From Alphaproteobacteria bacterium (GTDB taxonomy: Bacteria > Pseudomonadota > Alphaproteobacteria > RF32 > CAG-239): a stretch of 64,000 bases of DNA. The position numbers and the translations under genes were made by a program. Below, piece by piece: positions 1 through 64,000 of this stretch. The DNA lies in NCBI GenBank assembly GCA_015062305.1, contig SUUX01000005.1:22572-86571 (forward strand). The letters run 5' to 3'. The notes under the pieces are model-generated. The model saw only the letters and a list, made by a program, of their open reading frames with translations. It ran no database searches and was not told the DNA's origin. How positions within the stretch are numbered: position 1 is the stretch's first letter; each line of letters starts with the position of its first letter.

Positions 1-3000
1 TGATTGCTGACCGCCTGTATTTGAATATACGCCAGTATCCATAACCAGAATATTGATGTTTTTGCCGGAAGCAATTGCGTGGTCTAAGCCGCCAAATCCA
101 ATATCATAGGCCCAACCGTCACCACCCAAAATCCATACAGATTTTTTGATGAGGTAATCGGCCAATTTATCCAAATGTTTGGCTTCTGCAGAATTAATGC
201 CGGCCAATTTGTCACGCAATTGTTTAACCAATGCACGCTGATCTTCAATTTCAATATCTGTAGACTGAGGATTGTTGAGAATTTTTTCAACCAATTCTGA
301 GCCAATTTTGTCTTTGAGATTTTCGAGCAAGGTTTTTGCAAAATGATTTTGCTGGTCAATAGAGAAACGCATTCCCAAGCCAAACTCTGCGTTGTCTTCA
401 AACAAAGAGTTTGCCCAAGCAGGACCATGACCTTTTTCATCTTTGGCATAAGGTGTTGTTGGCAAGTTTCCTGAGTAGATTGATGAGCAACCTGTGGCGT
501 TGGCAACAACCATTCTATCACCAAACAATTGAGTTAACAATTTTACATAAGGTGTTTCACCACAGCCAGCACAAGCACCAGAGAACTCAAACAAAGGTTG
601 AATCATCTGAGTTGTTTTTGGTGTGTTTTTAACAACTTCTGTACGTTTTACATAAGGTAAGGTCTCAAAGAAGTTCCAGTTGGCTTTTTCTGCTTCCAAA
701 TGGTTTTCAATATGATCCATATTGATTGCTTTGAGCTCTGGATTGGCCTTGTTTTTGGCAGGGCATGCAGAGGTGCAGATACCGCAACCGGTACAATCTT
801 CCGGAGTGATTTGCAAGATGAACATTTTTCCTGCAAACTCTTTGCCTTTGTATGGAGCATATTTGAGGGTTGCAGGAGCGTTTTTCAACTCTTCTTCAGT
901 TGCAACTTTCATACGGATAACACCATGTGGGCACACCAGAGAGCACTTGCCACATTGGATACATGTATCAGAATCCCATACCGGAATTTCTGTAGCAATA
1001 CAGCGTTTTTCATATTGAGTTGTGCCAGTTGGCCATGTGCCGTCTACAACCTCAGCAAATGCAGAAACAGGCAATTCGTCTCCACGGTTGGCAATGATTT
1101 CTCCTGTAACTTTCTTTACAAATTCTGGAGCATTTGCCGGAACAGGCTGTGCGCGGTGGAAAGTTGATGTAACTTCTGTCGGATATTCAACTTTGTGCAT
1201 GTGTGCCAAAGAGGCATCAACGGCAGCAAAGTTCTTTTGAACGATAGCATCACCTTTTTTGCTATAAGTTTTCTTAATAGCGTTTTTAATTTGCTCAATA
1301 GCTTCATCTTTTGGCAAAATGTTAGAAATTGCAAAGAAGCAAGCCTGCATGATGGTGTTAATACGCTGTCCCATGCCGGTTTCACGAGCAACTTCTACGG
1401 CGTTGATGGTGTAGAAGTTGAGTTTTTTCTCGATGATTTCTTGCTGTACTTCAATTGGTAAATGATTCCATACTTCATCTGCTTTGTATGGCGCATTTAA
1501 CAAGAAAGTAGCACCAGGTTTGGCTATCTTTAAGATGTCTACTTTTGCCATGAATGGAAATTGGTGACAAGCAACAAAATCAGCTTTGTTGATGAGGTAG
1601 GCAGCTCTGATGGGGTTGTCTGAAAAACGCAAGTGAGATGTGGTCATAGAACCTGATTTGCGAGAATCATATACAAAGTATCCTTGACCATATTTGCCGG
1701 CATCTTCAGCAATGATTTTGATGGAGTTTTTGTTGGCTCCAACAGTACCATCGGCACCCAAACCATAGAATACGGCACGAACAACATCTTTGCCTTCGGT
1801 GTCAATGTCATCGCTGTATGGCAAAGATGTGTGGTTAACGTCATCGTTGATACCAACAGAGAAACCATTGATCGGTTTGGCAGATGCGCCATTATCGTAT
1901 ACGGCACGAACCATACCAGGAGTGAATTCTTTTGAAGACAAACCATAACGACCGCCAAAAATGCGAGGCATTGATGCAATCTCACCATTTGCAAAAGCTT
2001 GAGTGAGAGTGGCAACAACATCCAAGTACAGAGGTTCACCAATAGAACCTGATTCTTTGGTGCGATCCAAAACGTTTACAACTTTGGCAGAAGCTGGCAA
2101 AGCTTTTACGAAAGATTTGCTTGGGAAAGGACGGTATAAACGAACTTTCATTAAGCCAACTTTGTAACCATTGCTGTTGAGGTAGTCAATTGCTTCTTCA
2201 ACAGTTTCGGCGCCAGAACCCATGATAACAATAACTTGCTCGGCATCTGCAGGGCCAACATATTCAACATTTTTATATGTGCGGCCAGAGATTTTGGCAA
2301 ATTTATCCATTTCTTCTTGAACGATTTCTTCTACCTTGTTGTAGAATGGGTTTGCTGCCTCACGTCCTTGGAAGAAGACATCCGGGTTTTGGGCTGTACC
2401 GCGCAAAACAGGGGCTTCTGGACGAAGAGCATTTTTAACATTGAATTGGTAGTCAACACCATCTAGCATAGCACGCAAGTCATCATCAGAAAGCAATTTA
2501 ATTTTTTTGATTTCATGAGATGTGCGGAAGCCATCAAAGAAGTGCATAAATGGAACACGAGAGCGCAAAGTTGCGGTTTGAGCAATAGCTGCAAAGTCAT
2601 GAGCCTCTTGTACAGAGTTGGAGCAAAGCATTGCAAAACCAGTCTGGCGGCAAGACATTACGTCGGAGTGGTCACCAAAAATAGATAAGGCATGATATGC
2701 TAAGGAACGAGCTGCAACATGCATTACAAACGGAGATAATTCACCGGCAATTTTGTACATGTTGGGAATCATTAGCAATAAACCTTGAGAAGCGGTAAAG
2801 GTGGTTGTTAGAGCGCCTGCTTGGATAGAACCATGGCAAGCACCGGCAGCACCAGCTTCTGATTGCATTTCTTGAACTTCTGGCACAACGCCCCACAAGT
2901 TCTTTTGTTTGGCAGCAGACCACGCATCTGCCCATTCACCCATCGGAGAAGATGGGGTGATAGGATAGATAACGCAGACTTCATTCATGCGGTGGGCAAC

Positions 3001-3051
3001 GGAAGCGGCGGCTTCGTTACCATCCATCATTTTCATCTTAACGTCAGACAT
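1..3051 (-). CDS. nifJ: pyruvate:ferredoxin (flavodoxin) oxidoreductase, partial (C-terminus beyond window start)
   Basis: Minus-strand frame open from the ATG complement at 3049-3051 to position 1; begins MSDVKMKMMDGNEAAASVAHRMNEVCVIYPITPSSPMGEWAD; contains 4Fe-4S motifs CIQCGKCSLVCPHG and CTGCGICTSACP and TPP-domain segments GACAGCGETPY and GGDGWAYDIGFGGLDH. Not listed in the ORF track, probably because no stop lies in the window. Confidence 0.96.
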   Translation of the reverse strand, partial: MSDVKMKMMDGNEAAASVAHRMNEVCVIYPITPSSPMGEWADAWSAAKQKNLWGVVPEVQEMQSEAGAAGACHGSIQAGALTTTFTASQGLLLMIPNMYKIAGELSPFVMHVAARSLAYHALSIFGDHSDVMSCRQTGFAMLCSNSVQEAHDFAAIAQTATLRSRVPFMHFFDGFRTSHEIKKIKLLSDDDLRAMLDGVDYQFNVKNALRPEAPVLRGTAQNPDVFFQGREAANPFYNKVEEIVQEEMDKFAKISGRTYKNVEYVGPADAEQVIVIMGSGAETVEEAIDYLNSNGYKVGLMKVRLYRPFPSKSFVKALPASAKVVNVLDRTKESGSIGEPLYLDVVATLTQAFANGEIASMPRIFGGRYGLSSKEFTPGMVRAVYDNGASAKPINGFSVGINDDVNHTSLPYSDDIDTEGKDVVRAVFYGLGADGTVGANKNSIKIIAEDAGKYGQGYFVYDSRKSGSMTTSHLRFSDNPIRAAYLINKADFVACHQFPFMAKVDILKIAKPGATFLLNAPYKADEVWNHLPIEVQQEIIEKKLNFYTINAVEVARETGMGQRINTIMQACFFAISNILPKDEAIEQIKNAIKKTYSKKGDAIVQKNFAAVDASLAHMHKVEYPTEVTSTFHRAQPVPANAPEFVKKVTGEIIANRGDELPVSAFAEVVDGTWPTGTTQYEKRCIATEIPVWDSDTCIQCGKCSLVCPHGVIRMKVATEEELKNAPATLKYAPYKGKEFAGKMFILQITPEDCTGCGICTSACPAKNKANPELKAINMDHIENHLEAEKANWNFFETLPYVKRTEVVKNTPKTTQMIQPLFEFSGACAGCGETPYVKLLTQLFGDRMVVANATGCSSIYSGNLPTTPYAKDEKGHGPAWANSLFEDNAEFGLGMRFSIDQQNHFAKTLLENLKDKIGSELVEKILNNPQSTDIEIEDQRALVKQLRDKLAGINSAEAKHLDKLADYLIKKSVWILGGDGWAYDIGFGGLDHAIASGKNINILVMDTGVYSNTGGQQS

Positions 3052-3086
3052 ATTTTATCCTTAAAGTTAATGTTAGTAAAATAAAA

Positions 3087-3132
3087 AAAGCCATTAAATT
3101 AGACTGTTTTATGCCTAATCTGCCGGCTTTTT
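3087..3132 (-). promoter_or_regulatory. terminator-like hairpin in the nifJ upstream/leader region
   Basis: Read on the minus strand: AAAGCC-GGC-AGATTAG-loop-CTAATTT-AAT-GGCTTT followed by a T-run; lies 35 bp upstream of the nifJ start. Confidence 0.5.
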
Positions 3133-3315
3133 GATAAACAGAATCGAATTCCTGTGCGTTTTATAGCATTTGATGAGTAAAAAATCCAGTAAAAAATGAC
3201 TAGCTCTAACAGATAAATTTAGATGTTTTTTTGTGTAAAATTTTTAATTAATATTTGATGTTTGAATGACATAACTTAAACTTATATTGATTTTAATGTT
3301 AATCGGAGAACTAAT

Positions 3316-3633
3316 ATGAAAAAGTTTTTGACTATATTAGCTGTTGCCTTGATTGCCACATCTGCTAATGCGTTGGATATTGCCAGTTTGGCAGGAAAAG
3401 TTCAATCGGCAGCAGATAAGGCAAGTGCAAAAATTGAAGAAGCTCAGGCAAAAAATGATGCCAAAACAGCAGAAACAAAATCTAAACTTGAAAATAAAAT
3501 TGCTGATTTGAAGGAAAAAATTGCAAAATGGCAATCTTCTGATAATGCAAATTCTGTAGAAACCTTACAAGCAATTGCTAAGGCTAAAGAGAGTATTGCA
3601 AGATTGACTGCTCAGTTGAAGGCTCTGCAGTAA
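3316..3633 (+). CDS. small secreted/periplasmic Ala/Lys-rich coiled-coil protein, uncharacterised
   Basis: Signal peptide MKKFLTILAVALIATSANA then a heptad-like helix-rich sequence; RBS-like ggag upstream. Confidence 0.75.
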   Translation: MKKFLTILAVALIATSANALDIASLAGKVQSAADKASAKIEEAQAKNDAKTAETKSKLENKIADLKEKIAKWQSSDNANSVETLQAIAKAKESIARLTAQLKALQ

Positions 3634-3648
3634 TAATTTGTGTGTTCT

Positions 3649-3697
3649 AGTCATTAGTTGTTAGTCGCTTGTTATTGGTGACTAGTAACTAATGACT
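3649..3697 (+). terminator. long inverted repeat between the coiled-coil gene and the DMT transporter
   Basis: AGTCATTAGTTGTTAGTC ... GACTAGTAACTAATGACT (16/18 complementary) followed by TTTT. Confidence 0.6.
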
Positions 3698-3705
3698 TTT
3701 GGTAT

Positions 3706-4608
3706 TTGATGATGATTTTTTTGATTGCGTCTTTGTTGTCGGCCGTGTTTTTTGGAGTGGCTGTACTGATTGAAAGCCAGCTTTCGAATCGTACTTTTAA
3801 GCATCCGACAACTATGATTTTTTATATCTCTCTGATGAATGCGGTGTTTTTGCCGCTGGTGTTGTTTGTTGGTTTGCCGACGATACCTTCAGTATGGGCT
3901 TTTGGTTGCTATGTGATATTGGCGGCGATTGATGTTGTATACTTATATCCTTTTTATATGTCTATGAAAGTGATTGATACATCTATTGTAGCTGCGTTGT
4001 TTTCATTGGGTAAAATTACTATACCGTTTATGACATTTTTGTTGTTGGGCGAAAAATTATTTTTGGAGCAATATATCGGTTTTGCAATAATTGTTTTGGC
4101 ATCTGTGGCGCTAAGCATTAAGGGGAATAGAGTACCTAAACTGAACAAGGCGTTTTGGTATATGTTGTTTGCATCTTTTTTGCGAGCATTTTATGTGGTG
4201 TTAGAAAAATATGTATTAGAGATTGATGATAATTGGATAAATATGGTGATTTATCCAAGTGTGATATCTGGATTGATGCCTTTTGCTTTTTTGTTGTTTG
4301 CAAAGTGGAGAAAAGATATTGTTAAAAATTTTCCGCCTTATGTGCATCAGTTTGGGGTTTTTGCTATCAATGAATTTTTGTGTTTTATTGGTGGGGTTTG
4401 TGTGGTTTATGGGTTGTCCGGTATTTCTGCAGTTGTAAGTACAGCAATAACATCAACGCAGCCGATATTTATGCTGGCAATAAGTTATTTTTTGTTGAAA
4501 AAATATGGCATTCCACTGAAAGAAAAAATATCCGTGCAAGAGTTGGAAAAAAAATTGTTTTGTTTTGTGCTGATTATTTTGGGCGTAATATTGGTGACTG
4601 CGGGATAG
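3706..4608 (+). CDS. EamA/DMT-superfamily membrane transporter
   Basis: About 10 hydrophobic segments, EamA-like layout; 300 aa ORF. Confidence 0.75.
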   Translation: MMMIFLIASLLSAVFFGVAVLIESQLSNRTFKHPTTMIFYISLMNAVFLPLVLFVGLPTIPSVWAFGCYVILAAIDVVYLYPFYMSMKVIDTSIVAALFSLGKITIPFMTFLLLGEKLFLEQYIGFAIIVLASVALSIKGNRVPKLNKAFWYMLFASFLRAFYVVLEKYVLEIDDNWINMVIYPSVISGLMPFAFLLFAKWRKDIVKNFPPYVHQFGVFAINEFLCFIGGVCVVYGLSGISAVVSTAITSTQPIFMLAISYFLLKKYGIPLKEKISVQELEKKLFCFVLIILGVILVTAG

Positions 4609-4672
4609 TTGATAACAACAAATGTATAAAGTTCTTGCCAAAGGGGGATTTTTGCATTATCTAATCAAGCAT

Positions 4673-4746
4673 GCAGGTATAATTCAATGGTAGAATGTGA
4701 GCTTCCCAAGCTTAATATGCGGGTTCGATTCCCGTTACCTGCTCCA
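4673..4746 (+). tRNA. tRNA-Gly (anticodon CCC)
   Basis: Cloverleaf GCAGGTA...TACCTGC, anticodon stem TGAGC-TTCCCAA-GCTTA, T-arm CGGGTTCGATTCCCG, encoded CCA at 4744-4746. Confidence 0.9.
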
Positions 4747-4786
4747 ATAAAAAATGCACCATCACGGTGCATTTTTTATTGGAGCA
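4740..4786. terminator. bidirectional terminator whose stem includes the 3' end of tRNA-Gly
   Basis: TGCTCCAATAAAAAATGCACC-ATCAC-GGTGCATTTTTTATTGGAGCA: 21-bp perfect inverted repeat between tRNA-Gly (+) and gcrA (-). Confidence 0.85.
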
Positions 4787-4824
4787 AAATATTGTGAGCG
4801 TATTGCTCGGCAAATAAAACAGAA

Positions 4825-5355
4825 TTATTTTTTATTTGGTTTTACATAGGCTACTGCGGCGTGTTCGTCGCAATATGTTTGTCCTATGCGAACTTTTTTG
4901 CCACAAAAATGAAAGTTTTCATCTTTGGGATCTCCGAGAGGCCAACGGCAAGTATGATTGTCTAAATCGGTGAGTGACATATTTTCGGGATCACAAGGAG
5001 TTGTTTCTGCTTTTATAGCAGGAGTGTATTTGATTTCAGCTTCTTTAATTTGGACAGGTGTTTCTATTTTTGGGGCTTTTTCTTTAGGTGGTTGCTCTTT
5101 TATTGGTTTTGGAGTAGGTGCTTTTGCCGCTTTTTCAGCAGGTTTGGTTGCTGTGACGGGAGTTTTTGCCGGTTTGCTATTGTCGCTACTATCTTTTCTT
5201 TTGATAGGGGAAGGGCGACCGGATAAGCCCAAACGGTGTACTTTGCCAACGATGGAATTTTTAGAAACATTGAGGCGGCGGCCAATTTCTCCGGTGGTTA
5301 GGCCTTCTTTCCACATCTTTTTAAGATCTTCAACCATTTGTTCGGTCCAAGCCAT
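4825..5355 (-). CDS. gcrA: GcrA cell-cycle regulator
   Basis: N-terminus MAWTEQMVEDLKKMWKEGLTTGEIGRRLNVSKNSIVGKVHRLGLSGRPSP; C-terminal CRWPLGDPKDENFHFCGKKVRIGQTYCDEH. Confidence 0.93.
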   Translation of the reverse strand: MAWTEQMVEDLKKMWKEGLTTGEIGRRLNVSKNSIVGKVHRLGLSGRPSPIKRKDSSDNSKPAKTPVTATKPAEKAAKAPTPKPIKEQPPKEKAPKIETPVQIKEAEIKYTPAIKAETTPCDPENMSLTDLDNHTCRWPLGDPKDENFHFCGKKVRIGQTYCDEHAAVAYVKPNKK

Positions 5356-5512
5356 GGGGGTCTCCTTTTGTTTGAGTTAATCTAGCAATATGTCTATGAT
5401 ACTAGGATAATATTTTTTGCGAGTCCAGATATTTTTGAAATATTATTATTTTTTTAGTATTTGTGAGCTTATTATTAATGTGGTTTAGAGTGTTTTGAGA
5501 AAAGAATTTAAA

Positions 5513-6757
5513 ATGTTGAATAAATTTTTGACATTGTGGCTGTGTTTGGGAGTGTTCGGAGTCGATTCTGCATATGCATCTATGGCTGAGTTTCAAGATG
5601 TTTTTGAGGTCAATCTGGAAGAAGATTTGTTGCCGACAATTAGTGAATTGGAAACAGCTGTTGCTGATACTGATTTGGCATATGATAGAAAATTTCGAAC
5701 TATTTGGCAATTGAGAAGTGATTTTGATGAGGAGTTTTATACGCAAATAGCAGTATATGGAGAGCAAGAAAAACGCATGAAGTGGGCAGATGAAGATGCG
5801 TTGCTGGAAATGTTGGGGACTCTTCCGAAGGAAATGTATCAATATATTGGTCCGATGTTGTTTGAAGTTCCTAGTATGTCGGATAAGATTCTTAATTTGC
5901 CAGGGATTAAAGAAACAAAAAATAAATTTCCGACTAGAATTGCAGAACAGTTGAAAGATGTGGAAGATATAGAGTTTTTATCTCCGTCTTTGTATTTTAT
6001 TTTGATGCCGGAGATGTGGCCGGATAGTTGGGATAGATTAGAAACACCAAAGTTTACAAAATATTACCCGAAGATAAAACATAATCCGGAATTTTATGTT
6101 AATTTGAAAAAAATTGTAAAGCCGGAAGATTTTATGCCGGGGGCAAGTCTTGATATGGGGGTAAGGAGTAAGTTGAGGACATTGAAACCTACAAAAGATA
6201 CATTAATTACGGCGGCAGATGTTGAGGCGGTAGGGCGAACAATATCTAAATTGGAAAATTGGTATAACAGTGGTGCAAATAAATATGAGTTGAGCAAAAT
6301 TTCTACTCTTTGGGCCAATTATGAATATAGTAAAGAACCTCATGTTTTGCCAATGCTTCGGGATATGGTTAATCCGTGTGCAAGATTGGTGCAAAAGGCA
6401 AAAATTTTGGGCAAGGAAAGAGAGTTAGCGTCTTTGGTAGCGAGTGAGGGTTTTACGCTAAATGAGTGGGCTTATACTTGTGACAAGACAATTAAAGCGT
6501 ATCGTTTGTCAAAAATTAGCAGAGAGGTTGTTCAAGCCATCAGAACATATAGAATGGGATATTATGACGAACAGATGAAAATGCTTAGTCCCAAAGCCAG
6601 AAAAATTCGTTATGCAACAATGCAAGCCATTATAAAAGCTTATGCAGCTCCGTTGGCAGATGTTTTGGAAGTTCGTAAAAAACGAGATTTTTTGGAACAA
6701 GAGTGGCAAAAATATGGTTTTGATGTGACAGATGTTTCAATCCGAATCGTTGATTAG
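5513..6757 (+). CDS. uncharacterised secreted protein (about 414 aa)
   Basis: Signal peptide MLNKFLTLWLCLGVFGVDSAYA; no family recognised by eye. Confidence 0.7.
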   Translation: MLNKFLTLWLCLGVFGVDSAYASMAEFQDVFEVNLEEDLLPTISELETAVADTDLAYDRKFRTIWQLRSDFDEEFYTQIAVYGEQEKRMKWADEDALLEMLGTLPKEMYQYIGPMLFEVPSMSDKILNLPGIKETKNKFPTRIAEQLKDVEDIEFLSPSLYFILMPEMWPDSWDRLETPKFTKYYPKIKHNPEFYVNLKKIVKPEDFMPGASLDMGVRSKLRTLKPTKDTLITAADVEAVGRTISKLENWYNSGANKYELSKISTLWANYEYSKEPHVLPMLRDMVNPCARLVQKAKILGKERELASLVASEGFTLNEWAYTCDKTIKAYRLSKISREVVQAIRTYRMGYYDEQMKMLSPKARKIRYATMQAIIKAYAAPLADVLEVRKKRDFLEQEWQKYGFDVTDVSIRIVD

Positions 6758-6871
6758 AGAGTTTAATCTGCTGTTTTTGCATTGTTATTTTATTTTTTTG
6801 TTGCTTTTTGTGATTTAGTTGGTGTATACCAGTTGCAAATGTTTGTTTAACTATTTTTGAAAGTGAAAATT

Positions 6872-7357
6872 ATGGCTCGTGTTACCGTAGAAGATTGTAT
6901 TGAAAAAATTCCTAATCGTTATGAATTATTAATGGTTGCAGCTCAAAGAGCAAGAGATATATCTGCCGGAGCTCCGCTGACTTTGGATAGAGATAATGAT
7001 AAAAATTCTGTAGTTGCTTTGCGTGAAATTGCAGATGAAACTGTGAGCATTGAAGAGTTACAACGTTCTTTGGTTATGGGATTGCAAAAATTTGTTGAGG
7101 TGGAAGAACCTGAGGAAGAAGAGCTTGAGATTTTGGCTGCCGAGAGAGAGTTGGCTGATTTGGATGAGCAATTTACCGGTTTGCTACCTCAGGCAGAATT
7201 GGAAGATAGCATGCAAATTCATGGTGCAGATGATGATGCTCTGGATTTTGATGGTGTTGCTGACGATGGTATTGATGCAGATGCCGATTTCGGTGATGAT
7301 GATTTTGGTGCCGAAGATATGTTTGCCGGTGATGATGGATTTGATGACGGCGAATAA
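6872..7357 (+). CDS. rpoZ: DNA-directed RNA polymerase omega subunit with long acidic C-terminal tail
   Basis: [59 protein letters not shown]; followed by rel. Confidence 0.93.
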
Positions 7358-7384
7358 AGTATTTTTATTATAACTGTTGCAAAT

Positions 7385-7453
7385 AGAGTTCCCTGGGTTT
7401 AGACTTATTTAATAATATTGTGCTAAACCTTATTATAAGGGAACTCTTTTTTT
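7385..7453 (+). terminator. two-tier terminator/attenuator hairpin between rpoZ and rel
   Basis: AGAGTTCCCT ... AGGGAACTCT-TTTTTT outer stem with internal GGTTTAG ... CTAAACC stem. Confidence 0.8.
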
Positions 7454-7469
7454 GTGAAGAAGTATAGAA

Positions 7470-9608
7470 ATGTTAAGGCAATATGAACTAGTTGATTTGG
7501 TAAAATCTTATGATCCCAATGCAGATGAAGATGCGTTGAACAAAGCTTATGTGTTTGCTATGAAAAAGCACGGAGCTCAACTCAGAACATCTGGTGATCC
7601 GTACTATTCACATCCGGTGGAAGTTGCCGGTATTTTGACAAAGTTTAAGTTGGATTCTACATCTATTGTTGCAGGGCTTTTGCATGATACGGTAGAAGAT
7701 ACCGATACTTCTATAGACGAAATAAAAAAATTGTTTGGTGATCAGGTGGCTCAGATTGTTGATGGGTTGACCAAATTGGCAATGATTGAACAAAAATCGG
7801 CCAATAATAAACAGGCCGAAAATTTTAGAAAATTGCTTTTGGCAATGTCTGAAGATATTAGGGTTTTGTTGATTAAATTGGCCGACAGATTGCATAATAT
7901 GAGAACATTGCATTTTTGTGCCGCAGATAAAAGATCCAGAATAGCCAAAGAAACATTGGATATATATGCCCCCTTGGCAGAGCGCATTGGTATGCAAGCG
8001 GTTAAAACCGAACTGGAGGAGATTGCTTTTAGAGAGCTACATAAAGATGCCTATGATTCAATAAAGGCTCGTTTGAGCTTTTTGCGTGAACAAGGTAGTA
8101 ATTTGGTGCCGCAAATTATATCTCAATTAGAAAAAGATATGGCGGAAAATGGTATTAAGGCCGATATATCTGGGCGAGAGAAGTCTCCGTATTCTATTTG
8201 GCGTAAAATGCAGCAGAAAAATGCTTCTTTTGAGCAGCTTTCTGATATTATGGCTTTTAGAATTATTGTTGATGATGTGGCTGCATGTTATCAGGCTTTG
8301 GGTGTGGTGCATAGTAAATATCATATGGTGCCAAGGCGTTTTAAGGATTACATTTCTACTCCTAAACCTAATGGATATAAGTCTATTCATACCGGAATCA
8401 TTGGGCCGGAAAATACTCGTGTTGAGATTCAAATCAGAACCCATGAAATGCATGAAGTGAACGAAAAGGGTGTGGCTGCGCATTGGGCATATAAGCAAGG
8501 TGAACGGGTTGTTGGAAAGAACTTTAGATGGATTAGAGAGTTGTTGGAAATTTTGGAACAAGCATCTAATCCGGAAGAGTTTTTGGAGAATACCAAATTA
8601 GAAATGTACAATGATCAGGTGTTTTGTTTTACGCCTAAGGGTGATTTGATTGGCTTGCCAATTAATTCTACTCCAGTAGATTTTGCCTATGCCGTGCATT
8701 CTTCTGTTGGCGATACTTGCGTTGGTGCAAAAATAAACGGAGAAATCAGACCTTTGCGCACAATGTTGCAAAATGGTGATCAGGTAGAAATATTGACATC
8801 TAAAGCGCAACACCCATCTCCGGAGTGGGATCGATTTGTGATTACCGGAAAAGCAAAAGCGGCAATCAGACGCTATGTTAGAGCGCATAAGAGAGATCAA
8901 TTTATTACTCTTGGACAACAATTGTTGGAGCGCACTTTTAAGGGAGAAAGCTTAGATTTTAATGAAAAGGCGATGGTTAATATATTGCCTAATTTTGAGG
9001 CCGAATCGATAGATGATATATATGCCAAAGTAGGAGAGGGATTGGTGACAGCTTGGGATGTGCTGAAGGCTGTGTATCCCGGTTATAAACAATCTAAAAT
9101 CGGTAAAGTTGTAAAATCATTTATCAGCAAGTCTCCACGCAAAGATAAATCTAAGTCGGAACCCTTGAAAATAAAAGGTTTGGTTCCAGGTATGGCGGTA
9201 CATTTTGCCGGGTGTTGTCATCCTCTGCCCGGAGATAGAATTGTGGGAATTGTTACAACCGGAAAAGGTGTTGCTGTTCATACTATTGATTGTAAATTGT
9301 TGGAGAAATTTGCATCTGAACCGGAGCGGTGGCTTGATATTTCTTGGGGTGATGCCATTGATGATGCGCCTCATGTCGGTCGATTGAAGTTAATGCTTGC
9401 AAACGAACCAGGCAGTCTTGGTGATCTTTCTAATTTGGTAGCCAGAAACAATGGAAATATCTGCAATTTGAATATTGTAAACAGAACAGTCAGTTATTTT
9501 GAACTGTTGGTTGATGTTGAAGTAAAAGATCTTAAACATTTGACCGATATTATTGCTGCGCTAAAAGCGTCTAAGGTAGTGTCTTATGTTTCTAGATCTA
9601 TGCAGTAA
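7470..9608 (+). CDS. rel: bifunctional (p)ppGpp synthetase/hydrolase, RelA/SpoT family
   Basis: HD domain (HDTVEDT), synthetase (KPNGYKSIHTGI), TGS (FTPKGDLIGLP) and C-terminal ACT domain. Confidence 0.95.
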   Translation: MLRQYELVDLVKSYDPNADEDALNKAYVFAMKKHGAQLRTSGDPYYSHPVEVAGILTKFKLDSTSIVAGLLHDTVEDTDTSIDEIKKLFGDQVAQIVDGLTKLAMIEQKSANNKQAENFRKLLLAMSEDIRVLLIKLADRLHNMRTLHFCAADKRSRIAKETLDIYAPLAERIGMQAVKTELEEIAFRELHKDAYDSIKARLSFLREQGSNLVPQIISQLEKDMAENGIKADISGREKSPYSIWRKMQQKNASFEQLSDIMAFRIIVDDVAACYQALGVVHSKYHMVPRRFKDYISTPKPNGYKSIHTGIIGPENTRVEIQIRTHEMHEVNEKGVAAHWAYKQGERVVGKNFRWIRELLEILEQASNPEEFLENTKLEMYNDQVFCFTPKGDLIGLPINSTPVDFAYAVHSSVGDTCVGAKINGEIRPLRTMLQNGDQVEILTSKAQHPSPEWDRFVITGKAKAAIRRYVRAHKRDQFITLGQQLLERTFKGESLDFNEKAMVNILPNFEAESIDDIYAKVGEGLVTAWDVLKAVYPGYKQSKIGKVVKSFISKSPRKDKSKSEPLKIKGLVPGMAVHFAGCCHPLPGDRIVGIVTTGKGVAVHTIDCKLLEKFASEPERWLDISWGDAIDDAPHVGRLKLMLANEPGSLGDLSNLVARNNGNICNLNIVNRTVSYFELLVDVEVKDLKHLTDIIAALKASKVVSYVSRSMQ

Positions 9609-9716
9609 ATTTGTTGGCGATTAAGTTAAAAAATAAACTTCTTTTGTGAATATTTTTTATCTCTCTTTATTTCGTTTTTAGCGAGTGTTATATATTTTGA
9701 AGAAGAGGGAGAATCG

Positions 9717-10286
9717 ATGTTTAAGCGCCGAAATAAAAAAACTATACTTTCTAAAATAAAAAACAGTTTGTGGCCAGATGGCGGATGGAAGCGTTATGGT
9801 CAATATTTGTTGTTGCGTTTGAGCCGTCTTAAGGGAACTCCCAGTTCTTTAGCTGCAGGGTTGGCTTGTGGAGTTGCTATTTCTTTTACTCCATTTGTGG
9901 GATTTCATTTTGTGTTGGCAGCTTTGACCGCTTTTTTGTTTAGGGGAAATATTTTGGCCAGTGCCTTGGGTACTGCTGCCGGAAATCCGTGGACTTTTCC
10001 GTTTATATGGATGTCGGTTTTTTATACGGGACGCAAGTTTTTGGGAGTATCTGCAGATATGTCTCAGCATGTGGATTTTTTGAAATTTTTTGAAAAATCT
10101 ATGAGGGCGTTGATGACTTTTGATTTTAGCTTGTTTTTTGCAGATATATGGCCTATTCTGTGGCCAATGATGATAGGATGCATACCTTTTTATTTAGTAT
10201 CGTGGTTTTTGACATATTATTTGGTTAAGGGGATGTTGATTAGGTTGAATACAAAGAGTTTTTTGAAAAAAGAGGAAAAATTATGA
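9717..10286 (+). CDS. DUF2062 membrane protein
   Basis: LKGTPSSLAAGLACGVAISFTPFVGFHFVLAA ... GNPWTFPFIW motif. Confidence 0.85.
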   Translation: MFKRRNKKTILSKIKNSLWPDGGWKRYGQYLLLRLSRLKGTPSSLAAGLACGVAISFTPFVGFHFVLAALTAFLFRGNILASALGTAAGNPWTFPFIWMSVFYTGRKFLGVSADMSQHVDFLKFFEKSMRALMTFDFSLFFADIWPILWPMMIGCIPFYLVSWFLTYYLVKGMLIRLNTKSFLKKEEKL

Positions 10287-10684
10287 TTGTAGGTATTGGC
10301 ACAGATGTTGTGAATATTGGTAGAATAGAGAGAACGGCAGAACGTTATGGTAAGCGTTTTTGTGAGAAGATATTTACAAAGGAAGAGCAAAAGGATATTG
10401 CAGAGGCAAAAACAAATTGCTGTGGGTCTCCGGCTAAAATGGCTAAGTTGTTTGCGGCAAAGGAAGCTGCATCAAAGGCATTGGGTACAGGGTTTCGTGG
10501 AGGTATTGTGTGGAGTGATATTGAAGTGTCTCATGACAAGCAAGGACGTCCATTGTTGAAGTTTTATAACAAAGCGTTGATGCGAATCAATGAACTATGT
10601 GGAAATGGTGAATATGCTGCATGGTTGTCTTTGTCTGATGATTATCCGATAGCACAGGCTGTAGTGGTGATTGAGAAGTTATAA
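10283..10684 (+). CDS. acpS: holo-[acyl-carrier-protein] synthase
   Basis: MIVGIGTDVVNIGRIERTAERYGKRFCEKIFTKEE ... FAAKEAASKALGTGFRGGIVW. Confidence 0.95.
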   Translation: MIVGIGTDVVNIGRIERTAERYGKRFCEKIFTKEEQKDIAEAKTNCCGSPAKMAKLFAAKEAASKALGTGFRGGIVWSDIEVSHDKQGRPLLKFYNKALMRINELCGNGEYAAWLSLSDDYPIAQAVVVIEKL

Positions 10685-10761
10685 AAATTTGTTGTTTTAA
10701 TTTTAAATATGTATATTATGACAATGATTTGTTAATCTAACATGTTGAAAAGAGGCGTTTT

Positions 10762-11490
10762 ATGGAAAGGGAAGAAAATTTAGGCGATACAATCAGAACG
10801 ATTGTTTATGCAATTTTAATTGCAATTGTTATTAGAACACTGTGGTTTGAGCCATTTAAAATTCCTTCCGGTTCAATGTATCCGACATTACATGTTGGTG
10901 ATTATTTGTTTGTTTCTAAATATACGTATGGATATTCAAAACATTCATTGCCTTGGAGTATTCCGTTGTTTGAAGGACGTTTTTGGAAAGATACTCCTAA
11001 GCGTGGTGATGTGGTGGTATTTAAATATCCTCGGGATAATAAGACAGATTTTATTAAAAGAGTTATCGGTTTGCCAGGCGACAAAATAAAATTAGAAAAT
11101 GGTCGTTTGTATATTAATGGCGAATTGGTAAAACGTGAAAAAATAGATGATTTTGTTATGCGTAGCCCTAAAGGTGATGCTGAGCGCTATCGTCAATATA
11201 TAGAAACTTTGCCAGAGGGAAAAGAACATCTGATTTTAGAAATATCTGATGATGAGAATAATGATGAGTTTTCTGAGGTGGAGGTTCCTCAAGGTATGTA
11301 TTTTATGATGGGAGATAATAGAGATCGTTCCGATGATAGTCGTGTTAATGTAGGTTTTGTACCAGAAGAGAATTTGGTAGGAAAAGCTAGAATATTATTC
11401 TTTTCGCATAATGATGAAGATGCTTGGTATAAGCCATGGACTTGGCCAAAGAAAATAAGATGGTTGAGATTGTTTAACATAATTAAATAA
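10762..11490 (+). CDS. lepB: signal peptidase I
   Basis: IPSGSMYPTLHVGDYLFVSK; KRGDVVVFKYP; KRVIGLPGDKI; MGDNRDRSDDSR. Confidence 0.96.
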   Translation: MEREENLGDTIRTIVYAILIAIVIRTLWFEPFKIPSGSMYPTLHVGDYLFVSKYTYGYSKHSLPWSIPLFEGRFWKDTPKRGDVVVFKYPRDNKTDFIKRVIGLPGDKIKLENGRLYINGELVKREKIDDFVMRSPKGDAERYRQYIETLPEGKEHLILEISDDENNDEFSEVEVPQGMYFMMGDNRDRSDDSRVNVGFVPEENLVGKARILFFSHNDEDAWYKPWTWPKKIRWLRLFNIIK

Positions 11491-11501
11491 GAGCAAATTT
11501 G

Positions 11502-12146
11502 ATGAATATAGAACAAATTCTAAAACATGAATTTAAGAATAAAAATTTGTTAAAAGCTGCATTGACGCATGGTTCTGTTAGTTCTTATGTAACCAAAAAT
11601 TATGAACGTTTGGAATTTTTGGGAGATAGGGTTTTGGGAATGTCGGTTGCGTCGTTGCTGTATAGAAATTTTCCTAATGAACCAGAAGGAAATTTATCTC
11701 AGCGGTTTACCGGATTAGTGTGCAAAGAAACTGTGGCAGAGGTTGCCCGCGAATTGGGTTTAGGGCGGTTTATGTTTGTGGCAGAAGATGACATTAGAGA
11801 AAATGAAAATGTGTTGTGTGATGTTTGTGAGGCGATTATCGGGGCAATATATATAGACGCCGGTGTGGAGGTTGCTGTTGATTTTGTAAATGAGCATTGG
11901 AGTGATTTGATAGATAAAAAAGTTGCTCCTCCTAAAGATGCAAAAACTGCTTTGCAAGAAATGGCTCATGTTAAATCTTTACCTATGCCTAAGTATAAAA
12001 TTGTGGATAGAAAGGGTCCGGAACATGAGCCTGTGTTTATGGTGGAGGTTTGTTTGGGAAACGAATATGTGGCAAGAGGCGAAGGGCATAATAAAAAATT
12101 GGCAGAATTTGAAGCTGCAAAAAAAATGTTGGAGCTGATTTCTTAA
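11502..12146 (+). CDS. rnc: ribonuclease III
   Basis: YERLEFLGDRVLGMSVASLLY; dsRBD at C-terminus; upstream of era. Confidence 0.95.
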   Translation: MNIEQILKHEFKNKNLLKAALTHGSVSSYVTKNYERLEFLGDRVLGMSVASLLYRNFPNEPEGNLSQRFTGLVCKETVAEVARELGLGRFMFVAEDDIRENENVLCDVCEAIIGAIYIDAGVEVAVDFVNEHWSDLIDKKVAPPKDAKTALQEMAHVKSLPMPKYKIVDRKGPEHEPVFMVEVCLGNEYVARGEGHNKKLAEFEAAKKMLELIS

Positions 12147-13045
12147 TGAGCGATGATGTTTCTAGATGTGGGTTTGTTGCGTTGATTGGCGCTCCTAATG
12201 CCGGTAAGTCAACAATTACAAATAATTTTGTAGGGTCTAAAGTATCTATTGTTTCTCCGAAAGTGCAAACAACCAGAACAATGGTGAAAGGAATAGGTAT
12301 TTGGAAAAACACGCAAATAATATTTTTGGATACACCGGGGATATTTAAGCCTAAACGTAGGTTGGACAAGGCTATGGTAACATCTGCATGGGATGGTGTT
12401 GGAGATGCCGATGTTATTGTTTTGGTCGTTGATGCTAAAAGAGGTTTTGATGATGAAACTCGTAGTATTGTTGCCAAGCTAAAAAAGAAAAAAATTAAAG
12501 CTGTTTTGGTGCTAAATAAAATAGATTTATTGTCTAAAGAAAAGTTGCTTAAGCTAAGTCAAGATATAAATCAGGAAGGTGATTTTAAAGAGACATTTTT
12601 TATTTCGGCTGAAACAGGTGAATGTACAGAAGATTTTTATGATTATCTGGCTGGTGTGTTGCCAGAAAGTCCTTGGTATTATCCTGAAGATCAGATGTCT
12701 GATATGCCATTGAAAATGTTGGCTGCTGAAATTGTGCGAGAAAAACTCTTTTTATATTTGCGTCAAGAATTGCCTTATTCTCTAACAGTGGAACCGGAGC
12801 TGTGGGAACGCAGAGAAGACCAATCTATTCGAGCAGAAATTACCATATATGTAGAACGAGATAGTCAAAAGGTTATTGTTTTGGGTAAAGGCGGAAATAT
12901 GATTAAGCGTATAGGCCAAACCGCTCGTAAAGAAATAGAAAACCTTTTGGAAGAAAAAGTTCATCTGTTTTTATTTGTTAAAGTTCGCGAGAATTGGCAG
13001 GATGATGCAGCTCGTTATGCTGCATGGGGATTAAAGTTTGTATAA
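12146..13045 (+). CDS. era: GTPase Era
   Basis: GAPNAGKSTITNNFVGSKVSIVSPKVQTTRT; KH domain VIVLGKGGNMIKRIGQTARKEIE. Confidence 0.96.
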   Translation: MSDDVSRCGFVALIGAPNAGKSTITNNFVGSKVSIVSPKVQTTRTMVKGIGIWKNTQIIFLDTPGIFKPKRRLDKAMVTSAWDGVGDADVIVLVVDAKRGFDDETRSIVAKLKKKKIKAVLVLNKIDLLSKEKLLKLSQDINQEGDFKETFFISAETGECTEDFYDYLAGVLPESPWYYPEDQMSDMPLKMLAAEIVREKLFLYLRQELPYSLTVEPELWERREDQSIRAEITIYVERDSQKVIVLGKGGNMIKRIGQTARKEIENLLEEKVHLFLFVKVRENWQDDAARYAAWGLKFV

Positions 13046-13047
13046 TG

Positions 13048-13141
13048 GCTTATCTATAGCAATTTATTCCGGTCAAAAGTGTCCTCACGTACCTTTATGT
13101 ACGCTCCGGTACTTTTGCCGTTTAAATTACTATATCTAAAC
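13048..13141. repeat. 94-bp imperfect palindromic element, copy 1
   Basis: GCTTATCTATAGCAATTTATTCCGG...CCGTTTAAATTACTATATCTAAAC; second copy 120 bp downstream with only 2 differences seen; arms complementary over most of their length. Confidence 0.9.
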
Positions 13142-13167
13142 CATTCTCCAAACTTTAATTAAGGAGC

Positions 13168-13261
13168 GCTTATCTATAGCAATTTATTCCGTTCAAAAGT
13201 TTCCTCACGTACCTTTATGTACGCTCCGGTACTTTTGCCGTTTAAATTACTATATCTAAAC
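13168..13261. repeat. 94-bp imperfect palindromic element, copy 2
   Basis: Same sequence as 13048-13141 except ccgGtc/ccgTtc and agtGtcc/agtTtcc. Confidence 0.9.
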
Positions 13262-13395
13262 AGTTTTTAAATCTTTTAAAATAATAAAGCTTGTTATGTG
13301 ACAAAAAGATGACAAAAACAACTTTACAAGTGTTGTTTTTTGTGATACAAAGGGGCAACAGAGTAATTATTTATAAACAATTAAATAAAGAGAAT

Positions 13396-13989
13396 ATGAA
13401 AAGAGAAAATGGCAGTATTGCGCATGTTCGTGCAGCAAATTCGAATTTTGCTCCTTATGTGAAGGCCGGAGCAGCAGATCGAAAAAACATTGTCGATATT
13501 GTTGCTAATAATGATGGCGACGATATTGTAATGTGTTTGAATCTCGGAGGGTTTGTTGAGGCTATCCGTCAAGGGATAATCAAGGAGTGCAAGCCTTTTG
13601 ATGAAAAAACAGCGGATTTATGTTCTCACATGGGGCATTTGACCGTAGATGGCATGACATTGCTGGAAATGGTGAAGATTGCATCTAAGATGGTCGGATA
13701 TCTAGAAGACAAGAGCTTTGGTTTGCTTCTTTGGGGTGCATGGGCTACATTGGTTTTTGAGAGAAACGGCGAAACAATTTCTTTATCTAGCTTAAATTTT
13801 GATGACATTTTGCTTTTTGATTGCGGAACATTCCGTTTTGAGCAGAATGCAACAGGAGAAACTATCTTGTTTGTAAAAATTGGGGAAAGAGAAGAAATTC
13901 GTTGGTGTGGAAGATATCCTGATGCGGTTTTGGCCGACGTTATTATTAGTCAGAACCCTGCCTTTGCGATATTTGTCGCAAACCAGTAG
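13396..13989 (+). CDS. uncharacterised protein (about 198 aa)
   Basis: Open frame from ATG at 13396 (MKRENGSIAHVRAANSNFAPYVKAG) to a stop, then a terminator; no family recognised. Confidence 0.6.
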   Translation: MKRENGSIAHVRAANSNFAPYVKAGAADRKNIVDIVANNDGDDIVMCLNLGGFVEAIRQGIIKECKPFDEKTADLCSHMGHLTVDGMTLLEMVKIASKMVGYLEDKSFGLLLWGAWATLVFERNGETISLSSLNFDDILLFDCGTFRFEQNATGETILFVKIGEREEIRWCGRYPDAVLADVIISQNPAFAIFVANQ

Positions 13990-14008
13990 GGTAGCCGTTA
14001 GTTTTATT

Positions 14009-14041
14009 AAGACAGTAACTTTTAGGTTGCTGTCTTTTTTT
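14009..14041 (+). terminator. Rho-independent terminator
   Basis: AAGACAGTAAC-TTTTAG-GTTGCTGTCTT followed by T-run. Confidence 0.85.
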
Positions 14042-14067
14042 TGTATTTAAATGACTGTTTAAAAAAT

Positions 14068-14083
14068 TGGCACGTCTTTTGCA
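14068..14083 (+). promoter_or_regulatory. sigma-54 (RpoN)-type -24/-12 promoter upstream of flgF
   Basis: TGGCACGTCTTTTGCA matches TGGCAC-N5-TTGC; 49 bp upstream of the flgF ATG. Confidence 0.8.
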
Positions 14084-14131
14084 TATATGTAGGCAAATGG
14101 TTTTAATTATCCAAAAGATTGGGGAAATAAT

Positions 14132-14875
14132 ATGGATAATACTAATTATATAGCTTTATCTAGGCAAATGGCTTTATGGAAGCAGATGGATGTGCTTTCT
14201 AATAATATGGCCAATATGAATACTTCTGGTTTTAAGCAAGATGAAGCCTTGTTTACTTCTTATTTAGTACAGACACCTGAGGCAGAGGGAATTGGAAGTA
14301 CTCCGTTGTATTTTACTGAAGATTTTGGAACATTTCAGAATTTTGCAGAAGGTGCAATTGTTGAAACAGGTAATGTTTTTGATTTGGCAATCAAAGGTGA
14401 TGCTTTTTTCTGTTTGGAAACAAAAGCCGGTGAGATGTATACCAGAAAGGGGCAGTTTTCTCTTAACTCTGATGGAATGTTGGTGAGTAATGAGGGGGAT
14501 ATTGTTTTATCTGAGAATAATGAACCTTTGATTTTTGCTCCCGGAGAAACAGAAATTACTATTTCTGAGAGTGGGGACGTAATGACCGAAAACGGATTAA
14601 TCGGTCGTTTGAAGCTGGTTAGTTTTGAAGATAATCAGAAGTTGCTTAAGGTTGCCGGTACAATGTTTGAAAACGTGGACGGCAATAATATGCAAGTGGG
14701 CAATAATAATGCAATTGTTGCTCAAGGTGCAGTTGAAAAGTCTAATGTAAATGCGATTGAAGAGATGACAAGATTGATTAAAGTTCAACGCAGTTATGAA
14801 TATGTTCAACAAATGATAGATCAAGAGCATGATCGTCTATCAAACACAATTTCAACCTATGCCCAGTTGGCATAA
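14132..14875 (+). CDS. flgF: flagellar basal-body rod protein FlgF
   Basis: N-terminal MALWKQMDVLSNNMANMNTSGFKQDE; rod-family C-terminus; precedes flgG. Confidence 0.92.
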   Translation: MDNTNYIALSRQMALWKQMDVLSNNMANMNTSGFKQDEALFTSYLVQTPEAEGIGSTPLYFTEDFGTFQNFAEGAIVETGNVFDLAIKGDAFFCLETKAGEMYTRKGQFSLNSDGMLVSNEGDIVLSENNEPLIFAPGETEITISESGDVMTENGLIGRLKLVSFEDNQKLLKVAGTMFENVDGNNMQVGNNNAIVAQGAVEKSNVNAIEEMTRLIKVQRSYEYVQQMIDQEHDRLSNTISTYAQLA

Positions 14876-14897
14876 TGATTAAAAGAGGGGAAAGATA

Positions 14898-15686
14898 ATG
14901 AGATCTTTACATATTGGGGCAACCGGAATGTTAGCACAACAAACAAATGTTGATGTGATTTCCAACAATATTGCTAATATGAACACAACAGCTTATACAA
15001 AACGTAGAGCCGAGTTTAATGATTTGTTGTATCAGAATATTATTCGTCCTGGATCTGCTTCTAGTGCTGATAATACAATTGTACCATCTGGTATTCAGCT
15101 TGGTTTGGGTGTTAAAACTGCGGCTGTGTATAGGATTACAGATGGTGGCAGTTTGACCAATACGGGAAATGACTTGGACTTGGCTATTAAGGGAAGAGGC
15201 TATTTTCAAGTTGAGTTGCCAGAAGGTAAAGGTATTGCTTATACAAGAGATGGTGCTTTTCAGCGTAATGGTGATGGCGTGATTGTGACGCATGACGGAT
15301 ATGTTGTGCAACCAGAAATTACAATTCCGGAAGATGCGACCGAAGTTTTTGTTAATAGCTCAGGTGAAGTATGGGTTAAGCAAGATGGTGAAACAGATGA
15401 AATAAATGTTGGTCAGCTGGAATTGGCTACTTTTGTGAATGAAGCTGGACTTGAAGCAATGGGTAATAATCTGTTTTTAGAAACTCAGGCTTCTGGTGCT
15501 CCGGTGTTGGATAATCCTGATAGTGAAGGTTTTGGTGCTGTGTTGCAAGGATATTTGGCAACATCAAATGTTAATCCGGTGACGGAAATAACAGAGTTGG
15601 TTTCTGCTCAGAGAGCTTATGAAATGAACTCTAAAATTATTTCTACTTCTGATCAAATGCTTAATACTATTAATCAGTTGAAGTAA
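14898..15686 (+). CDS. flgG: flagellar basal-body rod protein FlgG
   Basis: MRSLHIGATGMLAQQTNVDVISNNIANMNTTAYTKRRAEFNDLLYQ; C-terminal NVNPVTEITELVSAQRAYEMNSK. Confidence 0.96.
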   Translation: MRSLHIGATGMLAQQTNVDVISNNIANMNTTAYTKRRAEFNDLLYQNIIRPGSASSADNTIVPSGIQLGLGVKTAAVYRITDGGSLTNTGNDLDLAIKGRGYFQVELPEGKGIAYTRDGAFQRNGDGVIVTHDGYVVQPEITIPEDATEVFVNSSGEVWVKQDGETDEINVGQLELATFVNEAGLEAMGNNLFLETQASGAPVLDNPDSEGFGAVLQGYLATSNVNPVTEITELVSAQRAYEMNSKIISTSDQMLNTINQLK

Positions 15687-16396
15687 TGAAGATGGGTAAG
15701 TTGCTGAAAATATTGGCTGTTTTGTTGTTGGTGGCAGATGTTGCTAGAGCAGGGGTGACTTTGCGTGATGTGGATTTTGTCACAGCGCTACAAAAGGAAT
15801 TTGTAGAACAAGGCCGAGATGAAAATGTTGAATTGGAGTTTTTTGGAGGTCAAACATCTTATATGTTTGACGATGCACAAAAAGCGAAGATTTTAATCTC
15901 TGGTTTGGATATTGATGATGAGCAGGGCAGATTTTTGGCAAAGGCGGAAATTTTTGCCGATGGTAAATTGGTGGAAACAACGAGTTTGAGTGGACGCTTC
16001 TTTGTGTTGGGCGATGTTTTTGTACCGGCAGTGGAGATATCTAAAGGAGAATTGATTTCTGAAGATAAGCTGGAATTGGCAAGCGTGCGTTTGAATCGTT
16101 TGAAAGAAGATGTTGTGGTTGAAAAAGAAAAACTTGTTGGTATGCAGGCAAGAAAAACTTTGAAAGCCGGAAAAATTATTAATGATAGAGAAATCGGCCC
16201 TTATATAATAATAAAAAAAGGAGCTTTGGTTACCTCTATGTATAAGTCTAAGGGATTGTTGATTACGGCTCAGGCGGTTGCTTTGAGTGATGGAGCAAAA
16301 GGACAAACCATAGAATTGGAAAATACAAAAAGCAAGAAGCGTTTTTGGGCAAAAGTTGTTGATGCTGAAACAGTAGAAATTGTAGTAGAAGAATAA
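15686..16396 (+). CDS. flgA: flagellar basal body P-ring formation protein FlgA
   Basis: SAF-like C-terminus with LVGMQARKTLKAGKIINDREIG; position between flgG and flgH. Confidence 0.9.
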   Translation: MKMGKLLKILAVLLLVADVARAGVTLRDVDFVTALQKEFVEQGRDENVELEFFGGQTSYMFDDAQKAKILISGLDIDDEQGRFLAKAEIFADGKLVETTSLSGRFFVLGDVFVPAVEISKGELISEDKLELASVRLNRLKEDVVVEKEKLVGMQARKTLKAGKIINDREIGPYIIIKKGALVTSMYKSKGLLITAQAVALSDGAKGQTIELENTKSKKRFWAKVVDAETVEIVVEE

Positions 16397-16404
16397 AAGG
16401 CGGA

Positions 16405-17175
16405 GTGATGAAAATGTTAAGCATAAATAAAACAGTCAGACAAAGTGTTGTGGCATTAATGTTGGCAACATCGTTGTCCGGATGCGGAATGCTTTCTCGT
16501 TTGAGCAGAGTTGGACAAGAGCCGCCACTAACACCAATTACAAATCCGGTAGAAGCCAGAGGATATGAACCGGTTTCTATGCCGATGCCTCATACAGAGG
16601 AAGCTACTTCTGCAGCAAACTCTTTATGGAAGCGAGGCTCTAGCGGATTCTTTAAGGATCAGAGAGCTTCTAAGGTGGGGGATATTATTACGGTAAAAGT
16701 TTCTGCTAAAGATACGGCATTGATGGAAAATGAAATGGAGCAGAACAGAGATGATAACAGTGATTCTTTGGGGATAGGCTCGTTCTTTGGATATGAAAGT
16801 TATTTGGACAAGATTTTGCCGGGTGCCGCAGATAAGGATAATTTGGTTGATATTAATTCGAATCGGGAAATATCTGGTGACGGCAAAATTGATAGAAAAG
16901 AAAAAATAGATATGACAATGGCTGCTATCGTAACTCAAGTGTTGCCAAATGGTAATTTGGTGATTGAAGGAACTCAAGAAATTAGAGTCAGTTATGAAGT
17001 GCGCCAGTTGACAGTTCGAGGTGTGATAAGAAGAGCAGATATAACTTCGGATAACACAATAGAATCCAGCAAAATTGCAGAATTGAGAGTTTCTTATGGC
17101 GGAGAGGGTGTGATATCTGATGTTCAGCAACCTCGCTATGGAAGGCAGATATTGGATATTGTTGCTCCGTTCTAG
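16405..17175 (+). CDS. flgH: flagellar L-ring lipoprotein FlgH
   Basis: Lipobox LSGCGML; DQRASKVGDIITVKV; NLVIEGTQEIRVSYEVRQLTVRGVIR. Confidence 0.95.
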   Translation: MMKMLSINKTVRQSVVALMLATSLSGCGMLSRLSRVGQEPPLTPITNPVEARGYEPVSMPMPHTEEATSAANSLWKRGSSGFFKDQRASKVGDIITVKVSAKDTALMENEMEQNRDDNSDSLGIGSFFGYESYLDKILPGAADKDNLVDINSNREISGDGKIDRKEKIDMTMAAIVTQVLPNGNLVIEGTQEIRVSYEVRQLTVRGVIRRADITSDNTIESSKIAELRVSYGGEGVISDVQQPRYGRQILDIVAPF

Positions 17176-17209
17176 AGTAAGTTTCCCTTATTATTGTGTG
17201 TCAGATTTT

Positions 17210-17316
17210 AAGAAAAAGTCTCCCCAATTTTTTCTTAAATGTATCGGTTCCAGTATGGAACTGAATTTCCCCAATGATCTGTCCCGAGTTTTCCCCAATC
17301 TTCGGGACAGATTTTT
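17210..17316 (+). terminator. cluster of three hairpins ending in a strong terminator after flgH
   Basis: AAGAAAAA...TTTTTCTT; GTTCCA-GTA-TGGAAC; ATCTGTCCCGA...TCGGGACAGAT-TTTT (11-bp perfect). Confidence 0.8.
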
Positions 17317-17403
17317 AAGTGGATGATTTTGGTTTTGATGTTTAAATGAAAAAAATAACTGTTATATTCGTTGTGATGATAATTCTATTAAAAGGAAGCG
17401 TAA

Positions 17404-18072
17404 ATGAATAATATCGATGATCAGATTAGAGATGCTGAAGAAGAAGCAAGCTTGTTGATGGGATTCTCAAAAGCTTTGACATCTGCTTCTACATGCAATG
17501 ATAACCATGTGAAATTGATGGCTTTAGATGAGAATCTGAAGTTGTGGGTAGGAATAGAATCATCGCTGAAAAGCGCAAAGAATTTGCTTCCACAAGAAAT
17601 TAAGGAAAATTTATTGAAATTGTCTAAGTATGTTGAACGTTTGACCATATCTAAGGGTGTAGATATGAGCAAGACAGACTTTGATTGCTTGGCTAATATA
17701 AATATGCAGATTTCTGAAGGTTTGTTGGCTGTGGTCAGAAACTCTTTGGCAAAAGAAGAAGCTTTTTCTTTGCTGAAATGTGCTATTGATTTGTCTAATG
17801 CTCATGAAAGTAAAAATTCTGGCGATTTGATAAATGCTTTGGATAATAATTTGCAATTGTGGGTGTATATTAAGACTTTGGCAAAAAACAAATCTACAGC
17901 ATTGCCAGAGGAAACAAAGTCAAATTTGATTAAATTGGCTGATTATGTTTCTTCTAAGACATTAGAAGTAGGAAAGAATTTGGATAAGGTTGACAATGGA
18001 ACAATTGAAAGCTTTATCAATGCTAATTTGCAAATATCCGAAGGTTTGATTACCAGTCAGAAGATAGCTTAA
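17404..18072 (+). CDS. FlaF-like flagellar regulator with two tandem FlaF-type domains
   Basis: Internal repeat: LMALDENLKLWVGIESSLKSAKNLLPQEIKENLLKLSKYVERLTI...LANINMQISEGLLA versus LINALDNNLQLWVYIKTLAKNKSTALPEETKSNLIKLADYVSSKTL...FINANLQISEGLIT; each resembles the FlaF pattern (LW, LP-E-(I)R-N, IN-I--GL); located by flg genes. Confidence 0.7.
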   Translation: MNNIDDQIRDAEEEASLLMGFSKALTSASTCNDNHVKLMALDENLKLWVGIESSLKSAKNLLPQEIKENLLKLSKYVERLTISKGVDMSKTDFDCLANINMQISEGLLAVVRNSLAKEEAFSLLKCAIDLSNAHESKNSGDLINALDNNLQLWVYIKTLAKNKSTALPEETKSNLIKLADYVSSKTLEVGKNLDKVDNGTIESFINANLQISEGLITSQKIA

Positions 18073-18090
18073 TTATTGTATATTTTATAA

Positions 18091-18117
18091 AAGCCGTCTT
18101 AGAGACGGCTTTTTTTA
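18091..18117 (+). terminator. Rho-independent terminator
   Basis: AGCCGTCT-TAG-AGACGGCT-TTTTTT. Confidence 0.92.
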
Positions 18118-18197
18118 TGCACAATAAGCTGTTATCTCTGTTGTAAAAACAGATAAAAAACAATATAAATAAACAGATTACAGATGGAGATGAATAT

Positions 18198-19448
18198 ATG
18201 TTGTTTTCTAAATTTGAGCGATTGGTGGCAAAAAGGTATTTGCGAGCAAAGAGAAAAGAAGGTTTTATCTCGGTTATAACAGGGTTTGCTTTTACTGGAA
18301 TTGCGCTGGGTGTTGCAACTTTGATTATTGTAATGTCGGTAATGAATGGTTTTAGACATGAGTTGCTTGGTCGCATTTTGGGGATTAACGGCCATATCGG
18401 AATAATGTCTCCTCTGGGGTATCCTTTTAATAACTACAAACAAGCTGTTTCTGATTTGGGAGACATCGAGCATGTTAAGTTAGTGATACCTATGATTGAA
18501 AATCAGTTGTTGGTGTCGGCAGGAAAATCTGCTGAAGGGGCTATGGTGAGAGGAGTTTCGGCTGAAGATTTGCTTAAAAAACCTATTTTACAAGAAGCTT
18601 TTAAGAAAGTTGATATGAAAGATTTTGTTGGGGATAATGTGGTTATGGGCGTGCGTTTGGCAACCAAGATGGGAGTTGTGCCAGGCGATAAGGTGACGCT
18701 GATATCGCCAAATGGAAAAGTTACAGCATTTGGCACAGTGCCAAGAATGAAGTCGTATCAAGTGATTGGTGTTTTTGAAGCCGGTATGTATGAATATGAT
18801 TCCAGTTTTATATTTATGCCTTTGGATACGGCTCAGACATATTTTGGCTTGAAAGGAGCTGTTACACATATTGACGTGACAATAGATGATGAAAAGGTGT
18901 TAGCTCCGGTTAGAAGAGGGATAGAACGCAGTGTTAGTGGTGATGGAGCCTATGTCTACGATTGGAAGCAAACCAATGCAGCGTTTTTTAATGCTATAGA
19001 TGTTGAAAGAAATGTGATGTTTATAATATTGACACTCATCATATTGGTGGCTGCATTTAATATTATTACCGGTCTGATTATGTTGGTAAAAGACAAGGGT
19101 AGAGATGTTGCAGTATTGCGAACAATGGGTGCTACTAAAGGTATGGTAATGCGTATATTTTTTATGGATGGAGCATTTATTGGTGTTGTGGGAACAACAA
19201 TAGGTTTGATTTTGGGATTGCTGTTTTGTCATAATATTGAGGCAATTCGTCAGGGGTTGCAGGCCTTGATGGGAAGAGATTTGTTTTCGGCAGAAATATA
19301 TTTCTTATCTAAATTGCCTGCCAAGGTTGATAATATGGAAGTTTTGACTGTTGTGGTGATTTCTTTGTTGCTGTCTTTTTTGGCAACGTTATATCCGGCA
19401 TATCGTGCTGCAAAAATGGATCCGGTGGAGGCTTTGCGCTATGAATAA
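18198..19448 (+). CDS. lolC: lipoprotein-releasing ABC transporter permease LolC/E
   Basis: FERLVAKRYLRAKRKEGFISVITGFAFTGIALGVATLIIVMSVMNGFR; FtsX-like C-terminal helices. Confidence 0.92.
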   Translation: MLFSKFERLVAKRYLRAKRKEGFISVITGFAFTGIALGVATLIIVMSVMNGFRHELLGRILGINGHIGIMSPLGYPFNNYKQAVSDLGDIEHVKLVIPMIENQLLVSAGKSAEGAMVRGVSAEDLLKKPILQEAFKKVDMKDFVGDNVVMGVRLATKMGVVPGDKVTLISPNGKVTAFGTVPRMKSYQVIGVFEAGMYEYDSSFIFMPLDTAQTYFGLKGAVTHIDVTIDDEKVLAPVRRGIERSVSGDGAYVYDWKQTNAAFFNAIDVERNVMFIILTLIILVAAFNIITGLIMLVKDKGRDVAVLRTMGATKGMVMRIFFMDGAFIGVVGTTIGLILGLLFCHNIEAIRQGLQALMGRDLFSAEIYFLSKLPAKVDNMEVLTVVVISLLLSFLATLYPAYRAAKMDPVEALRYE

Positions 19449-20154
19449 ACAGACACCTACATTAGAATTGAAAAAATTACATCGCTCTTTTAGGCAAGGA
19501 AGCCAGATTGTAGATGTGTTGCGTGGTGTGGACTTGCAAATTGATAAAGGCGAAGTTGTTGCTTTGATTGGGCCATCCGGAGCCGGAAAATCTACGTTGT
19601 TGCAAATAACAGGGTTGCTGGATCAGCCTAGTAAGGGCGAAGTTTATCTAGATGGACTAAAATGCTCTAAGTTGGGTGATGCAATGAGAACTTCTTTGCG
19701 TAGAGATTACTTGGGGTTTGTGTATCAATATCATAATTTGTTGCCAGATTTTGATGCTGTTGAAAATGTGATGATGCCTCTTTTGATATCAGGGGTAAAG
19801 CCTGTGTTGGCTAAAGACAGAGCAGAAAAGTTGCTAAAGCGTTTGGGATTAGAAAAAAGATTTAGACATCGCCCCGCAGAACTTTCGGGAGGAGAACAAC
19901 AGCGAGTGGCTATTGCAAGAGCATTGGCAAATGCTCCAAAACTTTTGTTGGCAGATGAACCTACCGGAAATTTGGATCCCAAAACTTCGGAGGCTGTTTT
20001 TGCTGAATTGGTTGCAATAGTCAGAGAAACAGGTTTGTCGGCTTTGGTTGCTACTCATAATATGGAGCTAGCTAAACAAATGGATAGAATTGTTGTTCTG
20101 CAAGATGGTAAGCTGATTGAGACTTCGTCATCTATGGATAAGAACTTTTATTAG
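19441..20154 (+). CDS. lolD: lipoprotein-releasing ABC transporter ATP-binding protein LolD
   Basis: Walker A GPSGAGKST, LSGGEQQRVAIARAL, LLADEPTGNLD; ATG overlaps lolC stop. Confidence 0.93.
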   Translation: MNKQTPTLELKKLHRSFRQGSQIVDVLRGVDLQIDKGEVVALIGPSGAGKSTLLQITGLLDQPSKGEVYLDGLKCSKLGDAMRTSLRRDYLGFVYQYHNLLPDFDAVENVMMPLLISGVKPVLAKDRAEKLLKRLGLEKRFRHRPAELSGGEQQRVAIARALANAPKLLLADEPTGNLDPKTSEAVFAELVAIVRETGLSALVATHNMELAKQMDRIVVLQDGKLIETSSSMDKNFY

Positions 20155-20294
20155 AGTTATTTTTTTGAAGAAAATGCTTGCATTTGCTTTTGTTTCGATG
20201 TATAAGACGCCTTGAACCGAGTGGTGTGGGCTAATCGGCATGCCTTGCGACTCGTTATAAATCCGTAATTTATGTAATTTGGAAAGGGATTAAA

Positions 20295-20492
20295 ATGCCT
20301 AAAATGAAAACTAAGAGTGCCGTAAAAAAACGCTTTAGCGTTACCGGTACAGGTAAATTGAAAAGAAACGCCGCTTATAAAAGACACTTGCTCTTCAATA
20401 AGCCTACAAAAATGAAAAGACAGGCTCGTGGTACTGTATTGCTTGACGAGGCTGATGTTAAAATCGTTAAGAAGTTTTTACCGTATTTGTAA
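20295..20492 (+). CDS. rpmI: 50S ribosomal protein L35
   Basis: [33 protein letters not shown]. Confidence 0.97.
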
Positions 20493-20504
20493 GGGGAAGA
20501 AGAG

Positions 20505-20864
20505 ATGTCACGTATTAAAAGAGGTGTTACTGCACACGCACGTCACAAAAAAGTTCTCTCTATGGCCAAAGGTTACAGAGGACGTAATAAGAATGTATTT
20601 AGAGTAGCTGTTGAAAAAGTTGAAAAAGCTTTGCAATATGCTTATCGTGATAGAAGAACCAAAAAGAGAAATTTCCGTGCTTTGTGGATTCAGCGTATTA
20701 ATGCTGCTACTCGCTTGCACGATATGACATATTCTCGATTTATGAACGGGCTCGCCAAAGCAGGTATTGAGCTTGATCGTAAAGTGTTGGCTGATATCGC
20801 TGTTAAAGAGCCCGAAACTTTCGCAAAACTGGTTGAACAGGTTAAGGCTTCTTTAAGTAAGTAA
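20505..20864 (+). CDS. rplT: 50S ribosomal protein L20
   Basis: [51 protein letters not shown]. Confidence 0.98.
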
Positions 20865-20887
20865 TTATCGAAACAAATGTTGATGTT

Positions 20888-20930
20888 AGAGAGTCTGCTT
20901 GAGCAATCAGGTAAGACTCTCTTGCATTTT
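20888..20930 (+). terminator. terminator/attenuator-like hairpin between rplT and pheS
   Basis: AGAGAGTCT-gcttgagcaatcaggta-AGACTCTCT followed by TGCATTTT. Confidence 0.65.
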
Positions 20931-20945
20931 AAATATGGTGGAAAA

Positions 20946-22049
20946 ATGGAAAATATAGAAAATCTCAAAGTAAATACGTTGTTAGCAATAAATGATGCTG
21001 CTGATTTGAAGATGCTTGATGAAATTAGAGTATCTGTGTTGGGAAAAAAAGGTGCTATTACAGATTTGATGAAGGGTTTGGCAACTCTTTCGGTGGATGA
21101 AAAGAAAGAGATGGGAAAAACGCTCAATGTGTTGAAGTCTGAAATAGAAGAGGCTATTGAAGCTAAAAAACAAATTTTGGCTGAAGCAGAACTTAATGCA
21201 AAATTGGCTAAAGAAACAATAGATGTGACATTGCCTATAAGACCAGAGAACCAAGGGCGAATTCATCCGGTTTCTAAAATTTATGAAGAGGTTGTGGCTA
21301 TATTTGGCGAAATGGGTTTTGAAGTTGCAGAGGGACCGGATATTGAAGATCAGTTCCATAATTTTAATGCTTTGAATATGCCGGCAAATCACCCAGCCAG
21401 ACAAATGCAGGATACTTTTTATGTGCCAAACCCAGATAGTGATGATTTTGATGATAGTTTTGTGGTTAGAACACATACTTCTCCTGTGCAAATAAGGACT
21501 ATGGAAAATAAAAAACCTCCAATTAGAATTATTGCTCCGGGGCGTACGTATCGTTCGGATTATGATGCAACTCATACACCTATGTTCCACCAGGTTGAGG
21601 GATTGGTGATTGATAAAAATATTACAATGGCTCATCTTAAAGGGTGTTTGTATGATTTTGTGAAAGCTTTTTTTGAGTTAGATGATCTTCCTGTAAGATA
21701 TCGCCCATCGTATTTTCCTTTTACAGAACCATCTGCTGAGATGGATATCGGTTGTAAAAAAACCAAGACAGAGTTGAAAATAGGAGCTGGTACAGATTGG
21801 CTTGAAATTTTGGGATGTGGTATGGTGCATCCTAATGTTTTGCGTGCCGGAGGTATTGATCCTAATGAGTATCAAGGATTTGCTTTTGGTGTGGGAATAG
21901 ATCGTTTGGCGATGCTAAAGTATGGTATTCCTGATTTGAGGACATTTTTTGAGTCTGATGTTCGTTGGTTGAAACACTATGGATTTTTGCCACTTGATGA
22001 ATCTTCAATGACAGGTGGATTGAGTAATAATGGAGGAGCTGCACGATGA
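20946..22049 (+). CDS. pheS: phenylalanyl-tRNA synthetase alpha subunit
   Basis: RIHPVSKIYEEVVAIFGEMGFEVAEGPDIEDQFHNFNALN; HTSPVQIRTM; GFAFGVGIDRLAMLKYGIPDLR. ATG at 20946 preferred over 20877. Confidence 0.97.
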   Translation: MENIENLKVNTLLAINDAADLKMLDEIRVSVLGKKGAITDLMKGLATLSVDEKKEMGKTLNVLKSEIEEAIEAKKQILAEAELNAKLAKETIDVTLPIRPENQGRIHPVSKIYEEVVAIFGEMGFEVAEGPDIEDQFHNFNALNMPANHPARQMQDTFYVPNPDSDDFDDSFVVRTHTSPVQIRTMENKKPPIRIIAPGRTYRSDYDATHTPMFHQVEGLVIDKNITMAHLKGCLYDFVKAFFELDDLPVRYRPSYFPFTEPSAEMDIGCKKTKTELKIGAGTDWLEILGCGMVHPNVLRAGGIDPNEYQGFAFGVGIDRLAMLKYGIPDLRTFFESDVRWLKHYGFLPLDESSMTGGLSNNGGAAR

Positions 22050-24436
22050 AATTTACGTTATCTTGGTTGAAAGAGCATTTGGAAACAGAAGCCAGCGTTG
22101 ATGAGATTGCAGAAACCCTAACAAAAATCGGACTGGAAGTTGAGGAAATAATCAATCCATCCAAAGAGTTATCTTCATTTGTTACAGCAAAGGTTGAAGA
22201 TTTACAAAACCACCCAGATTCTGATCATTTGCATATATTGAAGGTTAACACCGGAAAAGAAGTTTTGCAAATTGTATGCGGTGCTCCAAATGTGGTGAAA
22301 GATATGGTTGGTATTTTGGCCCCGGTAGGTACATTAATACCTGCGTTTGGAGAGAAAATACAGGTTGGCAAAATTCGTGGTGTTGAAAGCTTTGGTATGA
22401 TGTGTTCTGAAAAAGAACTTGGTATCGGAGAAGATCATAACGGAATTATAAGTTTGCCTGTGGATACTCCAATAGGTGTTTCTGCAGATAAAATTTTGGC
22501 ATCAGATCCCGTTATTGAGATAGCTATTACTCCCAATAGAGCAGAGTGCTTAGGGGTTAGAGGTGTTGCCAGAGATTTGGCTGCCGCCGGGCTGGGACAA
22601 CTGAAATCTTTAAATATTGCTAGTAAAAACAGCACCTTCAAATCCCCGATTGATGTTAAAGTTGAGGATTTTAATGCATGCCCTGTTTATGTCGGAAGAT
22701 ATATTCGAGGTGTTAATAATAAGGCAGAAACACCAAAGTGGATGAAAGATAGGTTGACCGCTATCGGATTGCGCTCAATTTCTCCGTTGGTGGATATTAC
22801 TAACTACATTAATTATGATTTAGCTCGTCCACTCCATGTTTTTGATGCAGATAAAATAAAAGGTGATATTTGTGTCAGAATGGCTAAAGATGGAGAAAAA
22901 TTTGTTTCTTTGGAAGAAAAAGAATATGATTTAGATGATTTGTCTTTGGGTATTTGTGATGATGAAGGAGTGCAGTGTTTGGGTGGTATTATGGGAGGAG
23001 CTGAAAAGGGCTGCTCTGCGGAAACTCAAAATGTTTTTTTGGAATGTGCATTGTTTACTCCGGAATGTATTGCAAGAACTGGAAGAAAATATCAGATAGA
23101 TTCAGATTCTAGGTATCGTTATGAACGTTGGGTTGATCCTAAATCTAATGTCTTGGGTTCTGATTATGCAACCCAGCTTATTTTGGATATTTGTGGAGGA
23201 GAAGTTTCTGAGCAAATTGTGTGTGGAAATGAGGAGTGTGAACCAAGAGTGGCTTATTTGCGCCCTGAAAGACTCAAATCTTTTGTTGGTATAGATGTTT
23301 CTAAAGAAAAGATAATGGAAATTCTTTCAAACTTGGGCTTTGATATTAGCATTGAAGGTGATAAAATAAAAGCTGTGTCGCCGACGTGGAGAGGAGATAT
23401 TGAGGGTGAACATGACCTGATAGAAGAGGTTGTCAGAATGGTTGGTTTGGATGCTGTGCCTGCTGAAACTTTGCCTTCTAATAGTTTTCCTAAACAAGTG
23501 TTGACACCAGCTCAGCGTAGAGTGGTGACAGTCAAGCATGAATTGGCATCCAGAGGTATGATGGAAACTGTTACGTGGAGTTTTACGGATTCTAAATTGG
23601 CAGAGAGCTTTTTAAACGGAAAAGAAAAAGTGGCTTTGTATAATCCGATTACTTCTGAGTTGGATATTATGCGTCCTTCTGTGTTGCCAAATTTGTTACA
23701 AGGTTTGAAGGCTAATGTTGCCAGAGGATATGGAAATATCTCTTTGTTTGAGGTTGGTCCTGCTTTTTATGGACGTAAACCAGGTGAACAAAATATGGTG
23801 GCTGCTGGTATTCGTTGTGGTATGACATCTAAAAAACATTGGAGTGCTAATGAAAGAGCCTATGATGTTTTTGATGCCAAAGCAGATGCAATGGCTGCAA
23901 TAGCGGCTGCAAATGGTCCATTTGACAATGCTCAGATATCTTTGGATGCTCCGTCTTATTATCATCCGGGGCGTAGTGGTGCCATGAGATTGGGAAAAAA
24001 TGTGATAGCTTATTTTGGAGAGTTGCACCCAATGGTGCTGAAACGCTTGGGAATTAAACAGCGGGTGGTTGCTTTTGAAGTGAATCTGGATAATATTCCT
24101 TTGCCCAGAAATATTACAGATAAGGCACGCAAAAGATTGGAATTGTCGGCTTTTCAGTCTGTGGATAAGGATATGGCCTTTGTAATGGATAAGAGTGTGA
24201 AGGCGGCAGATGTTTTGGCTGCTGCTAAGAATGCCGATAGACAACATATTTCTGATGTTAGAATATTTGATGTTTATGAAGGTGAAAACTTATCTGAAGG
24301 CAAAAAATCTTTGGCATTGGCTTTGACTTTTCAGCCTGTTGAAGGCACTTTTAGTGATGCAGATATAGAAGTGCTGATGAATAAGGTGGAACAAGCTGTG
24401 AAGTCTAAGTTTGGAGCTGAACTCAGAAATTCGTAG
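22046..24436 (+). CDS. pheT: phenylalanyl-tRNA synthetase beta subunit
   Basis: MKFTLSWLKEHLETEASVDEIAETLTKIGLEVE; tRNA-binding, B3/B4, B5 and FDX-ACB segments. Confidence 0.97.
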   Translation: MKFTLSWLKEHLETEASVDEIAETLTKIGLEVEEIINPSKELSSFVTAKVEDLQNHPDSDHLHILKVNTGKEVLQIVCGAPNVVKDMVGILAPVGTLIPAFGEKIQVGKIRGVESFGMMCSEKELGIGEDHNGIISLPVDTPIGVSADKILASDPVIEIAITPNRAECLGVRGVARDLAAAGLGQLKSLNIASKNSTFKSPIDVKVEDFNACPVYVGRYIRGVNNKAETPKWMKDRLTAIGLRSISPLVDITNYINYDLARPLHVFDADKIKGDICVRMAKDGEKFVSLEEKEYDLDDLSLGICDDEGVQCLGGIMGGAEKGCSAETQNVFLECALFTPECIARTGRKYQIDSDSRYRYERWVDPKSNVLGSDYATQLILDICGGEVSEQIVCGNEECEPRVAYLRPERLKSFVGIDVSKEKIMEILSNLGFDISIEGDKIKAVSPTWRGDIEGEHDLIEEVVRMVGLDAVPAETLPSNSFPKQVLTPAQRRVVTVKHELASRGMMETVTWSFTDSKLAESFLNGKEKVALYNPITSELDIMRPSVLPNLLQGLKANVARGYGNISLFEVGPAFYGRKPGEQNMVAAGIRCGMTSKKHWSANERAYDVFDAKADAMAAIAAANGPFDNAQISLDAPSYYHPGRSGAMRLGKNVIAYFGELHPMVLKRLGIKQRVVAFEVNLDNIPLPRNITDKARKRLELSAFQSVDKDMAFVMDKSVKAADVLAAAKNADRQHISDVRIFDVYEGENLSEGKKSLALALTFQPVEGTFSDADIEVLMNKVEQAVKSKFGAELRNS

Positions 24437-24450
24437 CTGTATAAGACAAG

Positions 24451-24488
24451 AAAAAACCGCCAATGTAGTGTTGGCGGTTTTTTTTTGT
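24451..24488. terminator. bidirectional Rho-independent terminator
   Basis: AAAACCGCCAA-TGTAGTG-TTGGCGGTTTT between convergent genes. Confidence 0.93.
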
Positions 24489-24494
24489 TTTTTA

Positions 24495-25355
24495 TTAAGC
24501 TGTTGCCGGTTTTAATTTGGGAGCCGGACGTTTAGTTGTTTTTTTGGGGGTCGGTTTTTTAGTTGGCTCTTTGGTTATTTTGGCCCCTTTTTTGTTTGTT
24601 GTAGCTTTTTTGGGTTTATTTACCGGCTCTGCTTGTTTGGTTGGAGCAGGGACGATTGCTTGTTCTTCTTCTGTTTTGATGGGTAATGGAGTTTTGTTTA
24701 GACGATTGGCTTTTATATAGGCAATGTTAAAACAGATGAAGGTCATCATAAACAATGTCACAATAATCATATTTGTATATGGGCAAGCAGTAGTCAAATA
24801 ATGTAATATTACATAAGGTAAGTAAATGAGTAAAGCAACTAAAAGCCATTGACTATATTTGCGTTTTGTGTAGTTGTTAAACTCTTTGAGAGAGGGGATC
24901 TTGTTTTGAATTATCAATGGCAGTATAATATTGAAGCGAGCTATAAATACAAACCCGATGAAAGAATTTATCAAAATTGCCAAAGATAAACAAATAAGAG
25001 GGTCTAATCCTGTTAGAGATAATAAATATTGGAATAAGAAAATGGGTGCTGTTCCAATAAGCCCGATAGCTATTTGAGCCAATAAGTAGATGATGTATGC
25101 TTGAAGACTGCTGAAAGGATTAATGATGTTGTAGTTAAATAGTCGTCTGTATATGCAAACATCTGTGGCAGCACTAACAAGAGGTAAAACCAGCATGGCA
25201 GCATATACAACATATATTAATCCAGAAACAGGATGCATTATATCATTGAAATATATGTTTAGGGCAGAAAGAGCCAATAAAGGCAAAGAAATAACTAGCA
25301 TGAAACGAATGTTTTTGAAAAACATTTTGTATGCATCTATAATTATTTTTAGCAT
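24495..25355 (-). CDS. polytopic membrane protein with Lys/Pro/Thr-rich C-terminal tail, uncharacterised
   Basis: Several TM segments then PTKQAEPVNKPKKATTNKKGAKITKEPTKKPTPKKTTKRPAPKLKPATA. Confidence 0.7.
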   Translation of the reverse strand: MLKIIIDAYKMFFKNIRFMLVISLPLLALSALNIYFNDIMHPVSGLIYVVYAAMLVLPLVSAATDVCIYRRLFNYNIINPFSSLQAYIIYLLAQIAIGLIGTAPIFLFQYLLSLTGLDPLICLSLAILINSFIGFVFIARFNIILPLIIQNKIPSLKEFNNYTKRKYSQWLLVALLIYLPYVILHYLTTACPYTNMIIVTLFMMTFICFNIAYIKANRLNKTPLPIKTEEEQAIVPAPTKQAEPVNKPKKATTNKKGAKITKEPTKKPTPKKTTKRPAPKLKPATA

Positions 25356-25429
25356 GAGACAACCTCCTAATATTGTACTTAGGTATAATTTAGTATTTAT
25401 ATTAGATGTTGTCAAAAAGAAATTTGATG

Positions 25430-26224
25430 TTATGGGCGTAGTTGTTTTTCTATTTCTTTGAAATAACGAACAGTATCTGATTTTAGCTCGTTGGTTGCAG
25501 GCTCATCACAGATGATGATGCTATGTTCGTGCATTTGTAATATGCTGATTGGCCACATGTGGTTTATGCTTCCTTCTATGGCGTGATGGATGGCTCTAGC
25601 TTTTTTGTCTCCAGTTGCCAGAATCATAACTTCTTCTGAGTCTGTTATGGTGCCAATTCCGACAGTTAAGACGTTTGTTGGTACTTTGCTTTTGTTGCCG
25701 TCAAAAAAACGTGAATTAGCTTCTATTGTTTCGCTAGTAAGTGTTTTTACTCTGGTGCGAGAAGACAAAGAAGAGCCTGGTTCGTTGAATGCGATATGTC
25801 CATCTGAGCCTACTCCACCAATAAATAAATGGATTTTTCCATAACTTTTTATTTGATCTTCATAATTTTTACATTCTTTGGCATAGTCTTTGGTTAAACC
25901 ATTTAGCAAATGAATATTGGCCTGAGGAATATTTACATGCTTAAAGAAATTTTCGTGCATAAAATAATGATAACTTTGGGCATCTTTGGGACCTAAGCCT
26001 ATGTATTCATCCATGTTGAATGTGACAACATTTTCGAAAGATATTTTTCCAGCTTTGTACATTTTTATGAGTTCTTTATACATTCCTAAAGGCGTAGAAC
26101 CTGTGCAAAGCCCTAAGACAAAAGGTTTTTTTGCAGTCGGACGAAAGGACTTTATGCGGTATGCAACATAATTTGCTGCCCAAATTGAACATTGATCATA
26201 GTCGTTTTTTATTATTACCCGCAT
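25430..26224 (-). CDS. nagB: glucosamine-6-phosphate deaminase
   Basis: FVLGLCTGSTPLGMYKELI; TFNMDEYIGL; GGVGSDGHIAFNEPGSS; ATGDKKARAIHHAIEG. Confidence 0.96.
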   Translation of the reverse strand: MRVIIKNDYDQCSIWAANYVAYRIKSFRPTAKKPFVLGLCTGSTPLGMYKELIKMYKAGKISFENVVTFNMDEYIGLGPKDAQSYHYFMHENFFKHVNIPQANIHLLNGLTKDYAKECKNYEDQIKSYGKIHLFIGGVGSDGHIAFNEPGSSLSSRTRVKTLTSETIEANSRFFDGNKSKVPTNVLTVGIGTITDSEEVMILATGDKKARAIHHAIEGSINHMWPISILQMHEHSIIICDEPATNELKSDTVRYFKEIEKQLRP

Positions 26225-26225
26225 A

Positions 26226-27380
26226 TTATTTCTCCTTTATTATTTTTCCGTTTATGATAGTGTGTTTGATATTTAGGTCTGCATCCATGACAAGCAAATC
26301 TGCTTTTTTCCCCGGTAATATGAGACCGATGTCTGGTTGTTTCATAATCTGAGCAGGGTTAGTGCTTGCCATTTTGATGATTTTTTCTAGTGGAATTCCA
26401 TAGGAAATTAGGTTTTGAACACCATCTAACATAGAAATTGCAGAACCATTTATAACATTGTCTTTTTTGCGATAAAATACCTTGTCCAAATATAGTTCAG
26501 AGTCCGGAGATAGTGTTGTTTTGGCTGGAGGCAGAGCATCTGTAATGAGAACAATTTGGTTGAGAGGTTTGCTTTTCATGAGAAGATGTATTAGATTGGG
26601 GTTTACATGAACACCGTCTCCGATTATTTCACATGATATTTCTGGGTGTATTAGTGCAGCACCGACAACTCCGGGTTCTCTGTGATGCATAGGGCGCATG
26701 GCATCGAACAAGTGGGTTATATGCATGATATTTGCCTGCATACCTTCTATCATTTGGTCGTAGGTTGCATTGGTATGTCCGGCTTGTAACACAATACCTT
26801 TTTTTATACAATAAAGAGCAAGTTCTCGCATACCTTTGAGTTCTGGAGCAACAGTCATGTTTATGATATTTCCTTTGGAGGCTTTCCATAGGCGTCCCAT
26901 TAAATCCAGATCTACTTTGCTAATGCCATTTAGAGCTTGCGCTCCTATTCTTTCGGGAGATAGAAAAGGACCTTCAAGGTGAATACCTAATATTTTGGCT
27001 CCTTTTTCATGACCCATAGCTCTGATTATGGATTTTATTTTTTTGATAAGAATATCTTCGGGAGCAGTACAACAAGTGGGTATGAATGAGGTTACTCCAT
27101 ATTGAGGCAGTATTTCTGACATTTTTAGTATGGATTTGTAATCGGCATCGTCTGCACCAAAACCACCAATACCATGAATATGAGTATCTATAAAACCAGG
27201 GAGAATATAGGCACCATTAACATCTATAATTTTAACTTTAGATGAAAATTTTTTGTTGTTAAAACGATGCTCGTTGTATACCTCTGCAATTTTGTCATTT
27301 TTTATGTATACAGCGCATCGTTTCATGACCGATAATCCGGTTAAAACAGTTGCATTATGAAGGCAAATGGCAGAATTCAT
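26226..27380 (-). CDS. nagA: N-acetylglucosamine-6-phosphate deacetylase
   Basis: GAYILPGFIDTHIHGIGGFGADD; LGIHLEGPFLSPERIGAQ; LQAGHTNATYDQM; THLFDAMRPMHHREPG. ATG at 27380 (MNSAICLHN) preferred over 27518. Confidence 0.95.
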   Translation of the reverse strand: MNSAICLHNATVLTGLSVMKRCAVYIKNDKIAEVYNEHRFNNKKFSSKVKIIDVNGAYILPGFIDTHIHGIGGFGADDADYKSILKMSEILPQYGVTSFIPTCCTAPEDILIKKIKSIIRAMGHEKGAKILGIHLEGPFLSPERIGAQALNGISKVDLDLMGRLWKASKGNIINMTVAPELKGMRELALYCIKKGIVLQAGHTNATYDQMIEGMQANIMHITHLFDAMRPMHHREPGVVGAALIHPEISCEIIGDGVHVNPNLIHLLMKSKPLNQIVLITDALPPAKTTLSPDSELYLDKVFYRKKDNVINGSAISMLDGVQNLISYGIPLEKIIKMASTNPAQIMKQPDIGLILPGKKADLLVMDADLNIKHTIINGKIIKEK

Positions 27381-27432
27381 GGCAAACCTCGTTAGAATCA
27401 GTTTGCATATATTATCAATATAAAAAGTAAAA

Positions 27433-27903
27433 TTATGGTAAAAGGTGATGTGTTTGAGATTGATGATGTAACCAATGATGTTGATGATGTTTGGTGGCAG
27501 GGTAGAAAGTGTGGGCAAGTTTTACAAATGTGACGATTGGCGATGAGTATTTTTTTAATGAATTTAATTGTTGAATTTTGTTTAGAGCCAATTCTTTTTG
27601 AGAATTATTGGTATAAAAAATGGCAGAGTGAAATTGTGGAGGTTGCTTGTAGTCGGACGGATCGTGGGTTGTAAAAAATATTTCTAACAATTGAAGATAT
27701 GATATTTTTGATGAATCAAAAATTATTTCTACAGCGTGTACATGTCCGGTTTTTCCTGATGAAACTTCCATATGAGTCGGGTTTGGTACTCTTCCTCCTG
27801 TGTACCCACATCTGGTAGAAATTACTCCATTTAGTTTGGTAAAAATTTTTTCTAACTCCCAAAAGCATCCTGCTGCAAATATAGCACGTGATGTTTTTTT
27901 CAT
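27433..27903 (-). CDS. msrA: peptide-methionine (S)-S-oxide reductase, divergent C-terminus
   Basis: AGCFWELEKIFTKLNGVISTRCGYTGGRVPNPTHMEVSSGKTGHVHAVEIIFD; HDPSDYKQPPQFHSAIFY. Confidence 0.88.
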   Translation of the reverse strand: MKKTSRAIFAAGCFWELEKIFTKLNGVISTRCGYTGGRVPNPTHMEVSSGKTGHVHAVEIIFDSSKISYLQLLEIFFTTHDPSDYKQPPQFHSAIFYTNNSQKELALNKIQQLNSLKKYSSPIVTFVKLAHTFYPATKHHQHHWLHHQSQTHHLLP

Positions 27904-27982
27904 TTTTCCCTCTTTGATGTTTGTTATTGTATTTAAAATGTATTTATTGAAAGGGGGATTTAAAGTTATAAAAAAGGATAGG

Positions 27983-30253
27983 TTATACTTTTGTGAGGTA
28001 TGAGCCTAAAAGTTTTTTTATTTGTCCGTTATCAAAGCAAACTTGGCAGGAGTTTCCATTTATGGCAACGATTTTGCCGTAACCAAAGGTTTCGTGATAT
28101 ACTTTGGTGCCTATTAGACTTGCATTACCAGTGCAATAACTATCATGGCTACGGACGTAGCTATAACGAGGGTCGAGATCATATGTTGTATCCTCCTGGT
28201 TGTAATTGTTATATTGTTTAGGTTTGTATGTATTTTCAGCATAATAATTTGTGCTTTTATTGCATATTTCTATATTTGAAGGGGGCAGTTCATTGATAAA
28301 ACGAGATGGTAGGTTGTTTTGCCATTGGCCATATACTTTGCGGTTGTGAGCCATGGATATTTGTAGGTGTTGTTTGGCTCTAGTGATGGCAACGTAAGCC
28401 AGACGGCGTTCTTCCTCCAGAGCTTCAGCCCCATTTTCATCAAGACTACGTTGATGAGGAAACAGACCTTCTTCCCAACCGGGAAGAAAGACAATATCAA
28501 ACTCAAGTCCTTTGGCAGAGTGTAGAGTTATGAGCATTACTTTATTGTCGGTAGATATATCATCTTTATCCATGACAAGACTGACGTGATCCATAAAAGT
28601 TGCTAATGATGGATATTTTTCGGTGTCGCTCATAACGTTTATGAGTTCTTTTAGGTTTTCTAGGCGGCCAGGTGCTTCTACGGATTTATCGGATTTTAGC
28701 ATATCCAGATATCCGCTGGCCTCTAAAACTTCTGAAGCTATTTCATCTGGAGTTTCGGCGGCAAGCATTTTTCTCCACTCAGAAAAATTATTTAGCAATT
28801 CTTGTAGAGAGTTTTTTAGTTTGCCGCTGACATTATTATTGGCAACCAAATGTTTTATTGCTTGGTACATTGAACAGCCTTGATTGCGGGCTTCTGTTTG
28901 AAATTTTTCAACAGATTTTGCGCCAATGCCTCTGGCAGGTTTATTGATGATGCGTTCTAAGGCTAAATCGTCATTAGGTTGCAGAATCACTCGAAAATAA
29001 GCTAGCGCATCTCTGATTTCGGCTCGTTCATAAAATTTTAGTCCGCCAATAACTTGATATGGAATTGCTTCTGCAATAAATTTTTCTTCAAACTCACGGG
29101 TTTGGGCAGCGGTTCGGACCAAAATTGCCATTTGAGAGTACTCAAATCCGGAGCGCCTGAAGTCTGAAATTTTATTAATAACAAGAGAAGCTTCTTCTTC
29201 ACCGTTGAAAGTGCTGATGATTTTTATTTTGCTGTTTTCTGTTTTTTGAGCCGGTGAATTTTCGGCAACTTTTAGAGTTTTTCCTAAGCGTCCGGTATTG
29301 TGGCTGATGAGACAAGATGCTGCTGCTAAAATATTGGCTGTTGAACGATAGTTCCGTTCTAGTCTGATGGTTATAGCATCACTAAAATCTTTGTTGAAGC
29401 GTAATATGTTTTCTATTTCTGCGCCTCGCCAAGAATATATAGATTGGTCATCATCACCAACACAGCATAGGTTGCGATGTTTTTGTGATAATATTCTGAT
29501 AAGCATGTATTGACTTACATTGGTATCTTGATATTCATCTACCATAATATATTTGAAACGATTTTGATATTTTTCTAAAATATCTTTGTGTTCCATGAGA
29601 ATTTTTAGAGCTAAAAGGATTATGTCTCCAAAGTCTACACAGTTTAGTTCTTGTAGTCGAGATTGATATAATTTGTATATTTGCGTTAATGTATTTTCTT
29701 TGAACTCTGTACCTATTTTTTCAACACAAATACCTTTATCTTTCCAGCGGCAAATCTTGTCTAAAACAGCTTGAGGGGGGTATTTTTTTGTATCAATATT
29801 ATTAGCTTCCATTAGTTGTTTGATTAGCCGTTTTTGGTCGTCTTCTGATAAAATTGTAAAGTTAGAGCTTAGTCCGACTAGTTCTGCGTGGTTTCTGAGT
29901 ATTTTTACACATATACTGTGAAAGGTTCCGAGCCAAACGGAGTTTGCCGAATCTCCGATAAGTTTTTCTACTCTTTCTCTCATTTCTCTGGCGGCACGAT
30001 TGGTAAAGGTAACAACTAAGCACTCCCAAGGGTTTGCCAGATGTTGGGATAATATATATGCTAATCTGGTGGTGAGAACTTTGGTTTTGCCAGTGCCCGC
30101 ACCAGAGAGAACCAGGACAGGCCCCTGGGTTGTTTGAACTGCCAGTTTTTGCTCAGGGTTTAGCATATCTAACCAAGGCCTTGCAGGCATTAGCGCACTA
30201 ATGTTATCGAAGGTTGGAGCTTCAGATGTTTCTAAATCAAAAATATTATCCAT
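27983..30253 (-). CDS. UvrD/PcrA-type ATP-dependent DNA helicase
   Basis: LNPEQKLAVQTTQGPVLVLSGAGTGKTKVLTTR; VDEYQDTNVSQY; GDDDQSIYSWRGA; TLHSAKGLEFDIVFLPGWEEGLFPHQR. Confidence 0.94.
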   Translation of the reverse strand: MDNIFDLETSEAPTFDNISALMPARPWLDMLNPEQKLAVQTTQGPVLVLSGAGTGKTKVLTTRLAYILSQHLANPWECLVVTFTNRAAREMRERVEKLIGDSANSVWLGTFHSICVKILRNHAELVGLSSNFTILSEDDQKRLIKQLMEANNIDTKKYPPQAVLDKICRWKDKGICVEKIGTEFKENTLTQIYKLYQSRLQELNCVDFGDIILLALKILMEHKDILEKYQNRFKYIMVDEYQDTNVSQYMLIRILSQKHRNLCCVGDDDQSIYSWRGAEIENILRFNKDFSDAITIRLERNYRSTANILAAASCLISHNTGRLGKTLKVAENSPAQKTENSKIKIISTFNGEEEASLVINKISDFRRSGFEYSQMAILVRTAAQTREFEEKFIAEAIPYQVIGGLKFYERAEIRDALAYFRVILQPNDDLALERIINKPARGIGAKSVEKFQTEARNQGCSMYQAIKHLVANNNVSGKLKNSLQELLNNFSEWRKMLAAETPDEIASEVLEASGYLDMLKSDKSVEAPGRLENLKELINVMSDTEKYPSLATFMDHVSLVMDKDDISTDNKVMLITLHSAKGLEFDIVFLPGWEEGLFPHQRSLDENGAEALEEERRLAYVAITRAKQHLQISMAHNRKVYGQWQNNLPSRFINELPPSNIEICNKSTNYYAENTYKPKQYNNYNQEDTTYDLDPRYSYVRSHDSYCTGNASLIGTKVYHETFGYGKIVAINGNSCQVCFDNGQIKKLLGSYLTKV

Positions 30254-30327
30254 TGCTAATCTTCTTGTTTTTTTTATTATAAGGCAATATATATATTATT
30301 GATGCTGTTGTCAAAAGGAGAATTGTT

Positions 30328-31266
30328 ATGCCTAGAACTATTGGTGGAAAATTTGTTACTCAAGCATCTTCTGTAGCGCAAGAAGGTGATGATGCATGGC
30401 ACAATGGTGATTATGATGTTGCTCGTAGTTGTTATGAAAAAGCAGCCGGTTTGTTTGCTGATAGCGGAGATGATGAAGGTGAAGCTTTTATCTTATTTAG
30501 ACTCGGAGATTTAGAGTTAAGCTTGGATAATTTTGACAAAGCTGAGAGTGTGTTAAGAGCTGCTGCAGAATTGGTTAAAAATAAAGATTATGCGCAAAGC
30601 ACATTTGGTGAAATATTAACCAGACTTGCAAAGTTGGAGGCATCTAGAGGAAAACCTCATGAGGCTTTGCAATATATTAAAGATGCCAGAGGTGTTTTGG
30701 AGAGCATTGATAATAAAAATTTGCTCGGAGATGTATATGATTTGGAGGCCTATGTATATTTGTTGGAAGGGCGAGAAAAAGATGCGTTGAAGACTTATAA
30801 AAAAGCAGCTGAGATGTTTAGGTTGGATAATGTTACTCTGAAAGAGGCCTCAGTTTTAAGAGCGATTGCCAGAATCGAAATGAAAAATAAGAGTTATGAT
30901 GAAGCTCATGATGTGTTGGAGCGATGTAGAGATTTATATCGAGAGAACGGCGATTTATTAGGAGAAGCTTCTGCGTTGTCGGCCATCGGATGTTTGCGTT
31001 ATATCATAAGAGATATTGAAAATGCTCGCAAAGCTTTGATGAAGTCTGTATATTTGTATGGCAAGGTAGACCATCATTATGCAGAGGCAGAATCGCTTTT
31101 GTATTTGGCTAGAGTTGAGGCTATAGACAAACATTTGGGCGATTTTGAAAGAGCCAAATCTCATTACAAACGCTCAATTGAGTTGTTTGATTTTTTGGAT
31201 AATCAAATGATGAAGAATTCAGTTTTGGAAGAATATAATAATTTTTTGAATCGTTGCATGGGGTAA
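30328..31266 (+). CDS. TPR-repeat protein
   Basis: Multiple TPR-like helices (YDVARSCYEKAAGLFADSGDDEGEA, EALQYIKDARGVLESI, KDALKTYKKAAEMF, FERAKSHYKRSIELF). Confidence 0.85.
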   Translation: MPRTIGGKFVTQASSVAQEGDDAWHNGDYDVARSCYEKAAGLFADSGDDEGEAFILFRLGDLELSLDNFDKAESVLRAAAELVKNKDYAQSTFGEILTRLAKLEASRGKPHEALQYIKDARGVLESIDNKNLLGDVYDLEAYVYLLEGREKDALKTYKKAAEMFRLDNVTLKEASVLRAIARIEMKNKSYDEAHDVLERCRDLYRENGDLLGEASALSAIGCLRYIIRDIENARKALMKSVYLYGKVDHHYAEAESLLYLARVEAIDKHLGDFERAKSHYKRSIELFDFLDNQMMKNSVLEEYNNFLNRCMG

Positions 31267-31278
31267 AAGGAGATAATT

Positions 31279-32241
31279 ATGTCGAATGTGCGTGCTAAAA
31301 TTATAGAACTCAAAAATTTTATGGATGCGAAAATTATCGGTCAACAAGATTTGGTAAATAAATTGATTATTACTTTGTTGGCAGATGGAAATGCTTTGGT
31401 GGAAGGGGCTCCTGGATTGGCTAAGACAAAGGCGATTAAGACGTTGTCTTCTTCAATTAAGGCTCAATATAATCGTATTCAATTTACACCTGACTTGTTA
31501 CCGTCAGATGTGACAGGAAGTGAGATATATGTTGCTTCTAAAGGTGAGTTCGAATTTAGAAAAGGTCCGATTTTTGCTAATTTGATTTTGGCAGATGAAA
31601 TTAACAGAGCCCCGGCAAAAGTGCAATCTGCTTTGCTGGAAGCAATGGCAGAGAGACAAGTTAGTGTGGGGGGTAAAAAATATGAATTGCCAGAATTGTT
31701 TATGGTGCTGGCAACTCAGAATCCTATTGAGCATGAGGGAACCTATAATTTGCCAGAAGCTCAATTAGACAGGTTTTTGATGTATATAAAAATTGACCAG
31801 CCGGATGCAGAGTCTGAAAAGAAAATATTGAGATTGGTAAGAGATGAAATATCGTTTGCAAACAAACAAGTAGCGCCAATGTTGGAAATAGATGATGTAC
31901 TGAATGCGAGAAAAGATGCTTTGAAAGTGCATATGAGTGAACAAGTTGAAGAGTATTTGGTGCAATTGATTATGGCAACCAGACATCCGGAAAAATATGA
32001 TGCTAAAATGGCCGGATATGTTATGTTTGGAGCAAGCCCCAGAGCAACTTTGGCTTTGGATAGATGTGCGAAAATCCATGCATGGTTAAGAGAAAAAGAT
32101 TTTGTTAGTCCTGAAGATATTCAAGCTGTTGTATATGACATATTACGTCATAGAATTATTTTGTCCTTTGAAGCGCAAGCAGAGGGAGTTACAACAGATG
32201 CTGTGATAAGCCGACTGTTAAAGTTGGTGCCTTTGCCGTAG
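31279..32241 (+). CDS. MoxR-family AAA+ ATPase
   Basis: LVEGAPGLAKTKAIKTLS; IQFTPDLLPSDVTGSEIY; ADEINRAPAKVQSALLEAMAERQVSVGG; ATQNPIEHEGTYNLPEAQLDRFL. Confidence 0.95.
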   Translation: MSNVRAKIIELKNFMDAKIIGQQDLVNKLIITLLADGNALVEGAPGLAKTKAIKTLSSSIKAQYNRIQFTPDLLPSDVTGSEIYVASKGEFEFRKGPIFANLILADEINRAPAKVQSALLEAMAERQVSVGGKKYELPELFMVLATQNPIEHEGTYNLPEAQLDRFLMYIKIDQPDAESEKKILRLVRDEISFANKQVAPMLEIDDVLNARKDALKVHMSEQVEEYLVQLIMATRHPEKYDAKMAGYVMFGASPRATLALDRCAKIHAWLREKDFVSPEDIQAVVYDILRHRIILSFEAQAEGVTTDAVISRLLKLVPLP

Positions 32242-32251
32242 AGGAAATAAG

Positions 32252-33190
32252 ATGGTTTTTAAACGTTGGTTTGGTCATCGGAAGAATAAAAAAGAAGAAA
32301 ATGGTTTGAATGCCTCTTTAGATGCATTGATGGCAATGCGTAAATATACTCCTTTTGTGCAAGGTTTTAATCGTATGAGGACATTTTCTTGTCAAACAGG
32401 TGATATAAAATCGGCTTTTAAGGGAAGAGGAATTGAATTTGAAGAAATCAGAACTTATAATTTTGGTGATGATGTCAGAGATATTGATTGGCGTGTTACG
32501 GCAAGAAAAGATGTGCCTTATACAAAAGTTTATACCGAAGAAAAAGATCATGAAGTATATGTGTGGTTGGATTTGTCTGCTCCAATGCTTTTTGGAAGCA
32601 AAAAAGAGCTAAAATCTGTGAGCGCATCAAAGTTAGCAGCTCTTTTGGGATGGTTGGCTTTGGAAAATAAAGATAGATTCGGATGTGTTATTTTTAATGG
32701 ACGAAGTTCTAGTTTGTTTAAGCCTCAAAATAGCAGAACTCAATTGATGGCAATATTGAAAAAAATGGCCAAAGAAGGAGTTGAAGTTTTAAAAAATCCG
32801 ATGTTGGAAGAAAAAGAACTAGTGAAATCCTTGAAATTGTTGGAACAAAATGCCAAAAACAAGGCGACTGTTTTTATGATAAGTGATTTTATTTCTATGG
32901 GAGATGAAGTGGCTAAACAATTGTCATACATAGCAAAAAGAAGCCAATTATATCTTATTAATGTATTTGATGCTTTGGAAGAAAATCCGCCTAAGGCAGG
33001 AGAATATATGGTAGAATATCTGGGAAAAAGGCTGATATTTGATAGTGCGCCTAAAGGATATAAGCATGATTATTTTGCATATTTTGCACAGAAAAGAAAA
33101 AAGTTACGAGATTTTTGTCGGCGCTTTAACTGTAGATTGGCTGAATTTAGAACAGATATGGATATTGTAAAAAATTTGAATTTCATGTAG
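32252..33190 (+). CDS. DUF58 domain protein
   Basis: FKGRGIEFEEIRTYNFGDDVRDIDWRVTARKDVPYTKVYTEEKDHEVYVWLDLSAPM; partner of MoxR. Confidence 0.92.
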   Translation: MVFKRWFGHRKNKKEENGLNASLDALMAMRKYTPFVQGFNRMRTFSCQTGDIKSAFKGRGIEFEEIRTYNFGDDVRDIDWRVTARKDVPYTKVYTEEKDHEVYVWLDLSAPMLFGSKKELKSVSASKLAALLGWLALENKDRFGCVIFNGRSSSLFKPQNSRTQLMAILKKMAKEGVEVLKNPMLEEKELVKSLKLLEQNAKNKATVFMISDFISMGDEVAKQLSYIAKRSQLYLINVFDALEENPPKAGEYMVEYLGKRLIFDSAPKGYKHDYFAYFAQKRKKLRDFCRRFNCRLAEFRTDMDIVKNLNFM

Positions 33191-33272
33191 CAGGAATCTT
33201 GACAAAATTTGATTAATATGATAATTTTGGATGTATAATTATTTTGTAACTTATCATAGAGAAGAGAAACAC

Positions 33273-34241
33273 ATGGTAAAATCTAACGACAATACATCTT
33301 ATAAAAGAGGGCAAGAACTGCTTGATCAAGGTATGTACCGAGAAGCGGTGGAACAATTTGACGCAGCAATTAAAGAACAGCCAGATTCCTGGAAGTCATT
33401 GAATTCTAAAGGGTTTGCATATCAGAAACTCAGCCGTTATACAGAGGCTGTGGAGTGTTTTGATCAGGCCTTGGTGTTGAACCCTAATTCTGTAGAAGTT
33501 TTAAATAACAAAGGTGTAACATTAAGTATGCGCGGATTGTATAAAGATGCAATCCAGTGTTTTAATGAAGCTTTTGCTTTGGACAAGACTTCTTTGGAAG
33601 CATTGAACGGAAAAGCTATTGCGTTGCAGCATATGTTTGCATATAAAGAAGCTTTGGATGTGTTGGAAGAAGCAATGAAGATAGATAATAAACACGCTCA
33701 GACTTTGTTGAGTGTGGCTGTTACATTGCAGAAACTTAAGCAATATGATCGTGCGATCTCTTTCTTTAAGAAAGTTTTGGCGACAGATAAAAATAATATA
33801 AAGGCTTGGAATGGTGTTGGTGTTACATATCAGTTGATGGGGGATAATAACTCAGCCATTAAATGTTTCACTAAAATATTGAATATAGATAGCAGAGAAA
33901 TACAAGCTTGGATTAGTATCGGTTTTGTTTATCAGAAAATGATGAAGTTTAATGATGCGCTTAAATGTTACAAAAAAGCGCAGTTGATTATTGGTAGCAG
34001 ATATCACCATAAATTGTATGATGGTTTGGCTAGTTGCTTGACTAAATTATCAGAATTTGATCAGGCAATTGATGTTTATCAGCAGATATTTCAGAGAGAA
34101 GAAGGTAAGAAAAAATGGGATGCTCAGCGTTCTATGAAGTTTGTAAATAAGTTGAAGCGCAAAAAAGCAATCGGAACGTTGCAGAGTTTGGTGCCGGCTG
34201 ATGAGCCGTCAGATGAAACAGCAGAAGAACCAACTGAATAG
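33273..34241 (+). CDS. TPR-repeat protein
   Basis: Regular 34-aa repeats, e.g. AVECFDQALVLNPNSVEVLNNKGVTLSMRGLYKDAIQCFNEAFALD; downstream of DUF58. Confidence 0.9.
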   Translation: MVKSNDNTSYKRGQELLDQGMYREAVEQFDAAIKEQPDSWKSLNSKGFAYQKLSRYTEAVECFDQALVLNPNSVEVLNNKGVTLSMRGLYKDAIQCFNEAFALDKTSLEALNGKAIALQHMFAYKEALDVLEEAMKIDNKHAQTLLSVAVTLQKLKQYDRAISFFKKVLATDKNNIKAWNGVGVTYQLMGDNNSAIKCFTKILNIDSREIQAWISIGFVYQKMMKFNDALKCYKKAQLIIGSRYHHKLYDGLASCLTKLSEFDQAIDVYQQIFQREEGKKKWDAQRSMKFVNKLKRKKAIGTLQSLVPADEPSDETAEEPTE

Positions 34242-34257
34242 GTGTTTGATTAAATTA

Positions 34258-34288
34258 AAAAGGGCTGCATTTGCAGCTCTTTTTTTTG
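34258..34288 (+). terminator. Rho-independent terminator
   Basis: AGGGCTGC-ATTT-GCAGCTCT-TTTTTTT. Confidence 0.88.
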
Positions 34289-34357
34289 AGGATTGTTGAA
34301 ATTTGTACAATTGTGATTATTTGTAAGCTGAGAGTTAATATTTTGGGAGATAAAATT

Positions 34358-34567
34358 ATGGGAACATTTTTTAAGTATGTATTTTATGCAATATTGCTTG
34401 TTGTTCTTTACTTGGTAGGTAAAGGTATTTATGACGGAGCAATTAATGAACAAACAACTGTTGGTGCCGTGATGGAACAAGTTGGTGATGGAGGAAAACA
34501 AATGGCTAAAGATGGAGTAAAAGCAGTTGATAATGCTGTAAATGGTATAGAGAAAAAATCTGAATAG
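34358..34567 (+). CDS. small single-TM protein (69 aa), uncharacterised
   Basis: MGTFFKYVFYAILLVVLYLVGKGIYDGAINEQTT...; flanked by terminators on both sides. Confidence 0.65.
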   Translation: MGTFFKYVFYAILLVVLYLVGKGIYDGAINEQTTVGAVMEQVGDGGKQMAKDGVKAVDNAVNGIEKKSE

Positions 34568-34582
34568 TTTATAAAAACAATA

Positions 34583-34616
34583 AAAAACCGAGAGTGTTAT
34601 GGCTCTCGGTTTTTGT
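34583..34616. terminator. bidirectional terminator
   Basis: ACCGAGAG-TGTTATGG-CTCTCGGT with flanking A- and T-runs. Confidence 0.9.
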
Positions 34617-34629
34617 GCATTGACATTTG

Positions 34630-34869
34630 TTAGTCAAAAATTTCTTTGATTTCTATGTCTATGACTTCGGCAGGATCGTATAGTCTTTCTTCTGCACATG
34701 GATATAATCCTTGAGCATTTTTGCCGGTGATGTCCACTCCGTTAGGGTTGTATTTGCTACCGGTTAATTTGTGAATACCATCAGGATTAAATCCTTCATA
34801 GTCATCTCCAAAGGGATCTCGTCCATTGGGGCCATAGCCTTCAAAATCTAGAGTTTGTGTTTTATCCAT
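34630..34869 (-). CDS. small protein with repeated G-[YF]-x-P-[ND]-G motifs
   Basis: MDKTQTLDFEGYGPNGRDPFGDDYEGFNPDGIHKLTGSKYNPNGVDITGKNAQGLYP...; terminator downstream, palindrome upstream. Confidence 0.65.
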   Translation of the reverse strand: MDKTQTLDFEGYGPNGRDPFGDDYEGFNPDGIHKLTGSKYNPNGVDITGKNAQGLYPCAEERLYDPAEVIDIEIKEIFD

Positions 34870-34896
34870 AATTGTTTTGTTTAAATAATTGTTATA

Positions 34897-34917
34897 ATAT
34901 CCTTAGTCTGAGGATAT
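34897..34917. promoter_or_regulatory. 21-bp near-perfect palindrome upstream of the 79-aa minus-strand gene
   Basis: ATATCCTTAGTCTGAGGATAT (ATATCCT-n-AG-n-CT-n-AGGATAT). Confidence 0.45.
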
Positions 34918-34968
34918 GCTATTATATTTAAAAGGGGATGTAAATATAAAAGTCAGAAAAAAGCGGTA

Positions 34969-35397
34969 TTATACCAATTTATCAACATCAATTAGATGTT
35001 CATTTTTTTCATAGAAGTGTTTTAGATAATTACGTCCAGTTCTTTCCAATTCTTCATCGTGAATAATAGATTGGTTGTTGTCATATACACTAACTTTATG
35101 ACTGGTATGATCGGGAGGTGTTTCTGAATCGAAAACACCACTGGCTGCAAGGGCGCTAATACTATTTTGGACATAGGCAGATGATGGAGAAAAATCAGAA
35201 TTTTCTTCTTCGGATTGGTGAGAAGCATAGTATTCCGGCTGTTTGTGATGTTCACCAGCCTCATCTCGCACCAAAACATTGTTTTGAGTGTCTATAACCT
35301 CTACAAACTGTGTTTTTTGACCATTAGCACTATAACTACGCTCCGTTCTTGGAGAAGATGTAGAAGTGCCAACTTTTCTGGTGGCTCCTATACTCAT
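34969..35397 (-). CDS. uncharacterised hydrophilic protein (142 aa)
   Basis: Open frame MSIGATRKVGTSTSSPRTERSYSANG...; no family recognised. Confidence 0.55.
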   Translation of the reverse strand: MSIGATRKVGTSTSSPRTERSYSANGQKTQFVEVIDTQNNVLVRDEAGEHHKQPEYYASHQSEEENSDFSPSSAYVQNSISALAASGVFDSETPPDHTSHKVSVYDNNQSIIHDEELERTGRNYLKHFYEKNEHLIDVDKLV

Positions 35398-35500
35398 ATG
35401 GTTTCTCCATACTAAGAATTGGGCTTTATTCTCTACCCTATTATTTGTATTGTATCACAAAAAAAATAAATTTGCAATAAAAACAGAACATTGCATGATT

Positions 35501-36715
35501 TTATGATTTTTTTTGTAAAACAGAAACAAAAAAACCATCTGTGTTTGTTTGGTAGGGAGACATTCTGAGCATGAATTTGTTGGAAGATGGATATGGAGTT
35601 GAAATATGTTTTTTCCATATTTGAGAAATATCTGCTAAGCTAAATTCTGGGTGAACAGATAGGAAATGATTTATGATATGCTCATTTTCGGCATCGAGGA
35701 TAGAGCAAGTTATGTAAATTATACGTCCATTTGTTTTGGTTTTTGTAGTTGCCAGTTCTAGCAGATTTTTTTGAGTTGTATTAAGGTGTTTGATTTGTGT
35801 TGTGTTGAGACGGAATTTGGCATCTGGAGAACGTCTCCATGTTCCGGTGCCGGAGCAGGGTGCGTCTATAATAAAGCGATCAAAATCTTTATCAGAATCG
35901 GCAATGATGTCTGTTAACTCTATGTTTTTGACATTTAGGCGTGCAATGCGTGGCTTGATCGCATCTAGGCGTTTGGCATTTATGTCGTGAGCCAATATAG
36001 TTCCTTGGTTGTTTAGAATGTGAGAAAGGGCAAGGCTCTTGCCTCCGGCGCCACAGCAATAGTCTATAATTTTGTGTTGTGGATGGGCATCACATAAAAT
36101 GGCAGCAATTTGAGAGGCTTCATCTTGGACTTCCAGTTTTCCTTCTTGAAAAGCAATGCAGTTATTTATATTGATTCTTTCTTTTATTCTGATGCCATAA
36201 GGAGAATATGGGGTGGGAGAAGCTTCGATTCCTTCGGCTTTTAATTGTTGTATAATATCTGTGGTTGTCGAATTATGAACCCTAAAATCAGCGCAAGCCG
36301 GTTGATTGAGGCTTTTGAAAAATTCGATGTTAGGGTTTTGTGCGAATATCCATTGTGGACATTCTGCTTCTATATAATCAGGATAGGGATTGGTGTTTTC
36401 GGTAGAAAGCCATTTTTTTTCGGCTTCTGTTAAGGGTGAAATTCCGTATTGAGAACCATCAAACAGGGCGTGGATGTGTGCTTTGTTATGCCATAGAAGA
36501 ATTTTACGAGCATCTGTGCTGTTGGTGTCAAACTCTAGTTTGTGTCGATTGCGAATGATGTTCCAGACTTCTTCTGATATAAAGCGACGGTCTTTGGAAC
36601 CAATAAATTTGTGTGAACGCATATATTCGTTGATGATGTTGTCGGCAGGTCTTTTGTCTTGAAATATTTCAGAAAGCAAATCTAAAACGGCTTGATAACG
36701 AGCACCAGTTTGCAT
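35501..36715 (-). CDS. RsmB/NOP-type rRNA (cytosine-5) methyltransferase
   Basis: IIDYCCGAGGKSLALSHILNNQGTILAHDINAKRL; IIDAPCSGTGTWRRSPD; GRIIYITCSILDAENE. Confidence 0.93.
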   Translation of the reverse strand: MQTGARYQAVLDLLSEIFQDKRPADNIINEYMRSHKFIGSKDRRFISEEVWNIIRNRHKLEFDTNSTDARKILLWHNKAHIHALFDGSQYGISPLTEAEKKWLSTENTNPYPDYIEAECPQWIFAQNPNIEFFKSLNQPACADFRVHNSTTTDIIQQLKAEGIEASPTPYSPYGIRIKERININNCIAFQEGKLEVQDEASQIAAILCDAHPQHKIIDYCCGAGGKSLALSHILNNQGTILAHDINAKRLDAIKPRIARLNVKNIELTDIIADSDKDFDRFIIDAPCSGTGTWRRSPDAKFRLNTTQIKHLNTTQKNLLELATTKTKTNGRIIYITCSILDAENEHIINHFLSVHPEFSLADISQIWKKHISTPYPSSNKFMLRMSPYQTNTDGFFVSVLQKKS

Positions 36716-37413
36716 TATTGTATTCCTTTTTTGTAGCCTTGTGCAACAAGATAAGTCTCAGGTGATGAAGATCTGCTGGCATCTGGTTTGAAGTGGGTAA
36801 CTTTGGTAAAATGTTTTTTGGCATCATTAAGAAGAGATGCTTCGGCACCTCCTTGAAAAACTTTAGCTATAAATATGCCTCCTTCTGCTAAAACTTCTTT
36901 GGCAAATTCATAAGCTGCTTCGACCAAACCAATGGTGCGAAGATGGTCTGTTTGTTGGTGGCCGGTGGTATTGGCAGCCATGTCACTCATAACAATGTCT
37001 GCTTCTCCGTTGAGGAGTTTTTTTAGGTTGTCGGGAGCGACGGGTAGAGTGAAGTCAAGGCAAATCAAGCTGGCTCCTTCTATGGGGGCTGTTTCTAAAA
37101 TATCAATTCCAACTACTTGACCACTACCTTTGTTGCGTTGGACTGCAACTTGTGTCCATCCTCCGGGAGCACAACCAAGGTCGACAATAGTTTTTCCTTT
37201 GCCTAAAAATTTGTATTTTTCATCTAGCTGGATTAGTTTGAATGCGGCACGAGAACGATAACCTAAACGCTTGGATTCTGCAACGTAGGGGTCATTTAGT
37301 TGACGTTCTAACCATTGATTAGATGATTTTTTGCGATATTTTGATGTTTTTACTCTGACAGCCAGTTGATGGCGTCCGGTAATTTTTTGAGCTGATTTGG
37401 TTAGTTTTTTCAT
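36715..37413 (-). CDS. rlmE: 23S rRNA (uridine-2'-O)-methyltransferase RlmE/FtsJ
   Basis: RSRAAFKLIQLDEKYKFLGKGKTIVDLGCAPGGWTQVAV; DIVMSDMAANTTGHQQTDHLRTIGLVEAAYEFA. Confidence 0.95.
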   Translation of the reverse strand: MKKLTKSAQKITGRHQLAVRVKTSKYRKKSSNQWLERQLNDPYVAESKRLGYRSRAAFKLIQLDEKYKFLGKGKTIVDLGCAPGGWTQVAVQRNKGSGQVVGIDILETAPIEGASLICLDFTLPVAPDNLKKLLNGEADIVMSDMAANTTGHQQTDHLRTIGLVEAAYEFAKEVLAEGGIFIAKVFQGGAEASLLNDAKKHFTKVTHFKPDASRSSSPETYLVAQGYKKGIQ

Positions 37414-37418
37414 GGCTA

Positions 37419-38360
37419 TTATTTCTTGTCTTTTTCAATCAGTTCGGCAATTATGCCATCTTTGGCACTTTTAAGGGAAGCGGTTATATTGTCAACGTCT
37501 AATTTTTCGTATATAGTATGAAAAATTATGGCGGCTGCAATAAAAATGTATGATCTTTTGTCTCCGATGTAGGGATTGTCAGCCATTTCTGCACGACTAG
37601 AGGATAAGACACTGTTTATAGCTTTATCCAGATCTTGGCGACTCATTTTTATGCCATCGGCGCGATCTCTGTCGTATAAACCGAAGTCTTCTATCATGGA
37701 AGCTAAGCGCAGAGGAGTGCTGGAGGTAGCGACAAAGCAGACATCATTTTTGTATGTTTCTAAATATGATTTTTTTACAAAGCTTTCGGTTCTGGCTCCG
37801 ATATCTTGCCGGAGGCGTTCGGCATTTTCTTCGTTGTATTCTACCAAATTGAAGGCTTCTGACGCGTTGCGAGCTCCCCAGGGAATGGAGATCGTATGTA
37901 GTATGTGTGGATTTTCGGTGTTTGTGGCTAGCGTTATTTCGGTGGAACCTCCGCCAAGGTCGTATAATACAACATATTTGCTTTTGCCACAAACATGACT
38001 TAGGGCTCCCTTGAGGTTGAGACGAGCTTCTTCGTATCCGTCAATAACTTCTATTTGAATATGAGATTCATTCCATATTTTTTTGATAAACTCATCACTA
38101 TTAGCGGCCATGCGGCAAGAGGCTGTGGCAATTGCTCTGATGTTTTGTACGTTGTGTTTATCAATTAATTGGCGGTATTCGTAAAAACATTTGAGGCCTC
38201 TTTCCATGGCTTGAGGTGTAAATACTCCAGATTTGTATAATCCTTCTCCTAATTTGGTGGCTACAGTTTTTTTACATATTTCTTCGCCATTTTGGTTGCA
38301 GATTAAGAGTCGACAAGAGTTAGTTCCAAGGTCTATGGCTGCATAATTTTTTTCTGTCAT
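37419..38360 (-). CDS. Ppx/GppA phosphatase family protein (copy B, 313 aa)
   Basis: YAAIDLGTNSCRLLI; VVLYDLGGGSTEITLA; DGIKMSRQDLDKAI. Confidence 0.92.
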   Translation of the reverse strand: MTEKNYAAIDLGTNSCRLLICNQNGEEICKKTVATKLGEGLYKSGVFTPQAMERGLKCFYEYRQLIDKHNVQNIRAIATASCRMAANSDEFIKKIWNESHIQIEVIDGYEEARLNLKGALSHVCGKSKYVVLYDLGGGSTEITLATNTENPHILHTISIPWGARNASEAFNLVEYNEENAERLRQDIGARTESFVKKSYLETYKNDVCFVATSSTPLRLASMIEDFGLYDRDRADGIKMSRQDLDKAINSVLSSSRAEMADNPYIGDKRSYIFIAAAIIFHTIYEKLDVDNITASLKSAKDGIIAELIEKDKK

Positions 38361-39493
38361 TTGAGGCTCCTTGGGTTGGAGTGTTGAGATTGGGGGCGAT
38401 GGTGTTTTCTGTTTCGAGAATAAGGATAACGATTTTTATATTTCTTTTTGTTATTGTCATTTTTACAGGAGTGCATCAAATCTAGCAATATGCCTTCTCT
38501 GATTCCTCTGTCGGCAACTGTTATTTCTGAAATGGGCCAGAATGACGTTAAGGCATCTATAATGGCACATCCGGCCATGGTAAGATCTGCTTTGGATGAG
38601 CCTATGCATGGGTGTTTTTTACGACCTTCGTCGCCAATGCGTTTGATTTTAGCAATGGTTCTTTCAATATCTTGTTTGCTCATTGCAATACCATCTACAG
38701 CAGAACGATTATAACGTGGTAGATTTAGATGCACGGCACCTAACACGGTTACGGTTCCAGAGGTTCCAATAATTTGAATTTCTTGATTGGCAATGGCGTT
38801 CCTGATATGGTGTTTTTCTTCAAATTCAGCCAATATTTTGTGAGTTCGCTCAATGATAGTATCATAGGCTAATTCTGTCATATCGTGAGAAGGGAAGGCC
38901 TCGGAGATAGTGACAACTCCATAAGGTAGAGAGACAAAGCCTTCTATAAAGGTGTTACCTTTGTTGGTGGTGCGAGCTAATGATATTTCTGTAGAGCCTC
39001 CTCCAATATCAAAAACCAGGGCTTGCTTGATGTTGCGTGCCAAAAGTGGAATGCATCCGACTACGGATAGGCGAGATTCTTCTTGTGGAGATATAATTTC
39101 AATATTAAGGCCGGTTTCTTTTTTTACTTGTTCTAAAAAGTGTTTGCAGTTGACAGCTCTTCTGCAGGCTGCGGTTGCTACAAAGCGAGAACGATATATA
39201 GGGGAATATTCTGCCAGCACACCAGAACAAATTTTGAGTGCTCCAATTGTGCGTTTGATGGCTTGTTTTGACAGTTCATTATTGTTTATGATACCTTCTC
39301 CAAGGCGGGTTATTTTGGAGAAGGTTTCTACAATGCGAAAAGATGAAGGTGTCGGAGTGGCTATAACCAGTCGACAAGAATTTGTTCCCAAATCAATAGC
39401 GGCATAATTGGGAATAATGGTTTCGTTTTCTTTGGCTTTGACCGTTTGTTTGGGAAACGGTTGGTTTTGCCATTTTTGCATTGTTTTGTTCAA
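38357..39493 (-). CDS. Ppx/GppA phosphatase family protein (copy A, 378 aa)
   Basis: NYAAIDLGTNSCRLVIATP; ALVFDIGGGSTEISLA; GTSGTVTVLGAVHL. Confidence 0.92.
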   Translation of the reverse strand: MNKTMQKWQNQPFPKQTVKAKENETIIPNYAAIDLGTNSCRLVIATPTPSSFRIVETFSKITRLGEGIINNNELSKQAIKRTIGALKICSGVLAEYSPIYRSRFVATAACRRAVNCKHFLEQVKKETGLNIEIISPQEESRLSVVGCIPLLARNIKQALVFDIGGGSTEISLARTTNKGNTFIEGFVSLPYGVVTISEAFPSHDMTELAYDTIIERTHKILAEFEEKHHIRNAIANQEIQIIGTSGTVTVLGAVHLNLPRYNRSAVDGIAMSKQDIERTIAKIKRIGDEGRKKHPCIGSSKADLTMAGCAIIDALTSFWPISEITVADRGIREGILLDLMHSCKNDNNKKKYKNRYPYSRNRKHHRPQSQHSNPRSLK

Positions 39494-39572
39494 TCACTCT
39501 AATTGTTATCTAAACCTACTAAGGTTATAACCCAGAAATAGTTTGTGTACAATATTTTTTTGCATCCACAAT

Positions 39573-39607
39573 AAAAAAAACCGGAGGTTTGCTCCGGTTT
39601 TTTTTTG
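39573..39607 (-). terminator. Rho-independent terminator downstream of ackA
   Basis: AAACCGGAG-GTTTG-CTCCGGTTT with long A/T runs. Confidence 0.9.
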
Positions 39608-39618
39608 ATTATGACGAT

Positions 39619-40797
39619 TTATTGGCTAAGACGAACGGTGTCTTTGGCAATCATAAGCTCTTCATCTGTTGGAATAACAAATGATTTTACGTTAGAATCC
39701 GGAGTTGTGATTTCTATTGCAGAACCACGTTTATTGTTGTTTTCTTCATTTACTTTGATACCAAGGTAAGAAAGTTTGTCCAAGACCATTTTGCGAATTA
39801 TTGGAGAATTTTCTCCGATACCTGCGGTGAAAACAATGGCGTCTACTCCACCAAGTGCGGCGATATAGCTACCAATAAATTTAACAATTGTATAGGCGTA
39901 GGTTTGTAAAGCTTCTACAGCTTTGGAGTCTCCATCCAGATATTTTGCTTCTACATCGCGCATATCGCTAAATCCGGATAGCCCCAGCATACCACTTTGT
40001 TTGTTTAGAAGTGTGTTTACTTCATCTACAGACTTGCTTTGAGTTTTCATAATGTGGAGAGGAATATATGGGTCTATATCTCCACAGCGAGTTCCCATAA
40101 TTACACCAGCTAAAGGAGTAAACCCCATAGATGTATCTTTGCAACAGCCATTTTCTACAGCAGAAATGGATGCCCCATTGCCAAGGTGACAAGTAATGAT
40201 TTTGCCGGCTTTGCCAATGAGTTTTGCACATTCGTTAGCAACGTATTGGTGAGATGTGCCGTGCATTCCGTAACGACGAATTTTGTGTTGAGTATATTGC
40301 TCCAAAGGTAATCCATAAAGGAAAGCTTCTTTGGGCATTGTTTGATGAAATGCTGTATCAAAAGTAGCCACTTGCGGAACATTAGGTAGAGCTTTTTGAA
40401 CAGCACGTAAACCTAAAACAGCGGCAGGGTTATGCAGAGGAGCGAGAGCAGAAAGCTCTTCTATTGCTTTGATAACATCTTCGGTTACCAGGGTTGATGT
40501 TTTGAATTTTTCGCCACCATGAACAACTCTATGGCCAACAGCGCTGATTTCATCTAGGTTGCTGATTGCGCCATCAAGTAAAAGATTGAAAACTTCATTG
40601 AGGGCTTCATTGTGAGAAGGAAGAGGATTGTTGATGGTTTTTTTGTCTCCATTTGCATATTTGATGCTAACCATAGAGCCATCGATACCAATACGTTCTG
40701 CTAAACCTTTGGCAATGACATCATACTGATTTCCTTCAACGTTAAATAATTGATATTTTAGAGATGAAGATCCTGAATTTAGTACTAAAATTTTCAT
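39619..40797 (-). CDS. ackA: acetate kinase
   Basis: MKILVLNSGSSSLKYQLF; RRYGMHGTSHQYVA; CHLGNGASISAVENG; GFTPLAGVIMGTRCGDIDP. Confidence 0.97.
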   Translation of the reverse strand: MKILVLNSGSSSLKYQLFNVEGNQYDVIAKGLAERIGIDGSMVSIKYANGDKKTINNPLPSHNEALNEVFNLLLDGAISNLDEISAVGHRVVHGGEKFKTSTLVTEDVIKAIEELSALAPLHNPAAVLGLRAVQKALPNVPQVATFDTAFHQTMPKEAFLYGLPLEQYTQHKIRRYGMHGTSHQYVANECAKLIGKAGKIITCHLGNGASISAVENGCCKDTSMGFTPLAGVIMGTRCGDIDPYIPLHIMKTQSKSVDEVNTLLNKQSGMLGLSGFSDMRDVEAKYLDGDSKAVEALQTYAYTIVKFIGSYIAALGGVDAIVFTAGIGENSPIIRKMVLDKLSYLGIKVNEENNNKRGSAIEITTPDSNVKSFVIPTDEELMIAKDTVRLSQ

Positions 40798-40815
40798 AAT
40801 CATTTTCCTTATAAA

Positions 40816-41823
40816 TTATTTTTGAGATTGTAGAGCTGTGATGGCAATAACACCGACAATGTCTTCGGCAAAACAGCCACGAGAAAGGTCATTAACAGGA
40901 GCGTTTAGGCCTTGTAACAGCGGGCCATACATTTCTGCCCCACCAAGGCGTTGGAGCAGTTTGTATCCGATGTTGCCGGCTTCTATATTTGGGAATATTA
41001 GCACATTTGCGTTTCCGGCCACTTTGGAATCTGGTGCCTTTTTGGCGGCAACGACAGAATCGAGAGCAGCATCAGCTTGAAGCTCTCCGTCCAAAGAAAT
41101 TGCTTTGTCGGCATATTCAGGAGCACTTAGAGCGGCTTTGGCTATAGATGTTGCCTCTTTAACCTTATCTACAGCCTCTCCTTTGCCAGAGCCATAGGTG
41201 GAATATGATAACATGGCAATGCGAGGTTCATCACCAAACCGGATAACACTTTCTGCAGAACTTAGCGCTATGTCTGCAAGTTCTTTGGCATTGGGGTTGA
41301 TGTTTATGGCGCAGTCAGATAGGTAGTAGAGTTTTCCTTCTTGAGAGCGCATGATGAATAGGGCAGACACACCCCGATCTTTGTGTGCTGATTTGATAAT
41401 TTGCAAGGCAGGACGGACGGTGTCGGCAGTGGAGTGGTTGGCGCCTGATACCATTCCATCGGCATCACCAGATTTTATCATGAGCGTACCAAAGTAGTTA
41501 GGGTTAAGGGCTAATTTGGCTGCATCTTCTTCGGTCAGACCTTTCTCTTTACGCAAATTGTAGAGGAGGTTGGTATATTCTGCCAATTTGGGAGAATGAG
41601 CCGGATTGATAATCTCTATTCCGTTTAGATCCCAAGATTTAGATGCAAAGTATTGTTTTATTTCATCTTCATTACCCAAAATGATGATTTTGGCAATGTT
41701 TTGAATGGCGGCTTCGTGTGCGGCGATTAGTACACGCTCGTCTTCGCCTTCGGGTAGGACAATGGTTTTGCCAAGTTTTTGAGCTTTGGCGATTAATGAT
41801 TGAATATATGGGCTTATTTTCAT
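40816..41823 (-). CDS. pta: phosphate acetyltransferase (short form)
   Basis: KTIVLPEGEDERVLIAAHEA; GDADGMVSGANHSTADTVRPALQIIK; LIFPNIEAGNIGYKLLQRLGG. Confidence 0.95.
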   Translation of the reverse strand: MKISPYIQSLIAKAQKLGKTIVLPEGEDERVLIAAHEAAIQNIAKIIILGNEDEIKQYFASKSWDLNGIEIINPAHSPKLAEYTNLLYNLRKEKGLTEEDAAKLALNPNYFGTLMIKSGDADGMVSGANHSTADTVRPALQIIKSAHKDRGVSALFIMRSQEGKLYYLSDCAININPNAKELADIALSSAESVIRFGDEPRIAMLSYSTYGSGKGEAVDKVKEATSIAKAALSAPEYADKAISLDGELQADAALDSVVAAKKAPDSKVAGNANVLIFPNIEAGNIGYKLLQRLGGAEMYGPLLQGLNAPVNDLSRGCFAEDIVGVIAITALQSQK

Positions 41824-41956
41824 TCGCTTAATCCTTATCTGTTATATGTTTTTTCAATATCTTTACACTCCTTATCTTCAAAAGTCAAAATATCTTTTGA
41901 TTATTTGCAGAAAGTATTATATCTTGTTTATGATTTGAATATTTATGTGAAATGGA

Positions 41957-42382
41957 GTGCCCACTATGGAAAGAACGTTATCTATAATTAAACCAGATGC
42001 TGTTAGTCGTAATATAACAGGAAAAGTCAATGCTATGATAGAAAATGAAGGCTTGAAAATAGTGGCACAAAAAATGATTTGTCTGACAACAAAGCAGGCT
42101 GAGGAATTTTATGCAGAGCACAAAGGTAAGCCTTTTTTTGAGAATTTGGTTGGATTTATGACTTCTGCTCCGGTGGTTGTACAAGTTTTACAAGGAGAAA
42201 ATGCGGTTGCTAATTATCGAAAGATTATGGGAGCAACTAATCCGGCTGTTGCTGAAGAGGGTACGATCAGAAAGACGTTTGCTTTGTCTATAGATAAGAA
42301 CACAGTTCATGGTTCTGATTCTGTTGATAGTGCCAAGAGAGAAATTGGTTTCTTTTTTAGTGAATTAGATATTTGCGAATAG
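41957..42382 (+). CDS. ndk: nucleoside-diphosphate kinase
   Basis: [46 protein letters not shown]. Confidence 0.97.
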
Positions 42383-42392
42383 GAGTTGTTAG

Positions 42393-43439
42393 GTGTTTAG
42401 GTGTGGACTTTTGCTTTTGTTAGCAATGCTGTTGTGGAATGGCCAGGCTTTTGCAGATGAACGCTATGCAGTAGAAGTTAGTGTAGATGTAACGGATAGT
42501 AGTGCAGCGGTGGCACAACAAAGAGCTATGAACGAGGCTTATCGTGCGGCAGTAGTTACAGTTGCCAGAAAAGTGACAACTCCGGAAGGCGCTGCAAAAA
42601 TTGCCGCAATGACAAATGAACAGTTGGTGAATTTTATTAAAGAAGTTTCGGTTATTGAAGAAAAGCGTTCGGCAGTGAGATATATGGCAAAACTAAAGGT
42701 GGTTTTGAATGAAGAGATGCTCCGAGAATATATGAAAGAAAGAGATATTCCGGTAATGAAAAATATGTCTCACAAGGTTTTGGTTGTGCCGGTATTTAGA
42801 GAATTTAGCTCGGATGCTCCAATGTTGTGGGAAAGCGCAAATTTGTGGCGTCAAGCATGGGACAAAGTTGGTGTTGCAGGAATGATAAAAATTGTGCCTT
42901 TATCTTCCAGTGGTTTTAATTATGCCGTGATAGATGGTAATAAGGCTTTGGCTATGGATGGTGAAGCCTTGGATAAATTGATGCGTTTGAATGGGGCAGA
43001 TGATGTTTATGTGCTAGATGCTATCTATGACGGAATCGAGGGATTGACTGTAAAAGCAACGTCTTATAGTGGAGATAGAAAAACAATAAAAGTATCTGGC
43101 CCCAGAAGTTCGGGAATGGAGTTGTTTGATAAGGCTGTTGCCGAGGTGAAGACCGAACTGGAAAACAGAATCGCAAAACAAAGTGTTGCTGAAGCATCTA
43201 TGGAAGATGTGATTGTTGTGTTATATAACTTTGCACAATTGTCCGATTGGGTAATGACGGAAAATACTTTGAAAGAAATACCTATAGTGAATAACTTGGA
43301 GGTTCAGGCATTGGGTGCCGGCAAGGCTCAGTTTAAATTGGTGTTCAATGGTTCTATGGAAAAACTGATACAGTTGTTGTCTGAAAAGTCTTATCGGTTG
43401 GTTGAACATGGAAGTTATTATAGTTTAGAACGCTATTAG
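42393..43439 (+). CDS. DUF2066 domain protein (secreted)
   Basis: Signal peptide; RYAVEVSVDVTDSSAAVAQQRAMNEAYRAAVVTVARKV; precedes the AI-2E permease. Confidence 0.85.
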   Translation: MFRCGLLLLLAMLLWNGQAFADERYAVEVSVDVTDSSAAVAQQRAMNEAYRAAVVTVARKVTTPEGAAKIAAMTNEQLVNFIKEVSVIEEKRSAVRYMAKLKVVLNEEMLREYMKERDIPVMKNMSHKVLVVPVFREFSSDAPMLWESANLWRQAWDKVGVAGMIKIVPLSSSGFNYAVIDGNKALAMDGEALDKLMRLNGADDVYVLDAIYDGIEGLTVKATSYSGDRKTIKVSGPRSSGMELFDKAVAEVKTELENRIAKQSVAEASMEDVIVVLYNFAQLSDWVMTENTLKEIPIVNNLEVQALGAGKAQFKLVFNGSMEKLIQLLSEKSYRLVEHGSYYSLERY

Positions 43440-43452
43440 GGAGTAAAAATTT

Positions 43453-44511
43453 ATGGTTGTTACAAAAAAGAATCGGAATGTAATGATCTGGTTGATAATT
43501 TTGTTACTTTTTGGAGCAGCTGTTTATGTGTTGCGCTCAGTGTTAATGCCATTTGTGGCCGGAATAATAATCGGTTATTTATTAGATCCGTGGGCAAGCA
43601 AGTTTGAAAAGTTGGGGATGAATCGAACATGGGCTACAATTTTGACAATGTTTTTGTTGGTTTTGGTTTTGGTACCGACGCTGGTGGCTTTGTTTGGGGT
43701 GATAGATAATCAATTGGGACATTTTTTGAGTGTGTTGCCGGAATATATGTCTGCCTTGATAAAAAAAATTGAACCTTTAATTGTTAGTTTGCAAGAGAGA
43801 TTCCCTGCTATGGAAGCAGACAAAATCAGAGAAGCTATCAGAGGTAATATGGGGAATGCTTTGCGAATGGCCGGAAATTTGTTGCGAAAGCTGGTTAGTG
43901 GCGGTTTTGCTCTGATGAATATTTTATCTTTGATATTGATTACACCTGTTGTGGCTTTTTATATGCTCAGAGATTGGAAACCTTTTGTGAAGAAGGTTGA
44001 TGATTTATTGCCTAAGCATTCAAAGAAAAATATTGAAAAACAGGCTAAGGAAATTGATGGAATTTTGTCTTCTTTTATTAGAGGTCAATTATCTGTTTGC
44101 GTGTTACTTGGCACGTTTTATGCTGTGGGGCTTTATTTGGTGGGATTAGATTTGGGAGTGTTGGTAGGTTTTATTGCAGGTATAATCTCTTTTATTCCAT
44201 ATGTTGGCTCTATTTTTGGTTTTGTAGTTAGTTTGGGAATAGCTTTTGCTCAGTTTGATAGCTTAATGCCTATAGCTCAAGTTGTTGGAGTGTTTATGAT
44301 TGGGCAATTTATTGAAGGAAATTTCTTGACGCCAAATTTAGTTGGTGATTCTGTAGGATTGCATCCGGTTTGGATAATGTTTGCGTTGCTGGCTGGTGGT
44401 GTTCTTTTGGGATTTTTGGGGCTAATGGTGGCCGTGCCGGTTGCTGCAATAATCGGCGTTATTGTTAGACATGCTATTGATAATTATAAAGAAAGTTCAC
44501 TATACAAATAA
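43453..44511 (+). CDS. AI-2E family transporter (PerM-like)
   Basis: Multi-TM; GFIAGIISFIPYVGSIFGFV; QFIEGNFLTPNLVGDSVGLHPVWIMFALLAGG. Confidence 0.93.
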   Translation: MVVTKKNRNVMIWLIILLLFGAAVYVLRSVLMPFVAGIIIGYLLDPWASKFEKLGMNRTWATILTMFLLVLVLVPTLVALFGVIDNQLGHFLSVLPEYMSALIKKIEPLIVSLQERFPAMEADKIREAIRGNMGNALRMAGNLLRKLVSGGFALMNILSLILITPVVAFYMLRDWKPFVKKVDDLLPKHSKKNIEKQAKEIDGILSSFIRGQLSVCVLLGTFYAVGLYLVGLDLGVLVGFIAGIISFIPYVGSIFGFVVSLGIAFAQFDSLMPIAQVVGVFMIGQFIEGNFLTPNLVGDSVGLHPVWIMFALLAGGVLLGFLGLMVAVPVAAIIGVIVRHAIDNYKESSLYK

Positions 44512-44711
44512 AATCAGATAAATGGCATGTCTATTATATGTAATTGTTGTTTAACACCGTCTAAAATAACTGCTATACCAAACTTTCAGGCAGACAGAGT
44601 TTGTATACCAACTAGCTAATTGCTTGTCTCCCTTCCCCTCCAATACCTTGAGTTTAAAAGATGTTTTTTGGTGGGTGTTTTAATACTTATTTAATTTTAA
44701 GAGATTATCAT

Positions 44712-44745
44712 AACCTCGATTTTATGTATATGCGATTGCGAGGTT
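44712..44745 (+). promoter_or_regulatory. hairpin covering the mraY ribosome-binding region
   Basis: AACCTCG ... CGAGGTT; the right arm (CGAGG) sits at SD distance from the ATG at 44750. Confidence 0.5.
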
Positions 44746-44749
44746 TGTT

Positions 44750-45826
44750 ATGTTGCAATATTTGTTTAATGTTATTTCTGCTCCTGATTATTTGAATACA
44801 GTATATTCTCGCTGTTTTATGGCTTTTTTTGTGGCTTTGATTTTGAGCCTATCTTTTGGTGACAGGTTAATTAAATTTTTGCGAGCTCATCAGAAAAAAG
44901 GACAGCCAATCAGAGATGATGGTCCTCAATCGCATTTGCTGACCAAAAAAGGAACGCCGACAATGGGAGGAATCTTGATTTTGGGAAGCTCTATTTTAGC
45001 TATGTTGCTGTGTGCTGATTTGACTAATCCTTTAATTTGGGTTTCTATTTTGGTTCTGGTTGTATATGGCGTTGTGGGAGCTATTGATGATTATACAAAA
45101 GTGAAAAAACAATCGGCAAATGCTATGACTGCAAGAATGAAATTGCTTTTGCAATTTTCTACGGCGTTGATTGCAGTATTGGTTATATCTTTTGAAATGC
45201 CTGAGAAGGATAGATTTGTTTTGACACTGCCATATCTTTGGGACTGGTCTTTGAATTTGTGTTGGTTCTATGTGCCTTTTGCAATGGTTGTGATTGCAGG
45301 AGCATCTAATGCAGTTAATTTGACAGATGGATTAGATGGTTTGGCTTCGGGTTTGATGGTGATTGCCTTGCCGGTGTTTATGGTTATAGCTTATATTTGT
45401 GGATCTGATTTGGTGAAAGATGTGTATATGATGCCAGTGCCTATGGCGGGAGAAATTGCGGTTAGCTGTGCGGCTGTGATTGGTGCATGTTTGGGCTTTT
45501 TATGGTTTAATGCTGCTCCGGCAAAGGTTTTTATGGGCGATACTGGTTCTTTGGCTTTGGGTGCTTATTTGGGAACAATATCTGTAATGCTAAAACATGA
45601 AATTTTGTTGGCAATTGTGGGGTTTGTATTTGTGGCAGAGGCTTTGTCGGTAATTATGCAAGTGTATTGGTTTAAGCATACCGGAGGAAAAAGAATATTT
45701 AAGATGGCTCCAATACATCATCATTTTGAACAATGTGGATGGCCTGAGACCAGAGTTGTTGTGCGATTTTGGTTGATAGGTATTGTGTTGGCGGTATTGG
45801 GTTTTTTAGCTATTCAATATAAGTAA
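44750..45826 (+). CDS. mraY: phospho-N-acetylmuramoyl-pentapeptide-transferase
   Basis: GTPTMGGILI; NAVNLTDGLDGLASG; VFMGDTGSLALGAYLG; MAPIHHHFEQCGWPETRVVVRFW. Confidence 0.97.
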   Translation: MLQYLFNVISAPDYLNTVYSRCFMAFFVALILSLSFGDRLIKFLRAHQKKGQPIRDDGPQSHLLTKKGTPTMGGILILGSSILAMLLCADLTNPLIWVSILVLVVYGVVGAIDDYTKVKKQSANAMTARMKLLLQFSTALIAVLVISFEMPEKDRFVLTLPYLWDWSLNLCWFYVPFAMVVIAGASNAVNLTDGLDGLASGLMVIALPVFMVIAYICGSDLVKDVYMMPVPMAGEIAVSCAAVIGACLGFLWFNAAPAKVFMGDTGSLALGAYLGTISVMLKHEILLAIVGFVFVAEALSVIMQVYWFKHTGGKRIFKMAPIHHHFEQCGWPETRVVVRFWLIGIVLAVLGFLAIQYK

Positions 45827-45842
45827 AAAGAAGGGGAACGGA

Positions 45843-46973
45843 ATGTTAATTTTTTCCAGAACGAATCGGGGAATACTTGCCAACTGGTGGTGGACAGTTG
45901 ATAAACCTTTGTTGACAATGATTTCGACCTTGATTGTTTTGGGTGCTTTTTTGACTTTTTCGGCTTCTCCTGCCGTGGCCAACAGAATAGGAGAAGGGAC
46001 GTTTCATTTTATTGCTAAGCAATTTATATTTTTGCCAATTGCAACCGTGGGAATGTTGGTGTTGTCTATGCTCAGTTTGAAGCAGATTAGGCGAGTTGCT
46101 GTGTTGGGGTATGTGGTGACAATAATTATGATGATTTTGACACTTTTTTGGGGTGTCGAAATTAAAGGTGCTAAACGTTGGATAGATTTGGGTTTTTTTA
46201 GCTTGCAGGCATCTGAATTTGTGAAGCCCACATTTATTATTGCTGCGGCATGGCTTTTTGAAGGGCAAAAGAAATATACTGATTTTCCTGGAAATTTGCT
46301 GTCTATTGGTTTGTATGTTTTTACCTTGGCTTTGTTGTTGTTGCAACCTGATGTTGGTATGTCAATTGTATTGACACTAATTTGGGGGTTTCAGTTCTTT
46401 TTGGCCGGTTTGCCTTGGATTTTGGTGGGCGGTTTTTTGTTGTTGATTTTGGTGGCTGCCGGAGGTGTGTATGTGTTTTTTCCGCATGTGCAAGCACGAG
46501 TACAACAGTTTTTGGCCGATGGAAATAATTTGAGTTATCAAGTTAAGCGCTCTTTGGAGGCTTTTGAAAAAGGTGGTTTTTGGGGTGTCGGCCCTGGTGA
46601 GGGTGTGGTGAAAATGTATATCCCTGATGCACATACGGATTTTATTTTTGCGGTGGCAGCAGAAGAATATGGAATGCTTTTGTGTCTATTGATTGTGGGG
46701 TTGTATGCCGGTATTGTGATTAGGTCTTTTATGATATCGGGTAAAGATAATAATTTGTTTATAATATTGGCAACTTGCGGTTTGGCAGCAAGTTTGGGTT
46801 TGCAAGGCATTATTAATATGGCATCTACATTACATTTGGGGCCAACAAAGGGAATGGCTTTGCCTTTTATTTCTTATGGCGGGTCTTCTTTGTTGGCAGC
46901 TGCAGGTGGAATGGGAATGTTATTGGCTATTACTCGCAAAAATGTGCATGCGGAGGATCAAGATGAAAACTGA
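45843..46973 (+). CDS. ftsW: peptidoglycan glycosyltransferase FtsW (SEDS)
   Basis: KGAKRWIDLGFFSLQASEFVKP; LLQPDVGMSIVLT; PDAHTDFIFAVAAEE; LPFISYGGSSLLA. Confidence 0.96.
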   Translation: MLIFSRTNRGILANWWWTVDKPLLTMISTLIVLGAFLTFSASPAVANRIGEGTFHFIAKQFIFLPIATVGMLVLSMLSLKQIRRVAVLGYVVTIIMMILTLFWGVEIKGAKRWIDLGFFSLQASEFVKPTFIIAAAWLFEGQKKYTDFPGNLLSIGLYVFTLALLLLQPDVGMSIVLTLIWGFQFFLAGLPWILVGGFLLLILVAAGGVYVFFPHVQARVQQFLADGNNLSYQVKRSLEAFEKGGFWGVGPGEGVVKMYIPDAHTDFIFAVAAEEYGMLLCLLIVGLYAGIVIRSFMISGKDNNLFIILATCGLAASLGLQGIINMASTLHLGPTKGMALPFISYGGSSLLAAAGGMGMLLAITRKNVHAEDQDEN

Positions 46974-48066
46974 ACAGAAAAATAAATTAATTGTTTTGAC
47001 AGCAGGAGGAACAGGAGGTCATGTATATCCTGCAGAAGCATTGGCTGAAGAGTTGGAAAAAAGAGGATATGCTTTGATGTTGGTTACGGACAAGCGAGGC
47101 AAAAACAATTATAAAGGAAGACTTGGTCAAATGCCAAATGTGGCGGTATTGTCTGGTGGTGTGGTTGGAAAATCTAAGTTGTTTAAATTACAAAGTTTGC
47201 TTAAAACAGCATTGGGAACACTGCAAGCTCTTTGGGTGTTGTATCGAAATAAGCCGGTGTGTGTGGTTGGGTTTGGCGGATATGCTTCTTTTCCGGCTTC
47301 GGTTGCCGCAATTTTGTCGGGAACAGATTTGGTTATTCATGAACAAAATTCTGTAATGAGTAGGACTAACAGATTTTTGAGTAAGTATGCAGAAATTGTG
47401 GCTCAGAGTTTTAGGAAGGTTAAATATGCTCCATCGGAGGAGAAAACAGTATTGTGTGGTATGCCGGTGAGAGCTGCAATTGTAGAAGCAGCAAAAAAAG
47501 GTTATCCGACATTAAAAGAAAATGATAAATTGCAGATATTGGTGTTGGGCGGAAGTCAAGGAGCTAAAATATTTGGCGATGTTATACCTGCTGCAATTGC
47601 AAAATTAGGAAAAAAGCAAGCCGCAAAAATTAGGATCTATCAGCAATGCAGAGTTGGACAAGAAAATGAAATTGCCGCAGCTTATGAGGGAACAGGTGTA
47701 GAATTGGTGGTGAAACACTTTTTTGAAAATATGGATGAATTGTATGCCGGTTCTCATATTGTTATATCTAGAGCAGGTGCTTCTTCGGTGTCTGAAATTG
47801 CAGTGGTGGGGGTTCCTTCAATCTTGGTGCCTTTGCCAACGGCAGCAGATGATCATCAGACATCTAATGCTGTCGAAATTGCAGATGCCGGAGCAGGGAT
47901 TGTGATTAAACAAAAAGAATTTTCTCCGGATAGATTGAAAAAAGTAATAGAAGAATGGGCAGGGGATTATTGTAAACTAAAGTTGATGTCTGAGGCAGCA
48001 CAGAAGGTTTCGATAAAAGATGCGGCTAAAAGATTGGCAGATGCTATTGAAAAGAAAATAAGTTAG
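46963..48066 (+). CDS. murG: UDP-GlcNAc:undecaprenyl-PP-MurNAc-pentapeptide GlcNAc transferase
   Basis: LTAGGTGGHVYPAEALAEEL; VGFGGYASFPASVAA; HEQNSVMSRTNRFL; VISRAGASSVSEIAVVGVPSILVPLP. Confidence 0.97.
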   Translation: MKTEQKNKLIVLTAGGTGGHVYPAEALAEELEKRGYALMLVTDKRGKNNYKGRLGQMPNVAVLSGGVVGKSKLFKLQSLLKTALGTLQALWVLYRNKPVCVVGFGGYASFPASVAAILSGTDLVIHEQNSVMSRTNRFLSKYAEIVAQSFRKVKYAPSEEKTVLCGMPVRAAIVEAAKKGYPTLKENDKLQILVLGGSQGAKIFGDVIPAAIAKLGKKQAAKIRIYQQCRVGQENEIAAAYEGTGVELVVKHFFENMDELYAGSHIVISRAGASSVSEIAVVGVPSILVPLPTAADDHQTSNAVEIADAGAGIVIKQKEFSPDRLKKVIEEWAGDYCKLKLMSEAAQKVSIKDAAKRLADAIEKKIS

Positions 48067-48082
48067 AATTGGGGAGGCTAAA

Positions 48083-49006
48083 ATGTTTGGTTTGGGCAAA
48101 AAAAAGAATGACTTGGTGAAGTTGTTGCCAGAAATTAGGGGAAAATATCTGTGCAATGAACCAATGTCTAAACATACATGGTTTGCAGTTGGGGGACCAG
48201 CTGAGGTTATGTTTTGCCCAAAAGATGATGCTGATTTGAGCTGGTTTTTGAAAGCAAAACCATATAATTTGCCTATTTGTGTGGTTGGCGGTGGTTCTAA
48301 TTTGTTGGTTAGAGATGGAGGTATTCCCGGAGTTGTGATTAAGTTGGAGGGGAGCTTTTTTAGGCGATGGAAGCTTGATGACGGATATATTACATGTGGA
48401 GCAGGATTGCGGAATGCAGATTTGAAAAAAATTATGTTGGAAAATAAATTGGGGGGACTTGAGTTTTTGGTTTCTATTCCCGGACATTTGGGGGGAGCTG
48501 TTAAAACAAATGCCGGATGTTTTGGAAAAGAACTCAAGGACGTCTTGCTGCGGGCAACTATTATAAACGGAGAAGGGGAAATCCGTGAAGTGCCCGCAGA
48601 TGATTTATCTTTATCTTATCGTAGTAGTTTGTTTCCTGATGATTGGATTATTTTGGCTTTGACGCTGAAGGTGGAAAATAAGGAGCCGGAAGAAACATTA
48701 AAAATCTTAAATGAGCAAAAAAATTATCGTTTGAAAAATCAGCCTCATAATGTAAAGACAGCGGGCTCTACGTTTAAGAATCCGGAGGGTTTACGTGCGT
48801 GGGAATTGATAAAAAAATCAGGATGTGCCGATTTGCATATTAATGGTGCAAAGGTTTCTGAAAAACATTGTAATTTTTTGGTTAACGCAAATGGGGCAAC
48901 AGCCGCTGATATTGAGTTGCTGGGTGAAACAATTGTTGCAAAAGTGAAAGAAAAAACTTCTATTGTATTGGAATGGGAAGTAAAAAGATTGGGTATTAAT
49001 AAATAA
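48083..49006 (+). CDS. murB: UDP-N-acetylenolpyruvoylglucosamine reductase
   Basis: KHTWFAVGGPAEVMFCP; VVGGGSNLLVRDGGIPGVVIKL; SIPGHLGGAVKTNAGCFG; AGSTFKNPEG. Confidence 0.96.
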   Translation: MFGLGKKKNDLVKLLPEIRGKYLCNEPMSKHTWFAVGGPAEVMFCPKDDADLSWFLKAKPYNLPICVVGGGSNLLVRDGGIPGVVIKLEGSFFRRWKLDDGYITCGAGLRNADLKKIMLENKLGGLEFLVSIPGHLGGAVKTNAGCFGKELKDVLLRATIINGEGEIREVPADDLSLSYRSSLFPDDWIILALTLKVENKEPEETLKILNEQKNYRLKNQPHNVKTAGSTFKNPEGLRAWELIKKSGCADLHINGAKVSEKHCNFLVNANGATAADIELLGETIVAKVKEKTSIVLEWEVKRLGINK

Positions 49007-49015
49007 AAAGATAAC

Positions 49016-49891
49016 ATGACTGATAAAACTGATAATGTAACAAACAAACAAGTAAAGACACCCAAGCTTCTGAAGCCAGCTAATGAGTGGCCTTTACGCA
49101 TGGTTGGAACAATTTTAGTATTGTCAGTGATTGTTTTTCTTGCTGGAACAATATTGTTTTTTAAGAATGATGTTTTGGGCAAGCAGTTGGACAAGATGAT
49201 GGTTTCACTGTATGATTGGTGTGGTCAGCAGGGAATGGTTTTGAGTGATGTTGTTGTTTCTGGTCGAGGGCGAACATCTAAGGAAGATGTTGAAAAAGCC
49301 GTGGCGGTGAATCGTGGCGATAACATGCTGAAAATGGATATATATGGCATGAAAACCAGATTGGAAGAATTGCCGTGGGTGCAAGAAGCTGTTGTTAGAC
49401 GAAGTTTTTTTCCAAATGTTTTGAATGTGGAATTGGTGGAAAAACAAGTAAAAGCAATTTGGCAAATTAATGAAAAATTTTATCCATTGGATAGTGAGGG
49501 AAAGATAATAAATGCAGAATTTAAAATAGATGCACCGATATTGTTGATTGTTGGAGCCGGAGCTCCGGATAATTTTAAAAATTTGATGGAGGCTCTCCGG
49601 GATGGGGATAAAGATTATATTGAACGAGTAAAGGTGGCTAATTTTATTTCTGGTAGACGTTGGAATTTGATACTTGATGATATCAGACATGGTGTAACGA
49701 TTAAGTTGCCGGAAGAAGATATTGCTAAAGCGTGGAAAAAATTGGTGCATTTAGATGAAAAAAAAGGTATCTTTAAGCGTAAATTAACCATCATTGATTT
49801 AAGATTACCTAACAAGGTTATTGTAAAACTGCGTAAGGGCGTGGTTGATGATTCTGCAGGACTTGCTGGTGCTGTGGAACATAGGATATAA
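49016..49891 (+). CDS. ftsQ: cell division protein FtsQ (POTRA)
   Basis: Single TM; SDVVVSGRGRTSKEDVEKAVAVNRGDNMLKMDIYGMKTRLEELPWVQEAVVRRSFPN-like POTRA; between murB and ftsA. Confidence 0.93.
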   Translation: MTDKTDNVTNKQVKTPKLLKPANEWPLRMVGTILVLSVIVFLAGTILFFKNDVLGKQLDKMMVSLYDWCGQQGMVLSDVVVSGRGRTSKEDVEKAVAVNRGDNMLKMDIYGMKTRLEELPWVQEAVVRRSFFPNVLNVELVEKQVKAIWQINEKFYPLDSEGKIINAEFKIDAPILLIVGAGAPDNFKNLMEALRDGDKDYIERVKVANFISGRRWNLILDDIRHGVTIKLPEEDIAKAWKKLVHLDEKKGIFKRKLTIIDLRLPNKVIVKLRKGVVDDSAGLAGAVEHRI

Positions 49892-49900
49892 GAGGAAAAA

Positions 49901-51160
49901 ATGGGAACACATTCGTTTAATAGAGCGACAACCATAGCTGCTTTGGATATTGGATCATCTAAAGTTTGCTGTGTTATTGCAAAAATAGGTCGTGATAAAC
50001 GAATTAATGTTGTCGGATATGGGTGCAATGCGGCTAAAGGGATAAAAAATGGAGTGGTTACAGATATTAATCAGGCCACAATATCTGTTGGAAACGCTGT
50101 TGATGCTGCAGAGCAGATGGCTAATGAAAGAATTAACCGTGTAATTGTTAATGTATCCGGAGATAAAATTAAGAGTGTTATTAAAACATCGACAATAGCA
50201 TTAAGTCGTAATCGTCCTGTAAATGAGGGTGATTTGGTGAAAGTTGTTGATAAGGGAATACATAAAATTAATGTTGAAGGATGTGAGCTAATTCATTGTT
50301 TGCCAACGAATTATCGTTTGGATAGCGGAGAAGATATTAAAGACCCTCGAAATATTTTTGGAGAGAATCTGTCAGTTGATATTTTGTTGGGTTCTGTGCC
50401 GGATATTCAGTATAGAAATGTGTCTAATGTTGTTGGAAATGCAACGTTGGAAATTGCCGGAAAGGCCTTTTCGTCTTATGCATCAGGATTGGCGTGTTTG
50501 GTTGATGACGAGAGAGAGCTTGGCGCTACCGTGATTGATATGGGAGGAGGAACCACCTCAATTGCTTGTTTTAAGCATGGGTTTCCATTTTATTTTGCGT
50601 CATTGCCGGTTGGCGGAAATAATGTTACAAATGATATTGCATATGGTTTGACCACGTCATTTTCTCATGCAGAGAGGTTGAAAGTTTTGCATGGGTGTGC
50701 TTTTTTGAGCAGCCAAGATAATGAAGAAACAATTAATGTGTATCCGGTTGGTGAAGAAGATGATAGTTGTATAAAACAAATTCCCAGAGCAGAGCTGATT
50801 AGTATTATAACACCCCGTATTGAGGAAACTTTTGAAATGGTGAATCGTAAATTGGCAGAAGCTGGTTTGCAGGATATATCTAGTCATAGAGTTGTTTTGA
50901 CAGGTGGGGCTTCTCAGTTAGCAGGGGTGCGAGAAATTGCGTCGATTGTTTTGGATAAACAAGTTCGTTTAGGACGCCCTAAAAATATTTTAAATCTGCC
51001 AGATAAATTATGTGGTGCATCTTATTCCACATGCATAGGATTGTTGCTTTTTGCTCTGAATTATACTGAAAGAAAGCCGGGGAAAGTGGTGAATAAGCCT
51101 GTGCGTAATGGTGATAGTGGATTAGGCAAAGTGTTTTCTTGGTTGAAGCAAAATTTTTAG
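49901..51160 (+). CDS. ftsA: cell division protein FtsA
   Basis: TIAALDIGSSKVCCVIAKI; ATVIDMGGGTTSIACF; VLTGGASQLAGVREIA. Confidence 0.96.
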   Translation: MGTHSFNRATTIAALDIGSSKVCCVIAKIGRDKRINVVGYGCNAAKGIKNGVVTDINQATISVGNAVDAAEQMANERINRVIVNVSGDKIKSVIKTSTIALSRNRPVNEGDLVKVVDKGIHKINVEGCELIHCLPTNYRLDSGEDIKDPRNIFGENLSVDILLGSVPDIQYRNVSNVVGNATLEIAGKAFSSYASGLACLVDDERELGATVIDMGGGTTSIACFKHGFPFYFASLPVGGNNVTNDIAYGLTTSFSHAERLKVLHGCAFLSSQDNEETINVYPVGEEDDSCIKQIPRAELISIITPRIEETFEMVNRKLAEAGLQDISSHRVVLTGGASQLAGVREIASIVLDKQVRLGRPKNILNLPDKLCGASYSTCIGLLLFALNYTERKPGKVVNKPVRNGDSGLGKVFSWLKQNF

Positions 51161-51259
51161 TTTTTTTCAAAAAAAAATATGTTGGTAACCAAAACTTAAG
51201 GTATTGTGTTTTATCCTAAAGGTAATATGAAATCTTAGGTTTTGGGAGAAATTTATACA

Positions 51260-52942
51260 ATGTCAATTAAATTAGCTGTTCCAGATAAAAATGTTATGCA
51301 ATTGAAACCTCGAATCTCTGTTATTGGTGTCGGCGGCGGTGGTGGTAATGCCGTCAATAATATGATATCTCAAAACTTAGAGGGAATCGATTTTATTGTA
51401 GCAAACACAGATGCTCAAGCTTTGGAAAACTCTAAGACGAATCGTAGGATTCAGCTTGGTTTAGAGACAACTAAAGGTTTGGGCGCAGGAGCCCGTCCAG
51501 AGGTTGGGCGTTTGTCTGCAGAAGAAGCAAGAGAAGAAATTGAGCGTGAGCTTGATGGTGCAAATATGGTGTTTATTACTGCCGGTATGGGTGGTGGTAC
51601 AGGTTCCGGTGCTGCTCCTGTTGTAGCAAAAATTGCAAAAGATAAAGGTATACTTACGGTTGGTGTGGTAACAAAGCCTTTTCAGTTTGAAGGCAAAAAA
51701 CGTTATGAAACAGCAGAAAAAGCATTAGAAGAGTTTACTAAAGAAGTTGATAGTATCATTGTTATTCCAAACCAAAATCTATTTAGAATCGCAGATAAAA
51801 AAACCACATTGGTAGATGCTTTTGTGATGGCTGATAATGTGTTGTATGCAGGTGTGCGTTCTATTACAGATTTGATGATGATGCCTGGTCTTATTAACTT
51901 GGACTTTGCCGATATAAAATCTATTATGGAAGATAAAGGTAAAGCAATAATGGGAACAGGAGAGGCCGAAGGTGAGGATAGAGCTATTAAAGCTGCAGAA
52001 CAGGCTTTGGCAAATCCTCTATTAGATGATTGTTCTATGCATGGGGCCAAAGGTGTTTTGATAAATATTACCGGTGGTTCTGATATTACATTGTTTGAAA
52101 TTGATGAGGCAGCTAGCAGAATCAAGGAAGAAGTTGATGATGATGCTAATATTATTTTCGGTTCTAGTTTTGATGACACATTAGATGGTAAAATTAGGGT
52201 ATCTATTGTTGCTACAGGTATTGAAGGTGAAGGTATTAAAAGAAACCAGTTTTCTCCAGTGTTGAAAAAACAAGAAGAGCCTGCGGTTAGAATTGAGCCA
52301 GAAGTTGCAGCAACTCCAAGAGAGGTTGTTGCCACCAATTTGGAAACATTTGCAGCTGTTAGGCCAGTAGATATAGAAAATGTTGTTAATATTATTGAAG
52401 AGGCAACGGTAGCTCCTTTGAGTGTGGCTGAAAGTGAGCCGGAAGTTGTTTCTGCCGTATCAAATGAAGTGCAACCGGTGAAGTTTAATGATTTTGATAT
52501 GATAGAGAGATCTACTGTATTGGAAGATATGCCAAATGCAACTTCTTTGTTTAAGGCTATTATTAATAAGTCTGACGACATGAACGAGGTTTCTCAAATG
52601 GAAACAGCATTGTCCTCAGCAGAAAATAATTTTAGGCCAAAGAGTTCTCTTCGTGTTGTGGAAGAAGAACCTGAATTATTCCCTGAGCATGCTAGTAATG
52701 TAGTGTTGCCTAGAAGGCAGGAAGAACCTGAGCAATTGATAAAGAGCTCTGAAGAAGAGGAGGAACATATTCCGACTTTTATTGAAAGAGTTACAGGTTT
52801 TTCTATCGCTAAAAGAAATCGTAAAAAATTGAAAGAGACTGAACGTGTTCAAGAGCCTGTTTCTTCATCTTTTGCAAGTGATGATTATGGGACGGAAGAT
52901 CGCTTGAATTTGGAAATTCCTTCATTTTTACGCCGTAGATAG
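51260..52942 (+). CDS. ftsZ: cell division protein FtsZ
   Basis: [39 protein letters not shown]-terminal [18 protein letters not shown] 51260 preferred over 51242. Confidence 0.98.
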
Positions 52943-52978
52943 GTTAATACTAGAAGAATTATTATAAGTATAAACCAC

Positions 52979-53013
52979 AAAAAGAACCGATGTATGTCGG
53001 TTCTTTTTTTTTT
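52979..53013. terminator. bidirectional terminator ftsZ/hdaA
   Basis: AAAGAACCGA-TGTATG-TCGGTTCTTT. Confidence 0.93.
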
Positions 53014-53746
53014 AAAACAAACTACCTTGAAGAGGAGGGGTGTTTAGGGTGGTAAGTGCTTCTTTGACAATTGAAATACTAATGGCTCTTTTGCGTGTGA
53101 GAGATATATTATCAATTTCTGCAACTAATTTGCGGGCTGTTTCAAAAGAACGTTGCATATTGGCTAGCATATAGCTTATTATCTCTGGAGCAGGCATGAT
53201 TTGTCTGTCTACAAATAGTTTAACTAAAAGTGCAGATAAAAGATCATCATCTGGTTCTTTAATTTCGATAGTAGGAACGATGTTCATTCTGGAGCGCAAG
53301 TCTGGAAGCTTAAAATTTAGTCTGGCAGGAGGGTTAGATGAGGTAAATAATATGTTGCCTCCTTCGTCTCTATACATATTGTATAGATGAAACAGAGCTT
53401 CTTCGTTGCGCAAGTTTTCTAAATTTTCAATAATTAGACATTTATGCTGTTCAAACAATTTGTGAATTTTGTTTATGGTTAACTGTTCGGCTCTAATAAA
53501 TGGTATGCGATACGGAAAATTTGTCAGATTAGAAATATTGTTTGCAAAAACATTTGCCAAATGGGTTTTTCCGCATCCGGTAGGGCCGTATATGCAGAGA
53601 GCAAAATATGACCAATTGGGCCATTGTTCTACCATAGTAACAGCTTGTTTATTGCAAGGAGATACTAAAAAATCTTCTCTTCCTAAACTGGGAAGATGTG
53701 GAAAATCTAGCACTAATTGCATTATGTTTGAATCTTGCTTTGTCAT
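53012..53746 (-). CDS. hdaA: DnaA-related regulatory inactivator HdaA
   Basis: N-terminal clamp-type motif QLVLDFPH; YGPTGCGKTHLANVFA; LRSRMNIVPTIEIKEPDDDLLSALL. Confidence 0.9.
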   Translation of the reverse strand: MTKQDSNIMQLVLDFPHLPSLGREDFLVSPCNKQAVTMVEQWPNWSYFALCIYGPTGCGKTHLANVFANNISNLTNFPYRIPFIRAEQLTINKIHKLFEQHKCLIIENLENLRNEEALFHLYNMYRDEGGNILFTSSNPPARLNFKLPDLRSRMNIVPTIEIKEPDDDLLSALLVKLFVDRQIMPAPEIISYMLANMQRSFETARKLVAEIDNISLTRKRAISISIVKEALTTLNTPPLQGSLF

Positions 53747-53747
53747 C

Positions 53748-56390
53748 TTAGTTTCTATTTAAGACATCAAAAACCTTAGCTGTCAAGTCACCTAAGCTAT
53801 ATGGTTTGGTGATAAAATCAAAATCATCAAAATTTTCAAGCTCTTGACGAACAATTTCTTCTGAATATCCTGAGGCTAAAATTACTTTTAGATGAGGTGT
53901 TTGTTCTTTTAGAGTTTTGGTAAGTTCTGCACCACTCATGCCAGGCATTACCATATCTGTAACCATAAGATCGAAATGTTCATTATTATTAGTGTGTTCT
54001 AAGGCATTTTCAGCAGAGTTACAACCAATTACTTCGTAGCCTTTCTTTTGAAGGGCTCTAACAGCGAATGTGCGGACAGAATCTTCATCTTCTACAAATA
54101 AAATGCGTGCAGGTTTAGCTGGGGCAGTATGGGTTCTATCGATGGTGTTTGATACGTTTAGCCCAACTATTATTTTTTGATTGATATTGACAGGAGGGGC
54201 AATTTTTTCTTGTACTTTTAATATAGGGGTGCCGTTATGATCGGTTATAATTTCTTGATTGTCGGATGTGGAATCTGCATCATTATTGGTTTCAAAACGA
54301 GGAAGAAAAATTGAGAAAGTGGTGCCAGTGCCTACGATGCTGGATACTTGTATGAAGCCTTCGGTTTGGCGAACGATACCATATACCATTGCCAATCCAA
54401 GACCTGTACCAGAGCCGACAATGTTTTCCTTGGTGGAGAAAAAGGGGTCAAAAATGCGAGATAAATTCTCCGGAGGTATTCCACATCCGTTGTCGCTAAC
54501 ATCGATAACAACAAAGTCTCCGGGTTTGATTGTATCTCCTCCAAAACGATGGCTTTCGTGTAAGGTTTCTGTGCGGGTGCTAATAGTTAGTAAGCCGTTG
54601 CCGTTCATGGCATCTTTTGCATTTACGGCCAAATTGATGATTACTTGTGAAAATTGTACCGGATCTACTTTTATGAAACCAAGCTCACTTCCATGGTGGA
54701 ATTTTAGGGTTATTTGTTCGCCTAAAATGCGTTTTAGCATATGGCTGAGTTCGGCAAAGTTATCTGTGACATCTATGAGTTTGGGTTGTAGGGGTTGCTT
54801 GCGAGAAAAGGCTAATAGTTGGCGCACAAGGCCTGCTGCTCTGTTTGCATTTTGTTTTATTTGGATTAGGTCTGCAAATGAGGGATCTCCAACACCGTGA
54901 CGCTGCAATAGTAAATCAGTGAAACCGATCATGGCTGTCAGAAGATTGTTGAAGTCATGAGCAACTCCACCGGCTAATTGTCCGACTGCTTGCATTTTTT
55001 GGGCTTGTGCAAATTGTTGCTCTAAAGATTTTTGACGGGTGGTATCTATGATGTAAACAACAAAGCCATTGATGGGAGAATTGTATCCAGCATGAAAGTG
55101 TTGCATGGAACTTATATACAATGTAGCTACAGAATTTTGGTTTGTGGTTTTGAGGTGTATGTCCATGGTTATGCTATTTTGCTGGCGTGTCAAAATGTTG
55201 TTTAATCCTTGTGAAAGGTTTGTGATGTCATCTGCTTTTATAAATGTTTGTAGCTGGTGCTGAATAATATTGTGAGGAGGTTGTTCTATGAAATCGAAGG
55301 CAACTTGGTTACCATCGGTAATAACCCCGTCTGTGTTAAGAAATAATATTCCCACAGGGGCATGGTTGAACAGCCAACTGATTTTATCTGATGCGGATGA
55401 TAGGCGTTGTTTTAGTTCATTTTCTCCGGGGAGTTGGTGTAATACAATGCCTCGCATTTTTATTTTATCATTTTGGCGGAAGCTGCTTTGCATGACCAAA
55501 GTTTCGTGAACTTGTCCATCTGGAGAAGTAAAAAATACGGTGCCTTTCCATAAATCTTTTCTATCGGGTAAGGAGGTATTGGTAGCTAAGAATTCAGATA
55601 AATTATGATTGTTTATATCTGTTGTTGATAATCCGATAAAATCTGCCATGTTGTGGTTGATGTATTCAAGATTGTAGTCTTTGTCAACGGTATAGAGACC
55701 TATGGGCATATAATCAAGAAAATCATGTAGTAATGACGTTTCTTCTTTGAATACATGCTCCATGTTTTTTTGAGCGGTTATATTGTTTATGCTCCAATAG
55801 AAATATGTTTCTTTTTTGATTTTTTTTATAGAAAAAGCGCCATCAAAAATCTCTGGTTTACGTAAGTACATGGGGCGAATAGATATTTCAAACCATTCTA
55901 AGTCATTAAATATAAGGTCTTTGGTTGGGGTAAGGACTAAAGATAAGACAACTTTTTCAGAACGAAGGTTTTTGTATGCTGTTTGCAAACGGAAGAAAGC
56001 GGCTTTGTTTGAGGGACCTTCGGCTAGAAAACGTTCTATAAACTTGAGGGTAGGGGTGTCTTTTAATAAATCTTTGGCCGGATCGTTTCTTATGATAATA
56101 TCTCCATTGGGATTTTCAATTTGTCTGGCTTTGAAGTCATTTTTGATAATTTCGTTGGCGAATCCACCATAACTTATAGCAGTTTCTCCGGCATCTAAAG
56201 TTTTGATGGCTATCATTAGACAGTAGCTGGTGATGAAAACAGTCAAACTGGTTAGTAATAGGTGATGCTCCGGGTATAATAGAAATAAGATTATTGAAGT
56301 GGTCAAAAGCACTAAAGCAAAAGCCAGTTTAATTAAGTTTGATTGCAAAAGTTTGTCCGGGCGACTATTGGTTTTTGAGCTGCATAACAT
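53748..56390 (-). CDS. cckA: PAS-containing hybrid histidine kinase, CckA-like
   Basis: Two TM; PAS segments; QKMQAVGQLAGGVAHDFNNLLTAMIGFTDLLL; GTGLGLAMVYGIV; receiver RILFVEDEDSVRTFAVRALQKKGYEV; next to flhB. Confidence 0.9.
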   Translation of the reverse strand: MLCSSKTNSRPDKLLQSNLIKLAFALVLLTTSIILFLLYPEHHLLLTSLTVFITSYCLMIAIKTLDAGETAISYGGFANEIIKNDFKARQIENPNGDIIIRNDPAKDLLKDTPTLKFIERFLAEGPSNKAAFFRLQTAYKNLRSEKVVLSLVLTPTKDLIFNDLEWFEISIRPMYLRKPEIFDGAFSIKKIKKETYFYWSINNITAQKNMEHVFKEETSLLHDFLDYMPIGLYTVDKDYNLEYINHNMADFIGLSTTDINNHNLSEFLATNTSLPDRKDLWKGTVFFTSPDGQVHETLVMQSSFRQNDKIKMRGIVLHQLPGENELKQRLSSASDKISWLFNHAPVGILFLNTDGVITDGNQVAFDFIEQPPHNIIQHQLQTFIKADDITNLSQGLNNILTRQQNSITMDIHLKTTNQNSVATLYISSMQHFHAGYNSPINGFVVYIIDTTRQKSLEQQFAQAQKMQAVGQLAGGVAHDFNNLLTAMIGFTDLLLQRHGVGDPSFADLIQIKQNANRAAGLVRQLLAFSRKQPLQPKLIDVTDNFAELSHMLKRILGEQITLKFHHGSELGFIKVDPVQFSQVIINLAVNAKDAMNGNGLLTISTRTETLHESHRFGGDTIKPGDFVVIDVSDNGCGIPPENLSRIFDPFFSTKENIVGSGTGLGLAMVYGIVRQTEGFIQVSSIVGTGTTFSIFLPRFETNNDADSTSDNQEIITDHNGTPILKVQEKIAPPVNINQKIIVGLNVSNTIDRTHTAPAKPARILFVEDEDSVRTFAVRALQKKGYEVIGCNSAENALEHTNNNEHFDLMVTDMVMPGMSGAELTKTLKEQTPHLKVILASGYSEEIVRQELENFDDFDFITKPYSLGDLTAKVFDVLNRN

Positions 56391-57432
56391 ATCCTATTAC
56401 CTCTGCTACGGCTTTGAAGTGTTCTTCTGGTATGGTTTGATCTATTTCGGTTGATGCAAATAATGCACGAGCCAAAGGAGGGTTTTCTACAATTGGTACT
56501 TCATTTTCCTCGGCTATAGCTTTGATTCTTAGAGCAATATTATCTAATCCTTTGGCGGTTACTTTAGGAGCATCCATTTCTTCCATTTTGTATTCAAGTG
56601 CAACTGCGTAGTGCGTTGGGTTTACGATTACAACATCTGCTTTAGGTACTGCTTCCATCATGCGGTGGCGAGCGCGTTCCATTCTGACTTGTCGGATGCG
56701 AGATTTAATGAGAGGGTCACCTTCCATTTGTTTATATTCTTCTTTGACCTCTTGTTTGGTCATACGTAATTTTTTGAGGTGAGAATATTTTTGGTATAAA
56801 TAATCTGCGGCAGCGATAACAAAGACGGCAATAACTACAGTAAATAGTAACAATACCACAATTTTGTGTATAAATTCTAATATGCTAATGGTTTCCATTG
56901 TGGGCAACAGATCTGCTTTTTTGAGGTATGGTTTTACCACTAAAATAGCGATAAAGGCAATAACGGTTATTTTGATAATACCTTTTAAGCTTTCAACAAT
57001 TTTTTTCATATTTATAAAGTTTGGCAAGGCTGCGAATATGTTTAGCTTATCCCATTTGGGTTCTAGTTTTTTGGGAGCATAGATAAATCCGGTTTGAGAG
57101 ATGCTGGCGAATATGCCTAACACAATGAAAATGGCAAAAGGTATGCTTAGTATCTTAAATAATCCTAAAGATGCATCTTTGAACAAAATTTGAAATGTCT
57201 TGGGGGTTACTTGAATTTGTCCGGCATTTTCGATAAAATTGATGCTTAGTTGGTAGTACCATTTGAGCATTACAGGCAGAATGAGCCATACGACAAATAA
57301 CATACCTAAAAGCATGATGAAACTCTTGGTTTCTTGCGAGATGGCAACATCACCTTCTTCTTTGGCCTTGCTTATTTTGCGTTCGGAAGGTTCTTCGGTT
57401 TTGGAGGCTTCATCTTCTTCGGGGGTAACCAT
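56365..57432 (-). CDS. flhB: flagellar biosynthesis protein FlhB
   Basis: KTEEPSERKISKAKEEGDVAISQE; VVIVNPTHYAVALEYKMEEMDAPKVTAKGLDNIALRIKAIAEENEVPIVENPPLARALF. Confidence 0.96.
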   Translation of the reverse strand: MVTPEEDEASKTEEPSERKISKAKEEGDVAISQETKSFIMLLGMLFVVWLILPVMLKWYYQLSINFIENAGQIQVTPKTFQILFKDASLGLFKILSIPFAIFIVLGIFASISQTGFIYAPKKLEPKWDKLNIFAALPNFINMKKIVESLKGIIKITVIAFIAILVVKPYLKKADLLPTMETISILEFIHKIVVLLLFTVVIAVFVIAAADYLYQKYSHLKKLRMTKQEVKEEYKQMEGDPLIKSRIRQVRMERARHRMMEAVPKADVVIVNPTHYAVALEYKMEEMDAPKVTAKGLDNIALRIKAIAEENEVPIVENPPLARALFASTEIDQTIPEEHFKAVAEVIGYVMQLKNQ

Positions 57433-57441
57433 ATTGTTCTC

Positions 57442-58212
57442 CTAGTGCAAAAACGGATGAAGCCCCTCATCAAAATAATGCATAAACCACATTATAATGA
57501 TTGGAGTTGTTATAAACAGTAGTCCTAAACCCAAATATATTTGCAAGGGCAAAGAAAGAAAGAAAATATTTAATTGTGGCATTAGGCGAGATACTAAACC
57601 CATTCCGGTGTAAAAGATGATGGTGAAAGCCACAAAAGGTGATCCTAGTTTGAATCCCATGATGAAAGAGGCATTTATCATTTTGCTGGTTTGGTTGGCC
57701 ATATCACCCCATGGCAGAGGTTCTTCTACCGGAAAAAGATAATAGCTATCTACAATGGCCGAAATCATTAGATGATGAATATCTGTTAGAAAAATAATGG
57801 TAATTGCTATGATGCTGAAAAAGGTTTCTACAACAATGCTTTGGGTTTGAGAAGTGGGATCAAAGATCTGAGCGTTACCAAAGCCAATAGCTTGTCCGGC
57901 TAGAGAACCAGCAAGATTTAGTGCATAGTATAGTACTTGCATTATAACTCCTAAGAAAACACCGATAGTTATTTCTTGCAAAATATAAGTTAACAAGGTG
58001 GTGGTGTTTTGAGGCGCTACCGGCAGGCTGGGTGATATAATAGGAATAAGAACAATTGTAAGTGTGAGGGCTGTGCAGAGCCTAATGTTTATGCTTATGT
58101 AAGAACTCATAAATCCCGGCATGAGCATGATTGCAGATCCGAGACGTAAAAACACCATTAGAAATTGGTATAAATTTAGGTTTAGAAGTTCTTGCATGAA
58201 TTTATCCACCAT
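57442..58212 (-). CDS. fliR: flagellar biosynthesis protein FliR
   Basis: FMVFLRLGSAIMLMPGFMS; LAGQAIGFGNAQIFDPTSQTQSIV; between fliQ and flhB. Confidence 0.94.
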   Translation of the reverse strand: MVDKFMQELLNLNLYQFLMVFLRLGSAIMLMPGFMSSYISINIRLCTALTLTIVLIPIISPSLPVAPQNTTTLLTYILQEITIGVFLGVIMQVLYYALNLAGSLAGQAIGFGNAQIFDPTSQTQSIVVETFFSIIAITIIFLTDIHHLMISAIVDSYYLFPVEEPLPWGDMANQTSKMINASFIMGFKLGSPFVAFTIIFYTGMGLVSRLMPQLNIFFLSLPLQIYLGLGLLFITTPIIIMWFMHYFDEGLHPFLH

Positions 58213-58468
58213 TGGCTATTTTGCTAAACAGTCCTTCGGTAAGAGTTCTCATTTGATTGAGCATAAAGGGAAAAAGGAGAATGAGAGCAACAAATACACT
58301 GATGATTTTGGGAACAAAGGCAAGTGTCATTTCTTGGATTTGGGTAAGTGCTTGGAAGATACCGATTATGAGACCGACAAACAGCGCTACCGATAGAATC
58401 GGTGTTACTATTTTAAGAAGAGTGAATACGGCGTCTCTGGCTATGTCTAATACTTCTATTTCATTCAT
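58202..58468 (-). CDS. fliQ: flagellar biosynthesis protein FliQ
   Basis: MNEIEVLDIARDAVFTLLKIVTPILSVALFVGLIIGIFQALTQIQEMTLAFVPKI. Confidence 0.95.
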   Translation of the reverse strand: MNEIEVLDIARDAVFTLLKIVTPILSVALFVGLIIGIFQALTQIQEMTLAFVPKIISVFVALILLFPFMLNQMRTLTEGLFSKIANGG

Positions 58469-58473
58469 GACTG

Positions 58474-59583
58474 TTACTCAAGAGGGGTTTGTTGTTCAAA
58501 AAATTTGTGATTTTCTATGCCGGTAAAAAATACTCCGTCATATTTTGACATTATGATATTTTTAAAGTGTTTGGATAATATTTGTCGCCATTCTTTGCTC
58601 CAGTACTCAGCAATATAAGCATTTGGTGTTGTAAATGACGGATGAGCTAACCAATTAGGTGGATTTTCTTTCCAGTATGGATCCCAAAAAATATCTTGTT
58701 CTGATGCTTCAGAGACATTAATATTTGCAATTAATAGGCGCTTTGCTCCATTTTTTTTGTATTTCATTCTGGCTATGTCTTCGGCAGAAAAAGGGGTGAT
58801 ATTGTGAAATAGGGGGTTGATTACAACAATATCATAGTTGCTATTGGATATTTCATGAACCATTTGTTCTGCATACAGATAGTGGTTGTCATTTAGAATG
58901 AAAGAAATATTTTTGGCTTGCAGAGCATGCTCAATATTACGAGCAGAATCGTTTATAATAGGTTGAGTATATGTATTTTGAAAAGATTTGTTTATATCTG
59001 TAAAAATGTAAGATGCTTTTTGATCTAAAATAGAACGAGTAATGGCAGCATCTACATCTGCTTTTGAGGAGCATTGTTCGATACTGAAATGTCCAAGATT
59101 ATGGTTGATTGTTATGTTGAGTTCTTTACCTTTGCCGCAATATATGTTGTTTAAGACAACAGCATTTACGGAGTTGAGATATTTTTGCTCCGGAGATCCG
59201 TATGATGGTTCTGTATATTTGTTTTCATCAAAATCAAGAAAAGAAGTGTCATTAACAGATCCGGATTGTTGTTTTAGTTGGTTGTATTTTTCTTGTGCTT
59301 GTTCCCAACCACTTTTGTGTAAAATTTGTTGTCCTTCATGAGTGATAATTTGAAAATTTGGAATATGGCTTTTGGCATAGTCAATTAGCATTTGCAAATT
59401 TGTACGCATTTCTCCTCGATAGTTAATTATTTTATCGGGAAGAAAATTCATATTGATGTTTTGATTATTGGTGTATGAAGTAGCATTGTTAAAACCATAA
59501 AGCCCAATGTCAGCTTGAGCAAGAGAAGCCGACATTAGGATTAGGGTTATTGATGCTAGCTTTGTGAATTTAGGTGACAACAT
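58474..59583 (-). CDS. secreted GH114 / TM1410-like (endo-alpha-1,4-polygalactosaminidase-type) protein
   Basis: Signal peptide; RTNLQMLIDYAKSHIPNFQIITHEGQQIL; GAKRLLIANINVSEASEQDIFWDPYWKENPPNWL; AEYWSKEWRQILSKHFKNIIMSKYDGVFFTGIENHKFFE. Confidence 0.7.
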   Translation of the reverse strand: MLSPKFTKLASITLILMSASLAQADIGLYGFNNATSYTNNQNINMNFLPDKIINYRGEMRTNLQMLIDYAKSHIPNFQIITHEGQQILHKSGWEQAQEKYNQLKQQSGSVNDTSFLDFDENKYTEPSYGSPEQKYLNSVNAVVLNNIYCGKGKELNITINHNLGHFSIEQCSSKADVDAAITRSILDQKASYIFTDINKSFQNTYTQPIINDSARNIEHALQAKNISFILNDNHYLYAEQMVHEISNSNYDIVVINPLFHNITPFSAEDIARMKYKKNGAKRLLIANINVSEASEQDIFWDPYWKENPPNWLAHPSFTTPNAYIAEYWSKEWRQILSKHFKNIIMSKYDGVFFTGIENHKFFEQQTPLE

Positions 59584-61189
59584 CTGCTTGGTGTTTTCCT
59601 GTTCTTTCGGGAATTTCAGAGATGCTCATAGCAATTTTGAAAATTTCTGTGAGCATTTTAAGTGGATCCTGTTTAATATCAGAAAGACTGTAGCGTTCCA
59701 GATATACACGGATGGTTGCTCCGCTAGAACCAGTGCCTGATAGGCGATATACAATGCGAGAACCATCTGTAAATTTGACTACTAAGCCATTTTTGGTGGA
59801 GCTGAAATCTACAGGGTCATTGTATACAAACGGAAAGGCTTCTGAAACGGTAAATCCTTCTTGAGAATACCCTTTGAGTGATGGGAGTTTGTTTTCTATG
59901 TTTTCCATAAGTTTGTCGGCAACTGTTGTGTCAACTCCTTCAAAATCAAAGCGAACATAATAGTTACGTCCGTACTTTTGCCAAAATTCGGTGGTGATGT
60001 CTTCTACGGACTTGTTGGTGGCTGCAATGATATTGAGCCAGAATAGTACAGCCCAAATGCCGTCTTTTTCTCTGATATGAGCCGAACCGGTGCCGAAACT
60101 TTCTTCACCACAGAAAGTGATGCGTTTGGAATCCATCAGATTTACAAAATATTTCCATCCGGTAGGTACTTCGTAGTATCCGATATTGTGTGCTTGTGCA
60201 ACTTTTTCTACAGCCGTTGAAGTGGCTGCAGATTTGGCAACACCATAAATGCCATCTTTATAGGCTGGAATGTATTTGTAGTTGTCAGTCAAGATTGCTA
60301 AGCTGTCACTTGGAGTAACAAAGAATTTTTTGCCCAGAATCATGTTACGATCTCCGTCTCCATCATTGGCAGCTCCGAAGTCGGCAGCATTATCAGAGAA
60401 CATAAAGTCTACAAGTTCTTTGGCATATACCATGTTGGGATCTGGGTGGAGACCGCCAAAGTCTGGTAGGGGTTTGTAGTTTACGACAGAACCTTTGGGA
60501 GCTCCTAAAATTTCTTCAAATATGCGCTGAGCATATGGTCCTGTGACAGCGTTCATAGCATCAAAACGCATGGTGAAACCAGATTGGAAAAGTTTTTTGA
60601 TTGAAGCGAAATCAAAAATTTCTTCCATCATTTGAACGTAGTCTTCTACAGGGTCTATGATATCTATAGACATACCGCATATCTCCTGATGACCGATTTG
60701 TGATAGGTTAATATCTGGTATGTCACAAATTTTATATTCTGATATTTTGGTGGTCTGTTGATATATCGCATCACTTACGGAGCTTGGAATCTGGCCGCCG
60801 GTATGGTTTGAGTACTTAATGCCAAAATCAGCATTGGGGCCGCCCGGGTTATGTGATGCGGAGAGAATGAAACCTCCATCTGCCTTGTTTTTGAGGATAA
60901 TATTAGAGCCAGCAGGGGTCGACATGAAACCATTTTGACCGATTATAAGGTGTGAAACCCCGTTGGCCGCAGACATCTTGATGATTTTTTGTATTGCAAT
61001 ATCGTTATAAAAGCGGCCATCCCCTCCAACAACAAAAGTTTTGCCGTTAAGATTGCCGATAACATTAAAAATACTTTGCATAAAATTTTCGACATAGTTG
61101 GGTTGCATAACAACCTTTGACTTGCGGCGCAAACCAGCTGTTCCCATCTTTTGGTCTGTGTAAGGGGTGGTCGAAATTGTTTTTATCAT
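59570..61189 (-). CDS. pgm: phosphoglucomutase (alpha-D-glucose specific)
   Basis: KMGTAGLRRK; GGFILSASHNPGGPNADFGIKYSNHTGGQIPSSVSDAIY; AANDGDGDRNMILG; FCGEESFGTGSAHIREKDGIWAVLFWLNI. Confidence 0.95.
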   Translation of the reverse strand: MIKTISTTPYTDQKMGTAGLRRKSKVVMQPNYVENFMQSIFNVIGNLNGKTFVVGGDGRFYNDIAIQKIIKMSAANGVSHLIIGQNGFMSTPAGSNIILKNKADGGFILSASHNPGGPNADFGIKYSNHTGGQIPSSVSDAIYQQTTKISEYKICDIPDINLSQIGHQEICGMSIDIIDPVEDYVQMMEEIFDFASIKKLFQSGFTMRFDAMNAVTGPYAQRIFEEILGAPKGSVVNYKPLPDFGGLHPDPNMVYAKELVDFMFSDNAADFGAANDGDGDRNMILGKKFFVTPSDSLAILTDNYKYIPAYKDGIYGVAKSAATSTAVEKVAQAHNIGYYEVPTGWKYFVNLMDSKRITFCGEESFGTGSAHIREKDGIWAVLFWLNIIAATNKSVEDITTEFWQKYGRNYYVRFDFEGVDTTVADKLMENIENKLPSLKGYSQEGFTVSEAFPFVYNDPVDFSSTKNGLVVKFTDGSRIVYRLSGTGSSGATIRVYLERYSLSDIKQDPLKMLTEIFKIAMSISEIPERTGKHQADVVT

Positions 61190-61268
61190 AATAGCTCCTC
61201 GATTAAATATTTACTTCAATGTTGCAATTTTAACACTGAAGAGACTAAAAACAAGAACTATTATAAAG

Positions 61269-62069
61269 TTATGGGCAGATAAACTCAGCTAATTTTTTGA
61301 TTTCCATTTTTGCGGCAAGGTGAGATATGTTCATCTTGCGGCGTAGTGGTTCTGATTGCATATCTAGGACAGTAAGACCGTCTAAAAATAATTCTCTATA
61401 TATTACACGATCCTTGAGACCTTCGCAAAAACGAAAGCCATATAGCTTGCCCAGTTTTTCTAAGACTTCAAAAATATAGGCTTTGTTTTTTGATCTGTTA
61501 GTCGAGGTCTTGTTGCCACTGATAATCCAGTTGAGGCAAGGTTTGCCTTTGGATGCAAGCTGTTTTTTTATTTCCCATACAAATTCTGCATAAGGGCCCG
61601 GGGTTTGCAATGCACCACTGGTTGGGTCTATATTGGCAATACTGCTCAAATCGATTAGACTATCTGTTATTGGGGTTATTAGAGTATCTGCATATTCATG
61701 AGCCGCTTCAAAAAGATAGTTTTTGTGACCGGGAGTGTCAATGATGATAGCATCAACCTTGGGAGCAATTTCGTTTATAGTTTCTTTTAATTTTTTTATC
61801 TCAGAAGGTATCTGTGAATAATCATTTGTCGGTTCGAATCGGTAATGCAGAGGAATCGGCAAATTAATTTTGTTGTTGCTGCAGAATTGGCGCCTGTTTT
61901 CTATATATTTGGACAAAGATCCTTGGCGTCCATCCAGGTCAATGACAGCAACGGTGTATTTTTCTTGCATGAGCTTAACTGCCAAATGCATTGTAAATGT
62001 TGATTTTCCTGTGCCACCTTTTTCGTTGCCAATTACAATCATATATGTGGAAGATGTGTTATTTGTCAT
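61269..62069 (-). CDS. mipZ: division-plane positioning ATPase MipZ (ParA family)
   Basis: MIVIGNEKGGTGKSTFTMHLAVKLMQEKYTVAVIDLDGRQGSLSKYIENR; DAIIIDTPGHKNYLFEAAHEYADTLITPI. Confidence 0.93.
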   Translation of the reverse strand: MTNNTSSTYMIVIGNEKGGTGKSTFTMHLAVKLMQEKYTVAVIDLDGRQGSLSKYIENRRQFCSNNKINLPIPLHYRFEPTNDYSQIPSEIKKLKETINEIAPKVDAIIIDTPGHKNYLFEAAHEYADTLITPITDSLIDLSSIANIDPTSGALQTPGPYAEFVWEIKKQLASKGKPCLNWIISGNKTSTNRSKNKAYIFEVLEKLGKLYGFRFCEGLKDRVIYRELFLDGLTVLDMQSEPLRRKMNISHLAAKMEIKKLAEFICP

Positions 62070-63253
62070 TGTTTGCTCTCAGCCATTGCTAGTTGTGGAG
62101 TTTTTGTCATTGCTACGACTATACAAGATTTGTTTGATCTTTTCAAACTATTACATGTTTTATCCGCTTCATTTTTTTTGAGGCCTATAATTTTTGAGCG
62201 ATATATAACTGCGGCACCTTTTTTGGTGGGTTCTATATCTATATCAGCTTGTCTTACAGAGGCAATCTGAGCTTGTTTGCGGATATTTAGAGCATAAGAA
62301 CGAGCTTTGGCATAATTGGAGAACGCACCAACTTGAATGCTCCACTTTTTGTTTGCTTGTATTTTTTTGTTGTGTGTGTGTTGTTTGGGAAGTTCAGCGT
62401 AAAGTTTAGGGGCTTCCATTTTGGATGCCAATGTTAGCTTGTTTAAGCCTTTATTCATCATATTGGCAATTTGTTTGTCACGACTTTTGATGGTGTTGTG
62501 TCCCATGGTTACGGCAATTACGCGATGTCCATTGCGTTGTGCAGATGTGACAATGTTGTAGCCGGCAGCGTTAGTAAAACCTGTTTTCATGCCATCGGCA
62601 CCAGCAAAATTTTTGAGCAAGTGATTATGTGTGTAATATGTGCGTCCACCATAAGAAAATTTCTTGGTAGAAAACAATTTGTAATATTGCGGAAAATGAT
62701 GATATAGAGCGGCACCTAAAATAGCCATATCTCTTGCGGTGCTTTTTTGTGCTTTGTTGGGCAAGCCAGAGGCATTTTTGAAAGTCGTACTCTTCATACC
62801 GAGTTCTTTTGCCACTTTTGTCATGGTTTGAGCGAATCTTTCTTCGCTGTATCCAAGACCTTCTGCCAAAACGGTGGCGCAATCATTTGCCGATTTTACA
62901 ATAAGAGCCATAACAGCATCTTTAACTTTTATTTTTTCTCCGGCTCTAAGACCGAGCTTTGAAGGAGAACGATTTGCTGCCGTACGAGAGACTGGCAACA
63001 TATCTTCCATCTTTATAATGCCTTTATCTAAGGCATTGAAAGTAATATATAGAGTCATCATTTTGGTTAGAGAAGCAGGATAACGACGTTCATCAGCATT
63101 AGATGCGGACAGAACATCTCCTGTTTCGGCATCTATCATTATGGATGATATTGTGCGTTTGGCGGCTTCGGCGTTGTTTGTGCAAAATAAAATACTGCCA
63201 ATAATAGTAATGGCAAACAACGAATTGTATATGTGTCTATAATTCTTTATCAT
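62066..63253 (-). CDS. D-alanyl-D-alanine carboxypeptidase with C-terminal SPOR domain
   Basis: RRYPASLTKMMTLYI (SxxK), KSANDCATVLAEGL (SxN), DGMKTGFTNAAGYNIV (KTG); SPOR-like KWSIQVGAFSNYAKARSYA. Confidence 0.94.
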   Translation of the reverse strand: MIKNYRHIYNSLFAITIIGSILFCTNNAEAAKRTISSIMIDAETGDVLSASNADERRYPASLTKMMTLYITFNALDKGIIKMEDMLPVSRTAANRSPSKLGLRAGEKIKVKDAVMALIVKSANDCATVLAEGLGYSEERFAQTMTKVAKELGMKSTTFKNASGLPNKAQKSTARDMAILGAALYHHFPQYYKLFSTKKFSYGGRTYYTHNHLLKNFAGADGMKTGFTNAAGYNIVTSAQRNGHRVIAVTMGHNTIKSRDKQIANMMNKGLNKLTLASKMEAPKLYAELPKQHTHNKKIQANKKWSIQVGAFSNYAKARSYALNIRKQAQIASVRQADIDIEPTKKGAAVIYRSKIIGLKKNEADKTCNSLKRSNKSCIVVAMTKTPQLAMAESKQ

Positions 63254-63408
63254 TTTGTAATTCTTTTTTTTGGGCTCAAATTTATTTAATTTTACAATTA
63301 AAAAGAAAATAAATTATTAATTTTTTCTAGGATAGCAAAAAAAAGTACAATGATGATTTTTTTATCTTGACTTTGGGTGCGAATGTTAGTAGAAAGTGTT
63401 TCAGCGAT

Positions 63409-63485
63409 GGCGAACGTAGCTCAGTTGGTAGAGCCCCGGTTTGTGGTACCGGTTGTCGTCGGTTCGAGCCCGATCGTTCGCCCCA
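63409..63485 (+). tRNA. tRNA-His (anticodon GTG), with encoded G-1 and CCA
   Basis: G-GCGAACG ... CGTTCGC-C-CCA; anticodon stem/loop CCGGT-TTGTGGT-ACCGG. Confidence 0.95.
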
Positions 63486-63493
63486 TATTTTAC

Positions 63494-63523
63494 AAGGTGT
63501 CTATATTTAGGCACCTTTTTTCT
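63494..63523 (+). terminator. terminator after tRNA-His
   Basis: AAGGTGtCT-ATATTT-AGGCACCTT-TTTT. Confidence 0.75.
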
Positions 63524-63542
63524 TACTGTTTGAAATAACGTC

Positions 63543-63764
63543 TTTTTTTGCGAACAATCGAGCTCTCACAAGTTCTCGCCCGTCTTGCTTCGTAGAGCTC
63601 ACTAAAAAAGTTCGCTAACTTCGCTTCGGGCAAGTCATTGTAACATTTGCAATGACGTCGTTGCCGACTATTGCAAATTAACAAAGTCTGAAAGTTCATG
63701 GCAAAAACAATTCGCCGGATTGTTTTTGCTCATAAACTCGTTCGCCCCAGTTAATGCTCTGATT
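63543..63764. repeat. tandem repeat unit copy 1 (236-bp period) with tRNA-His-like ends
   Basis: T-run, GCGAAC (63550) ... TCGTTCGCCCCA (to 63749), GTTAATGCTCTGATT; identical by eye to 63779-64000. Confidence 0.93.
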
Positions 63765-63778
63765 CTAGATCGGGGCTT

Positions 63779-64000
63779 TTTTTTTGCGAACAATCGAGCT
63801 CTCACAAGTTCTCGCCCGTCTTGCTTCGTAGAGCTCACTAAAAAAGTTCGCTAACTTCGCTTCGGGCAAGTCATTGTAACATTTGCAATGACGTCGTTGC
63901 CGACTATTGCAAATTAACAAAGTCTGAAAGTTCATGGCAAAAACAATTCGCCGGATTGTTTTTGCTCATAAACTCGTTCGCCCCAGTTAATGCTCTGATT
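63779..64000. repeat. tandem repeat unit copy 2 (runs to window edge)
   Basis: Same as copy 1 at +236 bp; GCGAAC at 63786, GTTCGCCCCA at 63976-63985. Confidence 0.93.

Follow-up and report, generated by a model that had tools for sequence, protein, structure and literature searches.

The window analysed here, a stretch of 64,000 nucleotides taken at its full length, carries on its + strand the flagellar genes flgF (14132..14875), flgG (14898..15686), flgA (15686..16396; ChapFlgA) and flgH (16405..17175; FlgH, 180 bits), assigned with Pfam and arranged in this order. Directly after them comes a gene at 17404..18072 (+) that starts with ATG, encodes a product of 222 aa and has a Shine-Dalgarno-like AAGGAAG, read from the sequence, on its 5' side (17392..17398, +). 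A sequence-only reading had placed this gene beside flgFGAH and had described its product as two similar halves, each of FlaF type, and these points hold. FlaF (PF07309) is the sole Pfam family found in the product, which it matches in two stretches with 88.7 bits (cut-off 23.6); the hmmsearch boundaries are residues 7-112 for the first domain (17422..17739, +) and residues 112-220 for the second (17737..18063, +). Scored singly in a genome search, both halves exceed the cut-off (50.8 bits, E 1.8e-13, and 42.7 bits, E 5.6e-11), and they align with each other over 101 aa at 39% identity (E 8e-19), so that the repeat is far beyond chance. The per-half Pfam scores and this alignment together rule out a chance likeness of the halves. 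We note that upstream of flgF, at 13291-13989, there is a 232-aa ORF, possibly an orphan gene, which has no match in Pfam, NCBIfam or PHROGs and was not seen in the loci of relatives.

The motif residues on which the FlaF assignment had originally been based are real: N44, W48, P63, N100 and G106 show conservation throughout the family and occur in each half, as do the residues E, N, W, P, L, N, G and L, which an alignment of canonical FlaF shows to be invariant. A profile-profile comparison with canonical FlaF gives a probability of 99.5 (E 2e-22), which supports the FlaF membership of both halves. The two halves are conserved to the same degree, with mean pairwise identities of 0.60 and 0.62, and each has its own set of residues that are fixed in that half only; the halves are therefore not interchangeable copies. 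All of the 42 canonical FlaFs checked have an N-terminal tail with an invariant Tyr, which the flgH-linked family lacks; its apparent Tyr tails (8 of 96) all lie upstream of an internal Met. By the NCBIfam equivalog model for FlaF, which has a cut-off of 91 bits, the tandem protein falls below at 83.1 bits and the canonical FlaF of the same genome scores 93.1.

That canonical FlaF is a one-domain protein of 127 aa encoded elsewhere in the genome (1.47 Mb, 19 contigs) from which the window comes (G000:C6:27874-28209, 92 bits). The sequence-only reading had proposed a search for flbT, a single-domain flaF and flagellins outside the window, and all three are present. FlbT is encoded at C4:107918, adjoining a gene for a flagellin of 406 aa; canonical flaF and flbT are thus on different contigs here, and they are adjacent in the genome G079. 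There are nine Flagellin_N matches in the window's genome and up to 27 in relatives; the relative with 27, G035, has a genome of 1.6 Mb. Five large flagellin genes (635-693 aa; L299:1069-3135, L300:1094-3157, L301:288-2366, L302:844-2748 and L303:683-2752, all in the same genome and outside the window) have near-identical N-termini and are dispersed singly among unrelated neighbourhoods, and a flagellin of 347 aa is found in addition to that of 406 aa.

How the tandem protein relates to canonical FlaF is addressed by a tree of single domains (71 rows, 29 of them canonical FlaF, and 107 columns). The 29 canonical sequences form one clade (support 100/99) that excludes every flgH-linked domain. 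Among the two-domain proteins, the first domains are monophyletic (100/99), as are the second domains (90/84), and the repeat is therefore older than the radiation of the family. The first domain of a three-domain protein from a sister family (G077) groups with the first domains (98/87). An alignment of 107 columns is too short for the tree to resolve many of its deeper forks, or the order in which one-, two- and three-domain forms were gained and lost. On these sequence comparisons the tandem FlaF is a distinct paralogous FlaF clade, not the canonical FlaF of its genome. The earlier description of the gene as a fused FlaF is thus right in that two FlaF domains lie in one protein; the tree, and the existence of canonical flaF as a gene of its own, rule out a fusion of canonical flaF itself.

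FlaF-type domains occur in 77 of the 153 genomes of the order, nearly all of which have three matches, one canonical and two in one frame; genera of the family without FlaF have no flagellin match either, among the matches listed. The two-domain form is fixed in the window's family, where nearly all flagellated members keep it, and at the flgH-linked place it is found in this family only. The search of related genomes for the same form, also proposed at the outset, recovered the two-domain gene in dozens of independent genomes, which rules out an artefact of assembly or gene calling. In 68 of 71 public two-domain loci, from named gut MAGs, the gene is directly preceded by flgH in the same orientation; the named relatives, Azospirillum sp. 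CAG:239 among them, are uncultured alphaproteobacteria of the gut, which we take to belong to GTDB order RF32, family CAG-239. Outside the family, the gene behind flgH encodes one domain (G079, G149, G436 and G265) or three (G145, G108 and G077). The architecture had been called unusual, and no paper on the tandem FlaF paralogue was found in the literature searched; it is, however, no one-off, given its fixation in the family and the one- and three-domain forms elsewhere.

The gene is not common behind flgH across the alphaproteobacteria, a possibility ruled out by the loci of other lineages: the + strand loci examined have no FlaF after flgH, and in several of them a dksA-like gene runs in the opposite direction; no ORF in 30 flgH loci of other lineages matched FlaF in an HMM scan. 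In G098 a three-domain paralogue (L084:10621-11607) lies away from flgH, adjoining YqeY-like and dnaG genes, and that of G229 (L251:3061-4062) is on a short contig that has no flgH. The three-domain paralogue of G108 (L085:1404-2651) has an extra Lys-rich N-terminal extension with CTCGCHLG, and its start codon is uncertain. An informal look revealed no evident link between repeat number and the length or number of flagellins.

Folding of the 228-bp gap between flgH and the tandem FlaF gene gives three hairpins (z -3.9), and the fold score, covariation and a covariance model define within it a conserved structured RNA with UCUCCCC/UUCCCC loops (17190..17320, +). In an alignment of 16 relatives the first hairpin, which has a UCUCCCCA loop, is near-invariant, and hairpin 3 shows compensatory changes (18 double-change cells, against 0 of 500 shuffles); the last hairpin is terminator-like with a U-run. 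The covariance model finds a single copy in the window's genome, one copy each in 55 of 134 genomes of the order and a match in 61 of the 71 loci of public relatives, with E-values that are rough and hits that include part of the model's training set. At the listed places the RNA lies directly upstream of the tandem FlaF gene when both share a contig, and no copy of it turned up in the lineages with one or three domains. A known RNA family is ruled out, with no Rfam match at the gathering score and matches at chance level only, and the literature searched yielded no paper on this RNA. Between the RNA and the tandem FlaF gene lies a promoter-like TTTAAA-16-TATATT with TG before the second hexamer (17341..17368, +), a consensus match only, found once against 0.18 expected and with similar bases in many relatives.

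The gap RNA could be a small RNA, a leader or a terminator of elaborate form; probably it is either a C-rich-loop small RNA, or else a leader or 3'-end element by which this locus is tuned. Alphaproteobacteria have small RNAs with C-rich loops of the CCUCCUCCC-loop type. The gap RNA is like these in its exposed C-rich hairpin loops and terminator-like end, and unlike them in being single copy, in lacking an Rfam match, in its loops UCUCCCC/UUCCCC and in occurring only behind flgH in the window's family. A genome search for the loop complement WTTGGGGAG gave 32 matches, against 19 for the reversed pattern. Two of them lie at Shine-Dalgarno positions, one at an 82-aa ORF and one at a murB-like ORF in the window; none of the 30 matches examined is at a flagellin, and we claim no target.

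An AlphaFold2 model of the tandem protein, built from an alignment (A3) of 44 sequences, has a mean pLDDT of 85.6 and contains helices at residues 2-29, 34-55, 64-87, 90-136, 139-161, 169-191 and 198-221. The protein is thus predicted to consist of two four-helix bundles that share one long, continuous helix (residues 90-136; 17671..17811, +), with a mutual arrangement of the halves that is uncertain because pTM is 0.59. Foldseek against the PDB returned half-length matches to FliS of Bacillus subtilis and Helicobacter pylori (chains of 3k1i and 3iqc for the latter) with TM 0.59-0.73 by target length and probability 0.99-1.00, but with E 0.25-0.72. Among these is 6gow_E, from the B. subtilis FliS-flagellin complex (TM 0.73 by target length, rmsd 2.7). 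The resemblance of each modelled half to FliS, a flagellin chaperone, is suggestive only: it may be no more than a shared simple fold, because the E-values are not significant and designed four-helix bundles match the halves at similar TM. PDB sequence searches found no FliS for the tandem protein.

In Caulobacter, FlaF is a flagellin secretion chaperone that binds all six flagellins (PMC7591256). The simplest reading of the tandem FlaF, on its descent and modelled fold, is that it would act as a bivalent, FliS-like chaperone in the export of filament-type subunits, a proposal that we hold to have an even chance of being right. A second, specialised FlaF would have split early from canonical FlaF and settled behind flgH, after which its domain would have been repeated in place. 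Each FliS-like bundle would bind a flagellin-type subunit by a helical segment at its terminus and retain it in the cytoplasm until it is exported, and one molecule would thereby offer two binding sites, kept in a fixed relation by the continuous helix. The halves would probably bind another set of subunits than canonical FlaF does, or a second partner, because canonical FlaF is retained alongside, the Tyr tail is absent, and the halves have diverged with fixed residues of their own.

Some of the same observations suit the main rival to an export chaperone, namely that flagellin, or FlbT, would be bound by the FlaF-like domains but not passed on to the export gate; as a regulatory sink, the protein would then tie flagellin synthesis to the completed basal body. 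The missing tail and the canonical FlaF kept in parallel both fit such a regulator, as do the position of the gene with rod and ring genes and not with flagellins, and the candidate regulatory RNA that adjoins it. Moreover, Caulobacter couples flagellin translation to secretion through FlbT, FljJ and FlaF, with FlbT-FljJ repressing flagellin translation until FljJ is secreted (PMC7591256). The tandem gene nevertheless does not sit with FlbT or with a flagellin gene, and we consider a regulatory sink possible but rather unlikely.

Hook-junction proteins are another conceivable set of clients: encoded among hook-basal-body genes, and with a putative FliS-like bundle that could bind such subunits, the tandem protein might serve FlgK and FlgL in place of FlgN, the usual chaperone of hook-associated proteins. 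A FlgN-like gene is, however, present on the contig of canonical flaF (a weak match at 30.1 bits, and 32.9 with neighbouring stretches; cut-off 30.5), as well as above the cut-off in G042 and weakly in several other family members, which makes this role improbable. Finally, paralogues often start as redundant duplicates, but a drifting FlaF duplicate with no distinct role is hard to credit for a gene that nearly every flagellated member of the family keeps, in a stable place and with halves of 60-62% mean identity.

A second, positionally fixed FlaF paralogue with one to three tandem domains provides a natural series for the study of valency in a flagellar chaperone, and this in a family rich in flagellin genes. 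The gap RNA, for its part, is a compact and testable candidate regulator in uncultured gut bacteria. We would go further only as speculation, and with little confidence, in suggesting that a second alphaproteobacterial family of flagellar chaperones, built of one to three FliS-like repeats that arose in place, forms together with an adjacent small RNA, not described before, a checkpoint that couples completion of the ring or hook to the synthesis or export of particular flagellins.

Compared with FliS, the flagellin export chaperone of other bacteria, the tandem protein is alike in that each half is a predicted four-helix bundle of ~105 residues; it differs in having no detectable sequence similarity to FliS and two bundles per chain, and in that flagellin binding is only proposed. 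FlaF is generally described as a single-domain factor. Unlike canonical FlaF (about 110-130 aa), the tandem protein has two domains in 222 aa, forms a separate clade, lacks the N-terminal Tyr tail and is encoded behind flgH, not with flbT or a flagellin gene. Like the canonical FlaF of alphaproteobacteria such as Caulobacter, it belongs to PF07309, shares the same N, W, P, N and G-L core, and co-occurs with FlbT and flagellins.
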